Shown here one piece after another: positions 1 through 58,131 of a DNA stretch of 58,131 bases. The translations under genes and the position numbers were made by a program. Source of the stretch: Ruminococcus sp. (GTDB lineage: Bacteria > Bacillota > Clostridia > Oscillospirales > Ruminococcaceae); assembly GCA_017534835.1 (NCBI GenBank), contig JAFXVT010000009.1, positions 1-58,131 of the forward strand. Reading direction: 5' to 3'. Positions within the stretch are counted from its first letter, which is position 1, and each line of letters opens with the position of its first letter. The notes under the pieces are model-generated. The model made no database searches. It saw nothing but the letters and a program-made list of their open reading frames with translations, and was not told where the DNA came from.

Positions 1-32
1 ACAGCCGTAACAAAGGATATTATGTATTGCAC
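1..32 (-). CDS. start of an unidentified small or membrane protein, cut by window edge
   Basis: Only the first ten codons are in the window, so no function can be given. The reading starts at a GTG (positions 32-30, minus) preceded at 8 nt by a perfect AAGGAGG (41-47). It begins V/M-Q-Y-I-I-S-F-V-T-A, which is hydrophobic from the third residue, as in a signal peptide or a small membrane protein. A consensus promoter lies just upstream on the same strand, which is why I call a gene rather than leave the edge blank. It is divergent from htpG. Confidence 0.5.
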   Translation of the reverse strand, partial: MQYIISFVTA

Positions 33-71
33 GGTATACACCTCCTTCCTGACGGAAGAAGCCGACAATTA

Positions 72-100
72 ATGATAGCATTTTTTCAGCAGCTTGTCAA
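72..100 (-). promoter_or_regulatory. sigma-70 promoter for the left-edge gene
   Basis: On the minus strand the -35 is TTGACA (95-100) and the -10 is TATCAT (72-77), with a 17-nt spacer. Transcription would start near position 65, leaving a leader of about 30 nt to the GTG start. The dispersed repeat begins directly upstream of this promoter. Confidence 0.6.
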
Positions 101-280
101 TGCGGCAAAACATCGGGAGAATGCGGATGATTCGACGACACGGTAAGTCTTTCGGAGACGGTGAGCGAGTTTACGAGCGTCAACGAAGCTGGGTTGCAAG
201 GGTCTGCGACCCTTGCCAGAGTCCAGAGACAGAGTCTCTGGCAGGTCAAGGGCAGCGCCCTTGGAAGAGAATCAAGTCCT
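101..280 (+). repeat. dispersed repeat, copy A (one 61-bp-type unit plus hairpin array)
   Basis: This segment matches the block at 13395-13765. It holds one diverged 61-bp-type unit (words ATCGGGAGAATGCGGATG and CGACACGGTAAG), then the junction word GTGAGCGAGT...ACGAGCGTCAACGAA, then small hairpins: CAAGGGTC-tgc-GACCCTTG, CCAGAGtcc/GAGTCTCTGG, and CAAGGGC-agc-GCCCTTGG. Each hairpin has a short loop and a different stem sequence. The open frames across it on both strands (62 and 63 codons) have no ribosome site and look fortuitous. The element sits between the divergent left-edge gene and htpG. From 285 to 370 I see only short direct repeats (TTAGTTCTTTAGTTCTTT) and no gene. Confidence 0.7.
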
Positions 281-374
281 AAAGGCAAGACACATTAGTT
301 CTTTAGTTCTTTATGTCTTGACCGGCAGATACACAGGCGGAATATGAACAAATTGTAAACAATCACCTGCCGAC

Positions 375-403
375 TTGACTTGCGGTCAGAAAAGGACTAT
401 ACT
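375..403 (+). promoter_or_regulatory. sigma-70 promoter of htpG
   Basis: The -35 is TTGACT (375-380) and the -10 is TATACT (398-403), with a 17-nt spacer. The predicted start, near 410, falls inside the CIRCE operator, so repressor binding would block initiation directly. Confidence 0.75.
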
Positions 404-407
404 ATAA

Positions 408-434
408 TTAGCACTCAGATACAGAGAGTGCTAA
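408..434 (+). promoter_or_regulatory. CIRCE operator (HrcA binding site)
   Basis: The sequence TTAGCACTC-N9-GAGTGCTAA matches the CIRCE consensus in every position of both arms. HrcA binds this element and represses heat-shock genes until unfolded protein accumulates. It overlaps the htpG transcription start and ends 38 nt before the start codon. No hrcA gene is in the window. Confidence 0.95.
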
Positions 435-471
435 ATCTATTAAATCAAAAGCTCTGAAGGAGATGTTCATA

Positions 472-2376
472 ATGGGCACAAAGCAGTTCAAGGCGGAGTC
501 AAAGCGCCTGCTCGAAATGATGATACATTCTATCTACACGCACAAGGAAATATTCCTGCGCGAGCTCATTTCCAATGCAAGCGACGCTATCGACAAGCTC
601 TATTTCAAGTCGCTCACAGACGACAAGGTGGGTCTGAGCAAGGACGATTTCGCGATATGGATAGACGTTGACAAGGACGCCCGCACTCTGAAAATAACCG
701 ATAACGGCATCGGTATGACCGAGGAGGAGCTCGAAGCTAACCTCGGAACTATCGCAAACAGCGGCTCGTTCAAGTTCAAGAGCGAGAACAAGCTCGAAGA
801 GGACAACCAGATAATCGGACAGTTCGGTGTCGGCTTCTATTCGGCGTTTATGGTAGCCAAGAAGGTGACGGTCATCTCGAAGGCTTACGGCAGCGACAAG
901 GCTTTCCGCTGGGAGAGCGAGGGCGTTGACGGCTATACTATCACCGAGGACGACAAGGAAAGTGTCGGCACAGTCATCATACTCGAGCTGCTCGACGATA
1001 CCGACGATGAGAAATACGGCGAATTCCTCGACGAATACCGCATAAAGGGACTTGTGAAGAAGTATTCCGACTATATCCGCTTCCCCGTGAAGATGAAGAT
1101 GCAGCACAGCCGTCCGAAGGAGCAGTCCGAGGAGGACAAGGCTGCAAAGAAGCCTGTTGAGTATGAGGACTACATCGAGGTAGAGACTCTCAACAGTATG
1201 GTGCCGCTGTGGAAGAAGAGCAAGTCTGAGCTGAAGGAGGAGGACTACAAGCACTTCTACACCGAGAAATTCTTCGATTACAACGAGCCGCTCAAATACG
1301 CTCACGTCAAGAACGAGGGCGTTCCGAGCTACAATGCTCTGCTCTATATCCCGTCGAAGGCTCCCTTCGACTACTATTCAAAGGAGTATGAGAAGGGGCT
1401 CCAGCTCTACTCGAACGGCGTCCTTATAATGGACAAGTGCGCCGACCTCCTGCCCGATTATTTCAGCTTCGTGAAGGGTCTTGTGGACAGCGAGGACCTC
1501 TCGCTCAACATCTCGCGTGAGATGCTCCAGCACGACCGCCAGCTCAGGGTCATCGCGAAGAGCATCGAAAAGACGATAAGCTCAGAGCTGAAAAAGATGC
1601 TCAAGAACGAGCGCGAGAAGTATGAGGAGTTCTGGAAAGCCTTCGGGATGCAGATAAAATACGGCATCTACAGCGATTACGGAATGAACAAGGACAAGCT
1701 TCAGGACCTTCTTCTGTTCGCGTCCTCGAATGAGGGCAAGCTCGTAACGCTCGACGAATACGTCACAGCTATGCGTGAGGAGCAGAAGTATATCTACTAC
1801 GCTACAGGCGAGAGCATCGCACGCATCGAGCAGCTCCCGCAGACCGAGCTCGTAAAGGACAGCGGCTTCGAGATACTCTACCTCACCGACAATATCGATG
1901 AATTCGCGGTAAAGGTGATAAACAAGTACAAGGACAAGGAATTCAAGAACGTTTCCGCCGATGACCTCGGACTCGAAACTCCCGAAAAGAAGGAGGAGCT
2001 CAAGGCAAAGGAGGAGGAGAGCGCAGATATGCTCAAGACCCTCGCAGACGCTCTTGAAGGCAAGGTAACGAAGGTCGCGCTCTCTCAGCGCCTTAAATCC
2101 CACCCCGTATGCCTCACCAGCGAGGGCGAGATAACCCTCGAAATGGAGAAGGTGCTCAACTCGCTCCCGAACGACCAGCAGGTACACGCACAGCGCGTGC
2201 TTGAAATAAATCCCGACCACGAGATATTCGGCAAGCTCAAAGCTATCAGCGAAGCCGGCGACACGGAAAAGCTCGGCAAGTATGCAAAGCTCCTCTACAC
2301 TCAGGCTCTTATGATAGAGGGAATGCCCATAGAGGACCCCGTAGAGTTCTCGAATCTTGTGTGTGAGCTTATGTGA
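472..2376 (+). CDS. htpG: Hsp90-family molecular chaperone HtpG
   Basis: HtpG is the cytosolic bacterial Hsp90, an ATP-driven dimer that remodels client proteins under heat and other stress. The 634-residue product is normal length. The N-terminal GHKL ATPase domain shows the E/N-box NASDAIDKL (about residue 37), [11 protein letters not shown], and the lid/glycine region [13 protein letters not shown]. The middle domain carries NISREMLQ with its catalytic arginine, and a C-terminal dimerisation domain follows. I place the start at the ATG at 472 (MGTKQF), 9 nt after AAGGAG (457-462). An ATG at 463 is too close to that site. The gene is monocistronic, behind a CIRCE operator, so HrcA control is expected. 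Many Gram-positives control htpG without CIRCE. Confidence 0.97.
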
Positions 2377-2481
2377 CACCGGACCGGCGATTTTGTTGTG
2401 CATATCGCCGCAAGGCGATAGTGTAGAATTGTTAAAAATGCCAAAAAAGTCAGAGAATAAATGTTTTTTTGAGGTTTTCTC

Positions 2482-2510
2482 TTGACGAAACGTCAGTTTT
2501 ACGGTATAAT
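2482..2510 (+). promoter_or_regulatory. strong promoter upstream of a short terminated transcript
   Basis: TTGACG (2482-2487), a 17-nt spacer and TATAAT (2505-2510). There is no open frame with a ribosome site before the terminator at 2606-2634, so it seems to drive a small RNA rather than nifJ, which has its own promoter at 2736. Confidence 0.65.
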
Positions 2511-2516
2511 AACTAC

Positions 2517-2634
2517 AGTGTTAAATAATCTTGAATTATTTATCACTCGTTTTGTTGTCTCCTTTCTTTTGTTCTACACATATTTTTCTTTTCATCTTAT
2601 CTTCAAAACCCGGCGTAAGTCGGGTTTATTTTTT
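2517..2634 (+). ncRNA. candidate small RNA of about 115 nt
   Basis: The transcript would run from about 2517 to the terminator. It starts with a short A/U hairpin (AAATAATcttgaATTATTT, 2523-2541), continues as a long single-stranded C/U-rich tract containing TCTCCTTTC, and ends in a terminator stem AAACCCG/CGGGTTT (2606-2627) followed by a T-run. The pyrimidine tract is complementary to Shine-Dalgarno sequences, as in many Firmicute regulatory RNAs. No known family is recognised. It could instead be a cryptic leader attenuating read-through into nifJ. Confidence 0.4.
2606..2634 (+). terminator. intrinsic terminator of the small transcript
   Basis: Stem AAACCCG (2606-2612) pairs with CGGGTTT (2621-2627) and is followed by ATTTTTTG. 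Confidence 0.75.
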
Positions 2635-2701
2635 GCCCTGACACTGTGTAACAGCTTCGTTTGTGCAAAGTGGTGAAGGAGAGTGTTATTTTTTGGTCAA
2701 T

Positions 2702-2764
2702 GTTACTTAAAATAGTAACTGGCAAAAAAAAGAGGTTTACAAAGCGGTTACTTTGTGTTATAAT
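2702..2764 (+). promoter_or_regulatory. nifJ promoter with an upstream dyad
   Basis: The promoter is TTTACA (2736-2741), a 17-nt spacer and TATAAT (2759-2764). Upstream lies a perfect dyad GTTACT-taaaat-AGTAAC (2703-2720), and a further GTTACT half-site falls inside the promoter spacer (2747-2752). This arrangement suggests a regulator. The half-site loosely resembles the TGTTA...TAACA pattern of the redox repressor Rex, but I cannot assign it. Confidence 0.6.
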
Positions 2765-2852
2765 GTGAGGTGAAGTTATATGCGCTTTTGCGGAAGGTGA
2801 ACTGCAAAAACGCTCATAACCCCTGAAAAAATCTTTACAGGAGGTCATTCCT

Positions 2853-5800
2853 ATGGCTATCAAAAGAAAAATGAAAACAATGGACGGTAATAACGCCGCT
2901 GCATATGTTTCCTACGCCTTCACGGAAGTTGCGGGCATCTACCCGATCACACCTTCCAGCCCGATGGCAGACTATGTCGATCAGTGGTCTGCACAGGGTG
3001 TCAAGAACATCTTCGGCACGACTGTCAAGGTCGAGGAGATGCAGTCTGAGGCTGGCGCAGCAGGTACTGTCCACGGTTCTCTGAACGCCGGTGCTCTTAC
3101 CACGACCTATACAGCTTCACAGGGTCTTCTCCTTATGATCCCGAATATGTATAAGATCGCCGGTGAGCTGCTTCCCTGCGTGTTCCACGTTTCTGCACGC
3201 TGCGTAGCTTCTCACGCACTCAACATCTTCGGCGACCACTCTGACGTTTATGCCTGCCGTCAGACAGGCTTCGCAATGCTCGCTGAGACAAACCCGCAGG
3301 AGGTAATGGATCTCGCTGCTGTTGCTCATCTTGCAACTATCAAGAGCCGTGTTCCCTTCATCAACTTCTTCGACGGCTTCCGTACATCCCACGAGATCCA
3401 GAAGATCGCTACATGGGATTATGAGGATCTGAAGGAAATGTGCGATATGGACGCTGTAAAGGCATTCCGCGACCGCGCTCTCAACCCCGAGAATCCTACG
3501 ATGCGCGGCTCTCACGAGAACGGAGACATCTTCTTCCAGCACCGTGAGGCTTGCAACTCCTATTACAATGCTGTTCCTGCTATCGTTGAGGAGTATATGG
3601 GCAAGGTAAACGAAAAGCTCGGCACAGATTACAAGCTTTTCAACTACTACGGCGCTCCCGATGCAGACCGTGTTATCGTAGCAATGGGCTCTATCTGCGA
3701 CGTTGCTGAGGAAGTTATCGACTACCTCAACAAGAAGGGCGAGAAGGTAGGTATCGTTAAGGTACGCCTGTTCCGTCCGTTCTCGGCAGAAAAGCTCGTT
3801 GAGGCTATCCCTGCCACTGCAAAGACCATCGCTGTTCTCGACAGAACAAAGGAGCCCGGCTCTCTCGGTGAGCCCCTCTACCTCGATGTAGTGGCTGCTC
3901 TCAATACTACAGGCAGAACAGGTATCAAGGTCATCGGCGGACGTTACGGTCTCGGCTCCAAGGATACTCCTCCTGCATCTGTATTTGCTGTATATGCAGA
4001 GCTCGCAAAGGCCGATCCCAAGCCGCAGTTCACACTCGGTATCGTTGACGATGTGACCAACCTCTCACTCGCTGAGGAGGATGCTCCCAACACAGCAGCA
4101 GAGGGTACTATCGAGTGCAAGTTCTGGGGCCTCGGCGGCGACGGTACTGTCGGCGCAAACAAGGACTCGATCAAGATCATCGGCGACCATACTGACAAGT
4201 ACGTTCAGGCTTACTTCCAGTATGACTCAAAGAAGACAGGCGGTATCACTATCTCACACCTTCGTTTCGGTGATAAGCCCATCAAGAGCCCTTACTACAT
4301 CAACAAGGCTGACTTCGTTGCTTGCCACAACCCGTCCTACATACTCAAGGGCTACAAGATGGTAAACGACGTAAAGCCCGGCGGTGTATTCCTTATCAAC
4401 TGCCAGTGGAAGCCCGAGGAGCTCGAACAGCACCTCACAGCTGATACAAAGCAGTATATCGCAAAGAACAATATCCAGCTCTATCTGGTAAATGCTATCG
4501 ACCTTGCACAGGAGATCGGTCTTGGCAAGCGTACAAATACAATTCTCCAGTCTGCATTCTTCTCACTCTCAAAGGTGCTTCCCGAGGCTGAGGCTATCGG
4601 CTATATGAAGGAGAAGGCTCAGAAGTTTATGAAGAAGGGCATCGAGATCGTTCAGATGAACGAGAAGGCTATCGACGCAGGCGCAAACGCTTACGTTAAG
4701 GTAGATGTTCCTGCTGAGTGGGCAAACGCTGTTGACAATTCAACACCTGCAAAGCTCGAGGGCGCAGAGAAGCTCGTCAAGATGGTTGACGGCATCATGA
4801 ACCCTGTCGGCAAGATGCTCGGTGATACACTCCCTGTTTCCGCATTCTCAGACCACGTTGACGGTACATTCGAGCTCGGTGCTGCTGCATACGAGAAGCG
4901 CGGAGTTGCTGTTATGGTACCCGAGTGGAATCAGGATACCTGCGCAAAGTGCAACAAGTGTGCATTTGTCTGCCCGCACGCAACTATCCGTCCCTTCGCT
5001 CTTACAGAAGCTGAGGCAGCTGCTGCTCCTGAGAACATCAAGATCGCTCCCAAGCCTATCGTAAAGAGCGACTACAAGTATACTCTCGCTGTTTCCGCTA
5101 TGGACTGCATGGGCTGCGGCGTATGTATCGGTGTCTGCCCGACAAAGTCACTCAAGATGGTTCCCAGAGAGTCACAGGAGTCACAGCAGGCAGTATTCGA
5201 TTACTGTGTTGCTAAGGTAACAGAGAAGACAGATGTCGCAACAGACGCTACTGTTATCTCAAGCCAGTACAAGAAGCCTCTCCTTGAATTCTCCGGTTCA
5301 TGTGCAGGCTGTGCTGAAACTTCCTACGCAAGACTCATCACTCAGCTCTTCGGTTCAAGAATGTATATCTCCAACGCTACAGGATGTTCTTCTATCTGGG
5401 GCGGTCCTGCTGCTACATCACCGTACACTGTTGATGCAAACGGTCACGGTCCTGCATGGGCTAACTCACTGTTCGAGGACAACGCTGAGCACGGTCTCGG
5501 TATGTATCTCGGTCAGAAGGCTATCCGTGAGAGACTCATCGAGGATGTCAAGGAGATCGCTGCAAACGACAAGACAGCTGCTGATGTAAAGGCTGCTGCT
5601 GATGAATACCTCGCAACTGTAAACGACGGTGCAAAGAATACAGCTGCAACAGCAGCACTCGTTGCTGCACTTGAGAAGTGCGACTGCAAGTGCGACGAGA
5701 AGACAGATATCCTTGAGAACAAGAACTACCTCTCCAAGAAGTCTGTATGGATCTTCGGCGGCGACGGCTGGGCTTACGATATCGGCTTCGGCGGTCTCGA

Positions 5801-6386
5801 CCACGTTCTCGCAACAGGCGAAGATGTAAACATTATGGTATTCGATACCGAGGTTTACTCCAACACAGGCGGACAGGCTTCCAAGTCCTCCAACATCGGT
5901 CAGGTAGCACAGTTCGCAGCAGCTGGTAAGGCTATCGCTAAGAAGCGCCTTGCTGACATCGCTATGAGCTACGGCTACATCTATGTTGCACAGATCGCTA
6001 TGGGTGCTGATATGAACCAGACACTCAAGGCTATCAAGGAAGCAGAGTCCTATCCGGGACCGTCACTCATCATCGGTTATGCTCCTTGTGAGATGCACTC
6101 CATCAAGGGCGGTATGACAAACTGTCAGGCTGAGATGGAGAAGGCTGTTAAGTGCGGTTACTGGAACAACTTCCGCTTTGATCCTCGTCTTGCTGCTGAG
6201 GGCAAGAACCCGTTCCAGCTCGATTCCAAGGCTCCCACAGAGTCTTATCAGGACTTCATTATGAACGAGGCTCGTTACAGCGCACTCACACGTTCCTTCC
6301 CCGAGCGTGCTAAGGAGCTGTTCGCGAAGGCAGAAAAGACTGCAACAAATCGTTACGAATATCTCACAAAGCTTGCTGAGAAGTAA
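2853..6386 (+). CDS. nifJ: pyruvate:ferredoxin (flavodoxin) oxidoreductase
   Basis: PFOR cleaves pyruvate with CoA to acetyl-CoA, CO2 and reduced ferredoxin, the central step of fermentation in clostridia. The 1177-residue single chain is the usual fused form. It begins with a TPP-type pyrimidine domain (YPITPSSPMADYVDQW). Two [4Fe-4S] sites follow, CAKCNKCAFVCP at residue 697 and CMGCGVCIGVCP at 752. The proximal-cluster cysteines CAGC are at about 817, and the TPP-binding domain has GDGWAYDIGFGGLDHV and TEVYSNTGGQASKSS. Start ATG 2853 has AGGAGG 9 nt upstream. The leader contains a hairpin (GCGCTTTTGC/GCAAAAACGC, about 2782-2813). The gene is monocistronic with its own terminator. Codon use is strongly biased, as expected of a highly expressed gene. 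Confidence 0.98.
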   Translation: MAIKRKMKTMDGNNAAAYVSYAFTEVAGIYPITPSSPMADYVDQWSAQGVKNIFGTTVKVEEMQSEAGAAGTVHGSLNAGALTTTYTASQGLLLMIPNMYKIAGELLPCVFHVSARCVASHALNIFGDHSDVYACRQTGFAMLAETNPQEVMDLAAVAHLATIKSRVPFINFFDGFRTSHEIQKIATWDYEDLKEMCDMDAVKAFRDRALNPENPTMRGSHENGDIFFQHREACNSYYNAVPAIVEEYMGKVNEKLGTDYKLFNYYGAPDADRVIVAMGSICDVAEEVIDYLNKKGEKVGIVKVRLFRPFSAEKLVEAIPATAKTIAVLDRTKEPGSLGEPLYLDVVAALNTTGRTGIKVIGGRYGLGSKDTPPASVFAVYAELAKADPKPQFTLGIVDDVTNLSLAEEDAPNTAAEGTIECKFWGLGGDGTVGANKDSIKIIGDHTDKYVQAYFQYDSKKTGGITISHLRFGDKPIKSPYYINKADFVACHNPSYILKGYKMVNDVKPGGVFLINCQWKPEELEQHLTADTKQYIAKNNIQLYLVNAIDLAQEIGLGKRTNTILQSAFFSLSKVLPEAEAIGYMKEKAQKFMKKGIEIVQMNEKAIDAGANAYVKVDVPAEWANAVDNSTPAKLEGAEKLVKMVDGIMNPVGKMLGDTLPVSAFSDHVDGTFELGAAAYEKRGVAVMVPEWNQDTCAKCNKCAFVCPHATIRPFALTEAEAAAAPENIKIAPKPIVKSDYKYTLAVSAMDCMGCGVCIGVCPTKSLKMVPRESQESQQAVFDYCVAKVTEKTDVATDATVISSQYKKPLLEFSGSCAGCAETSYARLITQLFGSRMYISNATGCSSIWGGPAATSPYTVDANGHGPAWANSLFEDNAEHGLGMYLGQKAIRERLIEDVKEIAANDKTAADVKAAADEYLATVNDGAKNTAATAALVAALEKCDCKCDEKTDILENKNYLSKKSVWIFGGDGWAYDIGFGGLDHVLATGEDVNIMVFDTEVYSNTGGQASKSSNIGQVAQFAAAGKAIAKKRLADIAMSYGYIYVAQIAMGADMNQTLKAIKEAESYPGPSLIIGYAPCEMHSIKGGMTNCQAEMEKAVKCGYWNNFRFDPRLAAEGKNPFQLDSKAPTESYQDFIMNEARYSALTRSFPERAKELFAKAEKTATNRYEYLTKLAEK

Positions 6387-6399
6387 TTTTCAGCATAGG

Positions 6400-6435
6400 A
6401 CCTCCCCGGTACTCAGGTATCGGGGAGGTTTTTTT
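6400..6435 (+). terminator. intrinsic terminator of nifJ
   Basis: ACCTCCCCG (6400-6408) pairs with CGGGGAGGT (6421-6429), followed by a T-run to 6435. Confidence 0.9.
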
Positions 6436-6459
6436 GCCGCCCGGGAAGACAGCCGTATA

Positions 6460-6488
6460 TTGACATTTTCCGGTATAAGTGTTATAAT
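6460..6488 (+). promoter_or_regulatory. promoter of the PIG-L/YfhO pair
   Basis: TTGACA (6460-6465), 17-nt spacer, TATAAT (6483-6488); start expected about 25 nt before the ATG at 6522. Confidence 0.8.
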
Positions 6489-6521
6489 TAAAAAGATTAC
6501 ACTGAGAGGAGCGACACAATT

Positions 6522-7226
6522 ATGAAGAAGATATATTTCACGCTCGCGGCTCTGTTTTTCGCGGCGGTAAGCCTTGTAACGCTTTATATGTACCGGAGCA
6601 CCGAAAGAGCTTACGATGTTTCGCCGCTTTATGCCGGAGACATCGCCGTCCCTGTGGGCACGGACAAGCTTATGATAGTCGCTCACCCCGACGACGATAT
6701 GATATGGGGCGGAGCTCACCTCCTCGACGGAGGCTGGTTCGTTGTCTGCCTCACCCACGGAGATGACAGCGTCCGCTCGGACGAATTCCGCCGCGCCGTT
6801 ACCGAAAGCGGCAATACTCCGCTGATACTCAGCTATCCCGACAAGGTGAACTTCCGCCGCGACGACTGGTGCCGGGTCAGTGACGGCATAGAAGCCGATA
6901 TAGAGACGCTGCTGAAGGCGAACGAATGGCAGACAGTCGCCACGCACAACCCACAGGGCGAATACGGTCATATCCACCACAAGCTGACGAGTGCGCTCAC
7001 GACCTCCGCTTTCGGCAAAACTGGCAGCGGAAAGCTGATGTACTTCGGTAAATACTACTCTGTGAAGAAGCTCCCGGGAGCTGCTGCGGAACTCGATCCG
7101 CTCCCGGACGAAAAGCTCGCGCGGAAGAAGGAGCTCTGCCGGATATACCGCTCGCAGGAGCGCGTTATGGACAACCTCTCGCATATGTTCCCGTATGAGG
7201 AATGGAAGGAGGCTGAGCTGAAATGA
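6522..7226 (+). CDS. membrane-anchored PIG-L (LmbE-like) family deacetylase
   Basis: PIG-L/LmbE enzymes are zinc-dependent hydrolases that remove N-acetyl groups from sugars such as GlcNAc conjugates. The 234-residue protein starts with a hydrophobic segment (about residues 5-23) and should be membrane-tethered facing outward. The zinc-site motif HPDDDMIWGG follows at about residue 55, and a second metal-ligand region HNPQGEYGHIHHKL lies at about 145. The ATG at 6522 has GAGAGGA upstream. The stop overlaps the next start by 4 nt (ATGA), so it is translationally coupled to the YfhO-like gene. That pairing suggests work on a cell-surface glycan. The substrate is unknown. Confidence 0.85.
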   Translation: MKKIYFTLAALFFAAVSLVTLYMYRSTERAYDVSPLYAGDIAVPVGTDKLMIVAHPDDDMIWGGAHLLDGGWFVVCLTHGDDSVRSDEFRRAVTESGNTPLILSYPDKVNFRRDDWCRVSDGIEADIETLLKANEWQTVATHNPQGEYGHIHHKLTSALTTSAFGKTGSGKLMYFGKYYSVKKLPGAAAELDPLPDEKLARKKELCRIYRSQERVMDNLSHMFPYEEWKEAELK

Positions 7227-9787
7227 AAAAATGTTTCAGCAGGGCTGATGTGCTTGCACTCGGCGGGATAATGCTGCTCACGCTGCTTATCATCGCAAGC
7301 TGTCTGTCGCCGGATACGGTCTACGGCTCGAAGGACGACTGGGCATCGCAGCACTACGCCATTCCCGAATACTTCCGCACGCTCTTCTATTCAACGCACA
7401 GCCTTTCGCCCTCATACGCGCCGAATATCGGCGGCGGTGAGAACATCTACTCGCTCTCGTACTACGGGCTGCATTCGCCTGTGATACTCTTTTCGTATCT
7501 GCTGCCTTTCGTCCCGATGGGCAGCTATATCATCGCCGCAAGCATAATTTCAGCCCTCTTCTCGGAGGGAGCGCTCTACTGCCTCTTCCGCAGGAGGTAC
7601 GGGACAGCCGTAACAGCCTGTGTTACGCTGCTTTTCGCACTTTCCGTGCCGCTCATCGTCAACACTCACCGGCAGGTAGTATTCACCGGATATATGCCGT
7701 TCCTGCTGCTCGCGATGCACTGCGCAGACGGCTATTTCAGGCACGGCAGAAGGTCAGCGCTCATAATTTCGGCGTTCCTGATGATAATGTGCAACTACTA
7801 CTTCGCGGTCTCGGCGCTTACCTCGCTCCTCTGCTGCGGAGCGTACATCCTCCTCTCGGATACTGACGCAAAGCCGCGCGAGCTTCTCCGGCGATTTATG
7901 CCGTATGCAGCCGCTCTCGGTGTAAGCGTGCTGATGTCGGCAGGGCTGCTGCTCCCGACTGCATATGTGCTCATTCACGGGCGCAGCGGAGCGAACTGCG
8001 CTCCTCTTTCCGACTTTCTTCCGTCGGTGCGCTTCGACAAGCTCACCTATTTCGGCAGCACTATGGGACTTTCCGCATTCGGCGTTTTTTCGGCGATATA
8101 TGCGCTGTTCCGCGGCAAGAGAGCAACACGCTTCATCGCGTCCGGCGTACTTCTGAGCGCGGTCTTCCCCGGCATCACCTACCTGCTCAACGGCACGCTC
8201 TATTTTGACCCGAAGGTGCTGTTCGCATTCCTGCCGCTCGCACTGATACCGGCGGCGGAGCTGCTCAAGCGCTGCTTCTCGGAGCTTCCGGCACGCTTCG
8301 GCGGGCTTTTCAGCTGGGAGGCTCTTGCCGTATTCGGCGCAGCAACGGCAGTTTCCGCGGTATGCTGCAAATTCAGCGTATTCATCATCGCCTTTATCGT
8401 CGATGCGGCACTCTTCGTCATCGGAGCGCTCCTCATCGCAAAGACCTCGAAAAAGGGCTTCTGCTGCCTGTTTTTCGCGTTTCCGTTCGCAGCGACCGTG
8501 ATAGGCGCGCACTACGATGCCCTGCAAACGAAGGAGAGCTACCGGCTGGTCAACTCCGCCGCTGTCGCCGGACTCGTCTCGGAGGTCTCACAGGACGATA
8601 TGGTGCGCACAGCCATCGATACTACGCGGCTCTACACCGTCAACAAGGTTTACTCGGCGCGGCACTATCAGGACACGATATACTCCTCCGTTCACTCGCA
8701 GGACTACAACCGCTTCTACCTCAGCGAGATGTACAACGAGAACGAATACCGCAATTCCGCGCTGACAACGCGCTCGCGGAATATCCTTTTCAACTGCTAT
8801 ATGGGCGACCGTTACTACATAACGCACGAGCCTGTGAGCTTCTGCGGACTTGAACTGATAAAGCAGGCTCCCGACGGCTTCTGTCTCTATGAGAACCCGA
8901 ACGCGCTGCCGCTTATCCGCACAGGCGCGGAGCAGATGAGTCTCAGGCAGTACAAAAGCATAGAATATCCGCATAATATCGAGGCTCTGCTGAAATACAC
9001 CGTTGTTCCGGACGAGCTCCCCGATGTGGAGTTTTCACCATCAGCCGTGCAGGTCGATGCAGGCGATATATTCGACCTCGCAGAATGCAGCGTCGTCAGC
9101 GGCAATTACGAGACAGAGCTCGCGGACGGTGTAAGAACGATACGTCCCGAGGGCGGCATTCTTTCGTATACGTACACGCTCCCCGAGAGCGTTCGCGGAA
9201 AAATACTCCTCCTGCGCTTCCACGTCGGCGACGAAAAGCCGCTCAGCAGCTTCAGCTGGGAGCGCGGCGGCGATGTCCGCATAAAGATAAACGGCGTGAA
9301 GAACACGCTCACGAATCCGGAGTGGAAGTACCGCAACGGCAACAATCTCTTTGAATACGTAATATCCGATATGTCCGATGAACTGGACATCGAGCTCACC
9401 GGAAGAGAGCTCACGCTCTCACAGCTGACGGTATATGCGCTTGAGCCTGAGTTCCTTGACGGTCTCACAGACGGGCTCTCACCATTCAGGGCTGATATGG
9501 AGCGCACCGGCGGCGACCTCATCTGCGGCAGCTTATCGGCTGAAAAGGACGGTATCGCAGCTTCCGGTCTTGTTTATCAGGACGGCTTCACTGTCCTTGT
9601 GGACGGCGAGGAGGTCGCTCCTGTGAAGGTGGATACGGCATTTCTCGGATTCCCGGTAACTGCCGGCGACCACGAAATTGAGATACGCTTCACCGCGCCT
9701 CTGCTCGGTATCGGACAGCTCGCTTCCTCTTCCGGGCTCCTCCTTCTGTTAGCCGTATTTTTCACAGACCGGCTAAAAAAGAAATAA
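7223..9787 (+). CDS. YfhO-family polytopic membrane protein (putative GT-C glycosyltransferase)
   Basis: The 854-residue protein matches the layout of YfhO/GT-C proteins: a first membrane helix, then a long loop with an acidic pair (SKDDWASQHY, about residue 34) and an aromatic stretch, about a dozen membrane helices up to residue 430, a large extracytoplasmic beta-rich region, and a final helix before a basic tail (DRLKKK). YfhO members in Gram-positives move sugars from lipid carriers onto cell-wall polymers such as lipoteichoic acid. The start overlaps the PIG-L gene by 4 nt. Together they look like a small module for surface-glycan modification. The family call is from sequence pattern; the substrate is unknown. 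Confidence 0.8.
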   Translation: MKKCFSRADVLALGGIMLLTLLIIASCLSPDTVYGSKDDWASQHYAIPEYFRTLFYSTHSLSPSYAPNIGGGENIYSLSYYGLHSPVILFSYLLPFVPMGSYIIAASIISALFSEGALYCLFRRRYGTAVTACVTLLFALSVPLIVNTHRQVVFTGYMPFLLLAMHCADGYFRHGRRSALIISAFLMIMCNYYFAVSALTSLLCCGAYILLSDTDAKPRELLRRFMPYAAALGVSVLMSAGLLLPTAYVLIHGRSGANCAPLSDFLPSVRFDKLTYFGSTMGLSAFGVFSAIYALFRGKRATRFIASGVLLSAVFPGITYLLNGTLYFDPKVLFAFLPLALIPAAELLKRCFSELPARFGGLFSWEALAVFGAATAVSAVCCKFSVFIIAFIVDAALFVIGALLIAKTSKKGFCCLFFAFPFAATVIGAHYDALQTKESYRLVNSAAVAGLVSEVSQDDMVRTAIDTTRLYTVNKVYSARHYQDTIYSSVHSQDYNRFYLSEMYNENEYRNSALTTRSRNILFNCYMGDRYYITHEPVSFCGLELIKQAPDGFCLYENPNALPLIRTGAEQMSLRQYKSIEYPHNIEALLKYTVVPDELPDVEFSPSAVQVDAGDIFDLAECSVVSGNYETELADGVRTIRPEGGILSYTYTLPESVRGKILLLRFHVGDEKPLSSFSWERGGDVRIKINGVKNTLTNPEWKYRNGNNLFEYVISDMSDELDIELTGRELTLSQLTVYALEPEFLDGLTDGLSPFRADMERTGGDLICGSLSAEKDGIAASGLVYQDGFTVLVDGEEVAPVKVDTAFLGFPVTAGDHEIEIRFTAPLLGIGQLASSSGLLLLLAVFFTDRLKKK

Positions 9788-9796
9788 AAAAAGCTC

Positions 9797-9834
9797 AGCC
9801 GCTGCACCTGCCGATAAACACAGGTACAGCGGCT
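9797..9834. terminator. hairpin terminator between convergent genes
   Basis: AGCCGCTG-CACCTG pairs with CAGGT-a-CAGCGGCT. Read on the minus strand it is followed by GAGCTTTTTTTA, so it mainly ends the minus-strand operon. It also lies 10 nt after the YfhO stop. Confidence 0.75.
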
Positions 9835-9861
9835 GTCTTAAATCATAATGAAGAAGAGTCA

Positions 9862-10293
9862 TCACATATTCTTGTTGTAGTACGCACGTGCGCAGAGGGT
9901 AACGACAGAACTGAAAAAAAGCGCTCCGACAAGAGCAAGACACACCCTTACATCGAAGAATCCGGCTACGATAGCACCGAGCGCCATACCGATAATGCTG
10001 ATGATAAAGCCCTTCTGTGCGGTCATACGCTCGATAGCCTTGATACGCTCATCGTTTTCCTTTATGTACATTTCCCTGAGCTTTTCCTCGCTGCGGAGCG
10101 TGATGAGCAGCCTTATGGTGTTGAATACGGCAACTATCTCAAGTCCGCAGAAAACGCCCATAGACAGACCTTTAGCGAATTCGTCCGCATTTTTCGTCAG
10201 GAAAGTGAGAGCAAAGTATATCGCGATGCTTGAAAGGCACAGCATTGAGTTTATCCCTAATCTTGTCTGAACTTTTTTTCTGAAATCTTCCAT
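9862..10293 (-). CDS. four-helix membrane protein of unknown function, partner of an XRE regulator
   Basis: This 143-residue protein has four hydrophobic segments (about residues 17-34, 43-64, 94-112 and 115-135). The central cytoplasmic part is charged and reads LRSEEKLREMYIKENDERIK. Clostridia often carry such small proteins directly downstream of a 65-70-residue XRE repressor, and that is the order here. The start is at 10293 with AAGGAGGA just upstream. It is the third gene of an operon with the 40-aa peptide and the repressor. No enzyme motif is visible, and I do not assign a function. Confidence 0.8.
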   Translation of the reverse strand: MEDFRKKVQTRLGINSMLCLSSIAIYFALTFLTKNADEFAKGLSMGVFCGLEIVAVFNTIRLLITLRSEEKLREMYIKENDERIKAIERMTAQKGFIISIIGMALGAIVAGFFDVRVCLALVGALFFSSVVTLCARAYYNKNM

Positions 10294-10304
10294 ATTTATC
10301 CTCC

Positions 10305-10511
10305 TTAAAGGTTCTCGTCTTCCTCGAAAATGAACAGCTCCTCGATGCTTATCCCGAAGAACTGTGCCGCTTTGTGGGCGAGCGTGAGGGAGGCGTTGTA
10401 TTTTCCGTTTTCGAGTGAGATTATCGTTTGCCGCGTGACGGATAGCGCGTCCGCGAGCTCCTGCTGCGTGACCTTCCGGGCTTTCCGCAGCTCCTGTATC
10501 TTATTTTTCAA
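10305..10511 (-). CDS. XRE-family helix-turn-helix transcriptional repressor
   Basis: The product is 68 residues, essentially one Cro/C1-type HTH domain (IQELRKARKVTQQELADALS, then VTRQTIISLENGKYNASL) followed by a short acidic tail. It belongs to the compact YgzD-like group that pairs with small membrane proteins. Translation starts at TTG (10511), 5 nt after AAGGAGAAAAAG. That start codon lies inside the end of the upstream small gene (11-nt overlap), which couples the two. GTAAAGC-type dyads cover the operon promoter, so autorepression is likely. No ligand domain is present, so a signal may come from the membrane partners. Confidence 0.92.
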   Translation of the reverse strand: MKNKIQELRKARKVTQQELADALSVTRQTIISLENGKYNASLTLAHKAAQFFGISIEELFIFEEDENL

Positions 10512-10623
10512 GCTTTTTCTCCTTACCCTTATTATCGCAGTAAGTCACTGCAACAGCAATGCCGACCGCCAGTGCTATCCACGGCAGAGCAGCTTCTAAG
10601 AATTCGTGTATATTTACAGCCAT
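10501..10623 (-). CDS. 40-residue single-pass membrane peptide
   Basis: This gene is easily missed because it is short. It encodes 40 residues starting MAVNIHEFLEAALPWIALAV, with one hydrophobic helix (about residues 10-27) and a charged C-terminus ending in KGKEKKLEK. The ATG at 10623 has a strong AAAGGAGG 9 nt upstream, and a consensus promoter lies immediately before it. The stop codon (10503-10501) overlaps the TTG start of the XRE gene. It is the first gene of the operon. I do not recognise a family. A sensor, modulator or membrane anchor for the repressor are all possible. Confidence 0.75.
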   Translation of the reverse strand: MAVNIHEFLEAALPWIALAVGIAVAVTYCDNKGKEKKLEK

Positions 10624-10641
10624 AACAAGACCTCCTTTGAT

Positions 10642-10712
10642 GTAAAGCACGCTTTACTTCTGCTGTGATTATAGTATAGCACGCTTTACATTTCCTGTCA
10701 AGCTTACTTTAC
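10642..10712 (-). promoter_or_regulatory. promoter of the XRE operon with three operator dyads
   Basis: On the minus strand the promoter is TTGACA (10696-10701), 17-nt spacer, TATACT (10673-10678). Three related 16-bp dyads overlap it. O1 is GTAAAGCACGCTTTAC (10642-10657), over the first transcribed bases. O2 is GTATAGCACGCTTTAC (10674-10689), over the -10 and spacer. O3 is GTCAAGCTTACTTTAC (10697-10712), over the -35. O1 is perfect apart from the two central bases, and the others are diverged. This is the layout of a repressor that controls its own operon. Confidence 0.8.
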
Positions 10713-10735
10713 ATATTTTTTATATTTAACCAAAA

Positions 10736-10769
10736 GCTCCCCTGTGCGTCTGTATCGCGGCAGGGGAGC
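10736..10769 (-). terminator. terminator of the yqfC-yqfD operon
   Basis: GCTCCCCTG (10736-10744) and CAGGGGAGC (10761-10769) form a 9-bp stem. On the minus strand it is followed by TTTTGG. Confidence 0.65.
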
Positions 10770-10783
10770 GCTTCTTTGTTCTG

Positions 10784-11947
10784 TTATTTAACAAGTATTT
10801 CCATCTGCGAGGTTATATCGCCTTCGAGACGGTACGCGACGGAGAGTGTCAGCGTGCCGTCCTTTTCATTTTCGGTTATCTCGCGGCTGAGGATCTCACA
10901 TTCCGGCAGGAAGTTTTTCTCGTAGAGGAAGACCTTCTGCATCAGCTCGCTGCGGAGCTCATCACGCGAGAGTACCGTAACATCGCGGCTGAGCTCGGTA
11001 TATTCATTCCGCGTAATGCTTATCGGGAGAGTCCTGCCGAACATCTTCAGCGGCTCCTGCACGCTTCTGACGCGCCTTAGCTCATACCCGTTCCTGCCGG
11101 GGGAAAGGGGAATATCGAGACTGAACAGCCTGAGCCGGCGGCGTGTCTCGCTCCTGCCCGTCGGGGTGAGCCGCTCCTTCTCGTATTCGCCGGAGAACAG
11201 GGCTTCATCGCGGTAAATGCCTGTTATCGTGCCCATTGCGTGGTGGAGGGTGGTGTGTCCGGTCTCATCTGATGTGACACCGCTGACGAGTAGGTCGCCC
11301 TGCATAACGTAGTCGCCGACCTTGTGCATCAGCTGACCGTCGAGGACGGTGGTATAGGTTATCTCCGCCTCCTTCGCGGCAACGAGGTTGCAGGGGATAC
11401 GCTCGCGGAGCATTTCCGGCTTCTCCACGACCTCGGTCACCTGTACGACGAGGCGGTGTCCGGTTCGGTGCATACCAGCCCACGAAACGCCGTCTACCAT
11501 AAGCTGAAGGCGGTTTTCGCAGGAGATATAGTCTATCTGACCGAAAGGCGTACCGGGACGGACGTCCATTTCGCTGAGTGCGGCAAGTATCACCTCATCG
11601 CTGACGGATTCGTTGCCCTCGATGTCGATAGTGACCACAACTCCCGAAAAATAGAGCGAAGCGGCGAGCACGAGCACAATTCCTATGACAATGCCAAAGC
11701 GTCTGCGTCGGCGTATGACCTCAGCTGAAAGCGTGTCATATTCGTAGCTTGTCAGCTCAAGACCGTGCTCCGCCGCGAGTTCGCTGAGACGCCGGAGGTC
11801 ACGCCGGTATATCTCCGCACAGAAGCAGTCCTTTTTCACGTACTGGCTGAAGCAGCTGATACGGCTGTCGTGGATATGGTTGATGAAGCCGTAGATGTCG
11901 CGTCCCTTCGCGTTTATCTTAATGCATCCCCGAAGCTGGTCTCTCAT
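10784..11947 (-). CDS. yqfD: sporulation protein YqfD
   Basis: YqfD is a mother-cell membrane protein needed for engulfment/stage IV sporulation in Bacillus and is conserved in clostridia. The 387-residue product has an N-terminal cytoplasmic domain rich in cysteine and charged residues. A basic stretch RRRRR leads into one membrane helix (about residues 87-105). A POTRA-like segment follows (VVTIDIEGNESVSDEVI), then a large extracytoplasmic beta domain with GTITGIYRDEALF. I choose ATG 11947 (MRDQLR), which has AAGGAGAAG 7 nt upstream. An ATG 24 nt earlier lacks a site. The start overlaps the end of yqfC. Only a few sporulation genes are in view, so this does not prove that the organism forms spores. 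Confidence 0.9.
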   Translation of the reverse strand: MRDQLRGCIKINAKGRDIYGFINHIHDSRISCFSQYVKKDCFCAEIYRRDLRRLSELAAEHGLELTSYEYDTLSAEVIRRRRRFGIVIGIVLVLAASLYFSGVVVTIDIEGNESVSDEVILAALSEMDVRPGTPFGQIDYISCENRLQLMVDGVSWAGMHRTGHRLVVQVTEVVEKPEMLRERIPCNLVAAKEAEITYTTVLDGQLMHKVGDYVMQGDLLVSGVTSDETGHTTLHHAMGTITGIYRDEALFSGEYEKERLTPTGRSETRRRLRLFSLDIPLSPGRNGYELRRVRSVQEPLKMFGRTLPISITRNEYTELSRDVTVLSRDELRSELMQKVFLYEKNFLPECEILSREITENEKDGTLTLSVAYRLEGDITSQMEILVK

Positions 11948-12209
11948 TGCGAGGTCTTCTCCTTTCGGCAAATTCGATGCGCGTTATCCTGCCGCGGATA
12001 ACGAGTCCGTGTGTCTTGAAGTCGAATGCGCGCAGACCGCTCCCCCACACCTGTACGCGGAGCTTCCCCGATATGAACTGCATAAAAATATCGTCGCATT
12101 CCTCTATCCTGCGGCAGTTTTCGACGATGAGCTCCCTGTTGCTGTCGATGTGTATCCCTGAGACCGGATTCAGCGCGTCGTCTGCTCTTTCTCTGAGCTT
12201 TTCTAACAT
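11919..12209 (-). CDS. yqfC: sporulation protein YqfC
   Basis: The 96-residue protein is typical in size and content for YqfC, the small partner always found upstream of yqfD. It has VSGIHIDSNRELIVENCRRI followed by a beta-strand-rich core ending with GLVIRGRITRIEF. Its role in sporulation is not defined at the molecular level. The ATG at 12209 follows GGGGTGAT, which is one arm of an inverted repeat shared with the divergent ylbJ. The stop lies inside yqfD (29-nt overlap). In many genomes the phoH-like gene follows yqfD; it does not here. Confidence 0.88.
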   Translation of the reverse strand: MLEKLRERADDALNPVSGIHIDSNRELIVENCRRIEECDDIFMQFISGKLRVQVWGSGLRAFDFKTHGLVIRGRITRIEFAERRRPRNERPASGMH

Positions 12210-12249
12210 AATATCACCCCTCAGATAATATGATTGACTGGGTGATATT
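12210..12249. promoter_or_regulatory. inverted repeat carrying the ribosome sites of divergent yqfC and ylbJ
   Basis: A perfect 10-bp inverted repeat, AATATCACCC (12210-12219) and GGGTGATATT (12240-12249), separated by 20 nt. Each arm supplies the GGGTGAT ribosome site of one divergent gene. Only 41 bp separate the two start codons, so promoters must be very short or lie within the genes. The repeat could also be a protein-binding dyad for joint control. Confidence 0.6.
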
Positions 12250-12250
12250 T

Positions 12251-13342
12251 ATGAAAAAAGCAAGAGGATTTCTTACGCCAGTTATACTTTCCGGCGCAGC
12301 AGTGATGTGCATTTTCGCCGCAGATACGGTCGGAGCAGCCGTATATTCGGCTTTGCAGAGGTGCCTCACCGCGGTCATACCGTCGCTTTTCGCGATGATA
12401 GCGGTATCGTCTCTGCTCATACGCAGCGGCACAGTGCAGTCAGCCGGACGTCTCCTCCACAGACCGGGAAGGCTGCTCTTCGGAATGGACGGCGACATTT
12501 TCCTGATATTCCTCTTCTCCAACATCGCCGGATACCCCGTCGGAGCGCGTATGCTGCTTGCCTGCCACGAGAGCGGAAGGCTCACAAAGCGCGAAACAGA
12601 GCTGCTTTCGGGTGTTTGCTTCGGCGCCGGACCTGCGTTTGTATACGGCTGTATCGCCGGACAGCTCTACCGCTCGCCGGGGACAGGGCTGCTCGTGAGC
12701 ATCTCCTCCGCAGCCGGGAGCATAGCAGCTGCGGCAGTCCTTTCGCTGTATCTGCGCCGGCGCAGTCACGGAGCTCCGCCGGTTGTGAAAGTCAGCTTCC
12801 GCGCGGAGATGCTGCCGGAATGTATATCCTCAGCCGGACGCTCGATGGCTGAGATATGCTCAGCTATACTTGGCTTTGCGGCGGCAGCAGCGATACTCGT
12901 CCGCACCGGAGCTATCCCGGCGGCGGCAGAGCTGTTCACTCATCTGACCGGCAGAGACTTCGATATTTCTGCCGGACTCATATGCACTTTCCTCGACGTG
13001 ACCGCCGTCGGCAGCCTTCCTTCGGGAGATTTCACGCTCCTTCCGGCGATAGCGGCGCTCGTCACATTCGGCGGAGCGTGTGTATTTATGCAGCTTTCGG
13101 CTGTTTACCGCGGCAGGCTGTCGCTCCTGCCTGCGATACTGATACGTCTTGCCGCTGCCGCTGTCAGCTTCGTGGTCTGTCGGCTGCTGCTGCCGTATTT
13201 CATCAGGGGAGAGATAGTGTCAGCCGCAGCCACCGTACAGATACACCGCGCCCCATCGGTCGTACCGTCGGTGATACTCATTGTGATGACGGTGATCGTC
13301 CTCTTCCGCAGCGGACAAAGCAAAAAGCACGCCGGGGTCTGA
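12251..13342 (+). CDS. ylbJ: sporulation integral membrane protein YlbJ
   Basis: The 363-residue polytopic membrane protein has about eight hydrophobic helices and two gate-like (nucleoside-recognition type) halves. Signature stretches are ALQRCLTAVIPSLFAMIAVS, FLFSNIAGYPVGARML and GVCFGAGPAFVYGC. YlbJ is required for full spore heat resistance in Bacillus, and its substrate is unknown. The start is ATG 12251 (MKKARG), 4 nt after GGGTGATATT. An ATG at 12230 lies within the inverted repeat and has no site. It is divergent from yqfC. A terminator-like stem overlaps the stop codon, and the tandem repeat begins just beyond. Confidence 0.9.
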   Translation: MKKARGFLTPVILSGAAVMCIFAADTVGAAVYSALQRCLTAVIPSLFAMIAVSSLLIRSGTVQSAGRLLHRPGRLLFGMDGDIFLIFLFSNIAGYPVGARMLLACHESGRLTKRETELLSGVCFGAGPAFVYGCIAGQLYRSPGTGLLVSISSAAGSIAAAAVLSLYLRRRSHGAPPVVKVSFRAEMLPECISSAGRSMAEICSAILGFAAAAAILVRTGAIPAAAELFTHLTGRDFDISAGLICTFLDVTAVGSLPSGDFTLLPAIAALVTFGGACVFMQLSAVYRGRLSLLPAILIRLAAAAVSFVVCRLLLPYFIRGEIVSAAATVQIHRAPSVVPSVILIVMTVIVLFRSGQSKKHAGV

Positions 13343-13358
13343 GCCCTCAGCGTGCTTT
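13324..13358 (+). terminator. terminator-like stem overlapping the ylbJ stop
   Basis: AAAGCACGC (13324-13332) pairs with GCGTGCTTT (13350-13358). The stop codon lies in the loop. There is no long T-run, so efficiency is uncertain. Confidence 0.5.
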
Positions 13359-13394
13359 ACAAATACTGCATTATAATCGGTGCCGTTGTCGGCG

Positions 13395-13600
13395 GAACAG
13401 TGAGCCGTTTGAAACTGGTGAGTCCGTAAATCGGGAGAATGCGGATGTTTCGGCGACACAGTAAGCCATTTGAAACCGGTGAGTCCGTAAATCGGGAGAA
13501 TGCGGATGCTTCGGCGACACAGTAAGCCGTTTGAAACCGGTGAGTCCGTAAATCGGGAGAATGCGGATGTTTCGGCGACACAGTGAGCCTTTTGGAAACG
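13395..13600 (+). repeat. 61-bp tandem repeat, three full copies plus a partial
   Basis: Full units start at 13418, 13479 and 13540, exactly 61 bp apart, each beginning GTGAGTCCGTAAATCGGGAG and ending in a TTTGAAACCG-type word. Differences are single bases. A partial unit precedes them. There are no spacers, so this is not a CRISPR array. A diverged unit of the same family lies at 101-160. Reverse-strand frames across it translate a 20-residue repeat by chance and have no ribosome site. Confidence 0.9.
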
Positions 13601-13765
13601 GTGAGCGAGTGTAACGAGCGTCAACGAAACCGGGATGCAAGGGTCTGCGACCCTTGCCGGGGACGGGGGCAGAGCCCCAGCGGATTGTCAAGGCAGAGCC
13701 TTGACCGGGTCAAGGGCAGAGCCCTTGCAGGTTCCAAGGACAGAGTCCTTGGCAGAGCCCCTCGG
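13601..13765 (+). repeat. array of small stem-loops (hairpin-module repeat, copy B)
   Basis: After the tandem block comes GTGAGCGAGTGTAACGAGCG and then a run of short hairpins with different stems and a common CAGAG-type loop: CAAGGGTC-tgc-GACCCTTG, GGGGC-aga-GCCCC, TCAAGGC-aga-GCCTTGA, CAAGGGC-aga-GCCCTTG and CCAAGGAC-aga-GTCCTTGG. Copy A at 176-270 has the same order of first module and then different later modules. It lies between convergent ylbJ and the GH5 gene. Confidence 0.85.
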
Positions 13766-13773
13766 AAGGAAGA

Positions 13774-15831
13774 TCATTTCGCGCCTTCCATAACTCCGGC
13801 GAGGATAGTTTCGTTCCATGTCTGAGCTCCGCGGTTGTAGAGGCTGTAGCCGTCCTTGCCTGACTTCACGCCGTTGTCCCAGACGAAGCACTTGATGCCC
13901 TGAGACTTTGCGGAGGCGATGTAATACTTGTAATATTCGGCTCTTGTCGCGTCATCGGCAGTTGCCACACAGCCGAATTCACCGATGATGACGGGAGTTC
14001 CCTTGTCGATGAACTTGCTCTTTAACCTTGCGAATTTCGAGTCGAGCTCGGACTTGTCAGAGCCGCCGAACGTGGTCGACTGACCCGACGAGAACTTCCA
14101 CGGTGCATAGTAGTGCAGCGAGAGGATAACGTGGCTGTCGCCGGGGATAACGACATCGTTCAGTGCAACGTCGTCGGCTGAGGCAGCATAGCTCGTGATA
14201 ACGAGAGTTCTGTCGGCGTTGTTTCCGCCCGATGCTCTTACCGTATCAACGAAATCCTGCTCGTACTTGTTGACGATCTTGCGTTCGGCAGCCGTTCCGC
14301 CAGTCCATTCCGCTGAGCTTCCGACTGTTCGCGGCTCGTTCATGCCCTCGAAGAGGAGACGGTCGCCGTAGTCCCTGAATGCCGCAGAGATCTGCTGCCA
14401 TATCTTTATGAGCTTTGCGCTGTCTCCGGCGTATTCTGAGTCGTTCGGGTCGAACCAGATGTAATCGTCGTGGTGCATATTGAGGATAACGTACATATCG
14501 TTATCGTAGGCGTAATCCACGACCTCCTTGACGCGCGAGAGCCATTCCTGCTGAATGGTATCGCCGTCCATATGCTCGTCCCACGTTACAGGGACACGTA
14601 TCGCATTGAAGCCGGCATTCTTAACGCCTATTATCATTGCCTCGGTGGTCTTGAGGTTGCCCCAGCCGGTCTCGGTGGAGAGTCCGGACTTGCCGGTGTT
14701 GTAGCTGTCGAGCGTGTTTCCGAGATTCCAGCCGACCTTCATATCCGCAACTATCTCGGCAGAGCTGCGGAAGCCGGTATCTGATACAGCCGGAGCTGCC
14801 GGCTTTGTTGTCACGGGAGCGGAGGGTGCGGACGAGCCGTCGCCCTGACTGTACTTCACGGTCACGTCGCTGAGCGTGACTGTCGGCTGCTCGCTCCACC
14901 AGTAGCCGAAAATGAGCTCGCCGTCATCAGCGGCATAATACTTTGCCGCGTCCGGAACGAACCATGTCAGCGAGAGCGATGAGCTGTCTGTGAAAACAGC
15001 TGTGTCCGCGGACTGGTAGCTGCCCTTTGACGATGCATAGCCGAATGCGCCGGTGAATTTCCTGAGGCTCCCGGACGAGCTCACATTGAATGTGACCGCC
15101 TCGGGAACGGCTCCTGACGGGAGAAAGTCTGCTGTTTTTATCCTTATCGTATTGTCGGCGTCACTGTAGCTGACGCTTTTGCCTACCTGCTGCGAAACGG
15201 TGCCGTCGACGGGTATCTCACGCGAGCGCTGGCAGGTGCAGATGACCTCCTCTATCCTTATGCTGGAAGCGCCGCCCCACCAGTAGCCGAAAAGCACCTC
15301 TCCGGCAGGGGTCACATAGTCGCGTATATTTTCGGGAACATCCCATTTTATCTCGCCGTATGTGCCCTGAGTCGGTGCGGCGAAGTCCTCGGACTGATAC
15401 CAGCACTTGTTGGTCGCGGCGGCACACTCAGCCGAAACGGAGATGCCGCAGCCGCCTTTGAATTCGCCTATATCGCTGCCGTCACCGGAATATATCACGA
15501 ATGTGAAGGAGGTTATCCTGTCGCCCTCCTCGATGAAGTCAGCGAGCGGGAGCTTGATAGTATTGCTGTCCTCCTCGCGAAGTATGGTCCTGCTTACGGT
15601 CTGCTGAGTCGAACACTCGGCAGAGAGCGTTTCTGTCGGGCTGATGTGCTTTGTCGGAGCCTCGGTAACAGGCTCTGCTCCGGTCGCGGAGCTCTGTGTG
15701 GTTTCCTGCATAGTATCACCTGAGCTTGTTTGCTCTGAGCTTTCGGAGGAGTCCTCTTTCTTGTCGCCGCAGCCGCTTGCCGCCGCGATAAGACACGCTG
15801 CCGAAATGATTACAGAGATAATTTTTTTCAT
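13774..15831 (-). CDS. GH5 endoglucanase lipoprotein with two N-terminal beta modules
   Basis: This is a secreted, lipid-anchored glycoside hydrolase family 5 enzyme expected to cut cellulose or a related beta-1,4-glucan. The 685 residues run as follows. A lipoprotein signal has its lipobox cysteine in AAASGC (about residue 21). A Ser/Thr/Glu linker follows, then two related beta modules (about 75-210 and 215-345), each ending in the aromatic motif FGYWW. After a Pro/Ala linker the GH5 barrel begins with MKVGWNLGNTLDS (about 370). The acid/base is Glu499 in NEP and the nucleophile is about Glu618 in IGEFG. There is no dockerin, so it is held by its lipid rather than by the cellulosome. The FGYWW modules look like carbohydrate-binding modules, but I cannot assign a CBM family. 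Confidence 0.9.
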   Translation of the reverse strand: MKKIISVIISAACLIAAASGCGDKKEDSSESSEQTSSGDTMQETTQSSATGAEPVTEAPTKHISPTETLSAECSTQQTVSRTILREEDSNTIKLPLADFIEEGDRITSFTFVIYSGDGSDIGEFKGGCGISVSAECAAATNKCWYQSEDFAAPTQGTYGEIKWDVPENIRDYVTPAGEVLFGYWWGGASSIRIEEVICTCQRSREIPVDGTVSQQVGKSVSYSDADNTIRIKTADFLPSGAVPEAVTFNVSSSGSLRKFTGAFGYASSKGSYQSADTAVFTDSSSLSLTWFVPDAAKYYAADDGELIFGYWWSEQPTVTLSDVTVKYSQGDGSSAPSAPVTTKPAAPAVSDTGFRSSAEIVADMKVGWNLGNTLDSYNTGKSGLSTETGWGNLKTTEAMIIGVKNAGFNAIRVPVTWDEHMDGDTIQQEWLSRVKEVVDYAYDNDMYVILNMHHDDYIWFDPNDSEYAGDSAKLIKIWQQISAAFRDYGDRLLFEGMNEPRTVGSSAEWTGGTAAERKIVNKYEQDFVDTVRASGGNNADRTLVITSYAASADDVALNDVVIPGDSHVILSLHYYAPWKFSSGQSTTFGGSDKSELDSKFARLKSKFIDKGTPVIIGEFGCVATADDATRAEYYKYYIASAKSQGIKCFVWDNGVKSGKDGYSLYNRGAQTWNETILAGVMEGAK

Positions 15832-15870
15832 ATGCTTTCCCTCATACCATTAATATACTATTATAGCCTG

Positions 15871-15899
15871 ATTATAGCACAGAATCCTGTACAATGCAA
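15871..15899 (-). promoter_or_regulatory. promoter of the GH5 gene
   Basis: Minus strand: TTGCAT (15894-15899), 17-nt spacer, TATAAT (15871-15876), about 40 nt before the ATG at 15831. Confidence 0.6.
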
Positions 15900-16007
15900 C
15901 GCCTTGAGGATATTTTCTCTGATAAATAAAGTGATAATAAGTAAAATGATAATCCAATGTCCATTTGAGCCCATATGTAAAATATATCCCCGATTTTCCG
16001 GGAATAC

Positions 16008-16036
16008 TTGACAATACGGAAAAGATGTGTTATTAT
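16008..16036 (+). promoter_or_regulatory. promoter of the ECF S-component gene
   Basis: TTGACA (16008-16013), 17-nt spacer, TATTAT (16031-16036). The leader holds a small hairpin (TCCTCttacGAGGA) but no riboswitch that I recognise. Confidence 0.75.
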
Positions 16037-16092
16037 GATTGCGTTGTATTGTATCCTCTTACGAGGAATAATAACAAGGAGGAAAATTGAAT

Positions 16093-17127
16093 ATGAAAAC
16101 AAAGTTCAACACCAGATCGATGGTGCTGCTGGGACTGCTGATGGCGATCGTACTGCTCTTTTCGCTGACGCCGATCGGTACTATCCCGATAGGACCGCTC
16201 TCGATCACACTGAACATCATCCCCATTGCCATTGCAGGCATCGCGCTCGGACCTGTCGGCGGTCTCATCGTGGGCACGTTCTTCGGTCTTTTCAGCTTCC
16301 TGCAATGCTTCGGCATCGGACCCCTCAGCGCTATGGGTGCGACATTCGTCGAGATAAACCCGTTCTTCGCGTTCGTGCAGAGAGTTATCCCGAGAGCCCT
16401 TGACGGACTTCTCGTGGGATTCATCTATCAGGGTATGACGAAGCTCAAGGCAAAGCGTGCTTACTACGCTGTTGCAGGACTTGTAACGTCATTCTTCGGA
16501 CTCGCGCTGTTCCTGTCGATAATGCAGTTCGCATTCTCACACTCTGTTGTCGGCGACGACGGCAAGAAGGTATGGGTACGCGACGAGGCGATGGAAAACC
16601 TGATGTCATCAAAGGGACTTATCATATACATCTGCATCACAGTGGCTCTGCTGCTGTTCTGCATCGGGTATCTGCTCGTAAGCGGTCACAAGCTCACACG
16701 TATGCAGGTATCATGCGCCGTAACAGGCTTCTGCTCGGCATTCCTGAACACATTGTTCTTTATGTCGGCACTTGTACTGCTCTTCGGCAGAACTGACTAT
16801 GTAAAGAATCTTATCGACGCAAAGGGCAACGGAAATGTGCTTCTGTTCGTAATTGCGTTCGTAGGCATAAACGCTCTGTTTGAGATGGTAGTATCTACCG
16901 TCCTCACGACCGCTGTCGGCTCGGCGCTCCACAAGGCAAAGCTTGTTGAGGGACCTGAGGAAGAGGTCGATGTAAAGGCAGCCGAGAAGGCTGTGAAGAA
17001 GGCTGAGAAGGAGCTTTCCGAGGCAAAGAAGGCTGCAAAGGACAGCGCAAAAGCGGAAAAGGCAGCAGAAAAGGCTGAGAAGCTCGCTGAGGAAGCCGCA
17101 GAGAACACAGACAACACAGAAGAATAA
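16093..17127 (+). CDS. ECF transporter S component (vitamin or cofactor uptake)
   Basis: S components are the membrane substrate-binding subunits of energy-coupling-factor importers and work with a shared EcfA/A'/T module encoded elsewhere. The 344-residue protein has six main hydrophobic segments up to about residue 275. Glycine/proline-rich N-terminal motifs (TPIGTIPIGPLSITLNIIPI, GPVGGLIVGTFFGLFSF) are typical of the family. A C-terminal tail of about 60 residues follows, made almost wholly of Ala, Lys and Glu and probably a coiled coil. The start is ATG 16093, 10 nt after AAGGAGG; a TTG at 16087 is too close. The substrate cannot be read from the sequence, and no riboswitch in the leader gives a hint. 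It is a single-gene unit with its own terminator. Confidence 0.85.
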   Translation: MKTKFNTRSMVLLGLLMAIVLLFSLTPIGTIPIGPLSITLNIIPIAIAGIALGPVGGLIVGTFFGLFSFLQCFGIGPLSAMGATFVEINPFFAFVQRVIPRALDGLLVGFIYQGMTKLKAKRAYYAVAGLVTSFFGLALFLSIMQFAFSHSVVGDDGKKVWVRDEAMENLMSSKGLIIYICITVALLLFCIGYLLVSGHKLTRMQVSCAVTGFCSAFLNTLFFMSALVLLFGRTDYVKNLIDAKGNGNVLLFVIAFVGINALFEMVVSTVLTTAVGSALHKAKLVEGPEEEVDVKAAEKAVKKAEKELSEAKKAAKDSAKAEKAAEKAEKLAEEAAENTDNTEE

Positions 17128-17140
17128 TACGATACAACAC

Positions 17141-17166
17141 AGCCTCCCACAAGGGAGGCTTTTCTT
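17141..17166 (+). terminator. terminator of the ECF S-component gene
   Basis: AGCCTCCC (17141-17148), ACAA loop, GGGAGGCT (17153-17160), then TTTTCTTT. Confidence 0.9.
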
Positions 17167-17219
17167 TGTGCAGCCGGATACGTAACGCAGGTTTACGTCT
17201 CGGCAGCCCACTTTTTCTG

Positions 17220-17398
17220 TTAAGGCAATACCGCACAAAGCTTGTGCTGGAGATGCGCCGACAGATTTTTCGTCAGATTGTATAGAAATTCCGCAGGCAT
17301 ACTGACGTATGTCAAGGAATTTCTGTGCAAGATGGCGGAAAATATGCAAGCATATCCAGTACAAAGCCTTCAGGCGGGCTTTGTGCGGTGTTGCCTTA
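17220..17398 (+). mobile_element. palindromic MITE-like element, copy 1
   Basis: The core is 17224-17394. The ends are terminal inverted repeats: TAAGGCAATACCGCACAAAG (17221-17240) against the complement of 17379-17398, with one mismatch in 20. The rest of the element is also an imperfect palindrome that folds about a tip near 17305 (GGCATAC-tgac-GTATGTC), so a transcript would form one long hairpin. TTAA flanks both sides and could be a 4-bp target duplication. There is no coding capacity. Copy 2 (23014-23193) is the same element in the other orientation. It lies between the ECF gene and the polA promoter. Confidence 0.8.
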
Positions 17399-17420
17399 AG
17401 GGAGATGTGCGGAAAAAAGC

Positions 17421-17449
17421 TTGCTATTCGCGCAGGATAGTGGTATAAT
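17421..17449 (+). promoter_or_regulatory. promoter of polA
   Basis: TTGCTA (17421-17426), 17-nt spacer, TATAAT (17444-17449), starting only 23 nt beyond the end of the palindromic element. Confidence 0.65.
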
Positions 17450-17486
17450 AAATATGTATGTATCCTTATACGAAAGGAAGAACGAT

Positions 17487-20021
17487 ATGAAGCTTCTCGC
17501 AATTGACGGCAACAGTATCCTCAACCGTGCATTTTACGGAATAAAGCTGCTCTCGAACAAGAAGGGCGTGTTCACGAATGCCATTTTCGGCTTTATGAAC
17601 ATATATATGAAGAATTTCGACGATGTCCGCCCCGATGCGGTCGCGGTCGCATTCGACCTCAAAGCCCCGACCTTCCGCCACAAGGCTGTGGATTACTACA
17701 AGGCTAACCGGAAGGGAATGCCCGACGAGCTCGCACAGCAGCTTCCGCTGATAAAGGAGCTGCTCGGACTTCTCGGTATCACCGTCATCGAGTGCGAGGG
17801 CTACGAGGCTGACGATATTCTCGGCACGCTCTCGAAGCTTTGCAGTGACAGCGGAAACGAATGCTATGTCCTGACAGGCGACAGGGACAGCCTTCAGCTC
17901 ATCGACGACAAGGTGACTGTCCTCCTCGCGACGAACAAGGAGACCGTTCATTACACTCCCGACCGCTTCCGCGAGGACTACGGCTTCGAGCCGATACGCC
18001 TCATCGACCTCAAATCGCTTATGGGCGACAGCTCCGACAATATCCCCGGTGTCGCAGGTATCGGTGAAAAGACGGCAAAGGCGCTGATACAGGAGTTCGG
18101 TACGCTCGAGGGAGTTTACGCCGGCTATGAGGGATCCGGTCTGACAAAGGGCGTGAAGGCGAAGCTTGCAGCCGGAGAAGCCTCCGCGAAGGAGAGCAAA
18201 TGGCTCGCAACGATCGTCCGCGATGCTCCGATAGATACCGACCTCGGTTCGTATCTGCTCCGCGAGCCCGACAATGCCGGAGCAAGCCGCCTGCTGACTG
18301 AGCTGGAGATGTACAAGCTCCTCGATAAGCTCGGTATCCCGGCTTCTGCGGGCGAGGCAGCTCCAGAGGCAAAGCAGGAGGAGCACATTCCGATAGAGGT
18401 CACCGAGGCGGAGCTCACAGCCGGTGATATTGCAGCTTTCACCGATGTCAGCTACCTGTTTGACGGCGAAAAGCTGGCAGTCCTGAGCGGTACAACGGTG
18501 TACACCTCCGCGGACGAGGAGCTCATCGGCGCATTCTTTGCTTCGGACTGCGAAAAGATTACCTTCGATGCAAAGCCGCATTACCGCTGGGCAATGGCTC
18601 GCGGCGGTGAACTGAAGAATGTCAGGAGCGATGTGACGATTTGCGGCTATCTGCTGAACACTTCGGCTTCCGATTACGCCGTTGACAAGCTCTGCGCGGA
18701 GTACGGCACGCATTATTGCAGCGAAAACGGCGGGTTTGCCGACCTCGTTTCACTCCGCGGACTTGTCGGAAAGCTCCGCGCCGAGATAGAGCGCGAGGGT
18801 ATGACAGACCTGCTCGATAATATCGAAATGCCGCTGACTGAGGTGCTCGCTTCCATGGAGCACTGCGGCGTTATGATAGATAAGGACGGCGTCCGCGAAT
18901 TCGGTGCGTACCTCGCCGAGCAGATAGAGGAGACCCGTCAGATGATCTACGACGATGCCGGGCACGAATTCAATATCGCTTCGCCGAAGCAGCTCGGAAC
19001 AGTTCTCTTTGAGGAGCTCGGGCTGCCGGCTAAGAAAAAGACCAAGAGCGGCTATTCCACGAATGCGGACGTGCTCGAAGAGCTGCGCAATTACTCGCCG
19101 ATAGTGGACAATGTTCTGAAATACCGCCAGTACACCAAGCTCAGCTCAACCTACGTCGAGGGTCTGCTCGACAAGGTCGCAGATGACGGACGTATCCACA
19201 CCTGCTTCCGCCAGACCGAGACACGCACAGGACGTATCTCCTCGACTGAGCCGAATATGCAGAATATCCCTGTCCGCACAGAGCTCGGCTCACAGATGAG
19301 GAAGTTCTTCACCGCCGGAAGCGGCAGAACGTTGATCGACGCCGATTACAGCCAGATAGAGCTGCGAGTTATGGCGCACCTCTGCGGCGACGAGAATATG
19401 ATAGCCGCATTCAATTCCGGCGAGGACATCCACACCTCGACCGCGGCACAGGTATTCGATATGCCGTCGATAATGGTCACTCCCGAGATGCGAAGCGCCG
19501 CAAAAGCCGTGAATTTCGGCATAATCTACGGTATCGGAGCATTTTCGCTCTCGAAGGACATCGGCACCTCGGTCGCTCAGGCAAAGAAGTATATCGCGGA
19601 TTACCTTGCGAAGTATCCGAAGGTGAACGCCTTTATGGAATCCACCGTCGATGAGGCGATGAAGACCGGAGTCGTCTCCACGATGTTCGGCAGGAAGAGA
19701 CGTATCCCGGAGCTATCTTCCTCGAACAAGATGCTTCAGGCAGCCGGAAAGCGTATCGCGATGAACACTCCCGTTCAGGGTACGGCTGCGGACCTGATAA
19801 AGATAGCGATGATAAACGTGTACCGCCGCCTCCGCGAGGAGGGGCTCAGCGCCGAGCTGATACTTCAGGTACACGATGAGCTCATCATCGAATCCGACCT
19901 CTCCTGCGCCGACCGCGCCGCTGAGATACTCCGTGAGGAGATGATGGGAGTTTACGATATGAAGGTGCCGCTCGCCGTGGACGTGAATCAGGGCGAGAGC
20001 TGGTACGAGGCGAAGGGCTGA
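17487..20021 (+). CDS. polA: DNA polymerase I
   Basis: Pol I fills gaps and removes RNA primers during replication and repair. The 844-residue protein starts with a 5'-3' exonuclease domain (LAIDGNSILNRAFYG, EGYEADDILGT, LTGDRDSLQL, MGDSSDNIPGVAGIGEKTA). The central 3'-5' exonuclease domain is present in outline but lacks the catalytic Asp-x-Glu motif (the region reads FTDVSYLFDGEKLAVLSG), so proofreading is probably absent. The polymerase domain has motif A DADYSQIELR, motif B RSAAKAVNFGIIYG and motif C VHDELIIE. Start ATG 17487 has AAAGGAA 8 nt upstream; the frame is open further left but has no site. rimI and tsaD follow on the same strand. Confidence 0.97.
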   Translation: MKLLAIDGNSILNRAFYGIKLLSNKKGVFTNAIFGFMNIYMKNFDDVRPDAVAVAFDLKAPTFRHKAVDYYKANRKGMPDELAQQLPLIKELLGLLGITVIECEGYEADDILGTLSKLCSDSGNECYVLTGDRDSLQLIDDKVTVLLATNKETVHYTPDRFREDYGFEPIRLIDLKSLMGDSSDNIPGVAGIGEKTAKALIQEFGTLEGVYAGYEGSGLTKGVKAKLAAGEASAKESKWLATIVRDAPIDTDLGSYLLREPDNAGASRLLTELEMYKLLDKLGIPASAGEAAPEAKQEEHIPIEVTEAELTAGDIAAFTDVSYLFDGEKLAVLSGTTVYTSADEELIGAFFASDCEKITFDAKPHYRWAMARGGELKNVRSDVTICGYLLNTSASDYAVDKLCAEYGTHYCSENGGFADLVSLRGLVGKLRAEIEREGMTDLLDNIEMPLTEVLASMEHCGVMIDKDGVREFGAYLAEQIEETRQMIYDDAGHEFNIASPKQLGTVLFEELGLPAKKKTKSGYSTNADVLEELRNYSPIVDNVLKYRQYTKLSSTYVEGLLDKVADDGRIHTCFRQTETRTGRISSTEPNMQNIPVRTELGSQMRKFFTAGSGRTLIDADYSQIELRVMAHLCGDENMIAAFNSGEDIHTSTAAQVFDMPSIMVTPEMRSAAKAVNFGIIYGIGAFSLSKDIGTSVAQAKKYIADYLAKYPKVNAFMESTVDEAMKTGVVSTMFGRKRRIPELSSSNKMLQAAGKRIAMNTPVQGTAADLIKIAMINVYRRLREEGLSAELILQVHDELIIESDLSCADRAAEILREEMMGVYDMKVPLAVDVNQGESWYEAKG

Positions 20022-20052
20022 TGAACAGCTCCAGAGCCGCAGAGGAGGCGGA

Positions 20053-20523
20053 ATGATGGATATAGTCAGAGTCACGGCAGACGCTCCGGCAGAGGTGTTT
20101 GAGGAGCTTTCGGCTCTCGACCGCTCCTGCTTCGGGGCAGAGGGCTGGACCGCAAGGGCTTTCTCGGAGCTTGCGGCACGTGACGGCGGAGCGGTTCTCG
20201 CGGCTTACGCCGGGGACGAGCTTGCCGGGCTTTTTGCCGGTTTCACAGCCGCTGATACGGGCGAGGTGCTCACTCTCGCGACAGCTCCCGGGCACCGCAG
20301 AAACGGCGTTGCAAGGCTGCTTCTCGGGGAATTCCTCTCCTCAGTGCCTGATGAGACCGAGAATGTCGCGCTTGAGGTGCGGCAGTCGAATACAGCCGCT
20401 GTCGGGTTGTATATGAGCCTCGGATTTGAAAAAGCCGGAGTCCGCCGCCGCTTCTACAGCGACCCGGACGAGGACGCAGATATTATGGTCAAAAATATGA
20501 AGGAAAGTGCTGGAAAATGCTGA
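20053..20523 (+). CDS. rimI: RimI-type GNAT N-acetyltransferase
   Basis: RimI acetylates the N-terminal alanine of ribosomal protein S18. The 156-residue protein has a GNAT fold, with the acetyl-CoA loop APGHRRNGVARLLLGEFL at about residue 78 and VRQSNTAAVGLYMSLGFE near 115, which matches the RimI signature. It starts at ATG 20053, 31 nt after polA and close behind GAGGAGG. An ATG at 20056 gives better spacing to that site. The 3' end overlaps tsaD by 7 nt. The rimI-tsaD order is the common tsaB-rimI-tsaD arrangement without tsaB, whose place is taken by polA. It could also be a generic GNAT, but the neighbour supports RimI. Confidence 0.88.
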   Translation: MMDIVRVTADAPAEVFEELSALDRSCFGAEGWTARAFSELAARDGGAVLAAYAGDELAGLFAGFTAADTGEVLTLATAPGHRRNGVARLLLGEFLSSVPDETENVALEVRQSNTAAVGLYMSLGFEKAGVRRRFYSDPDEDADIMVKNMKESAGKC

Positions 20524-21527
20524 TCTTAGGAATAGAAAGCTCCTGCGACGAGACTGCCGCAAGTGTTATCGGGGACTGCCGGACGATCCGTTCGTCGGTC
20601 ATTTCGACACAGATAGAGGAGCACAGGAAATACGGCGGAGTTGTGCCGGAAATAGCCTCGCGCCGCCACTGTGAGAACATTCTCGGCGTAACGCGTAAGG
20701 CTCTCGGCGATGCAGGCGTCACGCTCGCGGACCTTGACGGTATCGCCGTCACATATGCGCCCGGACTCATCGGAGCTCTGCTCGTCGGCGTGAATTTCGC
20801 GAAGGGACTCGCTCTCGCGTCCGGAAAGCCGCTCATACCGGTACACCACATCGCCGGTCACATCGCGACGAACTACCTCAGCCACCCGGAGCTTGAGCCG
20901 CCTTATCTCTGCCTTGTCGCGAGCGGCGGTCACAGCCATATCATCGAGGTGCTGAGCTATACGAAATTCCGCGTTGTCGGACGCACCCGCGACGATGCGG
21001 CAGGTGAATGCTTCGACAAGTGTGCGAGAGCAATGGGATTCCCTTATCCCGGCGGAGTACACGTAGATGATGCGGCGCAGTCCGGCGACCCGAAGGCATT
21101 CAGGCTCCCGCACCCGGCAGTTGCAGGCAACGAATTCGACCTGAGCTTCTCGGGACTTAAAACAGCTGTGATAAATATGCTCCACCACGCCGAGCAGAAG
21201 GGCGAGGAGATCGACCGAAACGACCTCTCCGCAAGCCTTCAGGCTACGATAGCAGAGATACTCACGGACAAGACCATGCTCGCGGCAGAGGCTCTCGGCT
21301 ATAAGAAGATAGCCCTTGCAGGCGGAGTTTCGGCGAATTCGGGAGTGCGCGCGGCACTTTCCGCAGCGTGTGAAAAGAGGGGATACAGCTTCTATATGCC
21401 CGTGAAGAGTCTATGCGGAGACAACGGCGCGATGATAGGCTGTCAGGGAAGCTACAACCTGCTCGCAGGGATAACAGCAGACGAGAGCCTCAACGCTGTT
21501 GCAACGCTTTCAATGGATGAGATATGA
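20517..21527 (+). CDS. tsaD: tRNA N6-adenosine threonylcarbamoyltransferase TsaD
   Basis: TsaD transfers the threonylcarbamoyl group to adenosine 37 of ANN-reading tRNAs, with TsaB and TsaE. The 336 residues are the usual length. The ASKHA fold shows ILGIESSCDETAASVI at the N-terminus, the metal-binding HHIAGH motif (about residue 111), LVASGGHSHI, and KIALAGGVSANSGVR near 265. The ATG start at 20517 overlaps rimI by 7 nt, suggesting translational coupling. The stop overlaps the upstream edge of the next frame, and the lipoprotein gene follows 14 nt later. Confidence 0.97.
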   Translation: MLILGIESSCDETAASVIGDCRTIRSSVISTQIEEHRKYGGVVPEIASRRHCENILGVTRKALGDAGVTLADLDGIAVTYAPGLIGALLVGVNFAKGLALASGKPLIPVHHIAGHIATNYLSHPELEPPYLCLVASGGHSHIIEVLSYTKFRVVGRTRDDAAGECFDKCARAMGFPYPGGVHVDDAAQSGDPKAFRLPHPAVAGNEFDLSFSGLKTAVINMLHHAEQKGEEIDRNDLSASLQATIAEILTDKTMLAAEALGYKKIALAGGVSANSGVRAALSAACEKRGYSFYMPVKSLCGDNGAMIGCQGSYNLLAGITADESLNAVATLSMDEI

Positions 21528-21541
21528 ACCGGAGGATAAAT

Positions 21542-22237
21542 ATGAAAAAGATGATGAGTTTACTGCTCGCTGCTGTCCTTGCCGGAGCGGCATTTGCCGG
21601 CTGCGCGGAGCAGGAGTATTATGAAGAGAGTATGGAGAGTATGGCGAGAGTCAGCTCCGGAAAGCTCGACCCCGATATTATCGGTGAATGGTCAAACGGC
21701 AGCACCGGCTATATCTTCAAGGAGGACAGGATGGTGACGCTGCCGATGGATTTCTCATCGGCTGTCCACTTCAACAAGGACGGCGGATTCTCGATGGAGA
21801 AGACCACTGTCAGCAAGGACGAGATAGAGTATGACGGCACGAATCTGAAGGTCAGCCACCACTACGAGGAGGCTGAGGAGGAGCCCGATATACTCCTCCT
21901 CGATATGAAGCGCAGGGACGCTGCAAACAAGGACAGCTACGACGGAAGCTACGACCTTCTCGGCGGCTCATATCTCGATATGATAGCGTATAATCTCGCT
22001 ATCGACACTGAGAAGATAAAGGTCGAGGCAGAGGTCGAGGGAGAGACCCTGAAATTCTCTGTCATCGACTACTGCCTGTACGAGACGAATAACGGCTCGC
22101 TCGAGATGTTCAGTGAGAATATGAACTACGTTGACGAAAACGCACACGGAGTGAAGTACACATATGTCATCGACGGCGACAAGCTCACGCTGACCTATGA
22201 GGACGGTACTCAGGAGATACTGACTAAGGTGAAATGA
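21542..22237 (+). CDS. secreted lipoprotein of unknown function (first of a tandem pair)
   Basis: The 231-residue product has a lipoprotein signal (MKKMMSLLLAAVLAGAAFAG, then Cys21) and a mature part rich in Asp, Glu and Tyr. A motif IIGEWSNGSTGYIFKED near residue 45 and a second block DSYDGSYDLLGGSYLD near 140 recur in the next gene (IGRWEG, YDGIYSIDNDYL). The two are therefore diverged paralogues with a beta-barrel or lipocalin-like appearance. The start is ATG 21542, 6 nt after GGAGG; the frame is open a few codons further left but without a site. It follows tsaD and may be transcribed with it. I cannot name the family. Confidence 0.8.
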   Translation: MKKMMSLLLAAVLAGAAFAGCAEQEYYEESMESMARVSSGKLDPDIIGEWSNGSTGYIFKEDRMVTLPMDFSSAVHFNKDGGFSMEKTTVSKDEIEYDGTNLKVSHHYEEAEEEPDILLLDMKRRDAANKDSYDGSYDLLGGSYLDMIAYNLAIDTEKIKVEAEVEGETLKFSVIDYCLYETNNGSLEMFSENMNYVDENAHGVKYTYVIDGDKLTLTYEDGTQEILTKVK

Positions 22238-22248
22238 GAGGAAGAAAT

Positions 22249-23016
22249 ATGAAGGGTAAGATCACTGCAATACTGGTCTGCACAGCCGCGTCACTCGTGC
22301 TCGCGTCGTGCGGAGGGAAGGAGGAGTCGTCAGCTCGTCCTATCCAGACAGAGCCGGCTGCTTCCACGAGCGCGGCTGCTCAGGTGACGACTGCTGCGAC
22401 CACCACCAAGCCCGCTGTTCAGCCCGTGACTCACGAGCGTCACGACTACGAGGACGGAGTTCTCATAGGACGCTGGGAGGGCGCCGACGCCGACATCGAG
22501 TTCAAGGAGAACGGGCTTGTATCGCTCGAATACGATATTTCTGAGATGATGATGATAAATGATGACGGAACATTTATGCTCAGCGGCGATACGTACTCGC
22601 AGGAATACGTGAGCTATGACGGAACTACGCTGACAGTGCTCACAAAGCCGGAGGAGGGCGAGGAGCAGACCGAGCTCATAAAGCTTGTCAGGAAGGGCGA
22701 TCCCGACCCCGTAAGCTATGACGGCATCTACTCCATCGACAACGATTACCTGAAGGAAAGACTCGCCGGAGTTCTCTCGGGCGATGAGGTCGCGGATCTC
22801 GATGTCGAGATGAAGATAAAAAATGGGAACTTCATTATCTATCTTGAGGATTTCTGTGAATATACGCAGAACGGCGATGTTCTTGAGCTCTCTGTCGGCG
22901 ACGAGGCAGGAGAGCTTGCAGAGGAGCTCGGAGATACGACCTTCGTGCTCGATGATGACAAGTGCGTCATCTACAATTCCAACGGTATAACCGAGAAGTT
23001 CTGGAAAGCAGACTAA
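22249..23016 (+). CDS. secreted lipoprotein of unknown function (second of a tandem pair)
   Basis: The 255-residue product has a signal with lipobox VLASC (Cys about 20). An Ala/Thr/Pro linker to about residue 65 presumably spans the wall. An acidic domain follows, homologous in layout to the preceding gene, with blocks IGRWEGADADIEFKENG and YDGIYSIDNDYLKERL. The start is ATG 22249, 5 nt after AGAGGAAG. A frame start at 22234 overlaps the upstream stop but has no site. The TAA stop is the first part of the flank of the palindromic element (copy 2), so the insertion abuts or defined the C-terminus. Confidence 0.8.
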   Translation: MKGKITAILVCTAASLVLASCGGKEESSARPIQTEPAASTSAAAQVTTAATTTKPAVQPVTHERHDYEDGVLIGRWEGADADIEFKENGLVSLEYDISEMMMINDDGTFMLSGDTYSQEYVSYDGTTLTVLTKPEEGEEQTELIKLVRKGDPDPVSYDGIYSIDNDYLKERLAGVLSGDEVADLDVEMKIKNGNFIIYLEDFCEYTQNGDVLELSVGDEAGELAEELGDTTFVLDDDKCVIYNSNGITEKFWKAD

Positions 23017-23193
23017 AGGCAACACCGCGCAAAGCCCGCCTGACGGCTTTGCACTGAATCTGCCGGGATATTTTCCGTCATCTTGCACAGAAATCCCTTG
23101 ACATACGAAAGTATGCCTGCGGTCTTTCTATACAATCTGACGAAAAATCTCACTGCGCATCTTCAGCACAATCTTTGTGCGGTATTGCCTAAA
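23014..23193 (-). mobile_element. palindromic MITE-like element, copy 2
   Basis: The core is 23018-23189. The left end is GGCAACACCGCGCAAAG and the right end is CTTTGTGCGGTATTGCC, which are inverted copies of each other. The interior is clearly the reverse complement of copy 1 (shared words CATCTTGCACAGAAAT, TTGACATAC, CAATCTGACGAAAAATCT). TAAA flanks both ends (23014-23017 and 23190-23193) and may be a 4-bp target duplication. The left TAAA contains the stop codon of the lipoprotein gene. It encodes no protein. Confidence 0.8.
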
Positions 23194-23197
23194 AAAC

Positions 23198-23228
23198 AAG
23201 CGCTCCCGTGATGTTCACGGAAGCGCTT
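23198..23228 (-). terminator. terminator of the O-antigen-ligase-like gene
   Basis: AAGCGCTcCCGTGA pairs with TTCACGGaAGCGCTT. On the minus strand it is followed by GTTTTTTA. Confidence 0.85.
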
Positions 23229-23236
23229 TTCTGTTA

Positions 23237-24724
23237 TTACTTGTTTTTCTTTTTCGGCTGTGACGTTTTGCTCTCGTCCTTCTTGTCCGAAGCTTCCTCA
23301 GCCTTCGGAGCAGGTGCGGACAACTGTGCTATACAGCAGCCTGCGACAGTCCAGAACACCGGTGCGAACGAGGTGTTGCTGCATCCGATGAGGAATATCA
23401 GCACGCCGCCGGCTGTGAGTATGAACATACACTTCTGCGTAAGGCTGCCGGTCTTTGTCCTCTTCCAGCCGATGAGCAGTACAGCTCCGAGCACCGCGAT
23501 GAGAGCGATGAGCGACGGGATACCGCGTGTTGCGGCTGTGTAGAGATATTCGTTGTAGACCTTGTCGAAGGTGCCCTTGTTGGCGATAACGATGTCGGAA
23601 ATGGGCGAATCCTCATTTGCACCGCTGCTGCCGAAGGTGTAGAGCTGCGGTATGACGAGCTGCTCGGGACCAGTGCCTGTCAGGGCATGAGCGCCGATTA
23701 TGTTCATCGTTTTACGGTTGAGCGTGTAGTAAACGTCATAGGTGTCGTCGATGTCGACATTTTTCAGGTCAGGCTCGCCGCTCGCCGAAATGCGGTAGTA
23801 TGAATCCGCAAACCAGAGGATACGTCCGTCATAGAGGCGATAGCTGTCGATATTGCCTATCAGACCTGCCTGCACGATAGCGAAAGCAGCTGCGGCAGGA
23901 ACTATGACCGCGAGCACAGAGGTGAGTGCGAGCTTCTTTGCCTTGAAGGCGAACACCGCGATAATTGCGGCGGCAACGGCGAATACAGCTCCGCAGATAC
24001 CGATGAAGGAGTATGTGAACATTATCGTGAAGGAGCATATGCAAGCCGTGATGATGAAGAATATCCTCTCAGCGGTCTTCTTCGATGAAACTGCCGTTAT
24101 GAGTGATGCAGTGATAACGAGCGTGAGCACCATTGCGAGGAAGAGCGGCGACTGTGATATACCCGAAGCCGCATTTGCCTGTATCTCGATAGAGATCATA
24201 CGGAAGTTGCTGAGCTTGCCGGAGAATATCTGAACAAGCCCGAAGCCGGAGTTGACGAGTCCGAGGACCGCAAGACCGTAAACGATGGTTTTCAGCGCCT
24301 TTTCACGCCTTATCGAAGCCGCTGTCACGAAGAAGCAGAAGTAGAAGATGATCGCGAGGAGACCTTCGCCTCTGCCGTTGTAGCCGTAGAAGGAGATGCC
24401 CTTATCGTAGGAATCAACGAGCGAAACAACGCCCCACAGGAGCATTGCCGCGAATGCACAGACCGGGAAGATGAGCTTTCCCGAGACGTACTTCTTGATG
24501 AAGGCGATGAGCGCGAGTATCATGCATATAACGCCGCCTATCGCAAGTCCTGCTGATGTTATCTCGTAATACGAATCGTGCATTACGAGCGGAACGATAG
24601 TCGCGAGCGATGATGTGAACATCGCGGCGAGAAGTCCTATCGAAGCAAACTTTGAATACTGCTCCTCGGTCATATTCAGAATGAAGTTTGATTTATCGCT
24701 TGTGTTGAACAGTTGTTTAGCCAT
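23237..24724 (-). CDS. O-antigen ligase / Wzy-like polytopic membrane protein
   Basis: The 495-residue membrane protein has about twelve hydrophobic helices and a large extracytoplasmic loop (about residues 300-400). That loop holds IIGAHALTGTGPEQL and KGTFDKVYNEYLYTAATRGI, the GTGPE/HNEYL-type loop of O-antigen ligase and Wzy polymerases. Such enzymes join or transfer polysaccharide from an undecaprenyl carrier. In a Gram-positive the likely target is a wall or capsular polymer, or glycosylation of secreted proteins. The C-terminus is a Lys/Ser/Glu tail. The start is ATG 24724 with AAAGGAAAGG upstream, 21 nt after the metalloprotease stop, so the two are probably co-transcribed. Its substrate is unknown. 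Confidence 0.8.
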   Translation of the reverse strand: MAKQLFNTSDKSNFILNMTEEQYSKFASIGLLAAMFTSSLATIVPLVMHDSYYEITSAGLAIGGVICMILALIAFIKKYVSGKLIFPVCAFAAMLLWGVVSLVDSYDKGISFYGYNGRGEGLLAIIFYFCFFVTAASIRREKALKTIVYGLAVLGLVNSGFGLVQIFSGKLSNFRMISIEIQANAASGISQSPLFLAMVLTLVITASLITAVSSKKTAERIFFIITACICSFTIMFTYSFIGICGAVFAVAAAIIAVFAFKAKKLALTSVLAVIVPAAAAFAIVQAGLIGNIDSYRLYDGRILWFADSYYRISASGEPDLKNVDIDDTYDVYYTLNRKTMNIIGAHALTGTGPEQLVIPQLYTFGSSGANEDSPISDIVIANKGTFDKVYNEYLYTAATRGIPSLIALIAVLGAVLLIGWKRTKTGSLTQKCMFILTAGGVLIFLIGCSNTSFAPVFWTVAGCCIAQLSAPAPKAEEASDKKDESKTSQPKKKNK

Positions 24725-24745
24725 AGCTGTGACCTTTCCTTTTGA

Positions 24746-26407
24746 TTAGTTTGCCCTGACGGTGATGATATAGGTATCATCTGCACCCTTTTGCACTGAG
24801 ACTGATGTGCCGGAGTCGACTGTCAGACCGCCGTTCCCGTCATACCACATATATCCGGGCGTACTGCTGTTGATGACAGCGCCGTCGCGGAAGAGGTTGT
24901 CTGTTTTGTCATTGCCCTCGTTTACAAGGCGAATGAAGCGCTTGCCGCGGTTGTAATCGGTAGCCGCGTCGTTTCCGCTCTTGTAGAGGAAGGACGGATA
25001 GGTGCGATTGTCGTTGAGAGTAGCCTCGACGTGGAAAATACGCACGCCGCTCCCTGTCGATTTCCACCACAGGTCGGCAAGGCGTCTGTTGTTGTTGTCA
25101 AGTGAGGTATACTCAATGATGAAGAATTCCGAGCGGTATTTGTCAGCGAGCGTACCGCACGGGATGATGACGCAGTTTCCGTCGTCAGTCTCGCTGTTGC
25201 GGAGGGTGAATACATGTTCTCCCTGCGAGCTGTCGAAAATGCTCACCTGATCCTCTCTGTACCAGCCGAGCATCAGCTTTGAAGCTGCACCGAAATCGCC
25301 GACGGCATCGTCCATCATCTCGAATCCGCCTGAGCCGTGGAAGCCCTGAAAATCATCAACGTTGTAGAAGTAATAGTCGGGGAGCCCCATATTGTGTCCG
25401 AATTCGTGTGAATAGGTGGTTACGAACGAGCTGAAGCTGCCCTTTGATTCGATCGTGGTGTTTCCTACGGTGACGTGACCGATCTTCATACCGTCCGGCT
25501 TATAGCTGTGATCGCCACCGTATACGCCGGAGGTCGGCCACCAGTTGCTGTCTCCTGCGACGTCAGGGACGATTATCATTATCGCGTCTATCGTGCCGTC
25601 GTTATCGCCGTCGTAGTCGCTGTAATTTATCTGGTCGTCAAATGCAGCGAGCACCTCATTGATGACAGCGATGTGGAACTTGTCGCCCTCATAATTTGAA
25701 ATGGGGAGCTTTGCGGAGTATTCGTAAGCCTTTCCGCTCAGGTGCATCGCACCCTTTGATGAGCGCTCGTAGAAAGCGGAGATGCTCTCAAGCGGATAAT
25801 GTGGGTTCGAGGCGTCAGCCGGAGCGAACATTGCTTCCTCTATCTCTTCTGTGGAAGCTGAGTAGCTGAATTTGCAGTCCGGGAAATCGACCTTGAAAAC
25901 AACAGCTCTTCCCTCGCCCTGAGAGGGGAGAGAGCCGTAGAGGTCGTATATCGGAGCCGAGATATAATCGGGCTTTTCGATCTCGGGCTCATACCAGCGG
26001 TAGACGAGCTCAGCATTTTCGTCCGGCTCGATCACTATTTTCCGCAGAGCGACAAGGTCGTATGTATCTATAACGCCGTCCTTATCTATGTCTGCGAGCT
26101 GGAGGTATTTGACTCCGCTTCTGATGTCGTCGTTTGTGAGGCTCGTTATCTGGCTGCGCACACCTGTGAGGTAATAGGCACCGTCCATATCGTAGACGCC
26201 GCTCTCCGGGATACCCGACGAACCGAGCACGAAGCGTGTGAGGATAACGAGGTCGCCTACGTTGAATTTGCTGTCACCGTTCAGGTCGCCGATATAGCCT
26301 ATCTTCTTCCAGTCCGCGGAAGCAGACATCGAAGCCGGCACAGCGAGGGACACGGCAGCACCCGCGGAAAGAAGTGCGGCGGCAGCTCTTTTAAGTATTT
26401 TTTCCAT
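24746..26407 (-). CDS. dockerin-bearing M6-like zinc metalloprotease
   Basis: This secreted 553-residue protein has a signal peptide (MEKILKRAAAALLSAGAAVS, cleavage near ASA). Next comes an N-terminal type I dockerin (about 40-120) with two calcium loops, DLNGDSKFNVGD and DIDKDGVIDTYD. A catalytic domain follows, with HEFGHNMGLPDYY near residue 334, the HExxHxxGxxD zinc motif of M6/immune-inhibitor-A-type peptidases. The dockerin should plug the enzyme into a cohesin scaffold, so it would be a protease held on the cellulosome. The start is ATG 26407 with AGGAG 7 nt upstream. The frame stays open for about 480 nt further into rny, but that is out of frame with rny and has no site. It sits behind the rny terminator and ahead of the O-antigen-ligase-like gene. 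Confidence 0.9.
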   Translation of the reverse strand: MEKILKRAAAALLSAGAAVSLAVPASMSASADWKKIGYIGDLNGDSKFNVGDLVILTRFVLGSSGIPESGVYDMDGAYYLTGVRSQITSLTNDDIRSGVKYLQLADIDKDGVIDTYDLVALRKIVIEPDENAELVYRWYEPEIEKPDYISAPIYDLYGSLPSQGEGRAVVFKVDFPDCKFSYSASTEEIEEAMFAPADASNPHYPLESISAFYERSSKGAMHLSGKAYEYSAKLPISNYEGDKFHIAVINEVLAAFDDQINYSDYDGDNDGTIDAIMIIVPDVAGDSNWWPTSGVYGGDHSYKPDGMKIGHVTVGNTTIESKGSFSSFVTTYSHEFGHNMGLPDYYFYNVDDFQGFHGSGGFEMMDDAVGDFGAASKLMLGWYREDQVSIFDSSQGEHVFTLRNSETDDGNCVIIPCGTLADKYRSEFFIIEYTSLDNNNRRLADLWWKSTGSGVRIFHVEATLNDNRTYPSFLYKSGNDAATDYNRGKRFIRLVNEGNDKTDNLFRDGAVINSSTPGYMWYDGNGGLTVDSGTSVSVQKGADDTYIITVRAN

Positions 26408-26451
26408 TTTATCAGCTCCTTTGGCGAACGCGGATGTGGAAGGTACAAAAA

Positions 26452-26478
26452 AGCTGCGGACGATACCGTCCGCAGCTG
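26452..26478 (-). terminator. terminator of rny
   Basis: AGCTGCGGACG-ata-CCGTCCGCAGCT stem (26452-26477); on the minus strand it is followed by TTTTTTGTA. Confidence 0.9.
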
Positions 26479-26483
26479 ACCGT

Positions 26484-28061
26484 TTATTTTGCGTAGTCGG
26501 AAACCCTGCTTTCGCGAATGAGGTTGACCTTGATCTGACCGGGATAATCCATCTCAGTTTCGATCTGCTGGGCGATCTGTCTTGCGACGAGCACCATTTT
26601 CTCGTCGTTGATGACTTCCGGAACGACCATGATCCTGACCTCGCGTCCTGCCTGAACTGCGAAGCACTTATCGACGCCCTCGTAGGAGGTGCATATCTCT
26701 TCAAGCTTCTGGAGACGCTTGATGTAGCTTTCATAGTTCTCGCTTCTTGCGGCAGGTCTTGCAGCGGAAATAGCGTCGGCAGCCTGAACGATGCAGGCGA
26801 TGACTGTTCTCGGCTCAACATCGTTGTGGTGAGCTTCGACAGCGTGTATAACAACGGGATTCTCGTTGTATTTTTTACATACGTCAACGCCTATCTGGAC
26901 GTGTGAGCCTTCGATCTCGGAGGTAAGAGCCTTACCTATGTCGTGGAGAAGACCTGCGCGTCTTGCCATATTAGCGTCAACGCCGAGCTCAGAGGCGAGA
27001 ACGCCGCAGAGCTGTGCGACCTCGATAGAGTGGTCAAGGACGTTCTGTCTGTAGCTTGTACGGAACTTGAGACGTCCGAGGAGCTTGATGAGCTCGTGGT
27101 TGAGACCGTGAACATTGGTCTCGATGACAGCTCGTTCACCCTCCTGCTTGATGCGGTGCTCGACCTCACGGCGAGCCTTGTCGACCATTTCCTCGATGCG
27201 TGTCGGGTGGATACGGCCGTCAGCGATGAGCTTTTCGAGGGCGATCCTTGCGACCTCGCGGCGTATCTGATCAAAACATGAAAGAGTGATCGCTTCGGGG
27301 GTGTCGTCGATGATGAGATCGACGCCTGTGAGAGTTTCGAGGGTCCGGATATTACGTCCTTCCCTGCCGATGATCCTACCCTTCATCTCATCATTGGGGA
27401 GCGGAACAACAGAGACAGCAGCCTCCGAGACCTGATCCGCAGCCACCTTTGCGATAGCGAGGGAGATGTAGCTTCTTGCTTTTTCGTTGCACTCGTCCTT
27501 GAGCTGCTGTTCATAAGCAGCGACCTTGACAGCCTTTTCGTGTACAAGGTCATCCTCGAGGGTCGAGAGGATGTATTCCTTTGCCTGATCCTTAGTGAAT
27601 TCAGAGATCCTCTCAAGAATATCCATCTGAGACTTCTTTATCTGCTCAGCCTCCTTGAGCTTTTCGTCGGCACTCTTTATCTTCTGGTTGAGAGTGTCCT
27701 CCTTCTTCTCAAGGTTGTCGGTCTTCTTATCGAGATTCTCTTCCTTCTGCTGCATACGTCTTTCCTGACGTGACAGTTCAGCTCTGCGATCCTTGATTTC
27801 CTTATCCGCCTCAGAGCGGAGCTTATGTATCTCATCCTTGGCTTCGATGAGGGCGCCTTTCTTCTTGCTGTCAGCGTCCTTCTCGGCGTCCTCGACGATC
27901 CTTGCAGCCTGCTGCTCGGCAGAGCCGACTATCGTCTCGGCATCGCGCTTGCGCTGTTCAACGCCGGCAGCCACACCTTTCTTGTAGGCGATGAGAGCGC
28001 CTACAGCTGCACCTGCGATGAGAGCGACAACGATGAGTATGATTGCGATTACAGGATCCAT
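26484..28061 (-). CDS. rny: ribonuclease Y
   Basis: RNase Y is the membrane-bound endoribonuclease that starts mRNA decay in Firmicutes. The 525-residue product has an N-terminal membrane helix ([20 protein letters not shown]), a long charged coiled coil (about 40-200), a KH RNA-binding domain with [15 protein letters not shown] (about 215), and an HD domain ([13 protein letters not shown] and HDIGKALT, about 345-375). I take ATG 28061 (MDPV), 11 nt after AAGGAGG. Two upstream in-frame ATGs overlap or precede that site. The promoter is about 280 nt upstream, so the mRNA has a long leader. The gene ends in a strong terminator. Confidence 0.97.
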
Positions 28062-28340
28062 ACAGTGCATTACCTCCTTTTTCATAAATTAGTTTGTATC
28101 ATAAAACCGTTACTACTTCAGGCGGTAAATGCCGCATTATTTTATTCATTTGTAAAATATATTGAAAGGGTACCGGATATACCGGGACCGCTCGAAAATA
28201 TTGGACATTCCGTCCGGCATTTTGTTCATATATTCATTAACTTCCGGGGGCAGTATATATTTTTATCTCCGCCGTCAGCATGATTTAAAACAAAGCTGCA
28301 ATTACTGCCAAAAAGTAATATTTCTGCAAATAAATACAAC
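28062..28340 (-). other. long 5' leader of rny with a possible upstream ORF
   Basis: The stretch between the rny promoter and start codon holds no conserved RNA that I recognise. It contains a 27-codon frame (28229-28146, beginning MNKMPDGMSNIFERS) and a hairpin formed by TGCCGGACGG/CCGTCCGGCA-like pairing near 28205-28220. The frame lacks a convincing ribosome site. A 280-nt leader on an RNase Y gene could serve self-limiting mRNA decay, but that is inference. Confidence 0.4.
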
Positions 28341-28346
28341 ATAGTT

Positions 28347-28375
28347 ATTATACACTTTTTTTGAGATTATGTCAA
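28347..28375 (-). promoter_or_regulatory. promoter of rny
   Basis: Minus strand: TTGACA (28370-28375), 17-nt spacer, TATAAT (28347-28352), full consensus. Confidence 0.85.
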
Positions 28376-28477
28376 TAGATTTTCCGTGATTTGTTACTAC
28401 TCTGCGAAAATTAAATCATAAAACTTGTGCGGAAAGCGTATTTTCAGATACGCAGGCGGATTTTTGTGAAAAAACAG

Positions 28478-28506
28478 TTGAATTTTAATAGGGTTTATGT
28501 TATACT
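28478..28506 (+). promoter_or_regulatory. promoter of the membrane protein / dehydrogenase / proBA unit
   Basis: TTGAAT (28478-28483), 17-nt spacer, TATACT (28501-28506). Confidence 0.65.
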
Positions 28507-28581
28507 ATAAGGAGCGTACTTTTTTCGTTAAATATATTTGTCAATATTTGTCCGCTTCTGATGCGGAGATCGGAGATAAAA

Positions 28582-28977
28582 ATGCTTGATCCAAGAATAC
28601 TTTCAACAATGGCAGAGTCAGAGATAGAGAACCCTAACCTGTTCCCTTTCCCGTTCGGGATGCACATCACATTCGCGGTCATCGGTCTGCTCTTCTTCAT
28701 ATACCGCTTCATCACTGACAAGAAGCCGTATCAGCTGATATTTGCATTCGCGATACCGTTCTCGCTCACACTCTGGCTTTCCGACAGCAGAGCGTGGTTC
28801 TATACGCTCGGCGCTGTTGAAGCTGTGCTCGTTATCGGCGCATTCATCACGACCTTCATCTTCAAGGATAAGCCCGCGGAGAAGCCGGCAGAGACAGTAA
28901 AGACTGCGGAAAAGGCTGCTGAGGAGGTGTCTGAGGCTGCTGCCGAGGACAGCGACGAGCAGAGCGAAGAGGAGTAA
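28582..28977 (+). CDS. small membrane protein with acidic tail, unknown function
   Basis: The 131-residue protein has a short N-terminus, three hydrophobic helices (about residues 28-45, 52-68 and 75-95) and an Ala/Glu/Lys-rich C-terminal tail ending in EEE. Start ATG 28582 (MLDPRI) lies 7 nt after GATCGGAG. It is followed after only 3 nt by the dehydrogenase gene, whose ribosome site GAGGAG overlaps its own last codons. The two are therefore surely one transcript. No family is recognised, and the neighbours (a dehydrogenase and proline synthesis) do not point to a role. Confidence 0.75.
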   Translation: MLDPRILSTMAESEIENPNLFPFPFGMHITFAVIGLLFFIYRFITDKKPYQLIFAFAIPFSLTLWLSDSRAWFYTLGAVEAVLVIGAFITTFIFKDKPAEKPAETVKTAEKAAEEVSEAAAEDSDEQSEEE

Positions 28978-28980
28978 TAT

Positions 28981-29931
28981 ATGAAATTAGCAGTTCTCGA
29001 CTGGTATACAGTAAGCGTAAGCGGTGATATTTCCACATCTGCGCTCGAACAGTTCGGCGATGTGGATGTGATCCCGCTCACGAAGCCGGAGGAGACCGCC
29101 GCCAACATCGGTGATGCGGACATCGTCCTCTGCAACAAGGTGCTCATCACAAAGGAAGTTATGGACGCCTGCCCGAATATAAAATACATCGGTCTGTTCG
29201 CGACCGGCTACAATAACGTCGATGTAGCGTATGCCGCACAGAAGGGGATAACGGTCTGCAATGCCGGACAGTATTCCACAAATGCCGTTGCACAGCAGGT
29301 GTTTGCGTACATACTTGACAGATACAGCTGTATCCGCGATTACGATAATGCCGTAAAGAACGGCGAATGGGAGCGCTCTCCGGCGTTCTCGTACTTCCCG
29401 ATACCGACTGCCGAGCTCGCCGGTCAGACTCTTGCGATAGTCGGCTACGGCTCGATAGGCAGACGTGTTGCCGAGATAGGCGCGGCGTTCGGTATGAACA
29501 TCGTCATCAGCACAAGGACAAAGCCGGCGGATTGCCCGTATGAGGTGACTGACATCAGGACAGCCGCTTCAAAGGCAGATGTTATCACGTTCCACTGTCC
29601 GCTCACAGAGCAGACGAAGGGACTCGTCAACAGCGAGCTCCTCGGTGTGATGAAGCCGACGGCGACACTTATCAACACATCGCGCGGACCTGTGGTGAAC
29701 GAGGCTGACCTCGCACAGGCTCTCAACAGCGGCACTATCGCCGCCGCATACGTCGATGTCCTCGAAAAGGAGCCGATGTCGCCGGATACACCGCTGAAAA
29801 ATGCGAAAAACCTGAAGATAACGCCCCATACCGCATGGGCGGCATTTGAGACGAGAAAGCGCCTTGTCGACATCGTGTGCGATAATATACGCGCATGGCA
29901 GAGCGGCGCTCCGAAGAATAAAGTCAACTGA
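28981..29931 (+). CDS. D-2-hydroxyacid dehydrogenase (NAD-dependent)
   Basis: The 316-residue enzyme belongs to the D-isomer-specific 2-hydroxyacid dehydrogenases, which interconvert 2-oxoacids and D-hydroxyacids such as hydroxypyruvate/glycerate. The nucleotide-binding domain has GYGSIGRRVAEIGAAFGMNI (about 148). Catalytic residues are in INTSRGPVVNEADLAQAL (Arg about 233), the glutamate in DVLEKEP (about 262) and the histidine in ITPHTAWAAFETR (about 281). Sequence alone does not tell glycerate dehydrogenase from related activities. It sits 12 nt before proB, and the cluster of small gaps makes a four-gene operon likely. Confidence 0.92.
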   Translation: MKLAVLDWYTVSVSGDISTSALEQFGDVDVIPLTKPEETAANIGDADIVLCNKVLITKEVMDACPNIKYIGLFATGYNNVDVAYAAQKGITVCNAGQYSTNAVAQQVFAYILDRYSCIRDYDNAVKNGEWERSPAFSYFPIPTAELAGQTLAIVGYGSIGRRVAEIGAAFGMNIVISTRTKPADCPYEVTDIRTAASKADVITFHCPLTEQTKGLVNSELLGVMKPTATLINTSRGPVVNEADLAQALNSGTIAAAYVDVLEKEPMSPDTPLKNAKNLKITPHTAWAAFETRKRLVDIVCDNIRAWQSGAPKNKVN

Positions 29932-29943
29932 AGGAACCATTCT

Positions 29944-30738
29944 ATGAGAAATATTTCCGATAAAAAGAGAATAGTAATAAAGCTGGGCACCTCTACGCTC
30001 GCCCACAAGACCGGAAAGCTCAATATCCGCCGTATGACGAACCTCGTCAGGGTCATATCCGACCTCCACAACGCCGGACGCGAGATAATCATGGTCTCAT
30101 CGGGAGCTGTTGGGCTCGGTGCTGGAAAGCTCGGTCTGCCGGAGAAGCCGAAGCAGACCAATATCAAGCAGGCTGTCGCAGCTATCGGACAGTGCGAGCT
30201 TATGCACGTTTATGACGATATGTTCGCGAAATACAGCGTGACTGTCGCACAGATACTGCTCACAAAGGCAATAATCGACAACCCCAACCACTGCGCGAAC
30301 TTCAAGACGGCAGTCGAGACTCTCGTGGGTATGGGCGTTATCCCGATAGTGAACGAGAACGACACTATCGCTATAGATGAGCTCGAGCTCGAGATAGGCG
30401 AGAACGATTCGCTCTCCGCGCTCGTTGCGGAGCTCTCGGGAGCTGACCTGCTGCTGATACTCTCCGACATAGACGGACTCTACACCGACGATCCGCGCAC
30501 GAACCCCGATGCGGAGCCGATAAGCATCGTCGAGGAGATAACTCCCGAGATAGAGGGAGTTGCAGGCGGCGCAGGCACAAGTCTCGGGACAGGTGGTATG
30601 TCCACGAAGATAAATGCCGCAAAGATAGCGACGGAAGCCGGCATAGATATGGTCATTATGAACGGCAGAGACCCCGAAAAGCTCTACGACCTCTTCGAGG
30701 ACAAGGAGATAGGTACCATTTTTAAAGCTAAGAAATAA
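29944..30738 (+). CDS. proB: glutamate 5-kinase
   Basis: ProB phosphorylates glutamate, the first step of proline synthesis. The 264-residue protein is the short form: an amino-acid-kinase domain (VIKLGTSTLAHKTGKL, VSSGAVGLGAGKLGLP, NENDTIAIDELE, LSDIDGLYTDDP, GTGGMSTKINAAKIA) without the C-terminal PUA domain found in the longer enzymes of many bacteria. The start is ATG 29944 with GAAGGAAC upstream. proA follows after 25 nt, so phosphoglutamate passes to an enzyme made from the same mRNA. Confidence 0.96.
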   Translation: MRNISDKKRIVIKLGTSTLAHKTGKLNIRRMTNLVRVISDLHNAGREIIMVSSGAVGLGAGKLGLPEKPKQTNIKQAVAAIGQCELMHVYDDMFAKYSVTVAQILLTKAIIDNPNHCANFKTAVETLVGMGVIPIVNENDTIAIDELELEIGENDSLSALVAELSGADLLLILSDIDGLYTDDPRTNPDAEPISIVEEITPEIEGVAGGAGTSLGTGGMSTKINAAKIATEAGIDMVIMNGRDPEKLYDLFEDKEIGTIFKAKK

Positions 30739-30763
30739 CAGATATATCAACTGAGGTGATATT

Positions 30764-32011
30764 ATGAGCTATACACAGGAATTAGGCATAAAGGCAAAGG
30801 CTGCGGAGCCTGTTATCGCAGGTGCCGGCACAGCTAAGAAAAATGAGGCTCTTGCAGCTATATCAAAGGCGCTTATCGCGAATTCTGCCGAGATAATCGC
30901 AGAGAATGCGAAGGACCTTGCGGCTGCGAAGGACAACGGCATATCCGAAGCTATGCAGGACAGACTCAGGCTCGATGAGAGCCGTATCGCCGGCATCGCC
31001 AAGGGCGTTGACGAGCTGATAGCTCTGCACGACCCCATTGGCGAGGTCATCGGAGGCGGAGTCCGTCCCAACGGTCTGCGTATCACAAAGACGCGCGTAC
31101 CGCTCGGAGTTATCGGGATAATCTACGAATCGCGCCCGAATGTCACCGTTGATGCGGCTGCACTCTGCCTCAAGGCAGGAAATGCGGTCATTCTCAAGGG
31201 CGGCAAGGAGGCTATAAACTCCAACATCTGCCTCGGAAGGATAATGCGTGAGGCTGTGGAGAGCGTCGGACTTCCGGCTGACGTGATTCAGGTAGTTGAC
31301 AATACATCGCGCGAGACCACGAATGAACTGATGAAGCTGAACGGCTATGTTGACGTGCTTATCCCGAGAGGAAGCGCACGTCTGATACAGGCAGTCGTCA
31401 CGACTGCGACTGTTCCCGTTATCGAGACCGGCGCCGGCAACTGCCACGTCTATGTTGATGCTTCTGCTGACATAGAAATGGCTGCGAATATCACCGACAA
31501 TGCAAAAACACAGCGTCCGTCGGTGTGCAATGCTATCGAGAGCCTGCTCGTACACAAGGACATCGCGGCAGATTTCCTGCCTGTTATCGCCGAGCGCTTC
31601 AAGGCTCACAATGTGAAGATATACGGCTGTGACAGGACGAGAGAGATCCTTGGCGAGAGTGTTGAGAAGGCTGGCGAGACCGAGTACGCGACCGAATTCA
31701 ACGACTATATCATCGCCGTAAAGGTGGTCGATACCATAGATGAGGCTATCGCGCATATCAGAAAATACGGCACGCGCCACTCCGAATGCATCGTTACGAG
31801 CGACCTTGCTTCTGCGGCTAAGTTCCGCAATGAGGTCGACGCAGCAGCTGTTTACGTGAACGCTTCCACACGCTTCACGGACGGCGGAGAATTCGGATTT
31901 GGTGCTGAGATAGGAATTTCCACGCAGAAGCTCCATGCAAGAGGACCTATGGGACTCACCGAGCTCACGACAGTAAAGTACCTGATCGACGGAAACGGTC
32001 AGATAAGATAA
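30764..32011 (+). CDS. proA: gamma-glutamyl phosphate reductase
   Basis: ProA reduces glutamyl-5-phosphate to glutamate semialdehyde with NADPH, the second step of proline synthesis. The 415 residues are full length for this aldehyde-dehydrogenase-fold family. Recognisable parts are PLGVIGIIYESRPNVTVDAA, ILKGGKEAINSN, the catalytic cysteine region RPSVCNAIESLLVH (about residue 254) and the C-terminal FGAEIGISTQKLHARGPMGL. It has GAGGTGAT before its ATG and lies directly downstream of proB. proC is not in the window. Confidence 0.97.
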   Translation: MSYTQELGIKAKAAEPVIAGAGTAKKNEALAAISKALIANSAEIIAENAKDLAAAKDNGISEAMQDRLRLDESRIAGIAKGVDELIALHDPIGEVIGGGVRPNGLRITKTRVPLGVIGIIYESRPNVTVDAAALCLKAGNAVILKGGKEAINSNICLGRIMREAVESVGLPADVIQVVDNTSRETTNELMKLNGYVDVLIPRGSARLIQAVVTTATVPVIETGAGNCHVYVDASADIEMAANITDNAKTQRPSVCNAIESLLVHKDIAADFLPVIAERFKAHNVKIYGCDRTREILGESVEKAGETEYATEFNDYIIAVKVVDTIDEAIAHIRKYGTRHSECIVTSDLASAAKFRNEVDAAAVYVNASTRFTDGGEFGFGAEIGISTQKLHARGPMGLTELTTVKYLIDGNGQIR

Positions 32012-32047
32012 TACAGCACAGCTGTAAAACACATCCAGGAGGGAATC

Positions 32048-33955
32048 ATGGCTATCAGAAAAGACCTTGACGATATGCTGAATAACCTTAAAGGCAGCGC
32101 AGATGCAGAAATGTCCGCAAGACCGGCACATCCGGCACCGGCGCCCGTACACAGACCGACGAAGGCAGAGGACAAGATAAACCATATGTCTGTCGATGAC
32201 CTTCTCAGCTCGCTCACTCACGAGCAGGCGGCTCCGCCTTCTCCTGCTGAGAGCGCGCCCGCAAAGGCTGCTCCTGTGCAGGCAGAGGCGCCGAAAAAGA
32301 AGAGGATAGTTATCTCCGGCGAGCTTCCGGACTACGAGGCTATCAGGAGAGCTGACCTTGAAAAGGACCGCGCTGAGGCTGAGAGAAAGGCTGTCGAAGA
32401 AGCTAAGCAGAAGCTGATAGAGGCTGAGCGCAGAGCTGCCGAGAAAAAGGCTGCTGAGGAGGCTGAAAGAGCCCGTATCGAAGCTGAGAGAAGAGCTGCT
32501 GAGGAAGCTGAAAGAGCCCGTATCGAAGCCGAGAGAAGAGCTGCTGAGGAGGCTGAAAGAGCCCGTATCGAAGCTGAGAAGAGAGCTGCCGAGGAAGCTG
32601 AAAGAGCCCGTATCGAAGCCGAGAGAAGAGCTGCTGAGAAAGCTGAAAGAGCCCGTATCGAAGCTGAGAGAAGAGCTGCTGAGGAAGCTGAAAGAGCCCG
32701 TATCGAAGCTGAGAGAAGAGCTGCCGAGGAAGCCGAAAGAGCCCGTATCGAAGCTGAAAGGAAGGCTGCCGAGGAGGCTGCTGCTGAGTCGGCACCGTAT
32801 TCGTTCGAGGAGGAGATGAACGTTGTCACTTCGTCCCGGACTGAGGACAGCCTCGGCGGTGAGCCCAGCGTTGATGAGCTCATGGCGGCCGCGTTTGCGG
32901 CTGTAAAGGCTGAAAATGAGACCGATGAGCCGGAGACGGAAGAAGCTGAGCCGGCTGCGGAAGCCGAGCAGGAGTCCGACCCTGTCGGAAATATGATAGA
33001 GACCATCCGCGAGGATGCCGAAAAGAAGCTCTCAGACCTTGAAAAGCCTGCTGAGGAGGAGACTCCGGCGGAGGAGGAAGCCTCTGAGGAAAACGATGAT
33101 GAGCCTGCTGACAAGTCTGAGGAGCGTAAAAAGCGCTTCTTCAGCAGGAAAAAGGAGAACGACGAGGCAGCTGAGTCCGCTGAGGAACAGGAAAAGCCGA
33201 AGGGTAAGCTGACATCGACTCTTGAAAAGATAATGGATGAGGACCCCGAGGAGATAATCGCTGAGAGAAGCGAAAAGACCGAGGAGGACGATGGATCCGA
33301 CGAGCCGCAGAACGGAAAGCTCAAAAAGCGCCTTTACACTGTATTCGGCGTCGTATTTGCAGTTCTTGCCTGCGTCGGACTTATCACCGTTATCGCCAAG
33401 AGCATTGACCTGTTCAGCAGCTTTACTTCCGGAAGCTCCAAGAAATCAGGATTTGCTGACGTTGTATACCCTGCTGTCATAATGGACATCGAGTCCTTCG
33501 ATGACCCGACACAGCTCACCTCAGACCAGGTGATAACTGCTGCTATATGGTCGATGATAATGACTGACGGTACTCTTGACCAGTACGAGAAGACCTTCGA
33601 TGTCGTAAGAGTCCCTGCTGTAGATGTTGAGTCCTACGCAGTAAAGCTCTTCGGCGATGACCTCCCGGAGCTCACACATACAACAGTAGGTCCTGCTGAG
33701 TCGAGATTCTATTACAACGAGGAGAAGGAATCATACAATGTGCCGCTCACTCCCGTTACGTTCACATATGCGCCGGAGATAAAGTCCGTTACGAAGAACG
33801 GCTCCGATTACACTGTCGATGTGGACTATGTCGATGAGCTGCCTGAATGGCTGCCCAAGACATCGTCGAAGTCAGTACAGTTCAAGCTGAAGGAGACGAG
33901 CGAGGGCTACCAGATAAAGTCAATGAAGGTGCTCTCTGAGAACAACAACATATAA
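32048..33955 (+). CDS. single-pass membrane protein with a long E/R-rich helical repeat, unknown function
   Basis: The 635-residue protein has a Pro/Ala-rich N-terminus, then seven almost identical 15-residue repeats of the type AAEEAERARIEAERR (residues 135-239), flanked by similar charged sequence. The spacing of Glu and Arg should give an isolated rigid alpha helix or coiled coil. A very acidic region follows, then a basic stop (KLKKRL), one membrane helix (about 427-450) and an extracytoplasmic domain of about 185 residues with YNVPLTPVTFTYAPEIKSV. There is no signal peptide, so the N-terminal part is cytosolic and the C-terminal part is outside. The start ATG 32048 has AGGAGGGAA upstream. 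The role is not known; a link between cytoplasmic structures and the envelope is conceivable. Confidence 0.8.
   Translation: MAIRKDLDDMLNNLKGSADAEMSARPAHPAPAPVHRPTKAEDKINHMSVDDLLSSLTHEQAAPPSPAESAPAKAAPVQAEAPKKKRIVISGELPDYEAIRRADLEKDRAEAERKAVEEAKQKLIEAERRAAEKKAAEEAERARIEAERRAAEEAERARIEAERRAAEEAERARIEAEKRAAEEAERARIEAERRAAEKAERARIEAERRAAEEAERARIEAERRAAEEAERARIEAERKAAEEAAAESAPYSFEEEMNVVTSSRTEDSLGGEPSVDELMAAAFAAVKAENETDEPETEEAEPAAEAEQESDPVGNMIETIREDAEKKLSDLEKPAEEETPAEEEASEENDDEPADKSEERKKRFFSRKKENDEAAESAEEQEKPKGKLTSTLEKIMDEDPEEIIAERSEKTEEDDGSDEPQNGKLKKRLYTVFGVVFAVLACVGLITVIAKSIDLFSSFTSGSSKKSGFADVVYPAVIMDIESFDDPTQLTSDQVITAAIWSMIMTDGTLDQYEKTFDVVRVPAVDVESYAVKLFGDDLPELTHTTVGPAESRFYYNEEKESYNVPLTPVTFTYAPEIKSVTKNGSDYTVDVDYVDELPEWLPKTSSKSVQFKLKETSEGYQIKSMKVLSENNNI
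32450..32764 (+). repeat. 45-bp coding tandem repeat, seven units
   Basis: Seven consecutive 45-bp units encode the 15-residue helix repeat. Unit-to-unit differences are few and mostly synonymous (GCT/GCC, GAG/GAA), which suggests recent expansion. The frame is kept throughout, so copy number could vary between strains without disrupting the gene. Confidence 0.9.
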
Positions 33956-33961
33956 ACGGTA

Positions 33962-33999
33962 AGCAGACTGCGGAAAAAAGCTCCGCAGCCTGCTTTTTT
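33962..33999 (+). terminator. terminator after the helical-repeat gene
   Basis: AGCAGaCTGCGGA pairs with TCCGCAGcCTGCT, followed by TTTTTTT. Confidence 0.9.
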
Positions 34000-34029
34000 T
34001 CGGATCTGAAAAATTTTTTCAAAAAACGC

Positions 34030-34058
34030 TTGACAAGTCATCTGATTTCTGATATAAT
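34030..34058 (+). promoter_or_regulatory. promoter of tRNA-Leu
   Basis: TTGACA (34030-34035), 17-nt spacer, TATAAT (34053-34058). The words around it (CAAAAAACGCTTGACAA, TGATATAATATTAAAGC) recur at the rplJ promoter 340 nt downstream. Confidence 0.9.
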
Positions 34059-34085
34059 ATTAAAGCAGTCAAATGAAACTGTAAT

Positions 34086-34172
34086 GCGAGTGTGCTGGAA
34101 TAGGCAGACAGGCTAGCTTGAGGTGCTAGTGTTGGAAACGACGTGTGGGTTCAAGTCCCGTCACTCGCACCA
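34086..34172 (+). tRNA. tRNA-Leu (anticodon GAG)
   Basis: The 87-nt gene folds as a type II tRNA. The acceptor stem is GCGAGTG/CACTCGC with discriminator A and an encoded CCA. The anticodon stem CTAGC/GCTAG encloses the loop TTGAGGT, giving anticodon GAG for CUC/CUU codons. A long variable arm (GTGTTGGAAACGACGT) and the T-arm GGGTTCAAGTCCC follow. It is a single tRNA gene with its own promoter and terminator. Confidence 0.97.
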
Positions 34173-34202
34173 GCGCGGATACGAAAGTATCCGCGCTTTT
34201 TA
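34173..34202 (+). terminator. terminator of tRNA-Leu
   Basis: GCGCGGATAC-gaaa-GTATCCGCGC followed by TTTTTATTTTT. Confidence 0.95.
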
Positions 34203-34352
34203 TTTTTCATCTACAGCGTAGACGATCATCGCCGGTATGCACACCGGAGTAAGTGCGCTGTGGGTAAGCGCAGAGTAGACTATCACTATTATAAGTATAA
34301 CGTTAAAAGCTATAAGCCAGTTGTCCGCAAGGACACCGGAGCTCCGCTGCAA
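34200..34352 (-). pseudogene. possible relic or small ORF encoding a hydrophobic peptide
   Basis: On the minus strand a 50-codon frame ends at 34200 and contains WLIAFNVILIIVIVYSALTH followed by LTPVCIPAMIVYAVDEK, which reads as two membrane segments of a real protein. There is no ATG and no ribosome site upstream, only a TTG at 34352, and the tRNA terminator and rplJ promoter flank it. It may be the 3' remnant of a membrane-protein gene displaced when the tRNA or rplJL unit moved, or a chance frame. Confidence 0.3.
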
Positions 34353-34370
34353 AAAAATCTCAAAAAACAC

Positions 34371-34399
34371 TTGACAACCCCGTAATGGTGTGATATAAT
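34371..34399 (+). promoter_or_regulatory. promoter of rplJ-rplL
   Basis: TTGACA (34371-34376), 17-nt spacer, TATAAT (34394-34399), full consensus. Confidence 0.95.
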
Positions 34400-34429
34400 A
34401 ATAAAGCTGTTTGAATAAAGCAGTTTATA

Positions 34430-34555
34430 TCGTATTCTAAAGACAGCAGGCATTACCGAAAGGTCTGTAAGTCCCGCCGAGGAATTGCAAGTGATATCAA
34501 TAAGCTATCATTGTCCTTTCCGCGCTGTCGGCAAGGATTTTTTTATTGCACTCTG
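34430..34555 (+). promoter_or_regulatory. ribosomal protein L10 leader
   Basis: The untranslated leader has the L10-leader features: AGACAGCAGGCATT, the kink-turn region GTCTGTAAGTCCCGCCGAGG, AATTGCAAG, a second arm with GCTATCATTGTCC, and CGCGCTGTCGGCAAGGATTT followed by T's, which can form a terminator. In Firmicutes the L10-L12 complex binds this RNA and represses its own operon. Confidence 0.9.
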
Positions 34556-34591
34556 AATACGATACACATTTTATTCGGAGGTGAATACACA

Positions 34592-35104
34592 ATGCCAAGC
34601 AATGCAGTTCTCGAAGCTAAGAAGGCTAAGGTAGATCAGCTCACAGACCTTATCAAGAACTCGGTATCCGGCGTACTCGTTGACTACAAGGGTATCACTG
34701 TTGAGGAGGATACAAAGCTCAGAAAGGAGCTCCGTGAGGCTGGCGTAAACTACTTCGTAGAAAAGAACACAATGCTTCTCCGTGCTTTCCAGAATGTTGG
34801 TATCAACGGATTTGAGGAGGCTCTCAACGGTACTACCGCTATCGCTCTCTCAAATGAAGACCAGACAGCTCCTGCAAGAATTCTCGGTAAATTTGCTGAG
34901 AATGCAGGCGAGGATAAGTTCAACCTCAAGGCTGGTTTCGTTGAAGGTGAAGTTTACGATCAGGCTGGAGTTCTCGCTCTTTCCAAGATCCCTTCAAAGG
35001 ACGTTCTGCTCGCACAGCTCGTTGGCTCCCTTCAGGGTCCCATGCAGAAGCTCGCAGCTACTCTCAAGGCAGTTGCAGACAAGAAGTCAGAGGAAGCTGC
35101 CTGA
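34592..35104 (+). CDS. rplJ: 50S ribosomal protein L10
   Basis: L10 forms the base of the ribosomal stalk and anchors L7/L12 dimers to 23S rRNA. The 170-residue product is normal length. It has an N-terminal RNA-binding part (MPSNAVLEAKKAKVDQLTDL, FVEKNTMLLRAF) and a C-terminal helix that binds L12. The ATG at 34592 follows CGGAGGTG at the right distance. The frame is open further left through the leader, but that part is not translated. rplL follows after 74 nt. rplK-rplA are not upstream and rpoB does not follow, so this is an isolated rplJL unit. Confidence 0.98.
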   Translation: MPSNAVLEAKKAKVDQLTDLIKNSVSGVLVDYKGITVEEDTKLRKELREAGVNYFVEKNTMLLRAFQNVGINGFEEALNGTTAIALSNEDQTAPARILGKFAENAGEDKFNLKAGFVEGEVYDQAGVLALSKIPSKDVLLAQLVGSLQGPMQKLAATLKAVADKKSEEAA

Positions 35105-35178
35105 TTTCTGTGAATTTTATTCCGCAGCTTGAATCATCAGCCGTATAACGGCAAATATTATTAAAGGAGATTATTATC

Positions 35179-35553
35179 ATGGCTTCAGAGAAGATCACTA
35201 AATTTGTTGAAGATATCAAGACTCTTTCTGTTCTCGAGCTTGCTGAGCTCGTAGATGCTATCCAGGAAGAATTCGGCGTAACAGCAATGGTTGCTGCTGC
35301 TCCTGCTGCAGGCGGCGCTGCTGGCGGTGCTGAGGCTGCTAAGACAGAGTTCGACGTAGTTCTCACATCCTTCGGCGATGCTAAGATGGCAGTTATCAAG
35401 GTTGCTAAGGAAGTTCTCGGTCTCGGTCTTAAGGAGGCTAAGGAAGTAGTTGAGTCTGCTCCTAAGGCTATCAAGGAAGGCGTTTCAGAGGCAGAGGCTA
35501 ACGAGCTCAAGGCTAAGTTTGAAGAGGCTGGCGCTACAATCGAGCTCAAGTAA
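35179..35553 (+). CDS. rplL: 50S ribosomal protein L7/L12
   Basis: L7/L12 is the acidic stalk protein that recruits translation GTPases. The 124 residues comprise an N-terminal dimerisation helix pair ([20 protein letters not shown]), an Ala/Gly hinge ([17 protein letters not shown]), and the globular domain ([20 protein letters not shown] through [20 protein letters not shown]) ending in ATIELK. A strong AAAGGAG lies 11 nt before the ATG at 35179. It ends in a strong terminator. Codon use is that of a highly expressed gene. Confidence 0.98.
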
Positions 35554-35574
35554 TCAGATATTACTTACGCTTTC

Positions 35575-35610
35575 AAAGGGACTGTACGATAGTACGGTCC
35601 CTTTTTGTTT
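35575..35610 (+). terminator. terminator of rplJ-rplL
   Basis: AAAGGGACtGTAC pairs with GTACgGTCCCTTT, followed by TTTGTTTTTG. Confidence 0.9.
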
Positions 35611-35695
35611 TTGCTTAAATATGGCATTTCCTTTGTGATAAATGTTGAATGCAGGGCAGTGTTTGTTGTGTAATTCTACAATTTTTGTGCTGGTT

Positions 35696-35725
35696 GTTGA
35701 CATAAGTTCTGTTAATATGGTATTA
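35696..35725 (+). promoter_or_regulatory. promoter of the CAP-dockerin gene
   Basis: TTGACA (35696-35701), 18-nt spacer, TATTAT (35720-35725). Confidence 0.7.
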
Positions 35726-35757
35726 TGAGGTTAAGTTTTACGGAGGAGGTCAGCGCA

Positions 35758-36540
35758 ATGAAAAAGATGTTTGGCTTAGCGGCGGCAGTGCTCATTGCTG
35801 CTGGCTGTGCAGTTTCCGCAAACGCAGATGCGGCAGGTCTGAGTTCTGTTTCTCTCAGGGAACAGAATGTGTCGCTCTCGGAGGCTGACCTCGCAGAATA
35901 TGCAAACAGAGTCGCGGTTCTGGTCAACAACGAGCGCCGCAGCAGGGGAGTCCCTGAGCTGAGAGTTCTGCCAAAGCTCCAGACCGCAGCGCAGATACGT
36001 GCGGAAGAGATAACGAACGTGTTCGACCATGTCCGCCCCGACGGAAGAAAATGCTTTACCGTGCTCGGCGACCTCGGTCAGAGGTACTACTACGTCGGCG
36101 AGAATATCGCTGCCGGACAGTCCACGCCTGAGATAGTTATGCAGAGCTGGATGAACTCAGAGGGGCACCGCTCGAATATACTCCTTTCCGATTTTATGTA
36201 CATCGGCGTCGGCGTTACGCAGAAAAACGGTACGCTTTACTGGTCTCAGATCTTTATGCAGCACGACGAATATGCTGATGCATTCTATCCGACTTCGCAG
36301 AAGTGCGGCGATGTGAATTCTGACGGCAAGGTCGACAGTAAGGACGCCTCGGCGATTCTTTCCGAGTACGGAAGGCTCTCGTCCGGAGCAGCTGCAAGCT
36401 TTTCGGCTGAGCAGAAAAAAGCCGGCGACGTCGACGGCAACAGTATGACCGACAGCAAGGATGCTTCATACGTCCTCGCGTATTATTCTTACCTTTCGGC
36501 TGGAGGTTCGGCAGCGGACATCAAACAGTGGATGAAGTAG
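35758..36540 (+). CDS. secreted CAP/SCP-domain protein with C-terminal dockerin
   Basis: The 260-residue protein has a signal peptide (MKKMFGLAAAVLIAAGCAVS, cleavage after ANA). A CAP/SCP-like domain follows (about 45-175) with VLVNNERRSRGVPELRV, HVRPDGRKCFTVL, VGENIAAGQ, MNSEGHRSNIL and YWSQIFM. The C-terminus is a dockerin with loops DVNSDGKVDSKD and DVDGNSMTDSKD. Bacterial CAP proteins of this YkwD type are extracellular and their activity is unsettled. The dockerin places this one on the cellulosome scaffold. The start is ATG 35758, 8 nt after GGAGGAGG; the frame is open 33 nt further left but without a site. It forms its own unit between rplL and the thi operon. Confidence 0.92.
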   Translation: MKKMFGLAAAVLIAAGCAVSANADAAGLSSVSLREQNVSLSEADLAEYANRVAVLVNNERRSRGVPELRVLPKLQTAAQIRAEEITNVFDHVRPDGRKCFTVLGDLGQRYYYVGENIAAGQSTPEIVMQSWMNSEGHRSNILLSDFMYIGVGVTQKNGTLYWSQIFMQHDEYADAFYPTSQKCGDVNSDGKVDSKDASAILSEYGRLSSGAAASFSAEQKKAGDVDGNSMTDSKDASYVLAYYSYLSAGGSAADIKQWMK

Positions 36541-36586
36541 ATGCGCGGCGAATTTGAGAAAAACCGGATTTTTTTCTCTGCGGCTG

Positions 36587-36615
36587 TTGATTTTTCAGAT
36601 ATGATATGATATAAT
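36587..36615 (+). promoter_or_regulatory. promoter of the thi operon
   Basis: TTGATT (36587-36592), 17-nt spacer, TATAAT (36610-36615), ending about 10 nt before the riboswitch. Confidence 0.8.
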
Positions 36616-36621
36616 AGTTCT

Positions 36622-36708
36622 TGCAGGGGAGCTTGTGTGACAGGCTGAGAGGAAGGTGTTACCTTCGACCCGTGACCTGATTTGGATAATGCCAACGTAG
36701 GGAGCTGA
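36622..36708 (+). promoter_or_regulatory. TPP riboswitch (THI element)
   Basis: The conserved THI core is present: GGGGAGC, ACAGGCTGAGAGGA, the P3 stem AAGGTGTTACCTT, CGACCCGTGACCTGATTTGG, ATAATGCCAACGTAGGGAG. It binds thiamine pyrophosphate and here precedes the complete thi operon. A terminator stem directly follows, so control is by premature termination when TPP is high. Confidence 0.98.
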
Positions 36709-36721
36709 ACGAAGATATTTT

Positions 36722-36748
36722 GCGGCAGCTTGTTGGCTGCCGCTTTTT
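36722..36748 (+). terminator. riboswitch-controlled terminator
   Basis: GCGGCAGC-ttgttg-GCTGCCGC followed by TTTTTG (36722-36748), between the riboswitch and thiS. It is the expression platform. Confidence 0.88.
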
Positions 36749-36764
36749 GTTGGGAGGAATGAAT

Positions 36765-36959
36765 ATGCTGACTATCAACGGTAAGGAATATGACCTCAAC
36801 GGCAAAACAGTTGCTGAAGCACTCGCTGAGATAGGCTATGCCGAGCAGCGTGTGGCTGTCGAGCTGAACGAATCCATCGTGCCGAAGGACCAGTATGCAT
36901 CTACTGTTCTTTATGAGGGCGACCACCTTGAGGTAGTGCGCTTCGTGGGAGGCGGCTGA
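36765..36959 (+). CDS. thiS: sulfur carrier protein ThiS
   Basis: ThiS is the ubiquitin-like carrier that delivers sulfur as a C-terminal thiocarboxylate for thiazole formation. The 64-residue protein has the beta-grasp fold pattern (MLTINGKEYDL, VAVELNESIVPKDQY, EGDHLEVVRFVGGG) and ends in the Gly-Gly that ThiF adenylates. The start is ATG 36765, 7 nt after GGGAGG; an ATG at 36759 is too near that site. thiF follows after 1 nt, so the two are translated together. Confidence 0.95.
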   Translation: MLTINGKEYDLNGKTVAEALAEIGYAEQRVAVELNESIVPKDQYASTVLYEGDHLEVVRFVGGG

Positions 36960-36960
36960 T

Positions 36961-37599
36961 ATGGCGATACCCACAAGAGAGGAGATGTACCGCGCACTCG
37001 AGGAGCGGCACGGGAAGGAGCTCCAGCGCAAGCTCTCAGAGGCGAGCATTGCGGTCTGCGGACTCGGCGGACTCGGGTCTAATATCGCGATACACCTTGC
37101 GCGTGCAGGAGCCGGAAGGCTCCACATAATGGATTTCGACCGCGTGGATATATCGAATCTCAACCGCCAGCAGTATTTTCCGGAGCAGCTCGGGCAGTAC
37201 AAATCCGATGCGCTCTTTGATACGCTGTCACGTATCGCTCCGTATTGCGTGATACGACGGGACTGTTTGAAGCTCACGGCGGAGAATATCCCGGAGCTCC
37301 TCGCCGGAGAGGACATCATCTGTGAGGCGTTCGACAATGCCGACCAGAAGGCTATGCTGGTGAATACCGTTCTTGAAAGGCTGCCGGAGAAGTACCTTAT
37401 ATCCGGCTCGGGAATGGCAGGCATCTCCTCCGCGAACAGTATCGTCACGCGAAGGGTGACGAAGCGCTTTTATGTCGGCGGAGACGAAGTCAGCGATGTC
37501 GCGGAAGGTCTCGGGCTCATATCCTCGAGAGTTGCGGTCTGCGCGGCACATATGGCGCATATGGCGATACGCATAATTGCTGAAGAATTTGACGTTTAA
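36961..37599 (+). CDS. thiF: ThiS adenylyltransferase ThiF
   Basis: ThiF adenylates the C-terminus of ThiS before sulfur transfer. The 212-residue E1-like protein has an N-terminal helix of about 25 residues, then the nucleotide-binding loop AVCGLGGLGSNIAIHLARAG (about 32), the acidic and arginine motif MDFDRVDISNLNRQQYF, and EAFDNADQKAMLV. It is the short clostridial form without a rhodanese tail. It lies between thiS and thiG, which settles the choice between ThiF and MoeB. Confidence 0.95.
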   Translation: MAIPTREEMYRALEERHGKELQRKLSEASIAVCGLGGLGSNIAIHLARAGAGRLHIMDFDRVDISNLNRQQYFPEQLGQYKSDALFDTLSRIAPYCVIRRDCLKLTAENIPELLAGEDIICEAFDNADQKAMLVNTVLERLPEKYLISGSGMAGISSANSIVTRRVTKRFYVGGDEVSDVAEGLGLISSRVAVCAAHMAHMAIRIIAEEFDV

Positions 37600-37611
37600 G
37601 GAGAGTATAAA

Positions 37612-38382
37612 ATGAAAGATGACAAGCTTATCATCGGCGGAAGGGAATTCCATTCACGCTTCATCCTCGGCTCGGGAAAATATTCGCTGAGCCTTATCGA
37701 GGCGGCTGTGAACTACGCCGGAGCTGAAATGATAACCCTCGCTGTACGCCGTGCAAATACGGCTGAAAGCGAGAATATCCTCGACTATATCCCGAAGGGC
37801 GTGACTCTGCTCCCGAACACATCAGGTGCAAGAAACGCTGAGGAGGCAGTACGCATCGCACGTCTTGCGCGCGAGCTCGGCTGCGGTGACTTCGTTAAGG
37901 TGGAGATAATGCGCGATACGAAGTATCTGCTCCCCGATAATCAGGAGACGATCAGGGCTACGGAGATACTCGCGAAGGAGGGCTTCGTCGTTATGCCCTA
38001 TATGTATCCCGACCTCAACGCTGCCCGTGACCTCGTGAATGCCGGCGCAGCGTCGGTCATGCCGCTCGCTTCACCTATCGGCTCGAACAAGGGACTCGCC
38101 ACACGCGATTTCATACAGATACTCATAGATGAGATAGACCTTCCGATAATCGTTGATGCAGGTATCGGCAGACCCTCACAGGCTTGCGAGGCAATGGAAA
38201 TGGGTGCTGCGGCTGTAATGTCGAATACAGCTCTCGCTACTGCCGGCGACCTCCCTGCAATGGCAGAGGCATTCAGGCAGGCGATAGAAGCCGGAAGAAA
38301 GGCTTATCTCTCGGGTCTCGGACGTGTGCTCACACGCGGTGCTTCGCCCTCGGATACGCTCACGGGATTCCTGCGCGACTGA
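37612..38382 (+). CDS. thiG: thiazole synthase ThiG
   Basis: ThiG builds the thiazole phosphate ring from deoxyxylulose 5-phosphate, dehydroglycine and ThiS-thiocarboxylate. The 256 residues are full length. Family stretches are [26 protein letters not shown], the Schiff-base lysine region [19 protein letters not shown] (about residue 95), [20 protein letters not shown] and [20 protein letters not shown]. It starts at ATG 37612 with AAGGAGAG upstream, 12 nt after thiF. Confidence 0.97.
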
Positions 38383-38414
38383 CGAATAAAACGACAAAAA
38401 GGGAAGTAAGACTG

Positions 38415-39665
38415 ATGGACAATAACTACTTTGTGGATTCGGACAAGCTCTCCGAAGCCGCACTTGAAAAAAAGCACCGTCTCGAGAATGACCCGTCCTC
38501 GCGTACCGACCATATGAAATATATGGAGGGAATGGAGCAGATAAGCTCTGATATACGCGAGCGCGTGCTCTCCGAGATGAAGAGCTATGATTACAGCAAA
38601 TACACGCCTGCGGACGTGCTCCGCGCACTCAGGCACGATACCTGCTCTGTCGAGGACTTCAAGGCGCTGCTCTCACCGGCAGCCGAGCCCTTCCTTGAGC
38701 AGATGGCTGAAAGGGCACGGCTTGAGACGCAGAAGCACTTCGGCAACACCGTCTACCTCTTCACACCGCTGTATATAGCCAACTACTGCGAGAACTACTG
38801 CGTTTACTGCGGCTTCAACTGCTATAATGACATTCGCCGTATGAAGCTCTCTATGGAGCAGATAGAGCATGAGATGAAGGTCATCTCAGAGAGCGGTATG
38901 GAGGAGATACTCATTCTCACCGGCGAGAGCCGTGCTCAGAGCAGTGTCGAATACATCGGTGAAGCCTGCAAGCTCGCGCGGAAGTATTTCCGCCTTGTCG
39001 GTATCGAGATATACCCCGTGAATACGGACGAATACCGCTATCTCCACGAATGCGGCGTCGACTATGTGACCGTGTTCCAGGAGACCTACGACAGCGACCG
39101 CTACGAGCAGCTCCACCTTCTCGGACACAAGCGCGTTTTCCCATACAGATTCGAGGCTCAGGAGCGCGCACTTATGGCTGGTATGCGAGGGATAGCCTGC
39201 TCGGCTCTGCTCGGGCTCTCGGATTTCCGCAGGGACGCTCTCGCGAGCGCTCTTCACGTTTACCACCTCCAGCGCAAGTACCCCCACGCGGAAATATCAC
39301 TTTCCTGCCCGAGACTCCGCCCGATAGTGAACAACGAGAAGATAAATCCGCTCGACGTCCACGAAAAGCAGCTCTGTCAGGTGCTCTGTGCCTACAGGAT
39401 ATTCCTGCCGTTCTGCGGTATCACCGTATCATCGCGCGAGAGCGAGAGCTTCCGCAACGGTATCGTCAAGATAGCTGCCACCAAAATATCCGCCGGTGTA
39501 TCGACAGGTATCGGCGACCACGAGAGCAAGTACACAGGCAAGGAAAATGACGAAGCCGGCGATGAGCAGTTCGAGATAAGCGACGGACGCAGCCTCAGGA
39601 AGATGTATGACGATATGTCGGAAGAGGGGCTTCAGCCGGTGCTGAACGATTATCTCTATGTGTGA
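38415..39665 (+). CDS. thiH: 2-iminoacetate synthase ThiH (radical SAM)
   Basis: ThiH cleaves tyrosine by radical SAM chemistry to give dehydroglycine for ThiG; it is the anaerobic alternative to ThiO. The 416-residue protein has the cluster motif NYCENYCVYCGFNCYN (CxxxCxxC, about residue 120), EEILILTGES, and LSCPRLRPI further on. I start it at ATG 38415 (MDNNYF), preceded by a weak GGGAAG; the longer open frame runs back into thiG in another reading. Its stop overlaps the next ATG by 8 nt. Using ThiH fits an oxygen-free lifestyle. Confidence 0.96.
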   Translation: MDNNYFVDSDKLSEAALEKKHRLENDPSSRTDHMKYMEGMEQISSDIRERVLSEMKSYDYSKYTPADVLRALRHDTCSVEDFKALLSPAAEPFLEQMAERARLETQKHFGNTVYLFTPLYIANYCENYCVYCGFNCYNDIRRMKLSMEQIEHEMKVISESGMEEILILTGESRAQSSVEYIGEACKLARKYFRLVGIEIYPVNTDEYRYLHECGVDYVTVFQETYDSDRYEQLHLLGHKRVFPYRFEAQERALMAGMRGIACSALLGLSDFRRDALASALHVYHLQRKYPHAEISLSCPRLRPIVNNEKINPLDVHEKQLCQVLCAYRIFLPFCGITVSSRESESFRNGIVKIAATKISAGVSTGIGDHESKYTGKENDEAGDEQFEISDGRSLRKMYDDMSEEGLQPVLNDYLYV

Positions 39666-40266
39666 GATAGTCTGTGTTACGAACAGAGGTCTCTGCAAGG
39701 GAGACTTCACCGCTCAGCTCACGAGGATAGCAGCTGCGAAGCCGAGGGCAGTGATACTGCGCGAAAAGGACCTCACGCCGGAGGGATACAAAGCCCTTGC
39801 GGAGCAGGCTGTGCGTATCTGTGCAGAGTACGGCGTGAAGTGCATTCTCCACAGCTTTGCGGATATTGCCGCGGAGCTCGGGGCGGACAGCATACATCTT
39901 CCGCTGCATATCCTTTGCGGACTTCCGGACGGGATGAAGCGGAGATTCCGCATTATCGGAGCTTCCTGCCACAGTGTCGGCGACGCGCTCGAGGCACAGC
40001 GTCAGGGAGCAGCCTACATTACAGCAGGACACGTGTTTGCTACGGACTGCAAAAAGGGACTTCCGCCGCGCGGACTTGATTTCCTGCGCGAGGTCTGTGC
40101 TGCGGTCAGCATACCGGTCTACGCTATCGGAGGGATAACCGTCGGGAATTACGGCTCTGTCCTTGCTGCCGGAGCTGCCGGAGCGTGTATAATGAGCGGT
40201 CTGATGACCGCCGATGACCCGAGGGAGTACCTTCAACGATTCAGAAAGGAGAGCGACAGCGAATGA
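39658..40266 (+). CDS. TenI/ThiE-family protein (probable thiazole tautomerase)
   Basis: The 202-residue TIM-barrel protein belongs to the thiamine-phosphate-synthase superfamily but is diverged from the ThiE encoded next to it. It keeps ILREKDLTPEGY, the GASCHSV strand, YITAGHVFATDCKKGLPPRG and PVYAIGGITVGNYGSVLAAG. The conserved HVG stretch of ThiE is replaced by IHLPLHIL. That pattern fits TenI, which aromatises the thiazole product. It overlaps thiH (8 nt) and thiE (4 nt), so it is translated as part of the operon. An inactive ThiE duplicate is the alternative. Confidence 0.82.
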   Translation: MCEIVCVTNRGLCKGDFTAQLTRIAAAKPRAVILREKDLTPEGYKALAEQAVRICAEYGVKCILHSFADIAAELGADSIHLPLHILCGLPDGMKRRFRIIGASCHSVGDALEAQRQGAAYITAGHVFATDCKKGLPPRGLDFLREVCAAVSIPVYAIGGITVGNYGSVLAAGAAGACIMSGLMTADDPREYLQRFRKESDSE

Positions 40267-40904
40267 GATTTTTACCGAAAATGCTCACGCTTTATGCGAT
40301 AACCGACAGAGGCTGCCTCAGAGGCAGAGACCTCGCGGAGCAGGTGGAGCTCGCACTTCAGGGCGGAGTTACCTGCGTACAGCTCCGCGATAAGGAGCTC
40401 GATACGGACGAGCTCGTGCAGGAGGCGCGTGTGCTTGCGGAGATATGCCACAGATACGGCGCTCCGCTCATCATCAACGACGACTACCGCGCGGCGATGC
40501 TCTCCGGAGCGGACGGCGTTCACGTTGGTATCGAGGACGCTTCGGTCTCAGAGATAAGGCGTATCGCCGGCGAGGAGCTCATTATCGGCGCTACTGCAAA
40601 GACAGTTGAGCAGGCGCGTGCAGCTCAGAAAATGGGCGCGGATTACCTCGGCGTCGGAGCGGTGTTCCCGTCTCCGACAAAGAAAAACGCCATTCGCATA
40701 ACTCCGGATGACCTCCGCGCGATAACCGCAAGCGTTAAGATACCTGTGACGGCGATCGGCGGTATCACGGCGGATAACGTGAAAGAGATAAACGGCTGCG
40801 GACATCGCGGTATCGCTGTCGTATCGGCAGTTTTCGCTGCGGACGATGTCAGGGCTGCGGCTCAGCAGCTCCGCACAAAGGCAGAGGAGGGGATAGCTCT
40901 ATGA
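40263..40904 (+). CDS. thiE: thiamine-phosphate synthase ThiE
   Basis: ThiE joins HMP-pyrophosphate to thiazole phosphate, giving thiamine phosphate. The 213-residue TIM barrel carries all the family motifs: YAITDRGCLRGRDL, CVQLRDKELDTDEL, LIINDDYRAAMLSGADGVHV, IGATAKTVEQARAAQKMGAD, GAVFPSPTKKNA and VTAIGGITADN. The start overlaps the tenI-like gene by 4 nt and the end overlaps thiD by 4 nt. Confidence 0.96.
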   Translation: MRFLPKMLTLYAITDRGCLRGRDLAEQVELALQGGVTCVQLRDKELDTDELVQEARVLAEICHRYGAPLIINDDYRAAMLSGADGVHVGIEDASVSEIRRIAGEELIIGATAKTVEQARAAQKMGADYLGVGAVFPSPTKKNAIRITPDDLRAITASVKIPVTAIGGITADNVKEINGCGHRGIAVVSAVFAADDVRAAAQQLRTKAEEGIAL

Positions 40905-41743
40905 TAAAGGAAACAGCCGGAGACGAGAGGTTTTTCCGTATCTCCGACGTCGGGCGCAAACGGACAGCCCTGACGATAGCCGGGAGCGATTCCTCCGGCG
41001 GTGCAGGCATACAGGCGGACATCAAGACAATGACGATGAACGGCGTATTTGCGATGAGCGCGATAACTGCACTCACTGCGCAGAACACCACCGGAGTTAC
41101 GGGCGTTCTCAATACGCCGCCGGAATTCCTCGCAGCGCAGATAGACGCGGTTTTCAGCGATATTCGCCCCGATGCGGTCAAGATCGGGATGGTATCGTCG
41201 GCAGAGCTGGCTGAAACTATCGCGGACAGACTAACCTACTGGGAGGCGGAGAATATCGTTGTCGACCCTGTTGCTGTTGCGACGAGCGGCTCGGCACTCA
41301 GCTCCGGACCTGCATACGAAGCCGTGAAGAGCCTGCTTTTTCCGATAGCAGCCGTAATCACGCCGAATATCCCCGAGGCGGAGCTTATCTCCGGTATGAA
41401 GATAGCCTCCGCGGACGATATGGAAGCGGCGGCAATGGCGATAGTCGACCGCTATGGCTGCGCGACGCTCTGCAAGGGCGGTCATATGATAAACGATGCG
41501 AGCGACTTCCTCTGCTGTCCCGACGGGACGTCACAGTGGTTCACAGGAAGGCGCATCGACAACCCAAATACACACGGTACAGGCTGCACGCTCTCAAGCG
41601 CGATAGCAGCCGGGCTTGCGAAGGGTCTTCCCCTTGAGGAGGCGATAGCGCAGGCGAAGGAGTATATCTCCGGAGCACTTGCGGCTATGCTCGACCTCGG
41701 AAAGGGCAGCGGACCGCTCGACCACGCATTCGCACTGAGATAA
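40901..41743 (+). CDS. thiD: hydroxymethylpyrimidine (phosphate) kinase ThiD
   Basis: ThiD phosphorylates HMP twice to the pyrophosphate used by ThiE. The 280 residues include the ribokinase-type start TALTIAGSDSSGGAGIQADI (about residue 22), QIDAVFSDIRPDAVKIGMV, DPVAVATSGS, ITPNIPEAELISG, and the ATP/anion-hole motif THGTGCTLSSAIAAGLAKG (catalytic Asp replaced in print by the THGTGC context). About 20 N-terminal residues precede the usual start of the domain. It is coupled to thiE by a 4-nt overlap. Confidence 0.95.
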   Translation: MIKETAGDERFFRISDVGRKRTALTIAGSDSSGGAGIQADIKTMTMNGVFAMSAITALTAQNTTGVTGVLNTPPEFLAAQIDAVFSDIRPDAVKIGMVSSAELAETIADRLTYWEAENIVVDPVAVATSGSALSSGPAYEAVKSLLFPIAAVITPNIPEAELISGMKIASADDMEAAAMAIVDRYGCATLCKGGHMINDASDFLCCPDGTSQWFTGRRIDNPNTHGTGCTLSSAIAAGLAKGLPLEEAIAQAKEYISGALAAMLDLGKGSGPLDHAFALR

Positions 41744-41770
41744 ACGATAAAACTGAAAGGAATAATACCA

Positions 41771-43084
41771 ATGAGAGAATACAGCACACAGATGGAAGCC
41801 GCAAAGAAGGGCATCATCACTCCCGAAATGAAGATAGTTGCCGGCAAGGAGAATATGGACGAACAGAAGCTTCGCGAGCTCGTTGCAAAGGGCGAGGTAG
41901 CTATCCCCTGTAACGTGAACCACAAGTCCATCTCACCCGAGGGCATCGGTACCGGAATGAGGACAAAGATAAACGTGAACCTCGGTATTTCGGGTGATAA
42001 GAACGATTATACACTTGAGATGGAAAAGGTAGATATGGCGATAAAGTACGGTGCTGAGTCGATAATGGACCTCAGCAACTACGGCAAGACCAACACCTTC
42101 CGTACAGCGCTCATCGAGAAGTCTCCTGCTATGATAGGCACTGTGCCGATGTACGATGCTATCGGCTATCTCGACAAGGACCTCCTCGAGATAACTGCAC
42201 AGGACTTCCTCCGCGTTGTAAGAGCTCACGCAGAAGAGGGCGTGGACTTTATGACTATCCACGCAGGTATCAACCGCCGCGCAGTTGAGGCTTTCGTCCG
42301 CGACAAGAGAAAAATGAACATCGTTTCACGCGGAGGCTCGCTCCTTTTTGCGTGGATGATGATGACAGGCAATGAGAACCCATTCTTCGAGCATTACGAT
42401 GAGGTGCTCGACATTCTCCGCGAATACGATGTAACTATCAGCCTCGGTGACGCTCTCCGTCCCGGCTGTATCGACGATGCGACAGACGCTGGTCAGATAG
42501 CAGAGCTCATAGAGCTCGGTGCTCTCACTGAAAGAGCGTGGGCAAAGGACGTTCAGGTAATGGTAGAGGGACCCGGACATATGGCTATGAACGAGATAGC
42601 GGCAAATATGAAGCTTCAGAAGCGTATCTGCCATAATGCTCCGTTCTACGTGCTCGGACCTCTCGTAACGGACATAGCTCCCGGATACGACCATATCACA
42701 TCTGCTATCGGCGGAGCTATCGCTGCGGCGAGCGGTGCGGACTTCCTCTGCTACGTAACACCTGCCGAGCATCTCCGTCTGCCCGATGCTGCTGATGTAA
42801 AGGAGGGCATTATGGCGAGCAAGATAGCTGCACACGCTGCTGACATCGCAAAGGGACTTCCCGGCGCGACCGACATCGACAACAGAATGGCCAAGGCGCG
42901 TCACGAACTCGACTGGGAGGAGATGTTCAAGATCTGCATCGACCCCGAAAAGGCAAGAGCTTACTACGAGAGCACTCCCGTTACCGAGCGCCACACCTGC
43001 TCGATGTGCGGAAAGATGTGCGCTGTACGTACAACGAATATGATACTCAACGGCGAAAAGGTCGAGTTCTGTTCTGAAAAGTAA
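41771..43084 (+). CDS. thiC: phosphomethylpyrimidine synthase ThiC
   Basis: ThiC rearranges aminoimidazole ribotide to HMP phosphate by radical SAM chemistry. The 437-residue protein lacks the long N-terminal extension of proteobacterial forms, as in other clostridia. It shows [63 protein letters not shown] and [12 protein letters not shown]. The C-terminal cluster site is [11 protein letters not shown], with its CxxCxxxxC spacing. It is the last gene of the TPP-riboswitch operon. Its terminator appears to be interrupted by the cassette that follows. Confidence 0.98.
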
Positions 43085-43229
43085 AAAAAGCCCGGAAGCT
43101 ATAAGACGGGTACCCATATAGAAGTTTTGCCCCTGAGCATCTCAAAGTGCTCAGGGGCATTGTGAATATTTATGTTGCTAAGCTAAATCAGAATTTGTTT
43201 ATGCATCGTAAATTTATAAAATATCAAAT

Positions 43230-43892
43230 TTATCTGCCTAACACATCAAAAGCATTCAACAAACTTTCTATGCTCTCTACACCATCAGGTACTGCTTTAC
43301 CAAATCGATTTAGCCATAATGGCTTAATACCGATTGAACTTGCACCTTTAACATCACTACTAATAGAATCGCCTATATGAATCACTTCATCTGCTGACAA
43401 CCCACATTTTTTCAATGCCAGATTAAACAATTCTGCTCTTGGCTTATATGCCCTTGCATCCTCAGAAGTGAAAACACTTGCAGGAGATAATCCATGGTAT
43501 GATAAAGCATTCATAATATCTGATGTATCAATATTGGATACAATAAATATCGGAACAGGGCTTTTCTCAAAGAATTCTTTCGTATCCTCGAAAATAGGTG
43601 GCTTTACCCAATGAGCAAACATAAGATTACTCAGTTCATCTGCGTTTTCTGATGATTGAAACTTTTCTAGTGTATGTACTAATGACTTTCGTTCCAATTC
43701 TCTTTGTGTTTCAAAACTGTCCCCATAGGAATTTGTAAACATTGTTTGAAAATCGTTCCACCAAAATGCCCCTACATCTTCTCTCTTTTCAACCTTTCCT
43801 GTTGCACAAATTATATCAGTTATTTTCTTAATAACCTCACCATCTTCATGTACCAATGTACCATAAAAATCTACAAAAAAAGCCTTTATCAT
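43230..43892 (-). CDS. HAD-superfamily phosphatase, foreign base composition
   Basis: The 220-residue protein is a HAD hydrolase of the phosphoglycolate-phosphatase-like type with an alpha-helical cap. Motif I is FVDFYGTLV (nucleophile Asp8, general acid Tyr position shifted, FYGT in place of FDGT). Motif II is IFIVSNIDTSD (about 115), motif III the lysine in RAYKPRAELF (about 148), and motif IV HIGDSISSDVKGASSIGIKP (about 172). The Asp10-to-Tyr change removes the usual acid/base residue, as happens in some HAD subgroups. Start ATG 43892 has GGAGGG 7 nt upstream. Its A+T-rich codons differ sharply from thiC on one side and the zinc-ribbon gene on the other. The substrate is unknown. Confidence 0.88.
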   Translation of the reverse strand: MIKAFFVDFYGTLVHEDGEVIKKITDIICATGKVEKREDVGAFWWNDFQTMFTNSYGDSFETQRELERKSLVHTLEKFQSSENADELSNLMFAHWVKPPIFEDTKEFFEKSPVPIFIVSNIDTSDIMNALSYHGLSPASVFTSEDARAYKPRAELFNLALKKCGLSADEVIHIGDSISSDVKGASSIGIKPLWLNRFGKAVPDGVESIESLLNAFDVLGR

Positions 43893-44008
43893 TTCAGCCC
43901 TCCATCGACGATAAAATTGGAATTGACCGAGCTCTTTAGAGCGAGGGATGCTTCTTGACCGTCAGGTCAAGAAGATGTGCTCTCCTTTACAAATTCCGAT
44001 TTTTGTCA
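43893..44008 (-). ncRNA. structured leader RNA of the HAD gene, family not recognised
   Basis: The leader of about 115 nt, read on the minus strand, can fold into a closed multibranch shape. An outer pairing GGAATT/AATTCC encloses a perfect 9-bp hairpin TTCTTGACC-tgac-GGTCAAGAA (43953-43974) and a short hairpin GCTC-taaa-GAGC (43931-43942). An internal GAGAGC can alternatively pair with GCTCT. The ribosome site lies 20 nt beyond the outer stem. This looks like a regulatory leader, but I cannot match it to a known riboswitch. Confidence 0.4.
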
Positions 44009-44014
44009 GTAGCA

Positions 44015-44043
44015 ATTATAGCACATCATCTTTGTACTGTCAA
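44015..44043 (-). promoter_or_regulatory. consensus promoter of the HAD gene
   Basis: Minus strand: TTGACA (44038-44043), 17-nt spacer, TATAAT (44015-44020), an exact consensus inside the cassette. Confidence 0.9.
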
Positions 44044-44138
44044 TAGAAACGCCATAGTACTTCTGACCTTACATCAGAAATACTATGGCGTAAAACTTCT
44101 TTATGCGTATCGTACTTAAAGCTTCCGGGCTTTTTGCG

Positions 44139-45065
44139 TTATTTCTTGAAGATGAAGATGTTGAGCATAAGTGCTGCTACAGACGAAAGGCTGAGCAGGA
44201 AGCCTATGACTGCGAGTATCTTGCATATCTTGTTAGACTTCGACGCTCCGCTCATCAGTGCGATGAAGCCGGAAACGAGTCCGACTATCTCGGGAACGAC
44301 GAGAAGTCCGCAGGTCATCATCGCGAGAAGTCCGCATACGAGCGAAAGTATCGGGAAAATGAGCTTTTTGACTGTCAGTCTTGCGTAGTCCTCTATGGGC
44401 TGAGTGTCTATGAGCTTTGCAGCCGCAGCGACCTTGTCGATGACGGGCGCAGACGCGATGTCCGGCGCTGTATCCGGCTGGCCCTTGAGGACCGAGGAGC
44501 CGTAGGTTATCTTGGTCGTGGGGTGGTCTGGATCGAAGTTCTCCTTTGCATTGCCGAAGGACTTGTTGGGCCTTACGTTGAGCTTTTCGACGGTGACTCC
44601 GTTCTGGACTGTCGGCTTGTTATCCGGCTTCTTTACCTCTACGTTCACCGGCATACTTGCAGCCGTTTTCTGAAGATCCTTGAAATAATTCGGGTCATCG
44701 AGTATGGGGTCATAGCAGTGTACGGGGTCGAGCACCTCTGTGTGCTCGCAGTAGGGACAGGTTATCATACCCTTCTTCCTGTCGACCTCCATTGTACCTG
44801 TACAAGCTGGACATACGGTATTTATCGGGTGTTCCTCACGCTTTCTCTGGAGTTCCTTTACAGCGTCGCGGTGCTTTTTGTCGAGACCCTTCTCGACGAA
44901 TTCGCGGCGTGTTCTTTCCTCCTCCTGAGCTATGATGCGCTTGGTCTCCTCCTGTTCACGGGCGATTGCCTTCTCCTTTTCAGCCTGTCTCTGACGGTCG
45001 GCAGCGACCTGATTGACAACATTGTTTGCTGTTCCTAAAAGCGAAGCGATGAGAGCGTCTTTCAT
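44139..45065 (-). CDS. zinc-ribbon membrane protein, unknown function
   Basis: The 308-residue protein starts MKDALIASLLGTANNVVNQV and continues as a charged coiled coil (about 20-75). A zinc ribbon follows, VCPACTGTMEVDRKKG then CPYCEHTEVLDP (CxxC...CxxC, about 85-110). After a Pro/Asp-rich linker come two or three C-terminal membrane helices (about 235-305). I use ATG 45065, 7 nt after AGGAGG; the frame is open to 45284 but without a site. The layout (ribbon plus DUF4190-like membrane end) is common in clostridial proteins of unknown role. It is convergent with thiC and monocistronic. Confidence 0.8.
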   Translation of the reverse strand: MKDALIASLLGTANNVVNQVAADRQRQAEKEKAIAREQEETKRIIAQEEERTRREFVEKGLDKKHRDAVKELQRKREEHPINTVCPACTGTMEVDRKKGMITCPYCEHTEVLDPVHCYDPILDDPNYFKDLQKTAASMPVNVEVKKPDNKPTVQNGVTVEKLNVRPNKSFGNAKENFDPDHPTTKITYGSSVLKGQPDTAPDIASAPVIDKVAAAAKLIDTQPIEDYARLTVKKLIFPILSLVCGLLAMMTCGLLVVPEIVGLVSGFIALMSGASKSNKICKILAVIGFLLSLSSVAALMLNIFIFKK

Positions 45066-45116
45066 ATTTGAGGACCTCCTGTAATTGATGTGCAGCTGAA
45101 AAGCCTGCCTGAATAT

Positions 45117-45145
45117 ATTATAATGCAAATGCCGCGTAAAGTCAA
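45117..45145 (-). promoter_or_regulatory. promoter of the zinc-ribbon gene
   Basis: Minus strand: TTGACT (45140-45145), 17-nt spacer, TATAAT (45117-45122). Confidence 0.8.
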
Positions 45146-45221
45146 GGATTATTGATGGCCGTGAGCTGTTACAAAAATAACAAATGAGTGGGTGGGACTG
45201 CCGGATAGTCAAAAATTGCGG

Positions 45222-45248
45222 AGTCTGCTTCCGGGAGACTCTTTTTTG
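45222..45248 (+). terminator. orphan terminator-like hairpin
   Basis: GAGTCT-gcttccggg-AGACTC followed by TTTTTTG (about 45222-45248). It lies between two divergent genes, so no annotated plus-strand transcript runs into it. I see no promoter for one in 45066-45220. Confidence 0.5.
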
Positions 45249-45287
45249 CTTAATTTCGCCTAAAATGCTTTGTTTAATTGACAATTT

Positions 45288-45316
45288 TGGGCGATTGTGG
45301 TATTATTAAGGTGAAG
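45288..45316 (+). promoter_or_regulatory. promoter of the SGNH-esterase gene
   Basis: TTGACA (45288-45293), 17-nt spacer, TATTAT (45311-45316). Confidence 0.8.
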
Positions 45317-45394
45317 TAAAACGCATTGTAATGATACTATCTTATATATGTTCCTGCTGTTATCATACAGCTTCTTTCGGGAGGAGTGCTGCAA

Positions 45395-46510
45395 ATGAAA
45401 AGGCTTGCTGCTTTAACGGCTGCTTTCACGGCAGCGGCTGTGATCATTCCGTTCGTTCAGCCTGCGGAGAAGGCTGCGGCTGATACTGACACTATAAAAA
45501 TAATGTGCATAGGCGATTCCATCACAGACGGATATGTGCCGGAATATACCGGCTCTTACCGCAAGTTCATCTACCGCGGACTTACGGAGAAGGGCTACAG
45601 CATAGATATGGTCGGCGCGAAGGACGGCGGCTATGAGCCGTCTTATACTGACCCGGCAACAGGGGAGAGCTTTCAGTTCGACAACGAGAATACCGGTTAC
45701 AGCGGCTATGCGGTAAAGGCTTATCCCGGCAGGAGCGGAATACTCGAAACGCTCCGTCAGACCGATTGCCTCCGCTCATCACAGCCCGACATCGTCACAC
45801 TACAGATCGGTACCAATAATATAATAGATGCTCACGATATGGACGAAAACAAGAAGGACCTCGAAGAGCTTATCGTGTATATCCTCGATAATATCCCCGA
45901 TGATTCCGTACTTTTTGTCAGCACTATCCCGGCTGCTGACCCGAACCGCGAGGGCGTGCGCGACTGGTTTATGAACTACCGCCACTCCGCTGACTGGCAG
46001 ACTCAGTACGATGACAGTGAGGTCGAGCTTTCGGTACACAAGGCTGTCTCGGATTACAACGTGTGCATCGAGGATCTCTGGTTCTCGATGAAAAATGAGC
46101 ACAAAAACTTCTTTGTATCGTATGCCGGCAGCAGGATAACCGACGAAAACAAGGCTGAGCTCCTGTTCGACGGAGTTCACCCGAATAATGACGGATACCG
46201 CGAGATAGGCAGTTTCTGGACAGATGTGATCTGTGAGTACCTCAGCGGCGGTCCGGCGAATGTCACGACAACAGCAGCAACTTCAACAACGACGACTGCA
46301 ACAACAACTGCGGTCCCGGGAACTGCAAGCTTCACGGTTTCGGATCTCGTGCGATTCAGCCGCTATCTGCTCGGCGATAAGAGTGCGGCTGATGATCTCC
46401 GCGAGCGGGCAAGGACGTATGATGTGGACAGTGACGGTGTGCTCGATACGTTCGACCTTGTGCTTATGAGAAAGCTTCTTATCGAAAAAGCAGGAGCGCT
46501 CGGAGGCTGA
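45395..46510 (+). CDS. SGNH-family esterase (CE3-like) with a C-terminal, half-degenerate dockerin
   Basis: The 371-residue secreted protein has a signal peptide (MKRLAALTAAFTAAAVIIPF, cleavage near KAAA) and an SGNH hydrolase domain. Block I is MCIGDSITDGY (Ser about 41), then LQIGTNNIID, and block V LLFDGVHPNNDGY with the catalytic His. This pattern is typical of acetyl-xylan or other carbohydrate esterases. A Thr-rich linker leads to a dockerin. Its second loop is intact (DVDSDGVLDTFD), but the first lacks the D-x-N-x-D calcium ligands and begins directly at FTVSDLVRFSRYLLG. Start ATG 45395 lies 8 nt after GGGAGGAG. It probably strips acetyl groups from hemicellulose. Confidence 0.9.
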   Translation: MKRLAALTAAFTAAAVIIPFVQPAEKAAADTDTIKIMCIGDSITDGYVPEYTGSYRKFIYRGLTEKGYSIDMVGAKDGGYEPSYTDPATGESFQFDNENTGYSGYAVKAYPGRSGILETLRQTDCLRSSQPDIVTLQIGTNNIIDAHDMDENKKDLEELIVYILDNIPDDSVLFVSTIPAADPNREGVRDWFMNYRHSADWQTQYDDSEVELSVHKAVSDYNVCIEDLWFSMKNEHKNFFVSYAGSRITDENKAELLFDGVHPNNDGYREIGSFWTDVICEYLSGGPANVTTTAATSTTTTATTTAVPGTASFTVSDLVRFSRYLLGDKSAADDLRERARTYDVDSDGVLDTFDLVLMRKLLIEKAGALGG

Positions 46511-46613
46511 GATTTCACATATTTTTCACGAATAATACAGATAGTTTACTAATTTCAGATAATACTTTAAGGTTATTTTAAGATTGGACATATATAATAA
46601 TATCAGAAACCAC

Positions 46614-46682
46614 GAAAGGAGTTGAGTGTGAAGCGGCAGGAACGCAGTCACGTTCCCCTGAAGCTGCCGTGTTCACGGACAT
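46614..46682 (+). promoter_or_regulatory. structured leader upstream of the VTC-domain gene
   Basis: The only strong ribosome site, AAAGGAG (46614-46620), lies about 62 nt before the VTC start. Between them is a nested hairpin GCGGCAGGAACG-cagtca-CGTTC...GCTGCCGT (about 46632-46670). The site is well placed for a GTG at 46628 that opens a short out-of-frame reading. Either translation is coupled through that reading, or the hairpin brings the site nearer to the true ATG. Confidence 0.45.
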
Positions 46683-46744
46683 ATGGCTATAAATACCTTT
46701 GCAAGAAAAGAGATAAAGTTCCTTCTCGATATGCAGCAGTATGA
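46628..46744 (+). CDS. possible 38-codon leader peptide overlapping the VTC gene
   Basis: The frame opens with GTG 7 nt after AAAGGAG and runs VKRQERSHVPLKLPCSRTYG onward to a TGA at 46742-46744, overlapping the first 62 nt of the VTC gene in another frame. The peptide is basic and has no membrane segment. Its ribosome site is better than that of the VTC gene, which is the only reason to propose it. It may be a coupling device rather than a functional peptide. Confidence 0.3.
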   Translation: MKRQERSHVPLKLPCSRTYGYKYLCKKRDKVPSRYAAV

Positions 46745-47474
46745 AACTCTCGTCCGGGAGATACATAAGTATATGGAGCCGGATAAATACTGCGTCGGCG
46801 GCAAGGAATACGGCATATACAATATATACTACGATACACCCGACGATTTCCTCATTCGTGAGTCACTTTCAAAACCGTACTACAAGGAGAAGATAAGACT
46901 GCGCAGCTACTACTCTCCTGCGTCGCCGGATTCGCTCGTTTTCCTTGAGATAAAGAAGAAGATAGGCGGCATCGTTACGAAGAGACGTGTCTCGATGACA
47001 CTCGATGAGAGCGCGGAGTATCTTGCAACACGCAGGAAGCCGGCTGCGAAAAAATATATCACAGGGCAGGTTTTCGCCGAGCTTGATGCCTTTCTCGACC
47101 ACTATCCCGTTCAGCCAAAGCAGTATATAAGCTATCAGAGAGAGGCTTTCTTCGGCAAGGACAACAGCGACTTCCGCCTCACCTTCGACAGGAAGATAAC
47201 CGAGCGCCGCTATGACCTCGGACTCGACTTCGAGAGCTACGGCAATCAGATAATCCTTCCCGACCAGCGCCTTATGGAGGTAAAGGTCGGCGATACGATG
47301 CCGGAATGGCTTATCCGTATGCTCTCGGACCTCGGCATATACAAGACCAGCTTCTCGAAGTACGGAAAGGCATACACCAATTTCGTGAAGGAGCAGGCAG
47401 CATCGAACAGCCGCATCTATATTTCAGGCATTTCGATGGTAAAGAACAATATCTTAGTGAACAGGAGTGTTTGA
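46683..47474 (+). CDS. VTC-domain protein (polyphosphate-polymerase-like)
   Basis: The 263-residue protein is a VTC/CYTH-type tunnel-fold domain. The N-terminus is FARKEIKFLLDMQQYETLV. Basic and acidic strands follow, including KIRLRSYYSPASPDSLVFLE (catalytic Arg/Lys pairs), IKKKIGGIVTKRR, TFDRKITERRYDL and LMEVKVGDTMPEWL (the metal-binding glutamate). In yeast Vtc4 this domain makes polyphosphate from ATP. Bacterial stand-alone versions occur beside DUF4956 proteins, as here. It has no membrane helix of its own. In-frame stops upstream fix the start at ATG 46683. It is followed after 2 nt by the DUF4956 gene. Confidence 0.88.
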   Translation: MAINTFARKEIKFLLDMQQYETLVREIHKYMEPDKYCVGGKEYGIYNIYYDTPDDFLIRESLSKPYYKEKIRLRSYYSPASPDSLVFLEIKKKIGGIVTKRRVSMTLDESAEYLATRRKPAAKKYITGQVFAELDAFLDHYPVQPKQYISYQREAFFGKDNSDFRLTFDRKITERRYDLGLDFESYGNQIILPDQRLMEVKVGDTMPEWLIRMLSDLGIYKTSFSKYGKAYTNFVKEQAASNSRIYISGISMVKNNILVNRSV

Positions 47475-47476
47475 AT

Positions 47477-48223
47477 ATGATGACAGCAGCAATGACATTT
47501 TTCGGAAATATACTCGAAGAAGTAAGTGACGACCCTTCGAGCATCTTCACCAACACCACATCTGATACGACAGTCGGTGCAGGACAGTTCTTCATATGCG
47601 TAGGCGCTGCCCTCGTCCTCGGCTTCCTCATAAGCCTCATCTACATAGTCACCCACCGCAAGGAGGGCTACTCGCAGAGCTACGTTATGACTATCATAAT
47701 GCTCCCGGCAATAATCGCGCTCATTCTTATCCTTATCAATTCCACCGCCGGAGCTCTTACGCTCGCCGGTGCATTCACACTCGTCAGATTCCGAAGCGTC
47801 GCCGGCGACCCGAAGGACATCGCCTACATCTTCTATGCAATGGCTACAGGCGTTGCGTGCGGTATCGGCTATATCGGATTTGCACTCGTATTCTTCATCG
47901 CTCTCGGTATCGTGATGTTCGTCCTCTCAGAGGTGAACTTCGGCGCTGCGAAGGCTAAGAATATGACACTCAAGATAACCATTCCCGAAAACCTCGATTA
48001 TCAGGGAGTTTTCGACCCCGTACTCGACAAGTACACCACATTCCACAAGCTCAGAAGAGTTAAGACAACGAACTTCGGCACACTTTTCGAGCTCATCTAC
48101 TCCGTTGACATCAAGGACGACATCGACCAGAAGAAGTTCATTGACGAGCTTCGCGCACTCAACGGCAATATGACCATTAACCTCGTATTCTTCAAGTATG
48201 ATGACAAGGTATACGAGAGCTGA
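47477..48223 (+). CDS. DUF4956 membrane protein
   Basis: The 248-residue protein has a short N-terminus, four membrane helices (about residues 35-60, 70-90, 95-115 and 125-155) and a cytoplasmic ferredoxin-like C-terminal domain. The signature GALTLAGAFTLVRFRSVAGD, followed by IAYIFYAMATGVACGIGY, is typical of DUF4956. Members stand next to VTC-domain genes and are thought to work with them at the membrane. The start is ATG 47477, 9 nt after CAGGAG. Translation is probably coupled to the VTC gene. Confidence 0.9.
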   Translation: MMTAAMTFFGNILEEVSDDPSSIFTNTTSDTTVGAGQFFICVGAALVLGFLISLIYIVTHRKEGYSQSYVMTIIMLPAIIALILILINSTAGALTLAGAFTLVRFRSVAGDPKDIAYIFYAMATGVACGIGYIGFALVFFIALGIVMFVLSEVNFGAAKAKNMTLKITIPENLDYQGVFDPVLDKYTTFHKLRRVKTTNFGTLFELIYSVDIKDDIDQKKFIDELRALNGNMTINLVFFKYDDKVYES

Positions 48224-48236
48224 TAAAGACTGATCA

Positions 48237-48301
48237 CCCCCCCTTAAATATAATTACCCCCCCTATGGAGCTTGTCAGACCGGATAGTGCAGGTCTGACA
48301 A
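48237..48301 (+). repeat. paired C7 tracts followed by a perfect stem-loop
   Basis: Two runs of seven C (48237-48243 and 48257-48263) are separated by TTAAATATAATTA. A perfect 10-bp hairpin follows, TTGTCAGACC (48272-48281)/GGTCTGACAA (48292-48301), without a T-run. It lies between the DUF4956 gene and the lipoprotein gene. It could be an mRNA-processing or stability element; the C-tracts are prone to slippage. Confidence 0.6.
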
Positions 48302-48328
48302 TTTCCGTATATACGAAGGAGAATTGCT

Positions 48329-49702
48329 ATGGATCACAGAAGGATAATTGCAGCGGCGGCAGTGCTCGCTATGGCAGCATCGGCGGTTTCGTGCGGAAGT
48401 GATGCCGGCGAAAGCAAGGCCGAGACAACATCGGCAGTTACAGTTGAAGAGGAGACGGAAGAGACCACAAAGACTGAAGAAAAATCGGCGAACGACGAGA
48501 AAAAGTCCGAAAAAACAACTGCAAAGACTGACGCCAAAACATCTGAAAAGACCACCGCTGCTAAGTCGGCGACTACAACAAAAGCTGCCTCCGGCAGCAC
48601 CGGCAGCACATCGGGCGGAAGCGCGTCAGGCGGAAATTCCTCCGGCGGCAGTTCGTCCGGCGGCAGCTCCTCCGGCGGAAATTCGTCCGGCTCGGCTCAG
48701 ACTAATGCGGCTTCCGGCGGCGGACAGACCTCCTCAGAGACTACTCCTGCGGCTGAAGAAGAGGTAAAGGAATATACGGCTGAGATAACTCTCGGAAGCT
48801 CTCCTAAGGTGACCGGAAGCAATGTCACTGTTGACGGCACTGTTGTTACAATAACAGCAGGAGGTGACTATATCTTCACCGGAAGTGTGGATAACGGTCA
48901 GATATGCGTTGATACAGGCGTTTCCGAGGACAAGGTGACAGTTGTTCTGAACGGTGTCACTATCACCAACACGTCAGCGCCTGCGATCTTCATAAGAGAA
49001 GCAAAGCGCTGTACCATAAAGCCGAAGGAGGGCTCAGTGAATACTCTTGAGAGCGGCGTGGAAAAGAAGGGCGTCAAGGATACCGGTGTCATCTTCTCGA
49101 ACGATACAGTCAGACTCAAAGGAAACGGCGAGCTCAACATAAAAGCCACCGCCTCTCACGGCATCAACAGCGACGATGATGTTGTCATAGAGAGCGGTAC
49201 TTACAACATTGATTCACGCAAGTCCGGCATAATCGCGAACGTTGGCGTTACGCTCAACGGAGGCAAGGTCAATATTACCGGCGGAACGAACGGCATCAAG
49301 GCGAAGGGCGATGAAGATGCTGTGGGTACTGTCACTATAAACGGCGGTGCTATGTATGTTTCCGGCGGCACTAAAGAGGAAAAGCACTCGATATACGCAG
49401 CTGAGTTCAACTATGCAGGCGGTACGGTCTTTGCCGCAGGAAACAAGTTCACACAGCCTACAACTTCGGCAGCTCCCTATGCCGGATTCGGCTTCAAGAA
49501 CGGTGGAGCTGCCGGAAGTGAGCTCAGATTCTACGTCAACGGCATCGAAAAAGGCTCGCTCACACCTCATATGGACTTTATGTCAGCGGTGATGTTCCTG
49601 CCTGATCTGTGCGTTGGAGACACGGTGTCTGTCTTTGTCGACGGGAACAGTATGGGCGATTTTGAGATCACAGGCACAAAAAATGAATTCGTTGTAGGAT
49701 AA
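48329..49702 (+). CDS. secreted beta-helix lipoprotein (DUF4353 / Cthe_2159-like carbohydrate-binding)
   Basis: The 457-residue protein has a lipoprotein signal (lipobox SAVSC, Cys about 22). A Thr/Lys/Glu tract leads to a very Ser/Gly-rich spacer (about 90-130) that could cross the wall. A parallel beta-helix domain follows, with repeating NG/GG turns such as VTVVLNGVTITNTSAPAI, NDTVRLKGNGELNI, NSDDDVVIESGTYNI and GVTLNGGKVNITGGTNGIKA. This matches the DUF4353 family, whose Clostridium thermocellum member Cthe_2159 binds cellulose and acidic sugars with calcium. The start ATG 48329 has GAAGGAG upstream. It follows the VTC-DUF4956 pair, a recurring neighbourhood in clostridia. Confidence 0.88.
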   Translation: MDHRRIIAAAAVLAMAASAVSCGSDAGESKAETTSAVTVEEETEETTKTEEKSANDEKKSEKTTAKTDAKTSEKTTAAKSATTTKAASGSTGSTSGGSASGGNSSGGSSSGGSSSGGNSSGSAQTNAASGGGQTSSETTPAAEEEVKEYTAEITLGSSPKVTGSNVTVDGTVVTITAGGDYIFTGSVDNGQICVDTGVSEDKVTVVLNGVTITNTSAPAIFIREAKRCTIKPKEGSVNTLESGVEKKGVKDTGVIFSNDTVRLKGNGELNIKATASHGINSDDDVVIESGTYNIDSRKSGIIANVGVTLNGGKVNITGGTNGIKAKGDEDAVGTVTINGGAMYVSGGTKEEKHSIYAAEFNYAGGTVFAAGNKFTQPTTSAAPYAGFGFKNGGAAGSELRFYVNGIEKGSLTPHMDFMSAVMFLPDLCVGDTVSVFVDGNSMGDFEITGTKNEFVVG

Positions 49703-49717
49703 TTGACGATACATCAG

Positions 49718-49753
49718 CCGCAGAGGAGCAGAAGTTCCTCTGCGGTTTTTTTG
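49718..49753 (+). terminator. terminator after the beta-helix lipoprotein gene
   Basis: CCGCAGAGGA pairs with TCCTCTGCGG, followed by TTTTTTTG. Confidence 0.9.
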
Positions 49754-49979
49754 AGGGTATCGACATTTGATAGACGGCTGAGAGGAATTGTAAATACAAA
49801 ATGTGAATATTGTTTTATCATTTTTGAAACAGAGTCATAACAACTTATGAACAGCCAATTTATATTAATAAACGGTTAACGTGAAGCAACAGCAAACTTA
49901 TTAACGAAAAATTAACAATAAAAACGGCGAAAAACAGGTGAAAAGTACACTATATTTAAGTTATGTGTATATATGTATA

Positions 49980-50008
49980 TTGTCAAGAGCTGTCTTTTGC
50001 AATATAAT
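49980..50008 (+). promoter_or_regulatory. promoter of the candidate 50-kb RNA
   Basis: TTGTCA (49980-49985), 17-nt spacer, TATAAT (50003-50008). From 49754 to 49979 the DNA is A+T-rich, and I see no gene in it. Confidence 0.65.
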
Positions 50009-50014
50009 AAATAC

Positions 50015-50270
50015 AGCATTTGAAGAAAATTGGTATTCAGTATCAAGTACCCTCCCCTCTCATGTGCTTGATACTGGATATTAATTCAACTGCTCGCCAT
50101 AGAAAAAGAATTAGTTTTTTCTTAAAACTAATCCCTTTCATTTGTAATTTTTTCATGTTTTCTATTCTCAATAACTTATTTTAACTATATCTATGGCTCG
50201 GTCCAACAGTGCTAAACGATTTTACAATCGTACGGACCGCATTCGCACCTCGCAAGGGGTGCATTTTTTT
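50015..50270 (+). ncRNA. candidate structured non-coding RNA of about 255 nt
   Basis: The stretch has a promoter, a terminator and no plausible protein. Its 5' part forms a 17-bp stem, 50031-50047 with 50067-50083 (core CAGTATCAAG/CTTGATACTG), presenting a C-rich loop TACCCTCCCCTCTCATGTG. Next are GCCATAG (50095-50103 region) pairing with CTATGGC (50191-50197), which encloses an A/U hairpin ATTAGTTTT/AAAACTAAT; a nested stem CGGTCC/GGACCG with inner ACGAT/ATCGT (50199-50239); and the terminator. A C-rich loop in Firmicutes often binds ribosome sites. I do not recognise the family, and 6S RNA is not convincingly matched. Confidence 0.5.
50245..50270 (+). terminator. terminator of the candidate RNA
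   Basis: GCACCTC-gcaa-GGGGTGC followed by ATTTTTTT. Confidence 0.85.
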
Positions 50271-50307
50271 AGCTTCAAAAACTTGCAAACTTTATTATAT
50301 AATCCGC

Positions 50308-50336
50308 TTGACAAATTATATAAACAATGCTATAAT
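50308..50336 (+). promoter_or_regulatory. promoter of the RHH gene
   Basis: TTGACA (50308-50313), 17-nt spacer, TATAAT (50331-50336), exact consensus, only about 20 nt before the start codon. Confidence 0.9.
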
Positions 50337-50359
50337 TGACTTGAAGGAGGCGAGAAGAG

Positions 50360-51004
50360 TTGAAGAAGAGCGTTTACAGCATCGTTCTGATGGACGATGT
50401 GATAAAAGCGGTCGACGAGCAGGCGTACAGAATGGGGACGAGCCGCTCGAACCTGATAAACCAGATACTTGCACAGCACCTTTCCTGCACTACGCCGGAA
50501 ATGCGTATGCGCGACATCTTCGGCAACCTTGAGGAGCTTATCGGCGAGGCTATGCAGATACAGCAGCAGCGCTCGGCTTCGCTCCTGACGATGAGGTCGG
50601 CGCTGGACTACAAGTATCACCCGACGATATGCTACAAGGTCGAGCTCGAACGTGCTCCGGACGAGTATCTCGGTACGCTGAAGGTGCAGATACGGACGCA
50701 GAGCAGACGGCTTCGCGAGATATTCGACAGCTTCTTCGTGCAGCGTGTCCGGAAGGAGTCAGAGCAGCTCATGCGCGCCGGATACGAATATCCCGAATGG
50801 AAGCTGAGCCCCGGCTGCTTCACGCGCAGGCTCATTAATTCGGGCGAGTACACGGATGACCGCATAGGCGAGGCGATAGCACAGTACATCAATGACCTCA
50901 ATTATGCGATACAGGTCTATTTTTCAGCTCCCGGCGAGCTGATGACAGACGGCGATGAGCTTATGTCGCGCTACACCAGAATGCTGAGCCGTTTCATCGT
51001 GTAG
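50360..51004 (+). CDS. ribbon-helix-helix protein with a helical C-terminal domain, unknown role
   Basis: The 214-residue protein opens with a CopG/Arc-like ribbon-helix-helix pattern, KSVYSIVLMDDVIKAVDEQA followed by YRMGTSRSNLINQILAQHLS. A second domain of about 160 residues has mixed helices (AMQIQQQRSASLLTMRSALD, LREIFDSFFVQRVRKESEQL, AQYINDLNYAIQVYF). The RHH part suggests DNA binding as a dimer; the second part has no family that I know. Translation starts at TTG 50360, 9 nt after a perfect AAGGAGG. It lies between the candidate RNA and clpB and has a very short leader. Confidence 0.75.
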   Translation: MKKSVYSIVLMDDVIKAVDEQAYRMGTSRSNLINQILAQHLSCTTPEMRMRDIFGNLEELIGEAMQIQQQRSASLLTMRSALDYKYHPTICYKVELERAPDEYLGTLKVQIRTQSRRLREIFDSFFVQRVRKESEQLMRAGYEYPEWKLSPGCFTRRLINSGEYTDDRIGEAIAQYINDLNYAIQVYFSAPGELMTDGDELMSRYTRMLSRFIV

Positions 51005-51075
51005 TTACAACTTTGGATAATTACCGCTGATAATGTAAAATTTATAAGTACAAATAAAGAACGGAGGAAATCAAT

Positions 51076-53676
51076 ATGAATGCAGAGAAATTCACACAGA
51101 GGTCCGCAGATGCCGTAAGAAAGGCGCAGAGTATCGCAGTTATGCAGTCGAACAATGTCATCGAGCCGATACACCTGCTGTCTGGTCTGCTGAAGCAGGA
51201 GAACGGTCTTATACCGCAGCTGCTGAAGAAAATGAATATAGATACCGACATCTTTGACGGCGAGGTCGATAAGAAGATAGCTCTGCTCCCGAAGGTCACG
51301 GGCAGCGGCAGAAGCAGTAATATCGGCATTTCCGTCGAGGGCGACCGCATTCTCACGAATGCTGAGAGCATAGCGGACAATATGAAGGACGAGTTCGTGT
51401 CCGTCGAGCACATCATGCTCTCGCTCATCGACTGCAAGGACAGAGATGTTTCTGCTCTGTTCCGTACATTTAATATTACACGCGACCCGTTCCTGAGTGC
51501 GCTGATGTCCGTTCGCGGAAATACACGTGTAACGTCCGAGAATCCCGAGGACACCTACGATGTGCTGAAGAAGTACGGTCAGGAGCTTGTCGGTCTCGCA
51601 CGCAGAAACAAGCTCGACCCTGTTATAGGGCGTGACAGCGAGATACGAAACGTTATCCGTATCCTCTCGCGCAAGACCAAGAACAACCCCGTTCTCATCG
51701 GTGAGCCCGGTGTCGGAAAAACTGCCATAGCTGAGGGACTTGCCCTGCGTATCGTGGCAGGAGATGTACCGGACAGCTTAAAGGACAGAAAGGTGTTCTC
51801 GCTCGATATGGGCGCTCTTGTTGCAGGTGCGAAGTTCCGCGGAGAATTCGAGGAGCGTCTCAAAGCTGTGCTCAACGAGATAAAGAACAGCAACGGTCAG
51901 ATACTTCTCTTTATAGATGAGCTTCACACCATCGTCGGCGCAGGAAAATCAGACGGCGCAATGGATGCCGGAAATCTCCTCAAGCCTATGCTTGCGAGAG
52001 GTGAGCTCCACTGCATCGGTGCAACGACGCTCAACGAGTACCGCCAGTACATCGAAAAGGACCCGGCTCTTGAACGCCGTTTCCAGCCTGTGCTTGTAAA
52101 TGAGCCTACCGTTGAGGATACCATCTCGATCCTCCGCGGACTCAAGGAGCGCTATGAGGTCTTCCACGGCGTCAAGATAAGCGATAATGCGCTGATCTCA
52201 GCAGCTGTGCTCTCTAACAGATACATCACCGACCGCTTCCTCCCGGACAAGGCGATAGACCTCATCGACGAGGCTTGCGCAACCATCCGCACGGAAATGG
52301 ATTCGATGCCGACCGAGCTCGATGTTATCTCGCGCAAGATAGTTCAGCTCGAAATAGAGGAGGCTGCCCTTAAAAAGGAGAGTGACAATATCTCGCAGGA
52401 GCACCTCGCAGAGATACAGAAGGAGCTCTCGGATCTCCGTGCTAAATTTGACGCGATGAAGGCTAAATGGCAGAACGAAAAGACCGATATTTCGGCAGTC
52501 CAGAAGCTGCGTGAGGAGCTTGAGGCTGTGAATGCACAGATCGAGCAGGCTGAGCGCGAATACGACCTCAACAAGGCGGCAGAGCTCAAATACGGCAGAC
52601 TTCCTCAGCTGAAAAAGCAGCTCGAGGAGCTTGAACAGAAGGCTGAGGAGGATATGAAGGGCGAAAAGCTCCTGCGCGACAGAGTTACCGACGACGAGAT
52701 AGCAAAGATAGTATGCCGCTGGACAGGCATTCCCGTTGCGAAGCTGATGGAGGGCGAGAAGGAGAAGGTGCTCCACCTCGGCGAGCTGCTCCACAAGCGT
52801 GTTATCGGTCAGGACGAAGCCGTTGAGAAGGTCAGCGAGGCGATACTGCGCTCGCGTGCAGGTATACAGGCACCCGGCAGACCTATCGGGTCGTTTATGT
52901 TCCTCGGACCTACAGGTGTCGGCAAGACCGAGCTTGCAAAGGCTCTCTCGGAGATACTCTTCGATGACGAGAAGAACATCATACGCATAGATATGAGCGA
53001 ATATATGGAGAAATTCAGCGTGAGCCGTCTCATCGGAGCGCCTCCCGGATACGTCGGCTATGACGAGGGCGGTCAGCTCACGGAGGCAGTACGCCGCAAG
53101 CCCTATTCCGTTGTTCTCTTCGATGAGATAGAGAAGGCTCACCCGGATGTGTTCAATATCCTGCTTCAGGTGCTCGATGACGGAAGGATAACCGATTCTC
53201 AGGGCAGAACTGTCGATTTCAAGAACACGATAATCATTCTCACATCGAACCTCGGAAGTCCGTACATCCTCGAAGGTATCGGCGAGGACGGCAATATCAC
53301 TGATGAGGCGAAGGAAAAGGTCGAGGCACTGCTGAAAAAGCAGTTCCGTCCGGAGTTCCTCAACCGTCTCGATGAGATAATATTCTACAAGCCGCTCACC
53401 AAGAACGAGATAATGAACATCGTAGACCTTATGCTCGCAGACCTTCAGAAGCGTCTTGATGACAAGCACATACGTATAAATGTCAGCGAAGAAGCCAAGA
53501 ATTATATCGTGGACTGCGGATATGACCCGAACTTCGGTGCAAGACCGCTGCGCCGCTTCATTCAGAGCAGGGTAGAGACTCTCATCGCGAAGAAGCTGAT
53601 AGGCAGTGACCTCTCCGCAGGCGATGTAATAGATGTTGACCTCACGGACGGTGTCCTCACGGCAGAAAAGGGATAA
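51076..53676 (+). CDS. clpB: ATP-dependent disaggregase ClpB
   Basis: ClpB is the AAA+ hexamer that pulls proteins out of aggregates with DnaK. The 866-residue protein has the Clp-N double repeat (1-150), the first ATPase module with Walker A GEPGVGKT at about 209 and Walker [15 protein letters not shown], and a coiled-coil middle domain of about 120 residues (410-530). That length separates ClpB from ClpC. The second module has GPTGVGKT at about 611 and [16 protein letters not shown], followed by the C-terminal domain. The ATG at 51076 has GGAGG upstream. A weak promoter, TTGGAT-17-TAAAAT (51013-51041), precedes it. Unlike htpG, there is no CIRCE element here. Confidence 0.95.
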
Positions 53677-53891
53677 ATGGTGTCCTCCAGCCGGTTTGAC
53701 GGGGAAAAGTTGCCTTCGGTTTACAGTTTATGAGTCCTGCTTTTCAGCCGGCGGGCTCAGCGTAAAGCGCGTCATTTCATCGTTTGCGGCACATCACAAC
53801 GGTAAATAGCCAAAAACTATGGTCGAAATCTATAAAAAGCAGCCTGCAAAAGGCGTAGAATCGGTCGAAATGTCTTTTTTTCGCAAATTCC
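53677..53891. other. intergenic stretch between clpB and the HU gene
   Basis: No convincing gene, RNA or terminator is visible in this 215-nt stretch. A short direct repeat GGTCGAAAT occurs twice (about 53821 and 53863), and a partial palindrome CAGCCGGCGGGCT lies near 53747. Confidence 0.5.
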
Positions 53892-53920
53892 TTGACAAAT
53901 CGGGATAAAAGGTATATAAT
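53892..53920 (+). promoter_or_regulatory. promoter of the HU gene
   Basis: TTGACA (53892-53897), 17-nt spacer, TATAAT (53915-53920), exact consensus. Confidence 0.92.
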
Positions 53921-53956
53921 GCAAATATAAATTTTATAAAAATGGAGGATACAGAT

Positions 53957-54232
53957 ATGACAAAAACTGAACTTATCAGTGTTGTTGCTGAAAAGACTGA
54001 CTTCAGCAAGAAGAACGCAGAGGTTGCTGTAAAGGCTGTTATCGAGGCTATCACAGAGGCTCTCGCAAGCGGTGAGAAGGTTGCTCTCGTTGGCTTTGGT
54101 ACATTCGAGGTTCGTGACAGAAAGGCTAAACAGGTTATCAATCCTCAGACAAAGAAGAAGATGACTGCTCCTGCTTCTAAGGCTCCTGCTTTCAAGGCTG
54201 GTCAGGCTCTCAAGAACGCTGTTAACAAGTAA
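53957..54232 (+). CDS. hup: DNA-binding protein HU
   Basis: HU is the small histone-like dimer that bends and compacts DNA. The 91-residue protein matches throughout: MTKTELISVVAEKTDFSKKN, the helix region VIEAITEALASGEKVALVGF, GTFEVRDRKAKQVINPQT with the minor-groove arm containing the conserved INPQT proline, and the C-terminal APAFKAGQALKNAVNK. The start is ATG 53957, 6 nt after GGAGG. The next gene, 20 nt downstream, encodes an H1-like protein and is surely on the same transcript. Confidence 0.96.
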   Translation: MTKTELISVVAEKTDFSKKNAEVAVKAVIEAITEALASGEKVALVGFGTFEVRDRKAKQVINPQTKKKMTAPASKAPAFKAGQALKNAVNK

Positions 54233-54252
54233 TCTAACGGAGGTAAATTATC

Positions 54253-54633
54253 ATGGCTGATGCTAAGAAGACTGAAAAGGCAGTAGAGACTGCTGCAGAG
54301 GTTAAGGCTCCTGCTAAGAGAACTGCTGCAAAGAAGACAGCTGAGAAGAAGACAGCTGAGAAGAAGGCTGCTGCTCCCAAGAAGGCTGCTGCTCCCAAGA
54401 AGACAGCTGAGAAGAAGGCTGCTGCTCCCAAGAGAGCTGCTGCAAAGAAGACTGCTGCTACAGTATATGTACAGTATCTCGGTGCTGAGCTCACAACAGA
54501 GGCTATCGTTGCAAAGGCTATCGATGACGCTGCTATCAAGGCTCCCAAGACTGTTAATGTATATGTAAAGCCTGAGGAAAACAAGGTTTACTACGTTATT
54601 GACGGTAAAGAGGGAAGTTTCTTCCTCGTTTGA
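54253..54633 (+). CDS. histone-H1-like protein with DUF6465-type C-terminal domain
   Basis: The 126-residue protein has an N-terminal tail (to about residue 68) built of Lys/Ala/Pro words, such as KKTAEKKAAAPKKAAAPKKT, which resembles histone H1 tails and bacterial H1-like proteins. A compact C-terminal part reads VYVQYLGAELTTEAIVAKAI, then KTVNVYVKPEENKVYYVIDG. The latter is the DUF6465 pattern found in clostridia. Co-transcription with HU makes a role in packing or protecting the nucleoid likely, which is inference. A strong AACGGAGG precedes the ATG at 54253. Confidence 0.8.
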   Translation: MADAKKTEKAVETAAEVKAPAKRTAAKKTAEKKTAEKKAAAPKKAAAPKKTAEKKAAAPKRAAAKKTAATVYVQYLGAELTTEAIVAKAIDDAAIKAPKTVNVYVKPEENKVYYVIDGKEGSFFLV

Positions 54634-54650
54634 TTTAGATTATATTGAAA

Positions 54651-54684
54651 AGAGCTGTACGGTCATGCCGTGCAGCTCTTTTGA
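54651..54684 (+). terminator. terminator of the HU operon
   Basis: AGAGCTGtACGG-tcatg-CCGTgCAGCTCT followed by TTTGATT. Confidence 0.88.
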
Positions 54685-54704
54685 TTATGCGGAAACGAAA
54701 CAGA

Positions 54705-54742
54705 AAAGGGTGCCCTCTCAGAAAAAGGGCACCCTTTATTAT
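54705..54742. terminator. second terminator, symmetric
   Basis: AAAGGGTGCCCT pairs with AGGGCACCCTTT, with T- and A-rich flanks on both sides. It can back up the HU terminator and end transcripts of the convergent AraC-type gene. Confidence 0.8.
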
Positions 54743-54813
54743 ACATCAGCGGAAGCTGTGGGCTGGTGAGCTGCAAAGCAGCGGTGCATACCCGCCAGAC
54801 CGTGAGAACGCGA

Positions 54814-56991
54814 TCAATACTGTATGCTCACCCGGTACTGAATTGGCGTCATCCCCACGACCATACTGAACTGGCGGAGGAAGTATTTGCTGTCGAGATA
54901 GCCGCATTTTTCGGATATTTCAATAACGTTGAGCGTCGTTGTCGAAAGATAGTATTTTGCCTTTGCGATACGTGCGATTATGCAGTCCTTGTGGAAGCTT
55001 ATGCCGAAGCACTGCTTGAATACGCTTCTGAGGTAGCCGGTGCTGCCGGGGAAGAGGTCGTGGAGAGATTCGCTGTCGAAGGTCTCGGTCGGGTTTGAGT
55101 AGACATAGCTGCGTATCTCTGCCATTTCCCTGTAGTGGCTGATGAGCTTCTTCTCCTCGAGCTGCTTTGCCTTGACGTCAGCTTCGGCAGAGCAGGTTTC
55201 GTAGATGTCCTTGTATGCGATGCCGGAGCACTTTTCCGCGACGCATACGAACGAGTCAGAGCCATAGAATTCCATATATTTCTTGTGCTGGAGCAGTATC
55301 GACGAAACGCAGTTAGCAAGCAGTGCAGGAGCGGCATTTCGCTGTACCACGCAGATGAGGGTGTTGTTGTTTATCCTTCCGCATATGTCGTGGTTACCGC
55401 AGAATTCGTCGAGCGCACGTGATGCATCGAGGATAGCCTTTATCCTGTCATCGGCATTGGAGGAGACTCCGCTCTCAGAGAGACCAATGCGGAGCATAAT
55501 GAAATAGAGCTCCTTGTTGCCGTGGATAACAGCGGAATTATAGGCTTTTTCAAGTCCTGAGGCATTGTACATTCCTGTGAGCGTATCGCGCTGCTCGGAG
55601 AGGTTCTGGCAGCTCGTGAGATAGCGTATATCGTTCTTCATACGCAGGAATTCGAGGCATATCGAGACAGATTTTATCCAGTTGCGGAAAATGTCGTCGT
55701 ATGTGTCGGGATTGTCGTATCGCAGGATAATATGCCCGAGCAGACGCTGACCGAAGAAGATGGGGTTGAAATAGTAGACGGCAGGCGTCTGGCAGTGCGA
55801 GAATATCTCGGCAAAGTCGAGCCTGTGCGCCTCGAACGGCGAAGAATCGAGCCACGGCATAATGTGGCGGCAGGTCATTATCTCCGACACCTCTGCTGTC
55901 GGGTCATACCAGTTTGACTGTAGACACAGCACGATGTCGTAGACATCTCTGAGCAGCCAATGGAATTTTCCCAGTATTTCAACAAATTCGTTCAGGTTCT
56001 TGCTCTCGGTTATCTCCTGATCGAGTGAGCTGAACAGGTTCCATGCCTCGAAATCGCTTTTTATCTTGGCATTGTCGAGCTCTTTGTAGTATTTTTCCGA
56101 ATCTCTGCCGCAGGGACAGCTGTCACCGAGCACGAAATAGCCCTTCGGCGGCTTGAATTCCGGGACCTCGGCACCGGTAAGACGGCTGTGGATAATATCA
56201 ACAGCACTTCGTCCGAGGTCGCTGCGGTTGCGCTGATATGTCGTAAGAAGGGGAGTGTGCATCAGCCGCTTGTTGATATATTCGTACCCGACTACAGAAA
56301 CGTCCTCCGGAACGCGGATATTGTTCTTCCTGAAAACATCGAGGACACCGTATGCCATATAGTCGTTCGCGCACGCCACAGCCTGCGGCATAGGAAGCGT
56401 TCCGTCGACGTATTTGCCTGCGAGCTGCTCGCCAGCTGACATCCAGAAATCGCCGAAATGTATCTTGTTCTCGTTTATCCTGATGTGGTGCTTGCGGAGG
56501 GATTTTCTGTAGCCCTCGGCGCGCTTCTGTGACAGCTCGAGATAGTCATAGCCGGAGAGGTAGTCGATGTCGGTGAGACCGTGTTCCTCGATGAGGTGGT
56601 CGATTATCTCCTCGGTATCGTCTTCGTCGCTGGTGTTGATGAATGTGAATTTCGGGTCCTGGAATTCCTCAAGCTGAGCTCCGAGAATTATCATCGGAAC
56701 GTCCTTTTTGAGCATCGAACGGGCGATAGCAAGGCGTATCTGCTCATTCACGAAGGATTCGGAAATAAGTATCACAGCCGCTATCTGCTCAGAACAGACG
56801 AGCTCATATATCTTGTTTTCACATTCGAGCGAGTTGATGCTTATGTTCGGGTTGTATATGTTTGAGAGCACAGCAGTATCGTAACCGTATTCCTGTGCCT
56901 TCTCGATGATGCCATACAGTATCTGGCGCTGCTCGATACTGTTGGCTTCTGCGGAAACAACGCAGATTATCGGGCGTTTGGGTTTGTTCAT
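54814..56991 (-). CDS. chimeric sensor-regulator: LacI-type binding domain, GGDEF-like segment, AraC HTH
   Basis: The 725-residue protein begins with a LacI/periplasmic-binding-type domain (about 7-295) without a LacI DNA-binding head: PIICVVSAEANSIEQRQILY, ACANDYMAYGVLDVFRKNNI, VPEDVSVVGYEY. A middle region (about 300-460) may be a sensor of its own. A segment starting RDTLTGMYNASGLEKAY (about 470) looks like a GGDEF domain but lacks the GGDEF signature, so it is probably inactive. The C-terminus is an AraC/XylS double helix-turn-helix (about 625-725) with ISEKCGYLDSKYFLRQFSMV and GMTPIQYR. Start ATG 56991 follows GGAGGTC. It is divergent from a GH30 xylanase and likely responds to a sugar. 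Confidence 0.88.
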   Translation of the reverse strand: MNKPKRPIICVVSAEANSIEQRQILYGIIEKAQEYGYDTAVLSNIYNPNISINSLECENKIYELVCSEQIAAVILISESFVNEQIRLAIARSMLKKDVPMIILGAQLEEFQDPKFTFINTSDEDDTEEIIDHLIEEHGLTDIDYLSGYDYLELSQKRAEGYRKSLRKHHIRINENKIHFGDFWMSAGEQLAGKYVDGTLPMPQAVACANDYMAYGVLDVFRKNNIRVPEDVSVVGYEYINKRLMHTPLLTTYQRNRSDLGRSAVDIIHSRLTGAEVPEFKPPKGYFVLGDSCPCGRDSEKYYKELDNAKIKSDFEAWNLFSSLDQEITESKNLNEFVEILGKFHWLLRDVYDIVLCLQSNWYDPTAEVSEIMTCRHIMPWLDSSPFEAHRLDFAEIFSHCQTPAVYYFNPIFFGQRLLGHIILRYDNPDTYDDIFRNWIKSVSICLEFLRMKNDIRYLTSCQNLSEQRDTLTGMYNASGLEKAYNSAVIHGNKELYFIMLRIGLSESGVSSNADDRIKAILDASRALDEFCGNHDICGRINNNTLICVVQRNAAPALLANCVSSILLQHKKYMEFYGSDSFVCVAEKCSGIAYKDIYETCSAEADVKAKQLEEKKLISHYREMAEIRSYVYSNPTETFDSESLHDLFPGSTGYLRSVFKQCFGISFHKDCIIARIAKAKYYLSTTTLNVIEISEKCGYLDSKYFLRQFSMVVGMTPIQYRVSIQY

Positions 56992-57101
56992 TTTCTGACC
57001 TCCGGTCGCTTGTCCGCCAAATGCGGTTCATCCCTATCACTACATTCTGTAAAAAATTGGTTTTGTTCACCTCAACCGTAATAAACGAATGTACTATACT
57101 A

Positions 57102-57130
57102 ATTATAAGATAAATGTTACGATGTGTCAA
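57102..57130 (-). promoter_or_regulatory. promoter of the AraC-type regulator
   Basis: Minus strand: TTGACA (57125-57130), 17-nt spacer, TATAAT (57102-57107). The remaining spacer to the GH30 gene (57131-57333) is A+T-rich. I see no clear promoter or operator for GH30 in it. Confidence 0.75.
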
Positions 57131-57333
57131 TAGTTTTTGTAGATAAAAGCATAAAAAGTCAGTGGTTTTGTCCACCTTTCCTACACATTGTGGGTTTACC
57201 GTATATAAATATTAACGTATAATGAATATAACATAATTAAAATGCAATTAATATGCTATATGATATTATTTGGGGGATATGCGTTAGATTGCAATGTAAT
57301 ATGTCAGGTATGTAAGTTAAGGAGGAATGTCCA

Positions 57334-58131
57334 ATGAGTATCCAGAAGAAACTCAGATCCGTTTTTGCAGGCATGGTCGCCGGAACAATGGTGCTTTCTG
57401 CGGCATCGGTAATGCCTGTGGACTTCGGAGAGCAGGAGCTTGAATCATATGCGGCAGGCGCCTGCACTATCAACACGAACAAGACATATCAGCGTATCCG
57501 CGGCTTCGGAGGAATGAACCACCCCGAGTGGCAGAGCTATAACGCTCAGAACGGAGCTCCCGGAGATATGACAGCAGCACAGGTACAGACTGCATTCGGC
57601 AACGGTGAGAACGAGCTCGGTTTCACTATCCTGCGAATCTTCGTAAGCGACCAGCAGAATGCGTGGAACAACGCTATCCCGACAGCTCAGAGAGCGTCAG
57701 CTCTCGGTGCTACGGTATTTGCGACTCCGTGGAACCCTCCGGCTTCGATGAGAAGCAACGGCTCCGGCGGTCCCCGCGGCGGTCAGTACGTGCTCAATAA
57801 CGGCGCTGAGGCAAACTACGCAAAGCACCTCAACGACTTCATCAAGTTCTGCAACAGCAAGGGCGTTGAGCTGAATTCCATCTCAGTTCAGAACGAGCCT
57901 GACTGGTCAGGCGAGTGGACATACTGGGCACCTTCAAGATGTGCTTCGTTCCTCGCAAATTACGGTCCTGCCGTAACAGCAGGCACGAACACAAAGATGA
58001 TGTCTCCCGAGAGCTTCAGCTACAGCAAGGACTACTACAACGCTATCCTGAACGATTCCAAGGCATTCGCTAACTGTGATATGTTCGGTACTCACTTCTA
58101 CGGCACACAGCGCAGCGCTATGGACTTCCCG
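57334..58131 (+). CDS. GH30 family glucuronoxylanase/xylanase, N-terminal part (cut by window edge)
   Basis: The first 266 codons are present. A signal peptide (MSIQKKLRSVFAGMVAGTMV, cleavage after YAA near residue 41) precedes a GH30 catalytic barrel beginning TYQRIRGFGGMNHPEWQ. The stretches LGFTILRIFVSDQQNAW, TVFATPWNPPASMRSNG and SISVQNEPDW (acid/base Glu about 191) are typical of subfamily 8 enzymes, which cut glucuronoxylan. The nucleophile and any binding module or dockerin lie beyond the edge. Start ATG 57334 follows AAGGAGG by 8 nt. It is divergent from the AraC-type regulator. Confidence 0.92.
   Translation, partial: MSIQKKLRSVFAGMVAGTMVLSAASVMPVDFGEQELESYAAGACTINTNKTYQRIRGFGGMNHPEWQSYNAQNGAPGDMTAAQVQTAFGNGENELGFTILRIFVSDQQNAWNNAIPTAQRASALGATVFATPWNPPASMRSNGSGGPRGGQYVLNNGAEANYAKHLNDFIKFCNSKGVELNSISVQNEPDWSGEWTYWAPSRCASFLANYGPAVTAGTNTKMMSPESFSYSKDYYNAILNDSKAFANCDMFGTHFYGTQRSAMDFP

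Follow-up and report, generated by a model that had tools for sequence, protein, structure and literature searches.

Non-autonomous single-gene cassettes found in the loops of bidirectional terminators of Ruminococcus

MICs, of which MIC231 is one, lack a transposase, carry a passenger gene between inverted-repeat ends that they share with known insertion sequences (IS), and are presumed to move in trans. RUP, Correia and ERIC are TA-inserting MITEs, small elements with terminal inverted repeats (TIRs) and TA junctions that hold neither an enzyme nor a gene. Gene cassettes of integrons comprise one gene per mobile unit and bring diverse accessory cargo, and large serine recombinases typically act on a 2-bp core. 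IS1272 and TnSha1 are reported to insert into hairpins, several of which are confirmed terminators, and IS1272 deletes part or all of its target hairpin without generating a target duplication (PMC5678879, PMC4923244). The target motif of the Cp36 recombinase consists of an A-rich region, an AA core and a T-rich region (PMC10083194).

Here we describe a family of cassettes, one of which lies in a 58,131-nt stretch of DNA from Ruminococcus sp. (contig JAFXVT010000009.1; this whole stretch is hereafter the window). They are a non-autonomous cassette kind with a MIC-like working and an IS1272-like hairpin target, and they do not fit the definitions of IS1182, IS200/IS605, integron cassettes and MITEs. 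Overall, we consider it likely that they are single-gene cassettes moved in trans, which insert in the loops of bidirectional terminators. No earlier description of such cassettes was found in the literature searched, which left most subscription papers and all preprints outside its scope.

A cassette between the thiC-like and zinc-ribbon genes

In the window, a thiC-like gene (41,771-43,084, plus strand) and a zinc-ribbon gene (44,139-45,284, minus strand), both ORFs named by sequence reading only, converge on a bidirectional terminator with an A-run 5′ and a T-run 3′ of its stem. The left half of this terminator, downstream of thiC (43,083-43,101), comprises the A-run at 43,083-43,089 and the stem arm GCCCGGAAGCT at 43,090-43,100, which pairs with positions 44,120-44,130; the right half (44,119-44,135) holds the stem arm AGCTTCCGGGC at these positions, followed by the T-run at 44,131-44,135. 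The original prediction had placed a low-GC insert within the loop of this terminator. This insert is real: the arms AAAAAAGCCCGGAAGCT and AGCTTCCGGGCTTTTT are present on either side of it and its GC content is 0.36, compared to 0.56 at 42,501-43,000 and 0.52 at 44,501-45,000. A total of 1,017 nt sit in the loop, and the predicted empty site, with one TA retained, reads GGAAGCT-ATAA-AGCTTCC, leaving a loop of four bases. Because the outer arms vary between copies of the family while the inner ends are common to them, we regard the arms as target sequence rather than part of the element.

The cassette spans 43,102-44,118 (1,017 nt including a TA at each tip, minus strand for the cargo) and is delimited by TIR matches at both tips, with ends common to the family. 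Imperfect inverted ends had been predicted and are present; their extent had been underestimated, as they are 27-nt TIRs starting at TA. The left TIR, TAAGACGGGTACCCATATAGAAGTTTT with its TA first (43,102-43,128, plus strand; alignment of 34 left ends), scored 42.9 and the right TIR (44,092-44,118, minus strand; alignment of 24 right ends) scored 37.5 with a weight matrix built from the family, for which the maximum in 0.6 Mb of shuffled sequence was 7.6. Within these ends, GAAGTTTT occupies 43,121-43,128 and AAAACTTC occupies 44,092-44,099. The strong hairpin expected inside each end was found on both sides, at 43,128-43,159 (left, 12 bp, kept in the family with compensatory changes) and at 44,049-44,091 (right, terminator-like on the minus strand with the tail TTCTATTGAC, weak covariation). 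Folded as single strands, the two cassette ends gave z-scores of −4.1 and −4.3, and none of 200 shuffles folded equally well. A terminator scan flagged the right hairpin and not the left one, and an Rfam search returned two matches, to an unrelated microRNA model and far below the gathering score.

The cargo of this cassette is a gene coding for a 220-aa HAD-family hydrolase (43,230-43,892, minus strand; Pfam PF00702, E 3.5e-16). On its 3′ side, 32 nt from the stop codon, lies the left inner repeat GTTGCTAAGCTAAATCAGAATTTG (43,174-43,197, plus strand), and on its 5′ side the right inner repeat, which reads GCTACTGACAAAAATCGGAATTTG on the minus strand (43,990-44,013). The cargo promoter (44,015-44,043, minus strand) consists of TTGACA (44,043-44,038) and TATAAT (44,020-44,015) separated by 17 nt, a 12/12 match to the sigma-70 consensus; after shuffling, the region averages 3.2 promoter-like sites of at least 9/12.

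The HAD gene was found in none of 20 relatives within about 2 kb after thiC (tblastn, E ≤ 1e-3), which is the opposite of a HAD gene carried at this locus by all relatives, the pattern named beforehand as contrary to an insertion. An intact copy of the window's terminator arms was not found in the 20 relatives, in which the insert is missing and other sequence stands in its place. In one genome (G021, locus L399), thiC and a zinc-ribbon homologue are separated by a bidirectional terminator that differs in sequence. Two others (G062 and G009) have, in a terminator after thiC, an element of 111 bp that carries no gene and bears TIRs of the same kind, thereby indicating that terminators after thiC were struck more than once in the genus.

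A common chassis with varied cargo

Searching the source genome with the whole insert revealed two further full copies with other cargo. The copy on contig C56 adjoins a serine acetyltransferase-like gene (named by eye), carries a glyoxalase-like gene and is likewise flanked by terminator arms (AACCGAGCC and GGCTCGGTT); the copy on C67 adjoins a groEL-like gene (also named by eye), carries an unknown 147-aa gene and shows no clear terminator arms. A solitary left end lies on C18. Similarity to the left end was detected in 15 of 40 genomes including the source, all of them among the 24 genomes of the same genus and none among the 16 others. Within the genus, a covariance model of the right end, run with strict filters, found matches in 101 of 125 genomes, at most 21 in any one. 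The cassette ends thus recur elsewhere, as the original prediction had proposed to verify, and the cassette of the window is confirmed as one member of a large family of non-autonomous single-gene cassettes. At the level of the bacterial family, 100 genomes were sampled, and 10 of them, spread over 9 of 99 genera (the source genus included), matched the left-end model; for three of the ten, the match was no better than E 2e-5 to 9e-4. In public genomes, a pattern scan returned at least 118 stretches, and among the 80 listed are R. flavefaciens, R. albus and many MAGs. Its records include the R. flavefaciens isolates MC2020, ND2009 and ATCC 19208; since isolates carry cassette ends, the family is not a binning artefact. 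Related ends also occur on two plasmids of R. albus 7, covering 75% and 52% of the query. Two cassette-end patterns found no viral contig. One putative phage scaffold bears a partial right end.

Pairing of left and right ends over 235 loci gave 147 pairs, corresponding to 127 distinct combinations of element and site, in which the orthologous insertions L011/L051, and probably L033/L345, are counted twice. Left out of this set were the ends that found no partner, 30 of the 177 on the left and 66 of the 213 on the right. Elements range from 197 to 2,669 nt with a median of 768 nt (n = 127; the longest is possibly mispaired), and the chassis follows one order: TA, 27-nt repeat, hairpin, inner repeat, gene, inner repeat, strong sigma-70-type promoter directed into the gene, hairpin, opposite 27-nt repeat, TA. 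Both aligned tips carry TA in 78 of the 127 elements. The promoter was found in 116 of 123 elements of at least 300 nt, with a spacing of 17 in 114, compared to 5 in shuffled sequence.

The left hairpin, whose consensus is followed by ATTGTnTTT, has 37 cells changed on both sides, compared to a shuffle mean of 14.0 (0 of 500 shuffles as high). Five of its pairs show two-sided change, a value attained by 35 of 500 shuffles; for the number of pair types, 232 of 500 shuffles were as high. All of these statistics ignore kinship among elements. Covariation in the right hairpin is small (2 of 11 pairs).

Further inside lies the second inverted repeat, AAATCAGAATTT on the left and AAATCGGAATTT on the right. 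Allowing up to three mismatches, 101 of 118 elements of at least 380 nt have it on the left (1 in shuffled sequence), 89 have it on the right (8 in shuffled sequence) and 81 on both sides; allowing up to four, both sides were found in 103 of 118, a count that stands without a shuffled comparison. The inner edge of this repeat is the point where conservation falls. A G-rich stretch resembling a ribosome-binding site often lies inward of the right inner repeat, and the stop codon of the cargo falls between −13 and +15 nt from the left one in 69 of 95 elements (32 nt in the window copy). These borders suggest that a ribosome-binding site and a single ORF together make up the unit that is exchanged. 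Left and right inner repeats of the same element share 15.76 of 24 positions, compared to 15.46 upon shuffled pairing (30 of 5,000 permutations as high). Base pairing between the two inner repeats of one element was considered and is not claimed, as their identity barely exceeds that of shuffled pairing.

An ORF of at least 60 aa is present in 118 of the 127 elements, and these ORFs fall into 86 clusters. The longest ORF runs from the right end to the left end in 111 of the 118 and in the opposite direction in 7. Fifteen of the 86 cluster representatives match the GNAT family (PF00583); further cargo families, in a listing of the 25 most frequent of the 66 Pfam families matched by the 86 representatives, include HAD, PNPOx, S66 carboxypeptidase, dCTP deaminase-like, PfkB, HIT, VanZ, chorismate mutase, nitroreductase and methyltransferase. 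No transposase appeared among these 25 commonest families, and none was noticed by eye. One cargo matches an aminoglycoside acetyltransferase model (E 1.8e-58), another (L144) a Vat streptogramin acetyltransferase model (E 2.8e-74, under the curated cut-off), and two representatives match PADLOC models. The set is similar in flavour to integron cargo. The prediction that the phosphatase-like gene is cargo holds, since the window carries the HAD gene and the cargo differs among family copies.

Mobility and insertion in terminator loops

Among pairs of similar, near-full-length elements (72-99% identity), 43 of 46 occupy different sites with unrelated flanks, and 31 of 33 pairs with at least 90% identity lie at different sites, with the caveat that pairs inside one cluster are not independent. 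One such pair, L066 (genome G174) and L044 (G008), is 94.5% identical over 874 nt across two genera of the classification used. One terminator holds two different cassettes, at L059 and L138 (flank similarity 1.00 and 0.97).

We also compared occupied sites with the corresponding loci of relatives. Of 12 comparisons, eight were filled, one-sided or unclear. In G062 (L202), the terminator of L025 is whole with homology on both sides and two additional nucleotides at the junction, and the sequence beyond it to the right is a different one. G116 (L194) is continuous when compared to L060, with homology on both sides and a difference of 1-2 nt. G048 (L204) and the more diverged G108 (L222) retain the terminator and right flank of L044 with two additional nucleotides, the left gene of L044 being missing. 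A stricter search returned only L194 and L205, the latter with an unrelated junction sequence. By comparison, then, the cassettes are shown to be mobile: near-identical cassettes have unrelated flanks, and relatives carry terminators without a cassette. The empty sites fit, short of proof, an insertion at TA that would duplicate 2 bp. Alternatively, 2 nt might be replaced by tips that already bear TA; this is still compatible with the data because the extra junction bases of L202, L204 and L222, all from diverged relatives, are TT, CA and TG and not TA.

To characterize the target, we scored the pairing of the left and right flanks of each element. Own flanks pair at a score of at least 9 in 62 of 127 elements, compared to 4.6% of 16,000 mismatched pairs, and at a score of at least 12 in 25 of 127 compared to 0.25%; in a first, smaller set, the corresponding values were 41 of 67 versus 5.0% and, at the second threshold, 14 of 67 versus 0.23%. 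Scores below 7 were obtained for 48 of the 127 elements and may reflect decay, other targets or misplaced ends. Pairing arms were found for 51 of the 78 TA-tipped elements, compared to 108 of 3,837 other intergenic TAs from the same loci. Even among TAs flanked by A- and T-runs (at least 5 of 8 positions each), the stem score reached 7 in 38 of 63 elements versus 14 of 316 background sites, and A/T runs alone therefore do not explain the choice of site. The A-runs lie at about −13 to −20 and the T-runs at about +13 to +21 around the insertion site.

Predicted empty sites fold at a mean of −18.8 kcal/mol, compared to −9.7 kcal/mol for mismatched flanks. In 65 of 78 predicted empty sites the hairpin loop contains the TA, a tally that says little alone since mismatched controls also reach 194 of 307. 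Sixty-six of the 127 elements lie between two ORFs that both point inward (mechanical call, ORFs of at least 90 aa), and orientation relative to the T-run is unbiased (14 versus 12, with 15 ties, in 41 elements). These statistics show a preference of the cassettes for TA dinucleotides in the loops of bidirectional intrinsic terminators, many of which lie between convergent genes; folded DNA is a possible recognised form. Targeting of terminator stem-loops by a non-autonomous mobile unit, as originally predicted, is thus borne out by ends that recur, arms that pair, cargo that varies and terminators that are empty elsewhere.

Candidate mobilising enzymes and related systems

The transposase with matching ends envisaged in the original prediction did not emerge from our searches. 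No autonomous copy was seen with the end models, the TIR pattern or the TIR weight matrix: the left-end TIR pattern occurs at 36 sites in 10 genomes, and the 30 loci that were read are all left or right ends of the family, while none of 46 fetched enzyme loci contains the TIR (best score 9.5). When left ends lacking a detected right end were read by eye, several adjoined one gene and others unrelated genes, in a list that also held duplicates of paired copies. Tyrosine-integrase-like fragments lie 0.9-2.9 kb inside the left end at L037, L046 and L054. None of the six transposase and recombinase families examined, a set without IS3, IS110, IS256, IS66, Tn3, IS21 and tyrosine recombinases, tracks the elements. 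DUF772 (PF05598) is present in 4 of 10 element-bearing genomes, DDE_Tnp_1 (PF01609) in 8 of 24 genomes, DDE_3 (PF13358) in 4 of 24, one of them below the cut-off, and Y1 (PF01797) in 11 of 24, 10 of them over the cut-off. PF13936, a short HTH model that also matches all 14 control genomes, was found in 17 of 24 genomes at E ≤ 0.001 (8 over the cut-off) and is missing or weak in most element-bearing ones, and PF07508 was found in 23 of 24. Since several genomes are incomplete, the absence of an enzyme is weak evidence. The enzyme may act from conjugative elements, belong to a family outside the six tested or be missing from the assemblies.

We place first a DDE-type transposase that would bind the TIRs, to which we give about an even chance in view of the length of the ends (27 nt), the TA at the junctions and the existence of a miniature form that has no gene. 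A serine recombinase comes second, as an improbable reading that is nonetheless the main rival because of the A-rich/core/T-rich target of Cp36 and the palindromic circle junction of the cassettes. In its narrower form, which we regard as slightly less probable again, the enzyme acting in trans would be a large serine recombinase of the multi-targeting type whose core is TA, using RE-TA-LE as a palindromic attP and terminators with their A-run and T-run as a relaxed attB. A 2-bp core is typical of serine recombinases, the Cp36 target is similar to the A-run/T-run sites observed here, and PF07508 is nearly ubiquitous in the genomes examined. However, the one genome that lacks it (G229) has 19 left-end matches, 13 of them at E < 1e-6; two genomes with 13 and 14 right-end matches (G061 and G129) have a single PF07508 match each, while ten genomes without right-end matches hold 4 to 31; the TIR is found in none of five fetched serine recombinase loci; and stem pairing is enriched beyond A/T runs, whereas a sequence motif alone needs none. 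Cp36-type elements share the A-rich region, core dinucleotide and T-rich region but encode their recombinase, which the cassettes do not, and the accessible part of their description does not speak of stem pairing in the target (PMC10083194). Movement by an IS1182/IS1272-type transposase would account for the targeting of hairpins and terminators, as reported for IS1272 and TnSha1. It is nevertheless very unlikely, as these elements encode a transposase and remove part or all of the hairpin without duplication, whereas in the cassette sites the two arms are retained and the difference from empty sites is about 2 nt; moreover, PF05598 is absent from 6 of 10 and PF01609 from 9 of 14 element-bearing genomes.

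The mechanism suggested in the original prediction, IS200/IS605-type single-strand transposition (HUH, Y1) into exposed loops, does not stand up well either, and we rate it, together with a REPIN-like system, as just as unlikely as the IS1182/IS1272 reading. Subterminal hairpins beside a fixed GAAGTTTT box at both ends and insertion in a loop do recall this type, but long symmetric TIRs of 27 nt do not fit it, no orientation bias is seen, and PF01797 has no match in 8 of 14 genomes that bear elements, including the source. Integron-type gene cassettes residing outside an integron would likewise have a single gene in each unit, accessory-looking cargo (GNAT, VOC, hydrolases) and hairpin ends; against this interpretation, which we also consider very unlikely, TIRs bound both ends, each unit has its own promoter, the units are scattered over genomes and no cassette array was noticed. 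The RYYYAAC/GTTRRRY core pair of attC occurs across the circle junction in 0 of 127 elements, in a strict test that is not discriminating since shuffles also gave 0. Finally, a native HAD gene that came to lie by chance between terminator-like repeats would have nothing in its favour beyond a view of the single locus, and it is practically dismissed by the recurrence of the ends with other cargo, by similar elements that occupy different sites, by the empty sites seen elsewhere and by the lack of a HAD gene after thiC in the 20 relatives read. With respect to IS630/Tc1-mariner, TA is found at both tips in the 78 elements mentioned above and empty sites have about 2 nt more, but these extra bases are TT, CA and TG, and PF13358 occurs in 1 of 14 element-bearing genomes.

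MICs resemble the cassettes in lacking a transposase, in their inverted-repeat ends and passenger gene and in their presumed movement in trans. They differ in sharing ends with known IS, none of which was found here in a partial search, whereas the cassettes combine one chassis and 86 cargo clusters with a standard promoter, sharp cargo borders and a preference for terminator loops. TA-inserting MITEs such as RUP, Correia and ERIC have TIR ends and TA at both junctions and no enzyme, as here, but they are gene-less, whereas the cassettes carry a gene and choose bidirectional terminators; a gene-less form of 111 bp, with a TIR of this kind, also occurs here.

We propose that an enzyme supplied in trans would bind the 27-nt repeats and excise the cassette at TA. 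The loop of a terminator, whose choice is documented above, would be recognised through its dyad structure, perhaps as a cruciform, and the cassette would then be inserted at the TA of this palindromic target, probably with duplication of the TA. Neighbouring genes would be little affected, because the site lies between genes, and the hairpins of the cassette may take over termination. The cargo would be expressed from the promoter of the chassis and, given its sharp borders, could be renewed via gene exchange between the inner repeats. Tentatively, and with slightly less than even confidence, we view the cassettes as a gene-shuttling system of their own kind, in which a fixed chassis bears nested repeats, the outer ones for insertion in terminator loops and the inner ones for uptake of a ribosome-binding site and an ORF. 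Such a system would be a dispersed, integrase-free counterpart of integrons that relies on an enzyme outside the tested transposase families. Through it, accessory genes would spread among the Oscillospiraceae of rumen and gut, and host transcription units would suffer little.

With these cassettes it becomes possible to ask directly whether terminator hairpins are recognised by their structure or by their sequence. Should the mobilising enzyme be found, it would serve as a tool for integrating DNA into terminators. The cassettes may also account for the solitary low-GC genes that lie between convergent genes in Ruminococcus, a few of which are similar to known antibiotic-resistance acetyltransferases. 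For the genus, they would amount to a shared pool of expression-ready single accessory genes, moving into sites where the cost of insertion is expected to be low, and this looks like a little-known route for passing single genes among rumen and gut bacteria.

Terminator sites and gene-less relatives

Within the window cassette, an extra hairpin (CTTCTTGACC / GGTCAAGAAG, positions 43951-43974) lies in the leader that separates the promoter from the HAD-hydrolase gene. The window also contains further low-GC dips (0.35-0.40) at 28001-28500, 49501-50500 and 57001-57500, and a search of these intervals for the terminal inverted repeats (TIRs) of the cassette family found none.

Two genomes other than the one under study carry a 111-bp gene-less element within a terminator downstream of thiC (L408:1921-2031 and L409:1897-2007), each made up of a single central hairpin flanked by TIRs of the same kind as those of the cassettes. 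A 138-bp relative is found at locus L111. At locus L202, where the terminator occupied by a cassette in L025 is empty, the stretch GGGGCAAAACTTCTAT lies about 300 nt to the right of the empty site and, judged by eye, looks like a cassette-end remnant.

Cargo genes and their predicted starts

The cassette cargo at L144:2667-3332 and one more from alignment A4 resemble acetyltransferases that act on streptogramins (Vat type) and on aminoglycosides (AAC(6')). The cargo ORFs of six cassettes (L030, L070, L326, L354, L370 and L378) apparently have a common N-terminus, MAFLLT..., which is an upstream extension of the ORF across the chassis promoter (ATG GCG TTT CTA TTG ACA). Because these ORFs run upstream through the promoter, their automatic start calls are likely wrong.

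Unpaired ends

Right ends without a partner numbered 66 in 235 loci, 49 of them located 1,300 nt or less from the end of the sequence stretch read. Among the matches listed in the pattern scan of public genomes, several right ends fall at contig ends, suggesting that MAG assemblies break at the repeated ends, so that cassettes are hidden. No right end was detected for the left ends of L037, L046 and L054, 0.9-2.9 kb inward of which we noticed by eye tyrosine-integrase-like fragments, or for a left end of the genome under study that adjoins a 700-aa ORF (G000:C18:71313-71379).

Family ends on plasmids and in viral sequences

A scan of viral contigs with two patterns for the cassette family found none. 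MT837163.1, an unverified phage scaffold of human faecal origin, has a partial right end at L256:5821-5885. Family ends are borne by the R. albus 7 plasmids pRUMAL02 (L254) and pRUMAL01 (L255), one of the two being conjugative and the other mobilizable. Such plasmids are a possible route for the cassettes between species.
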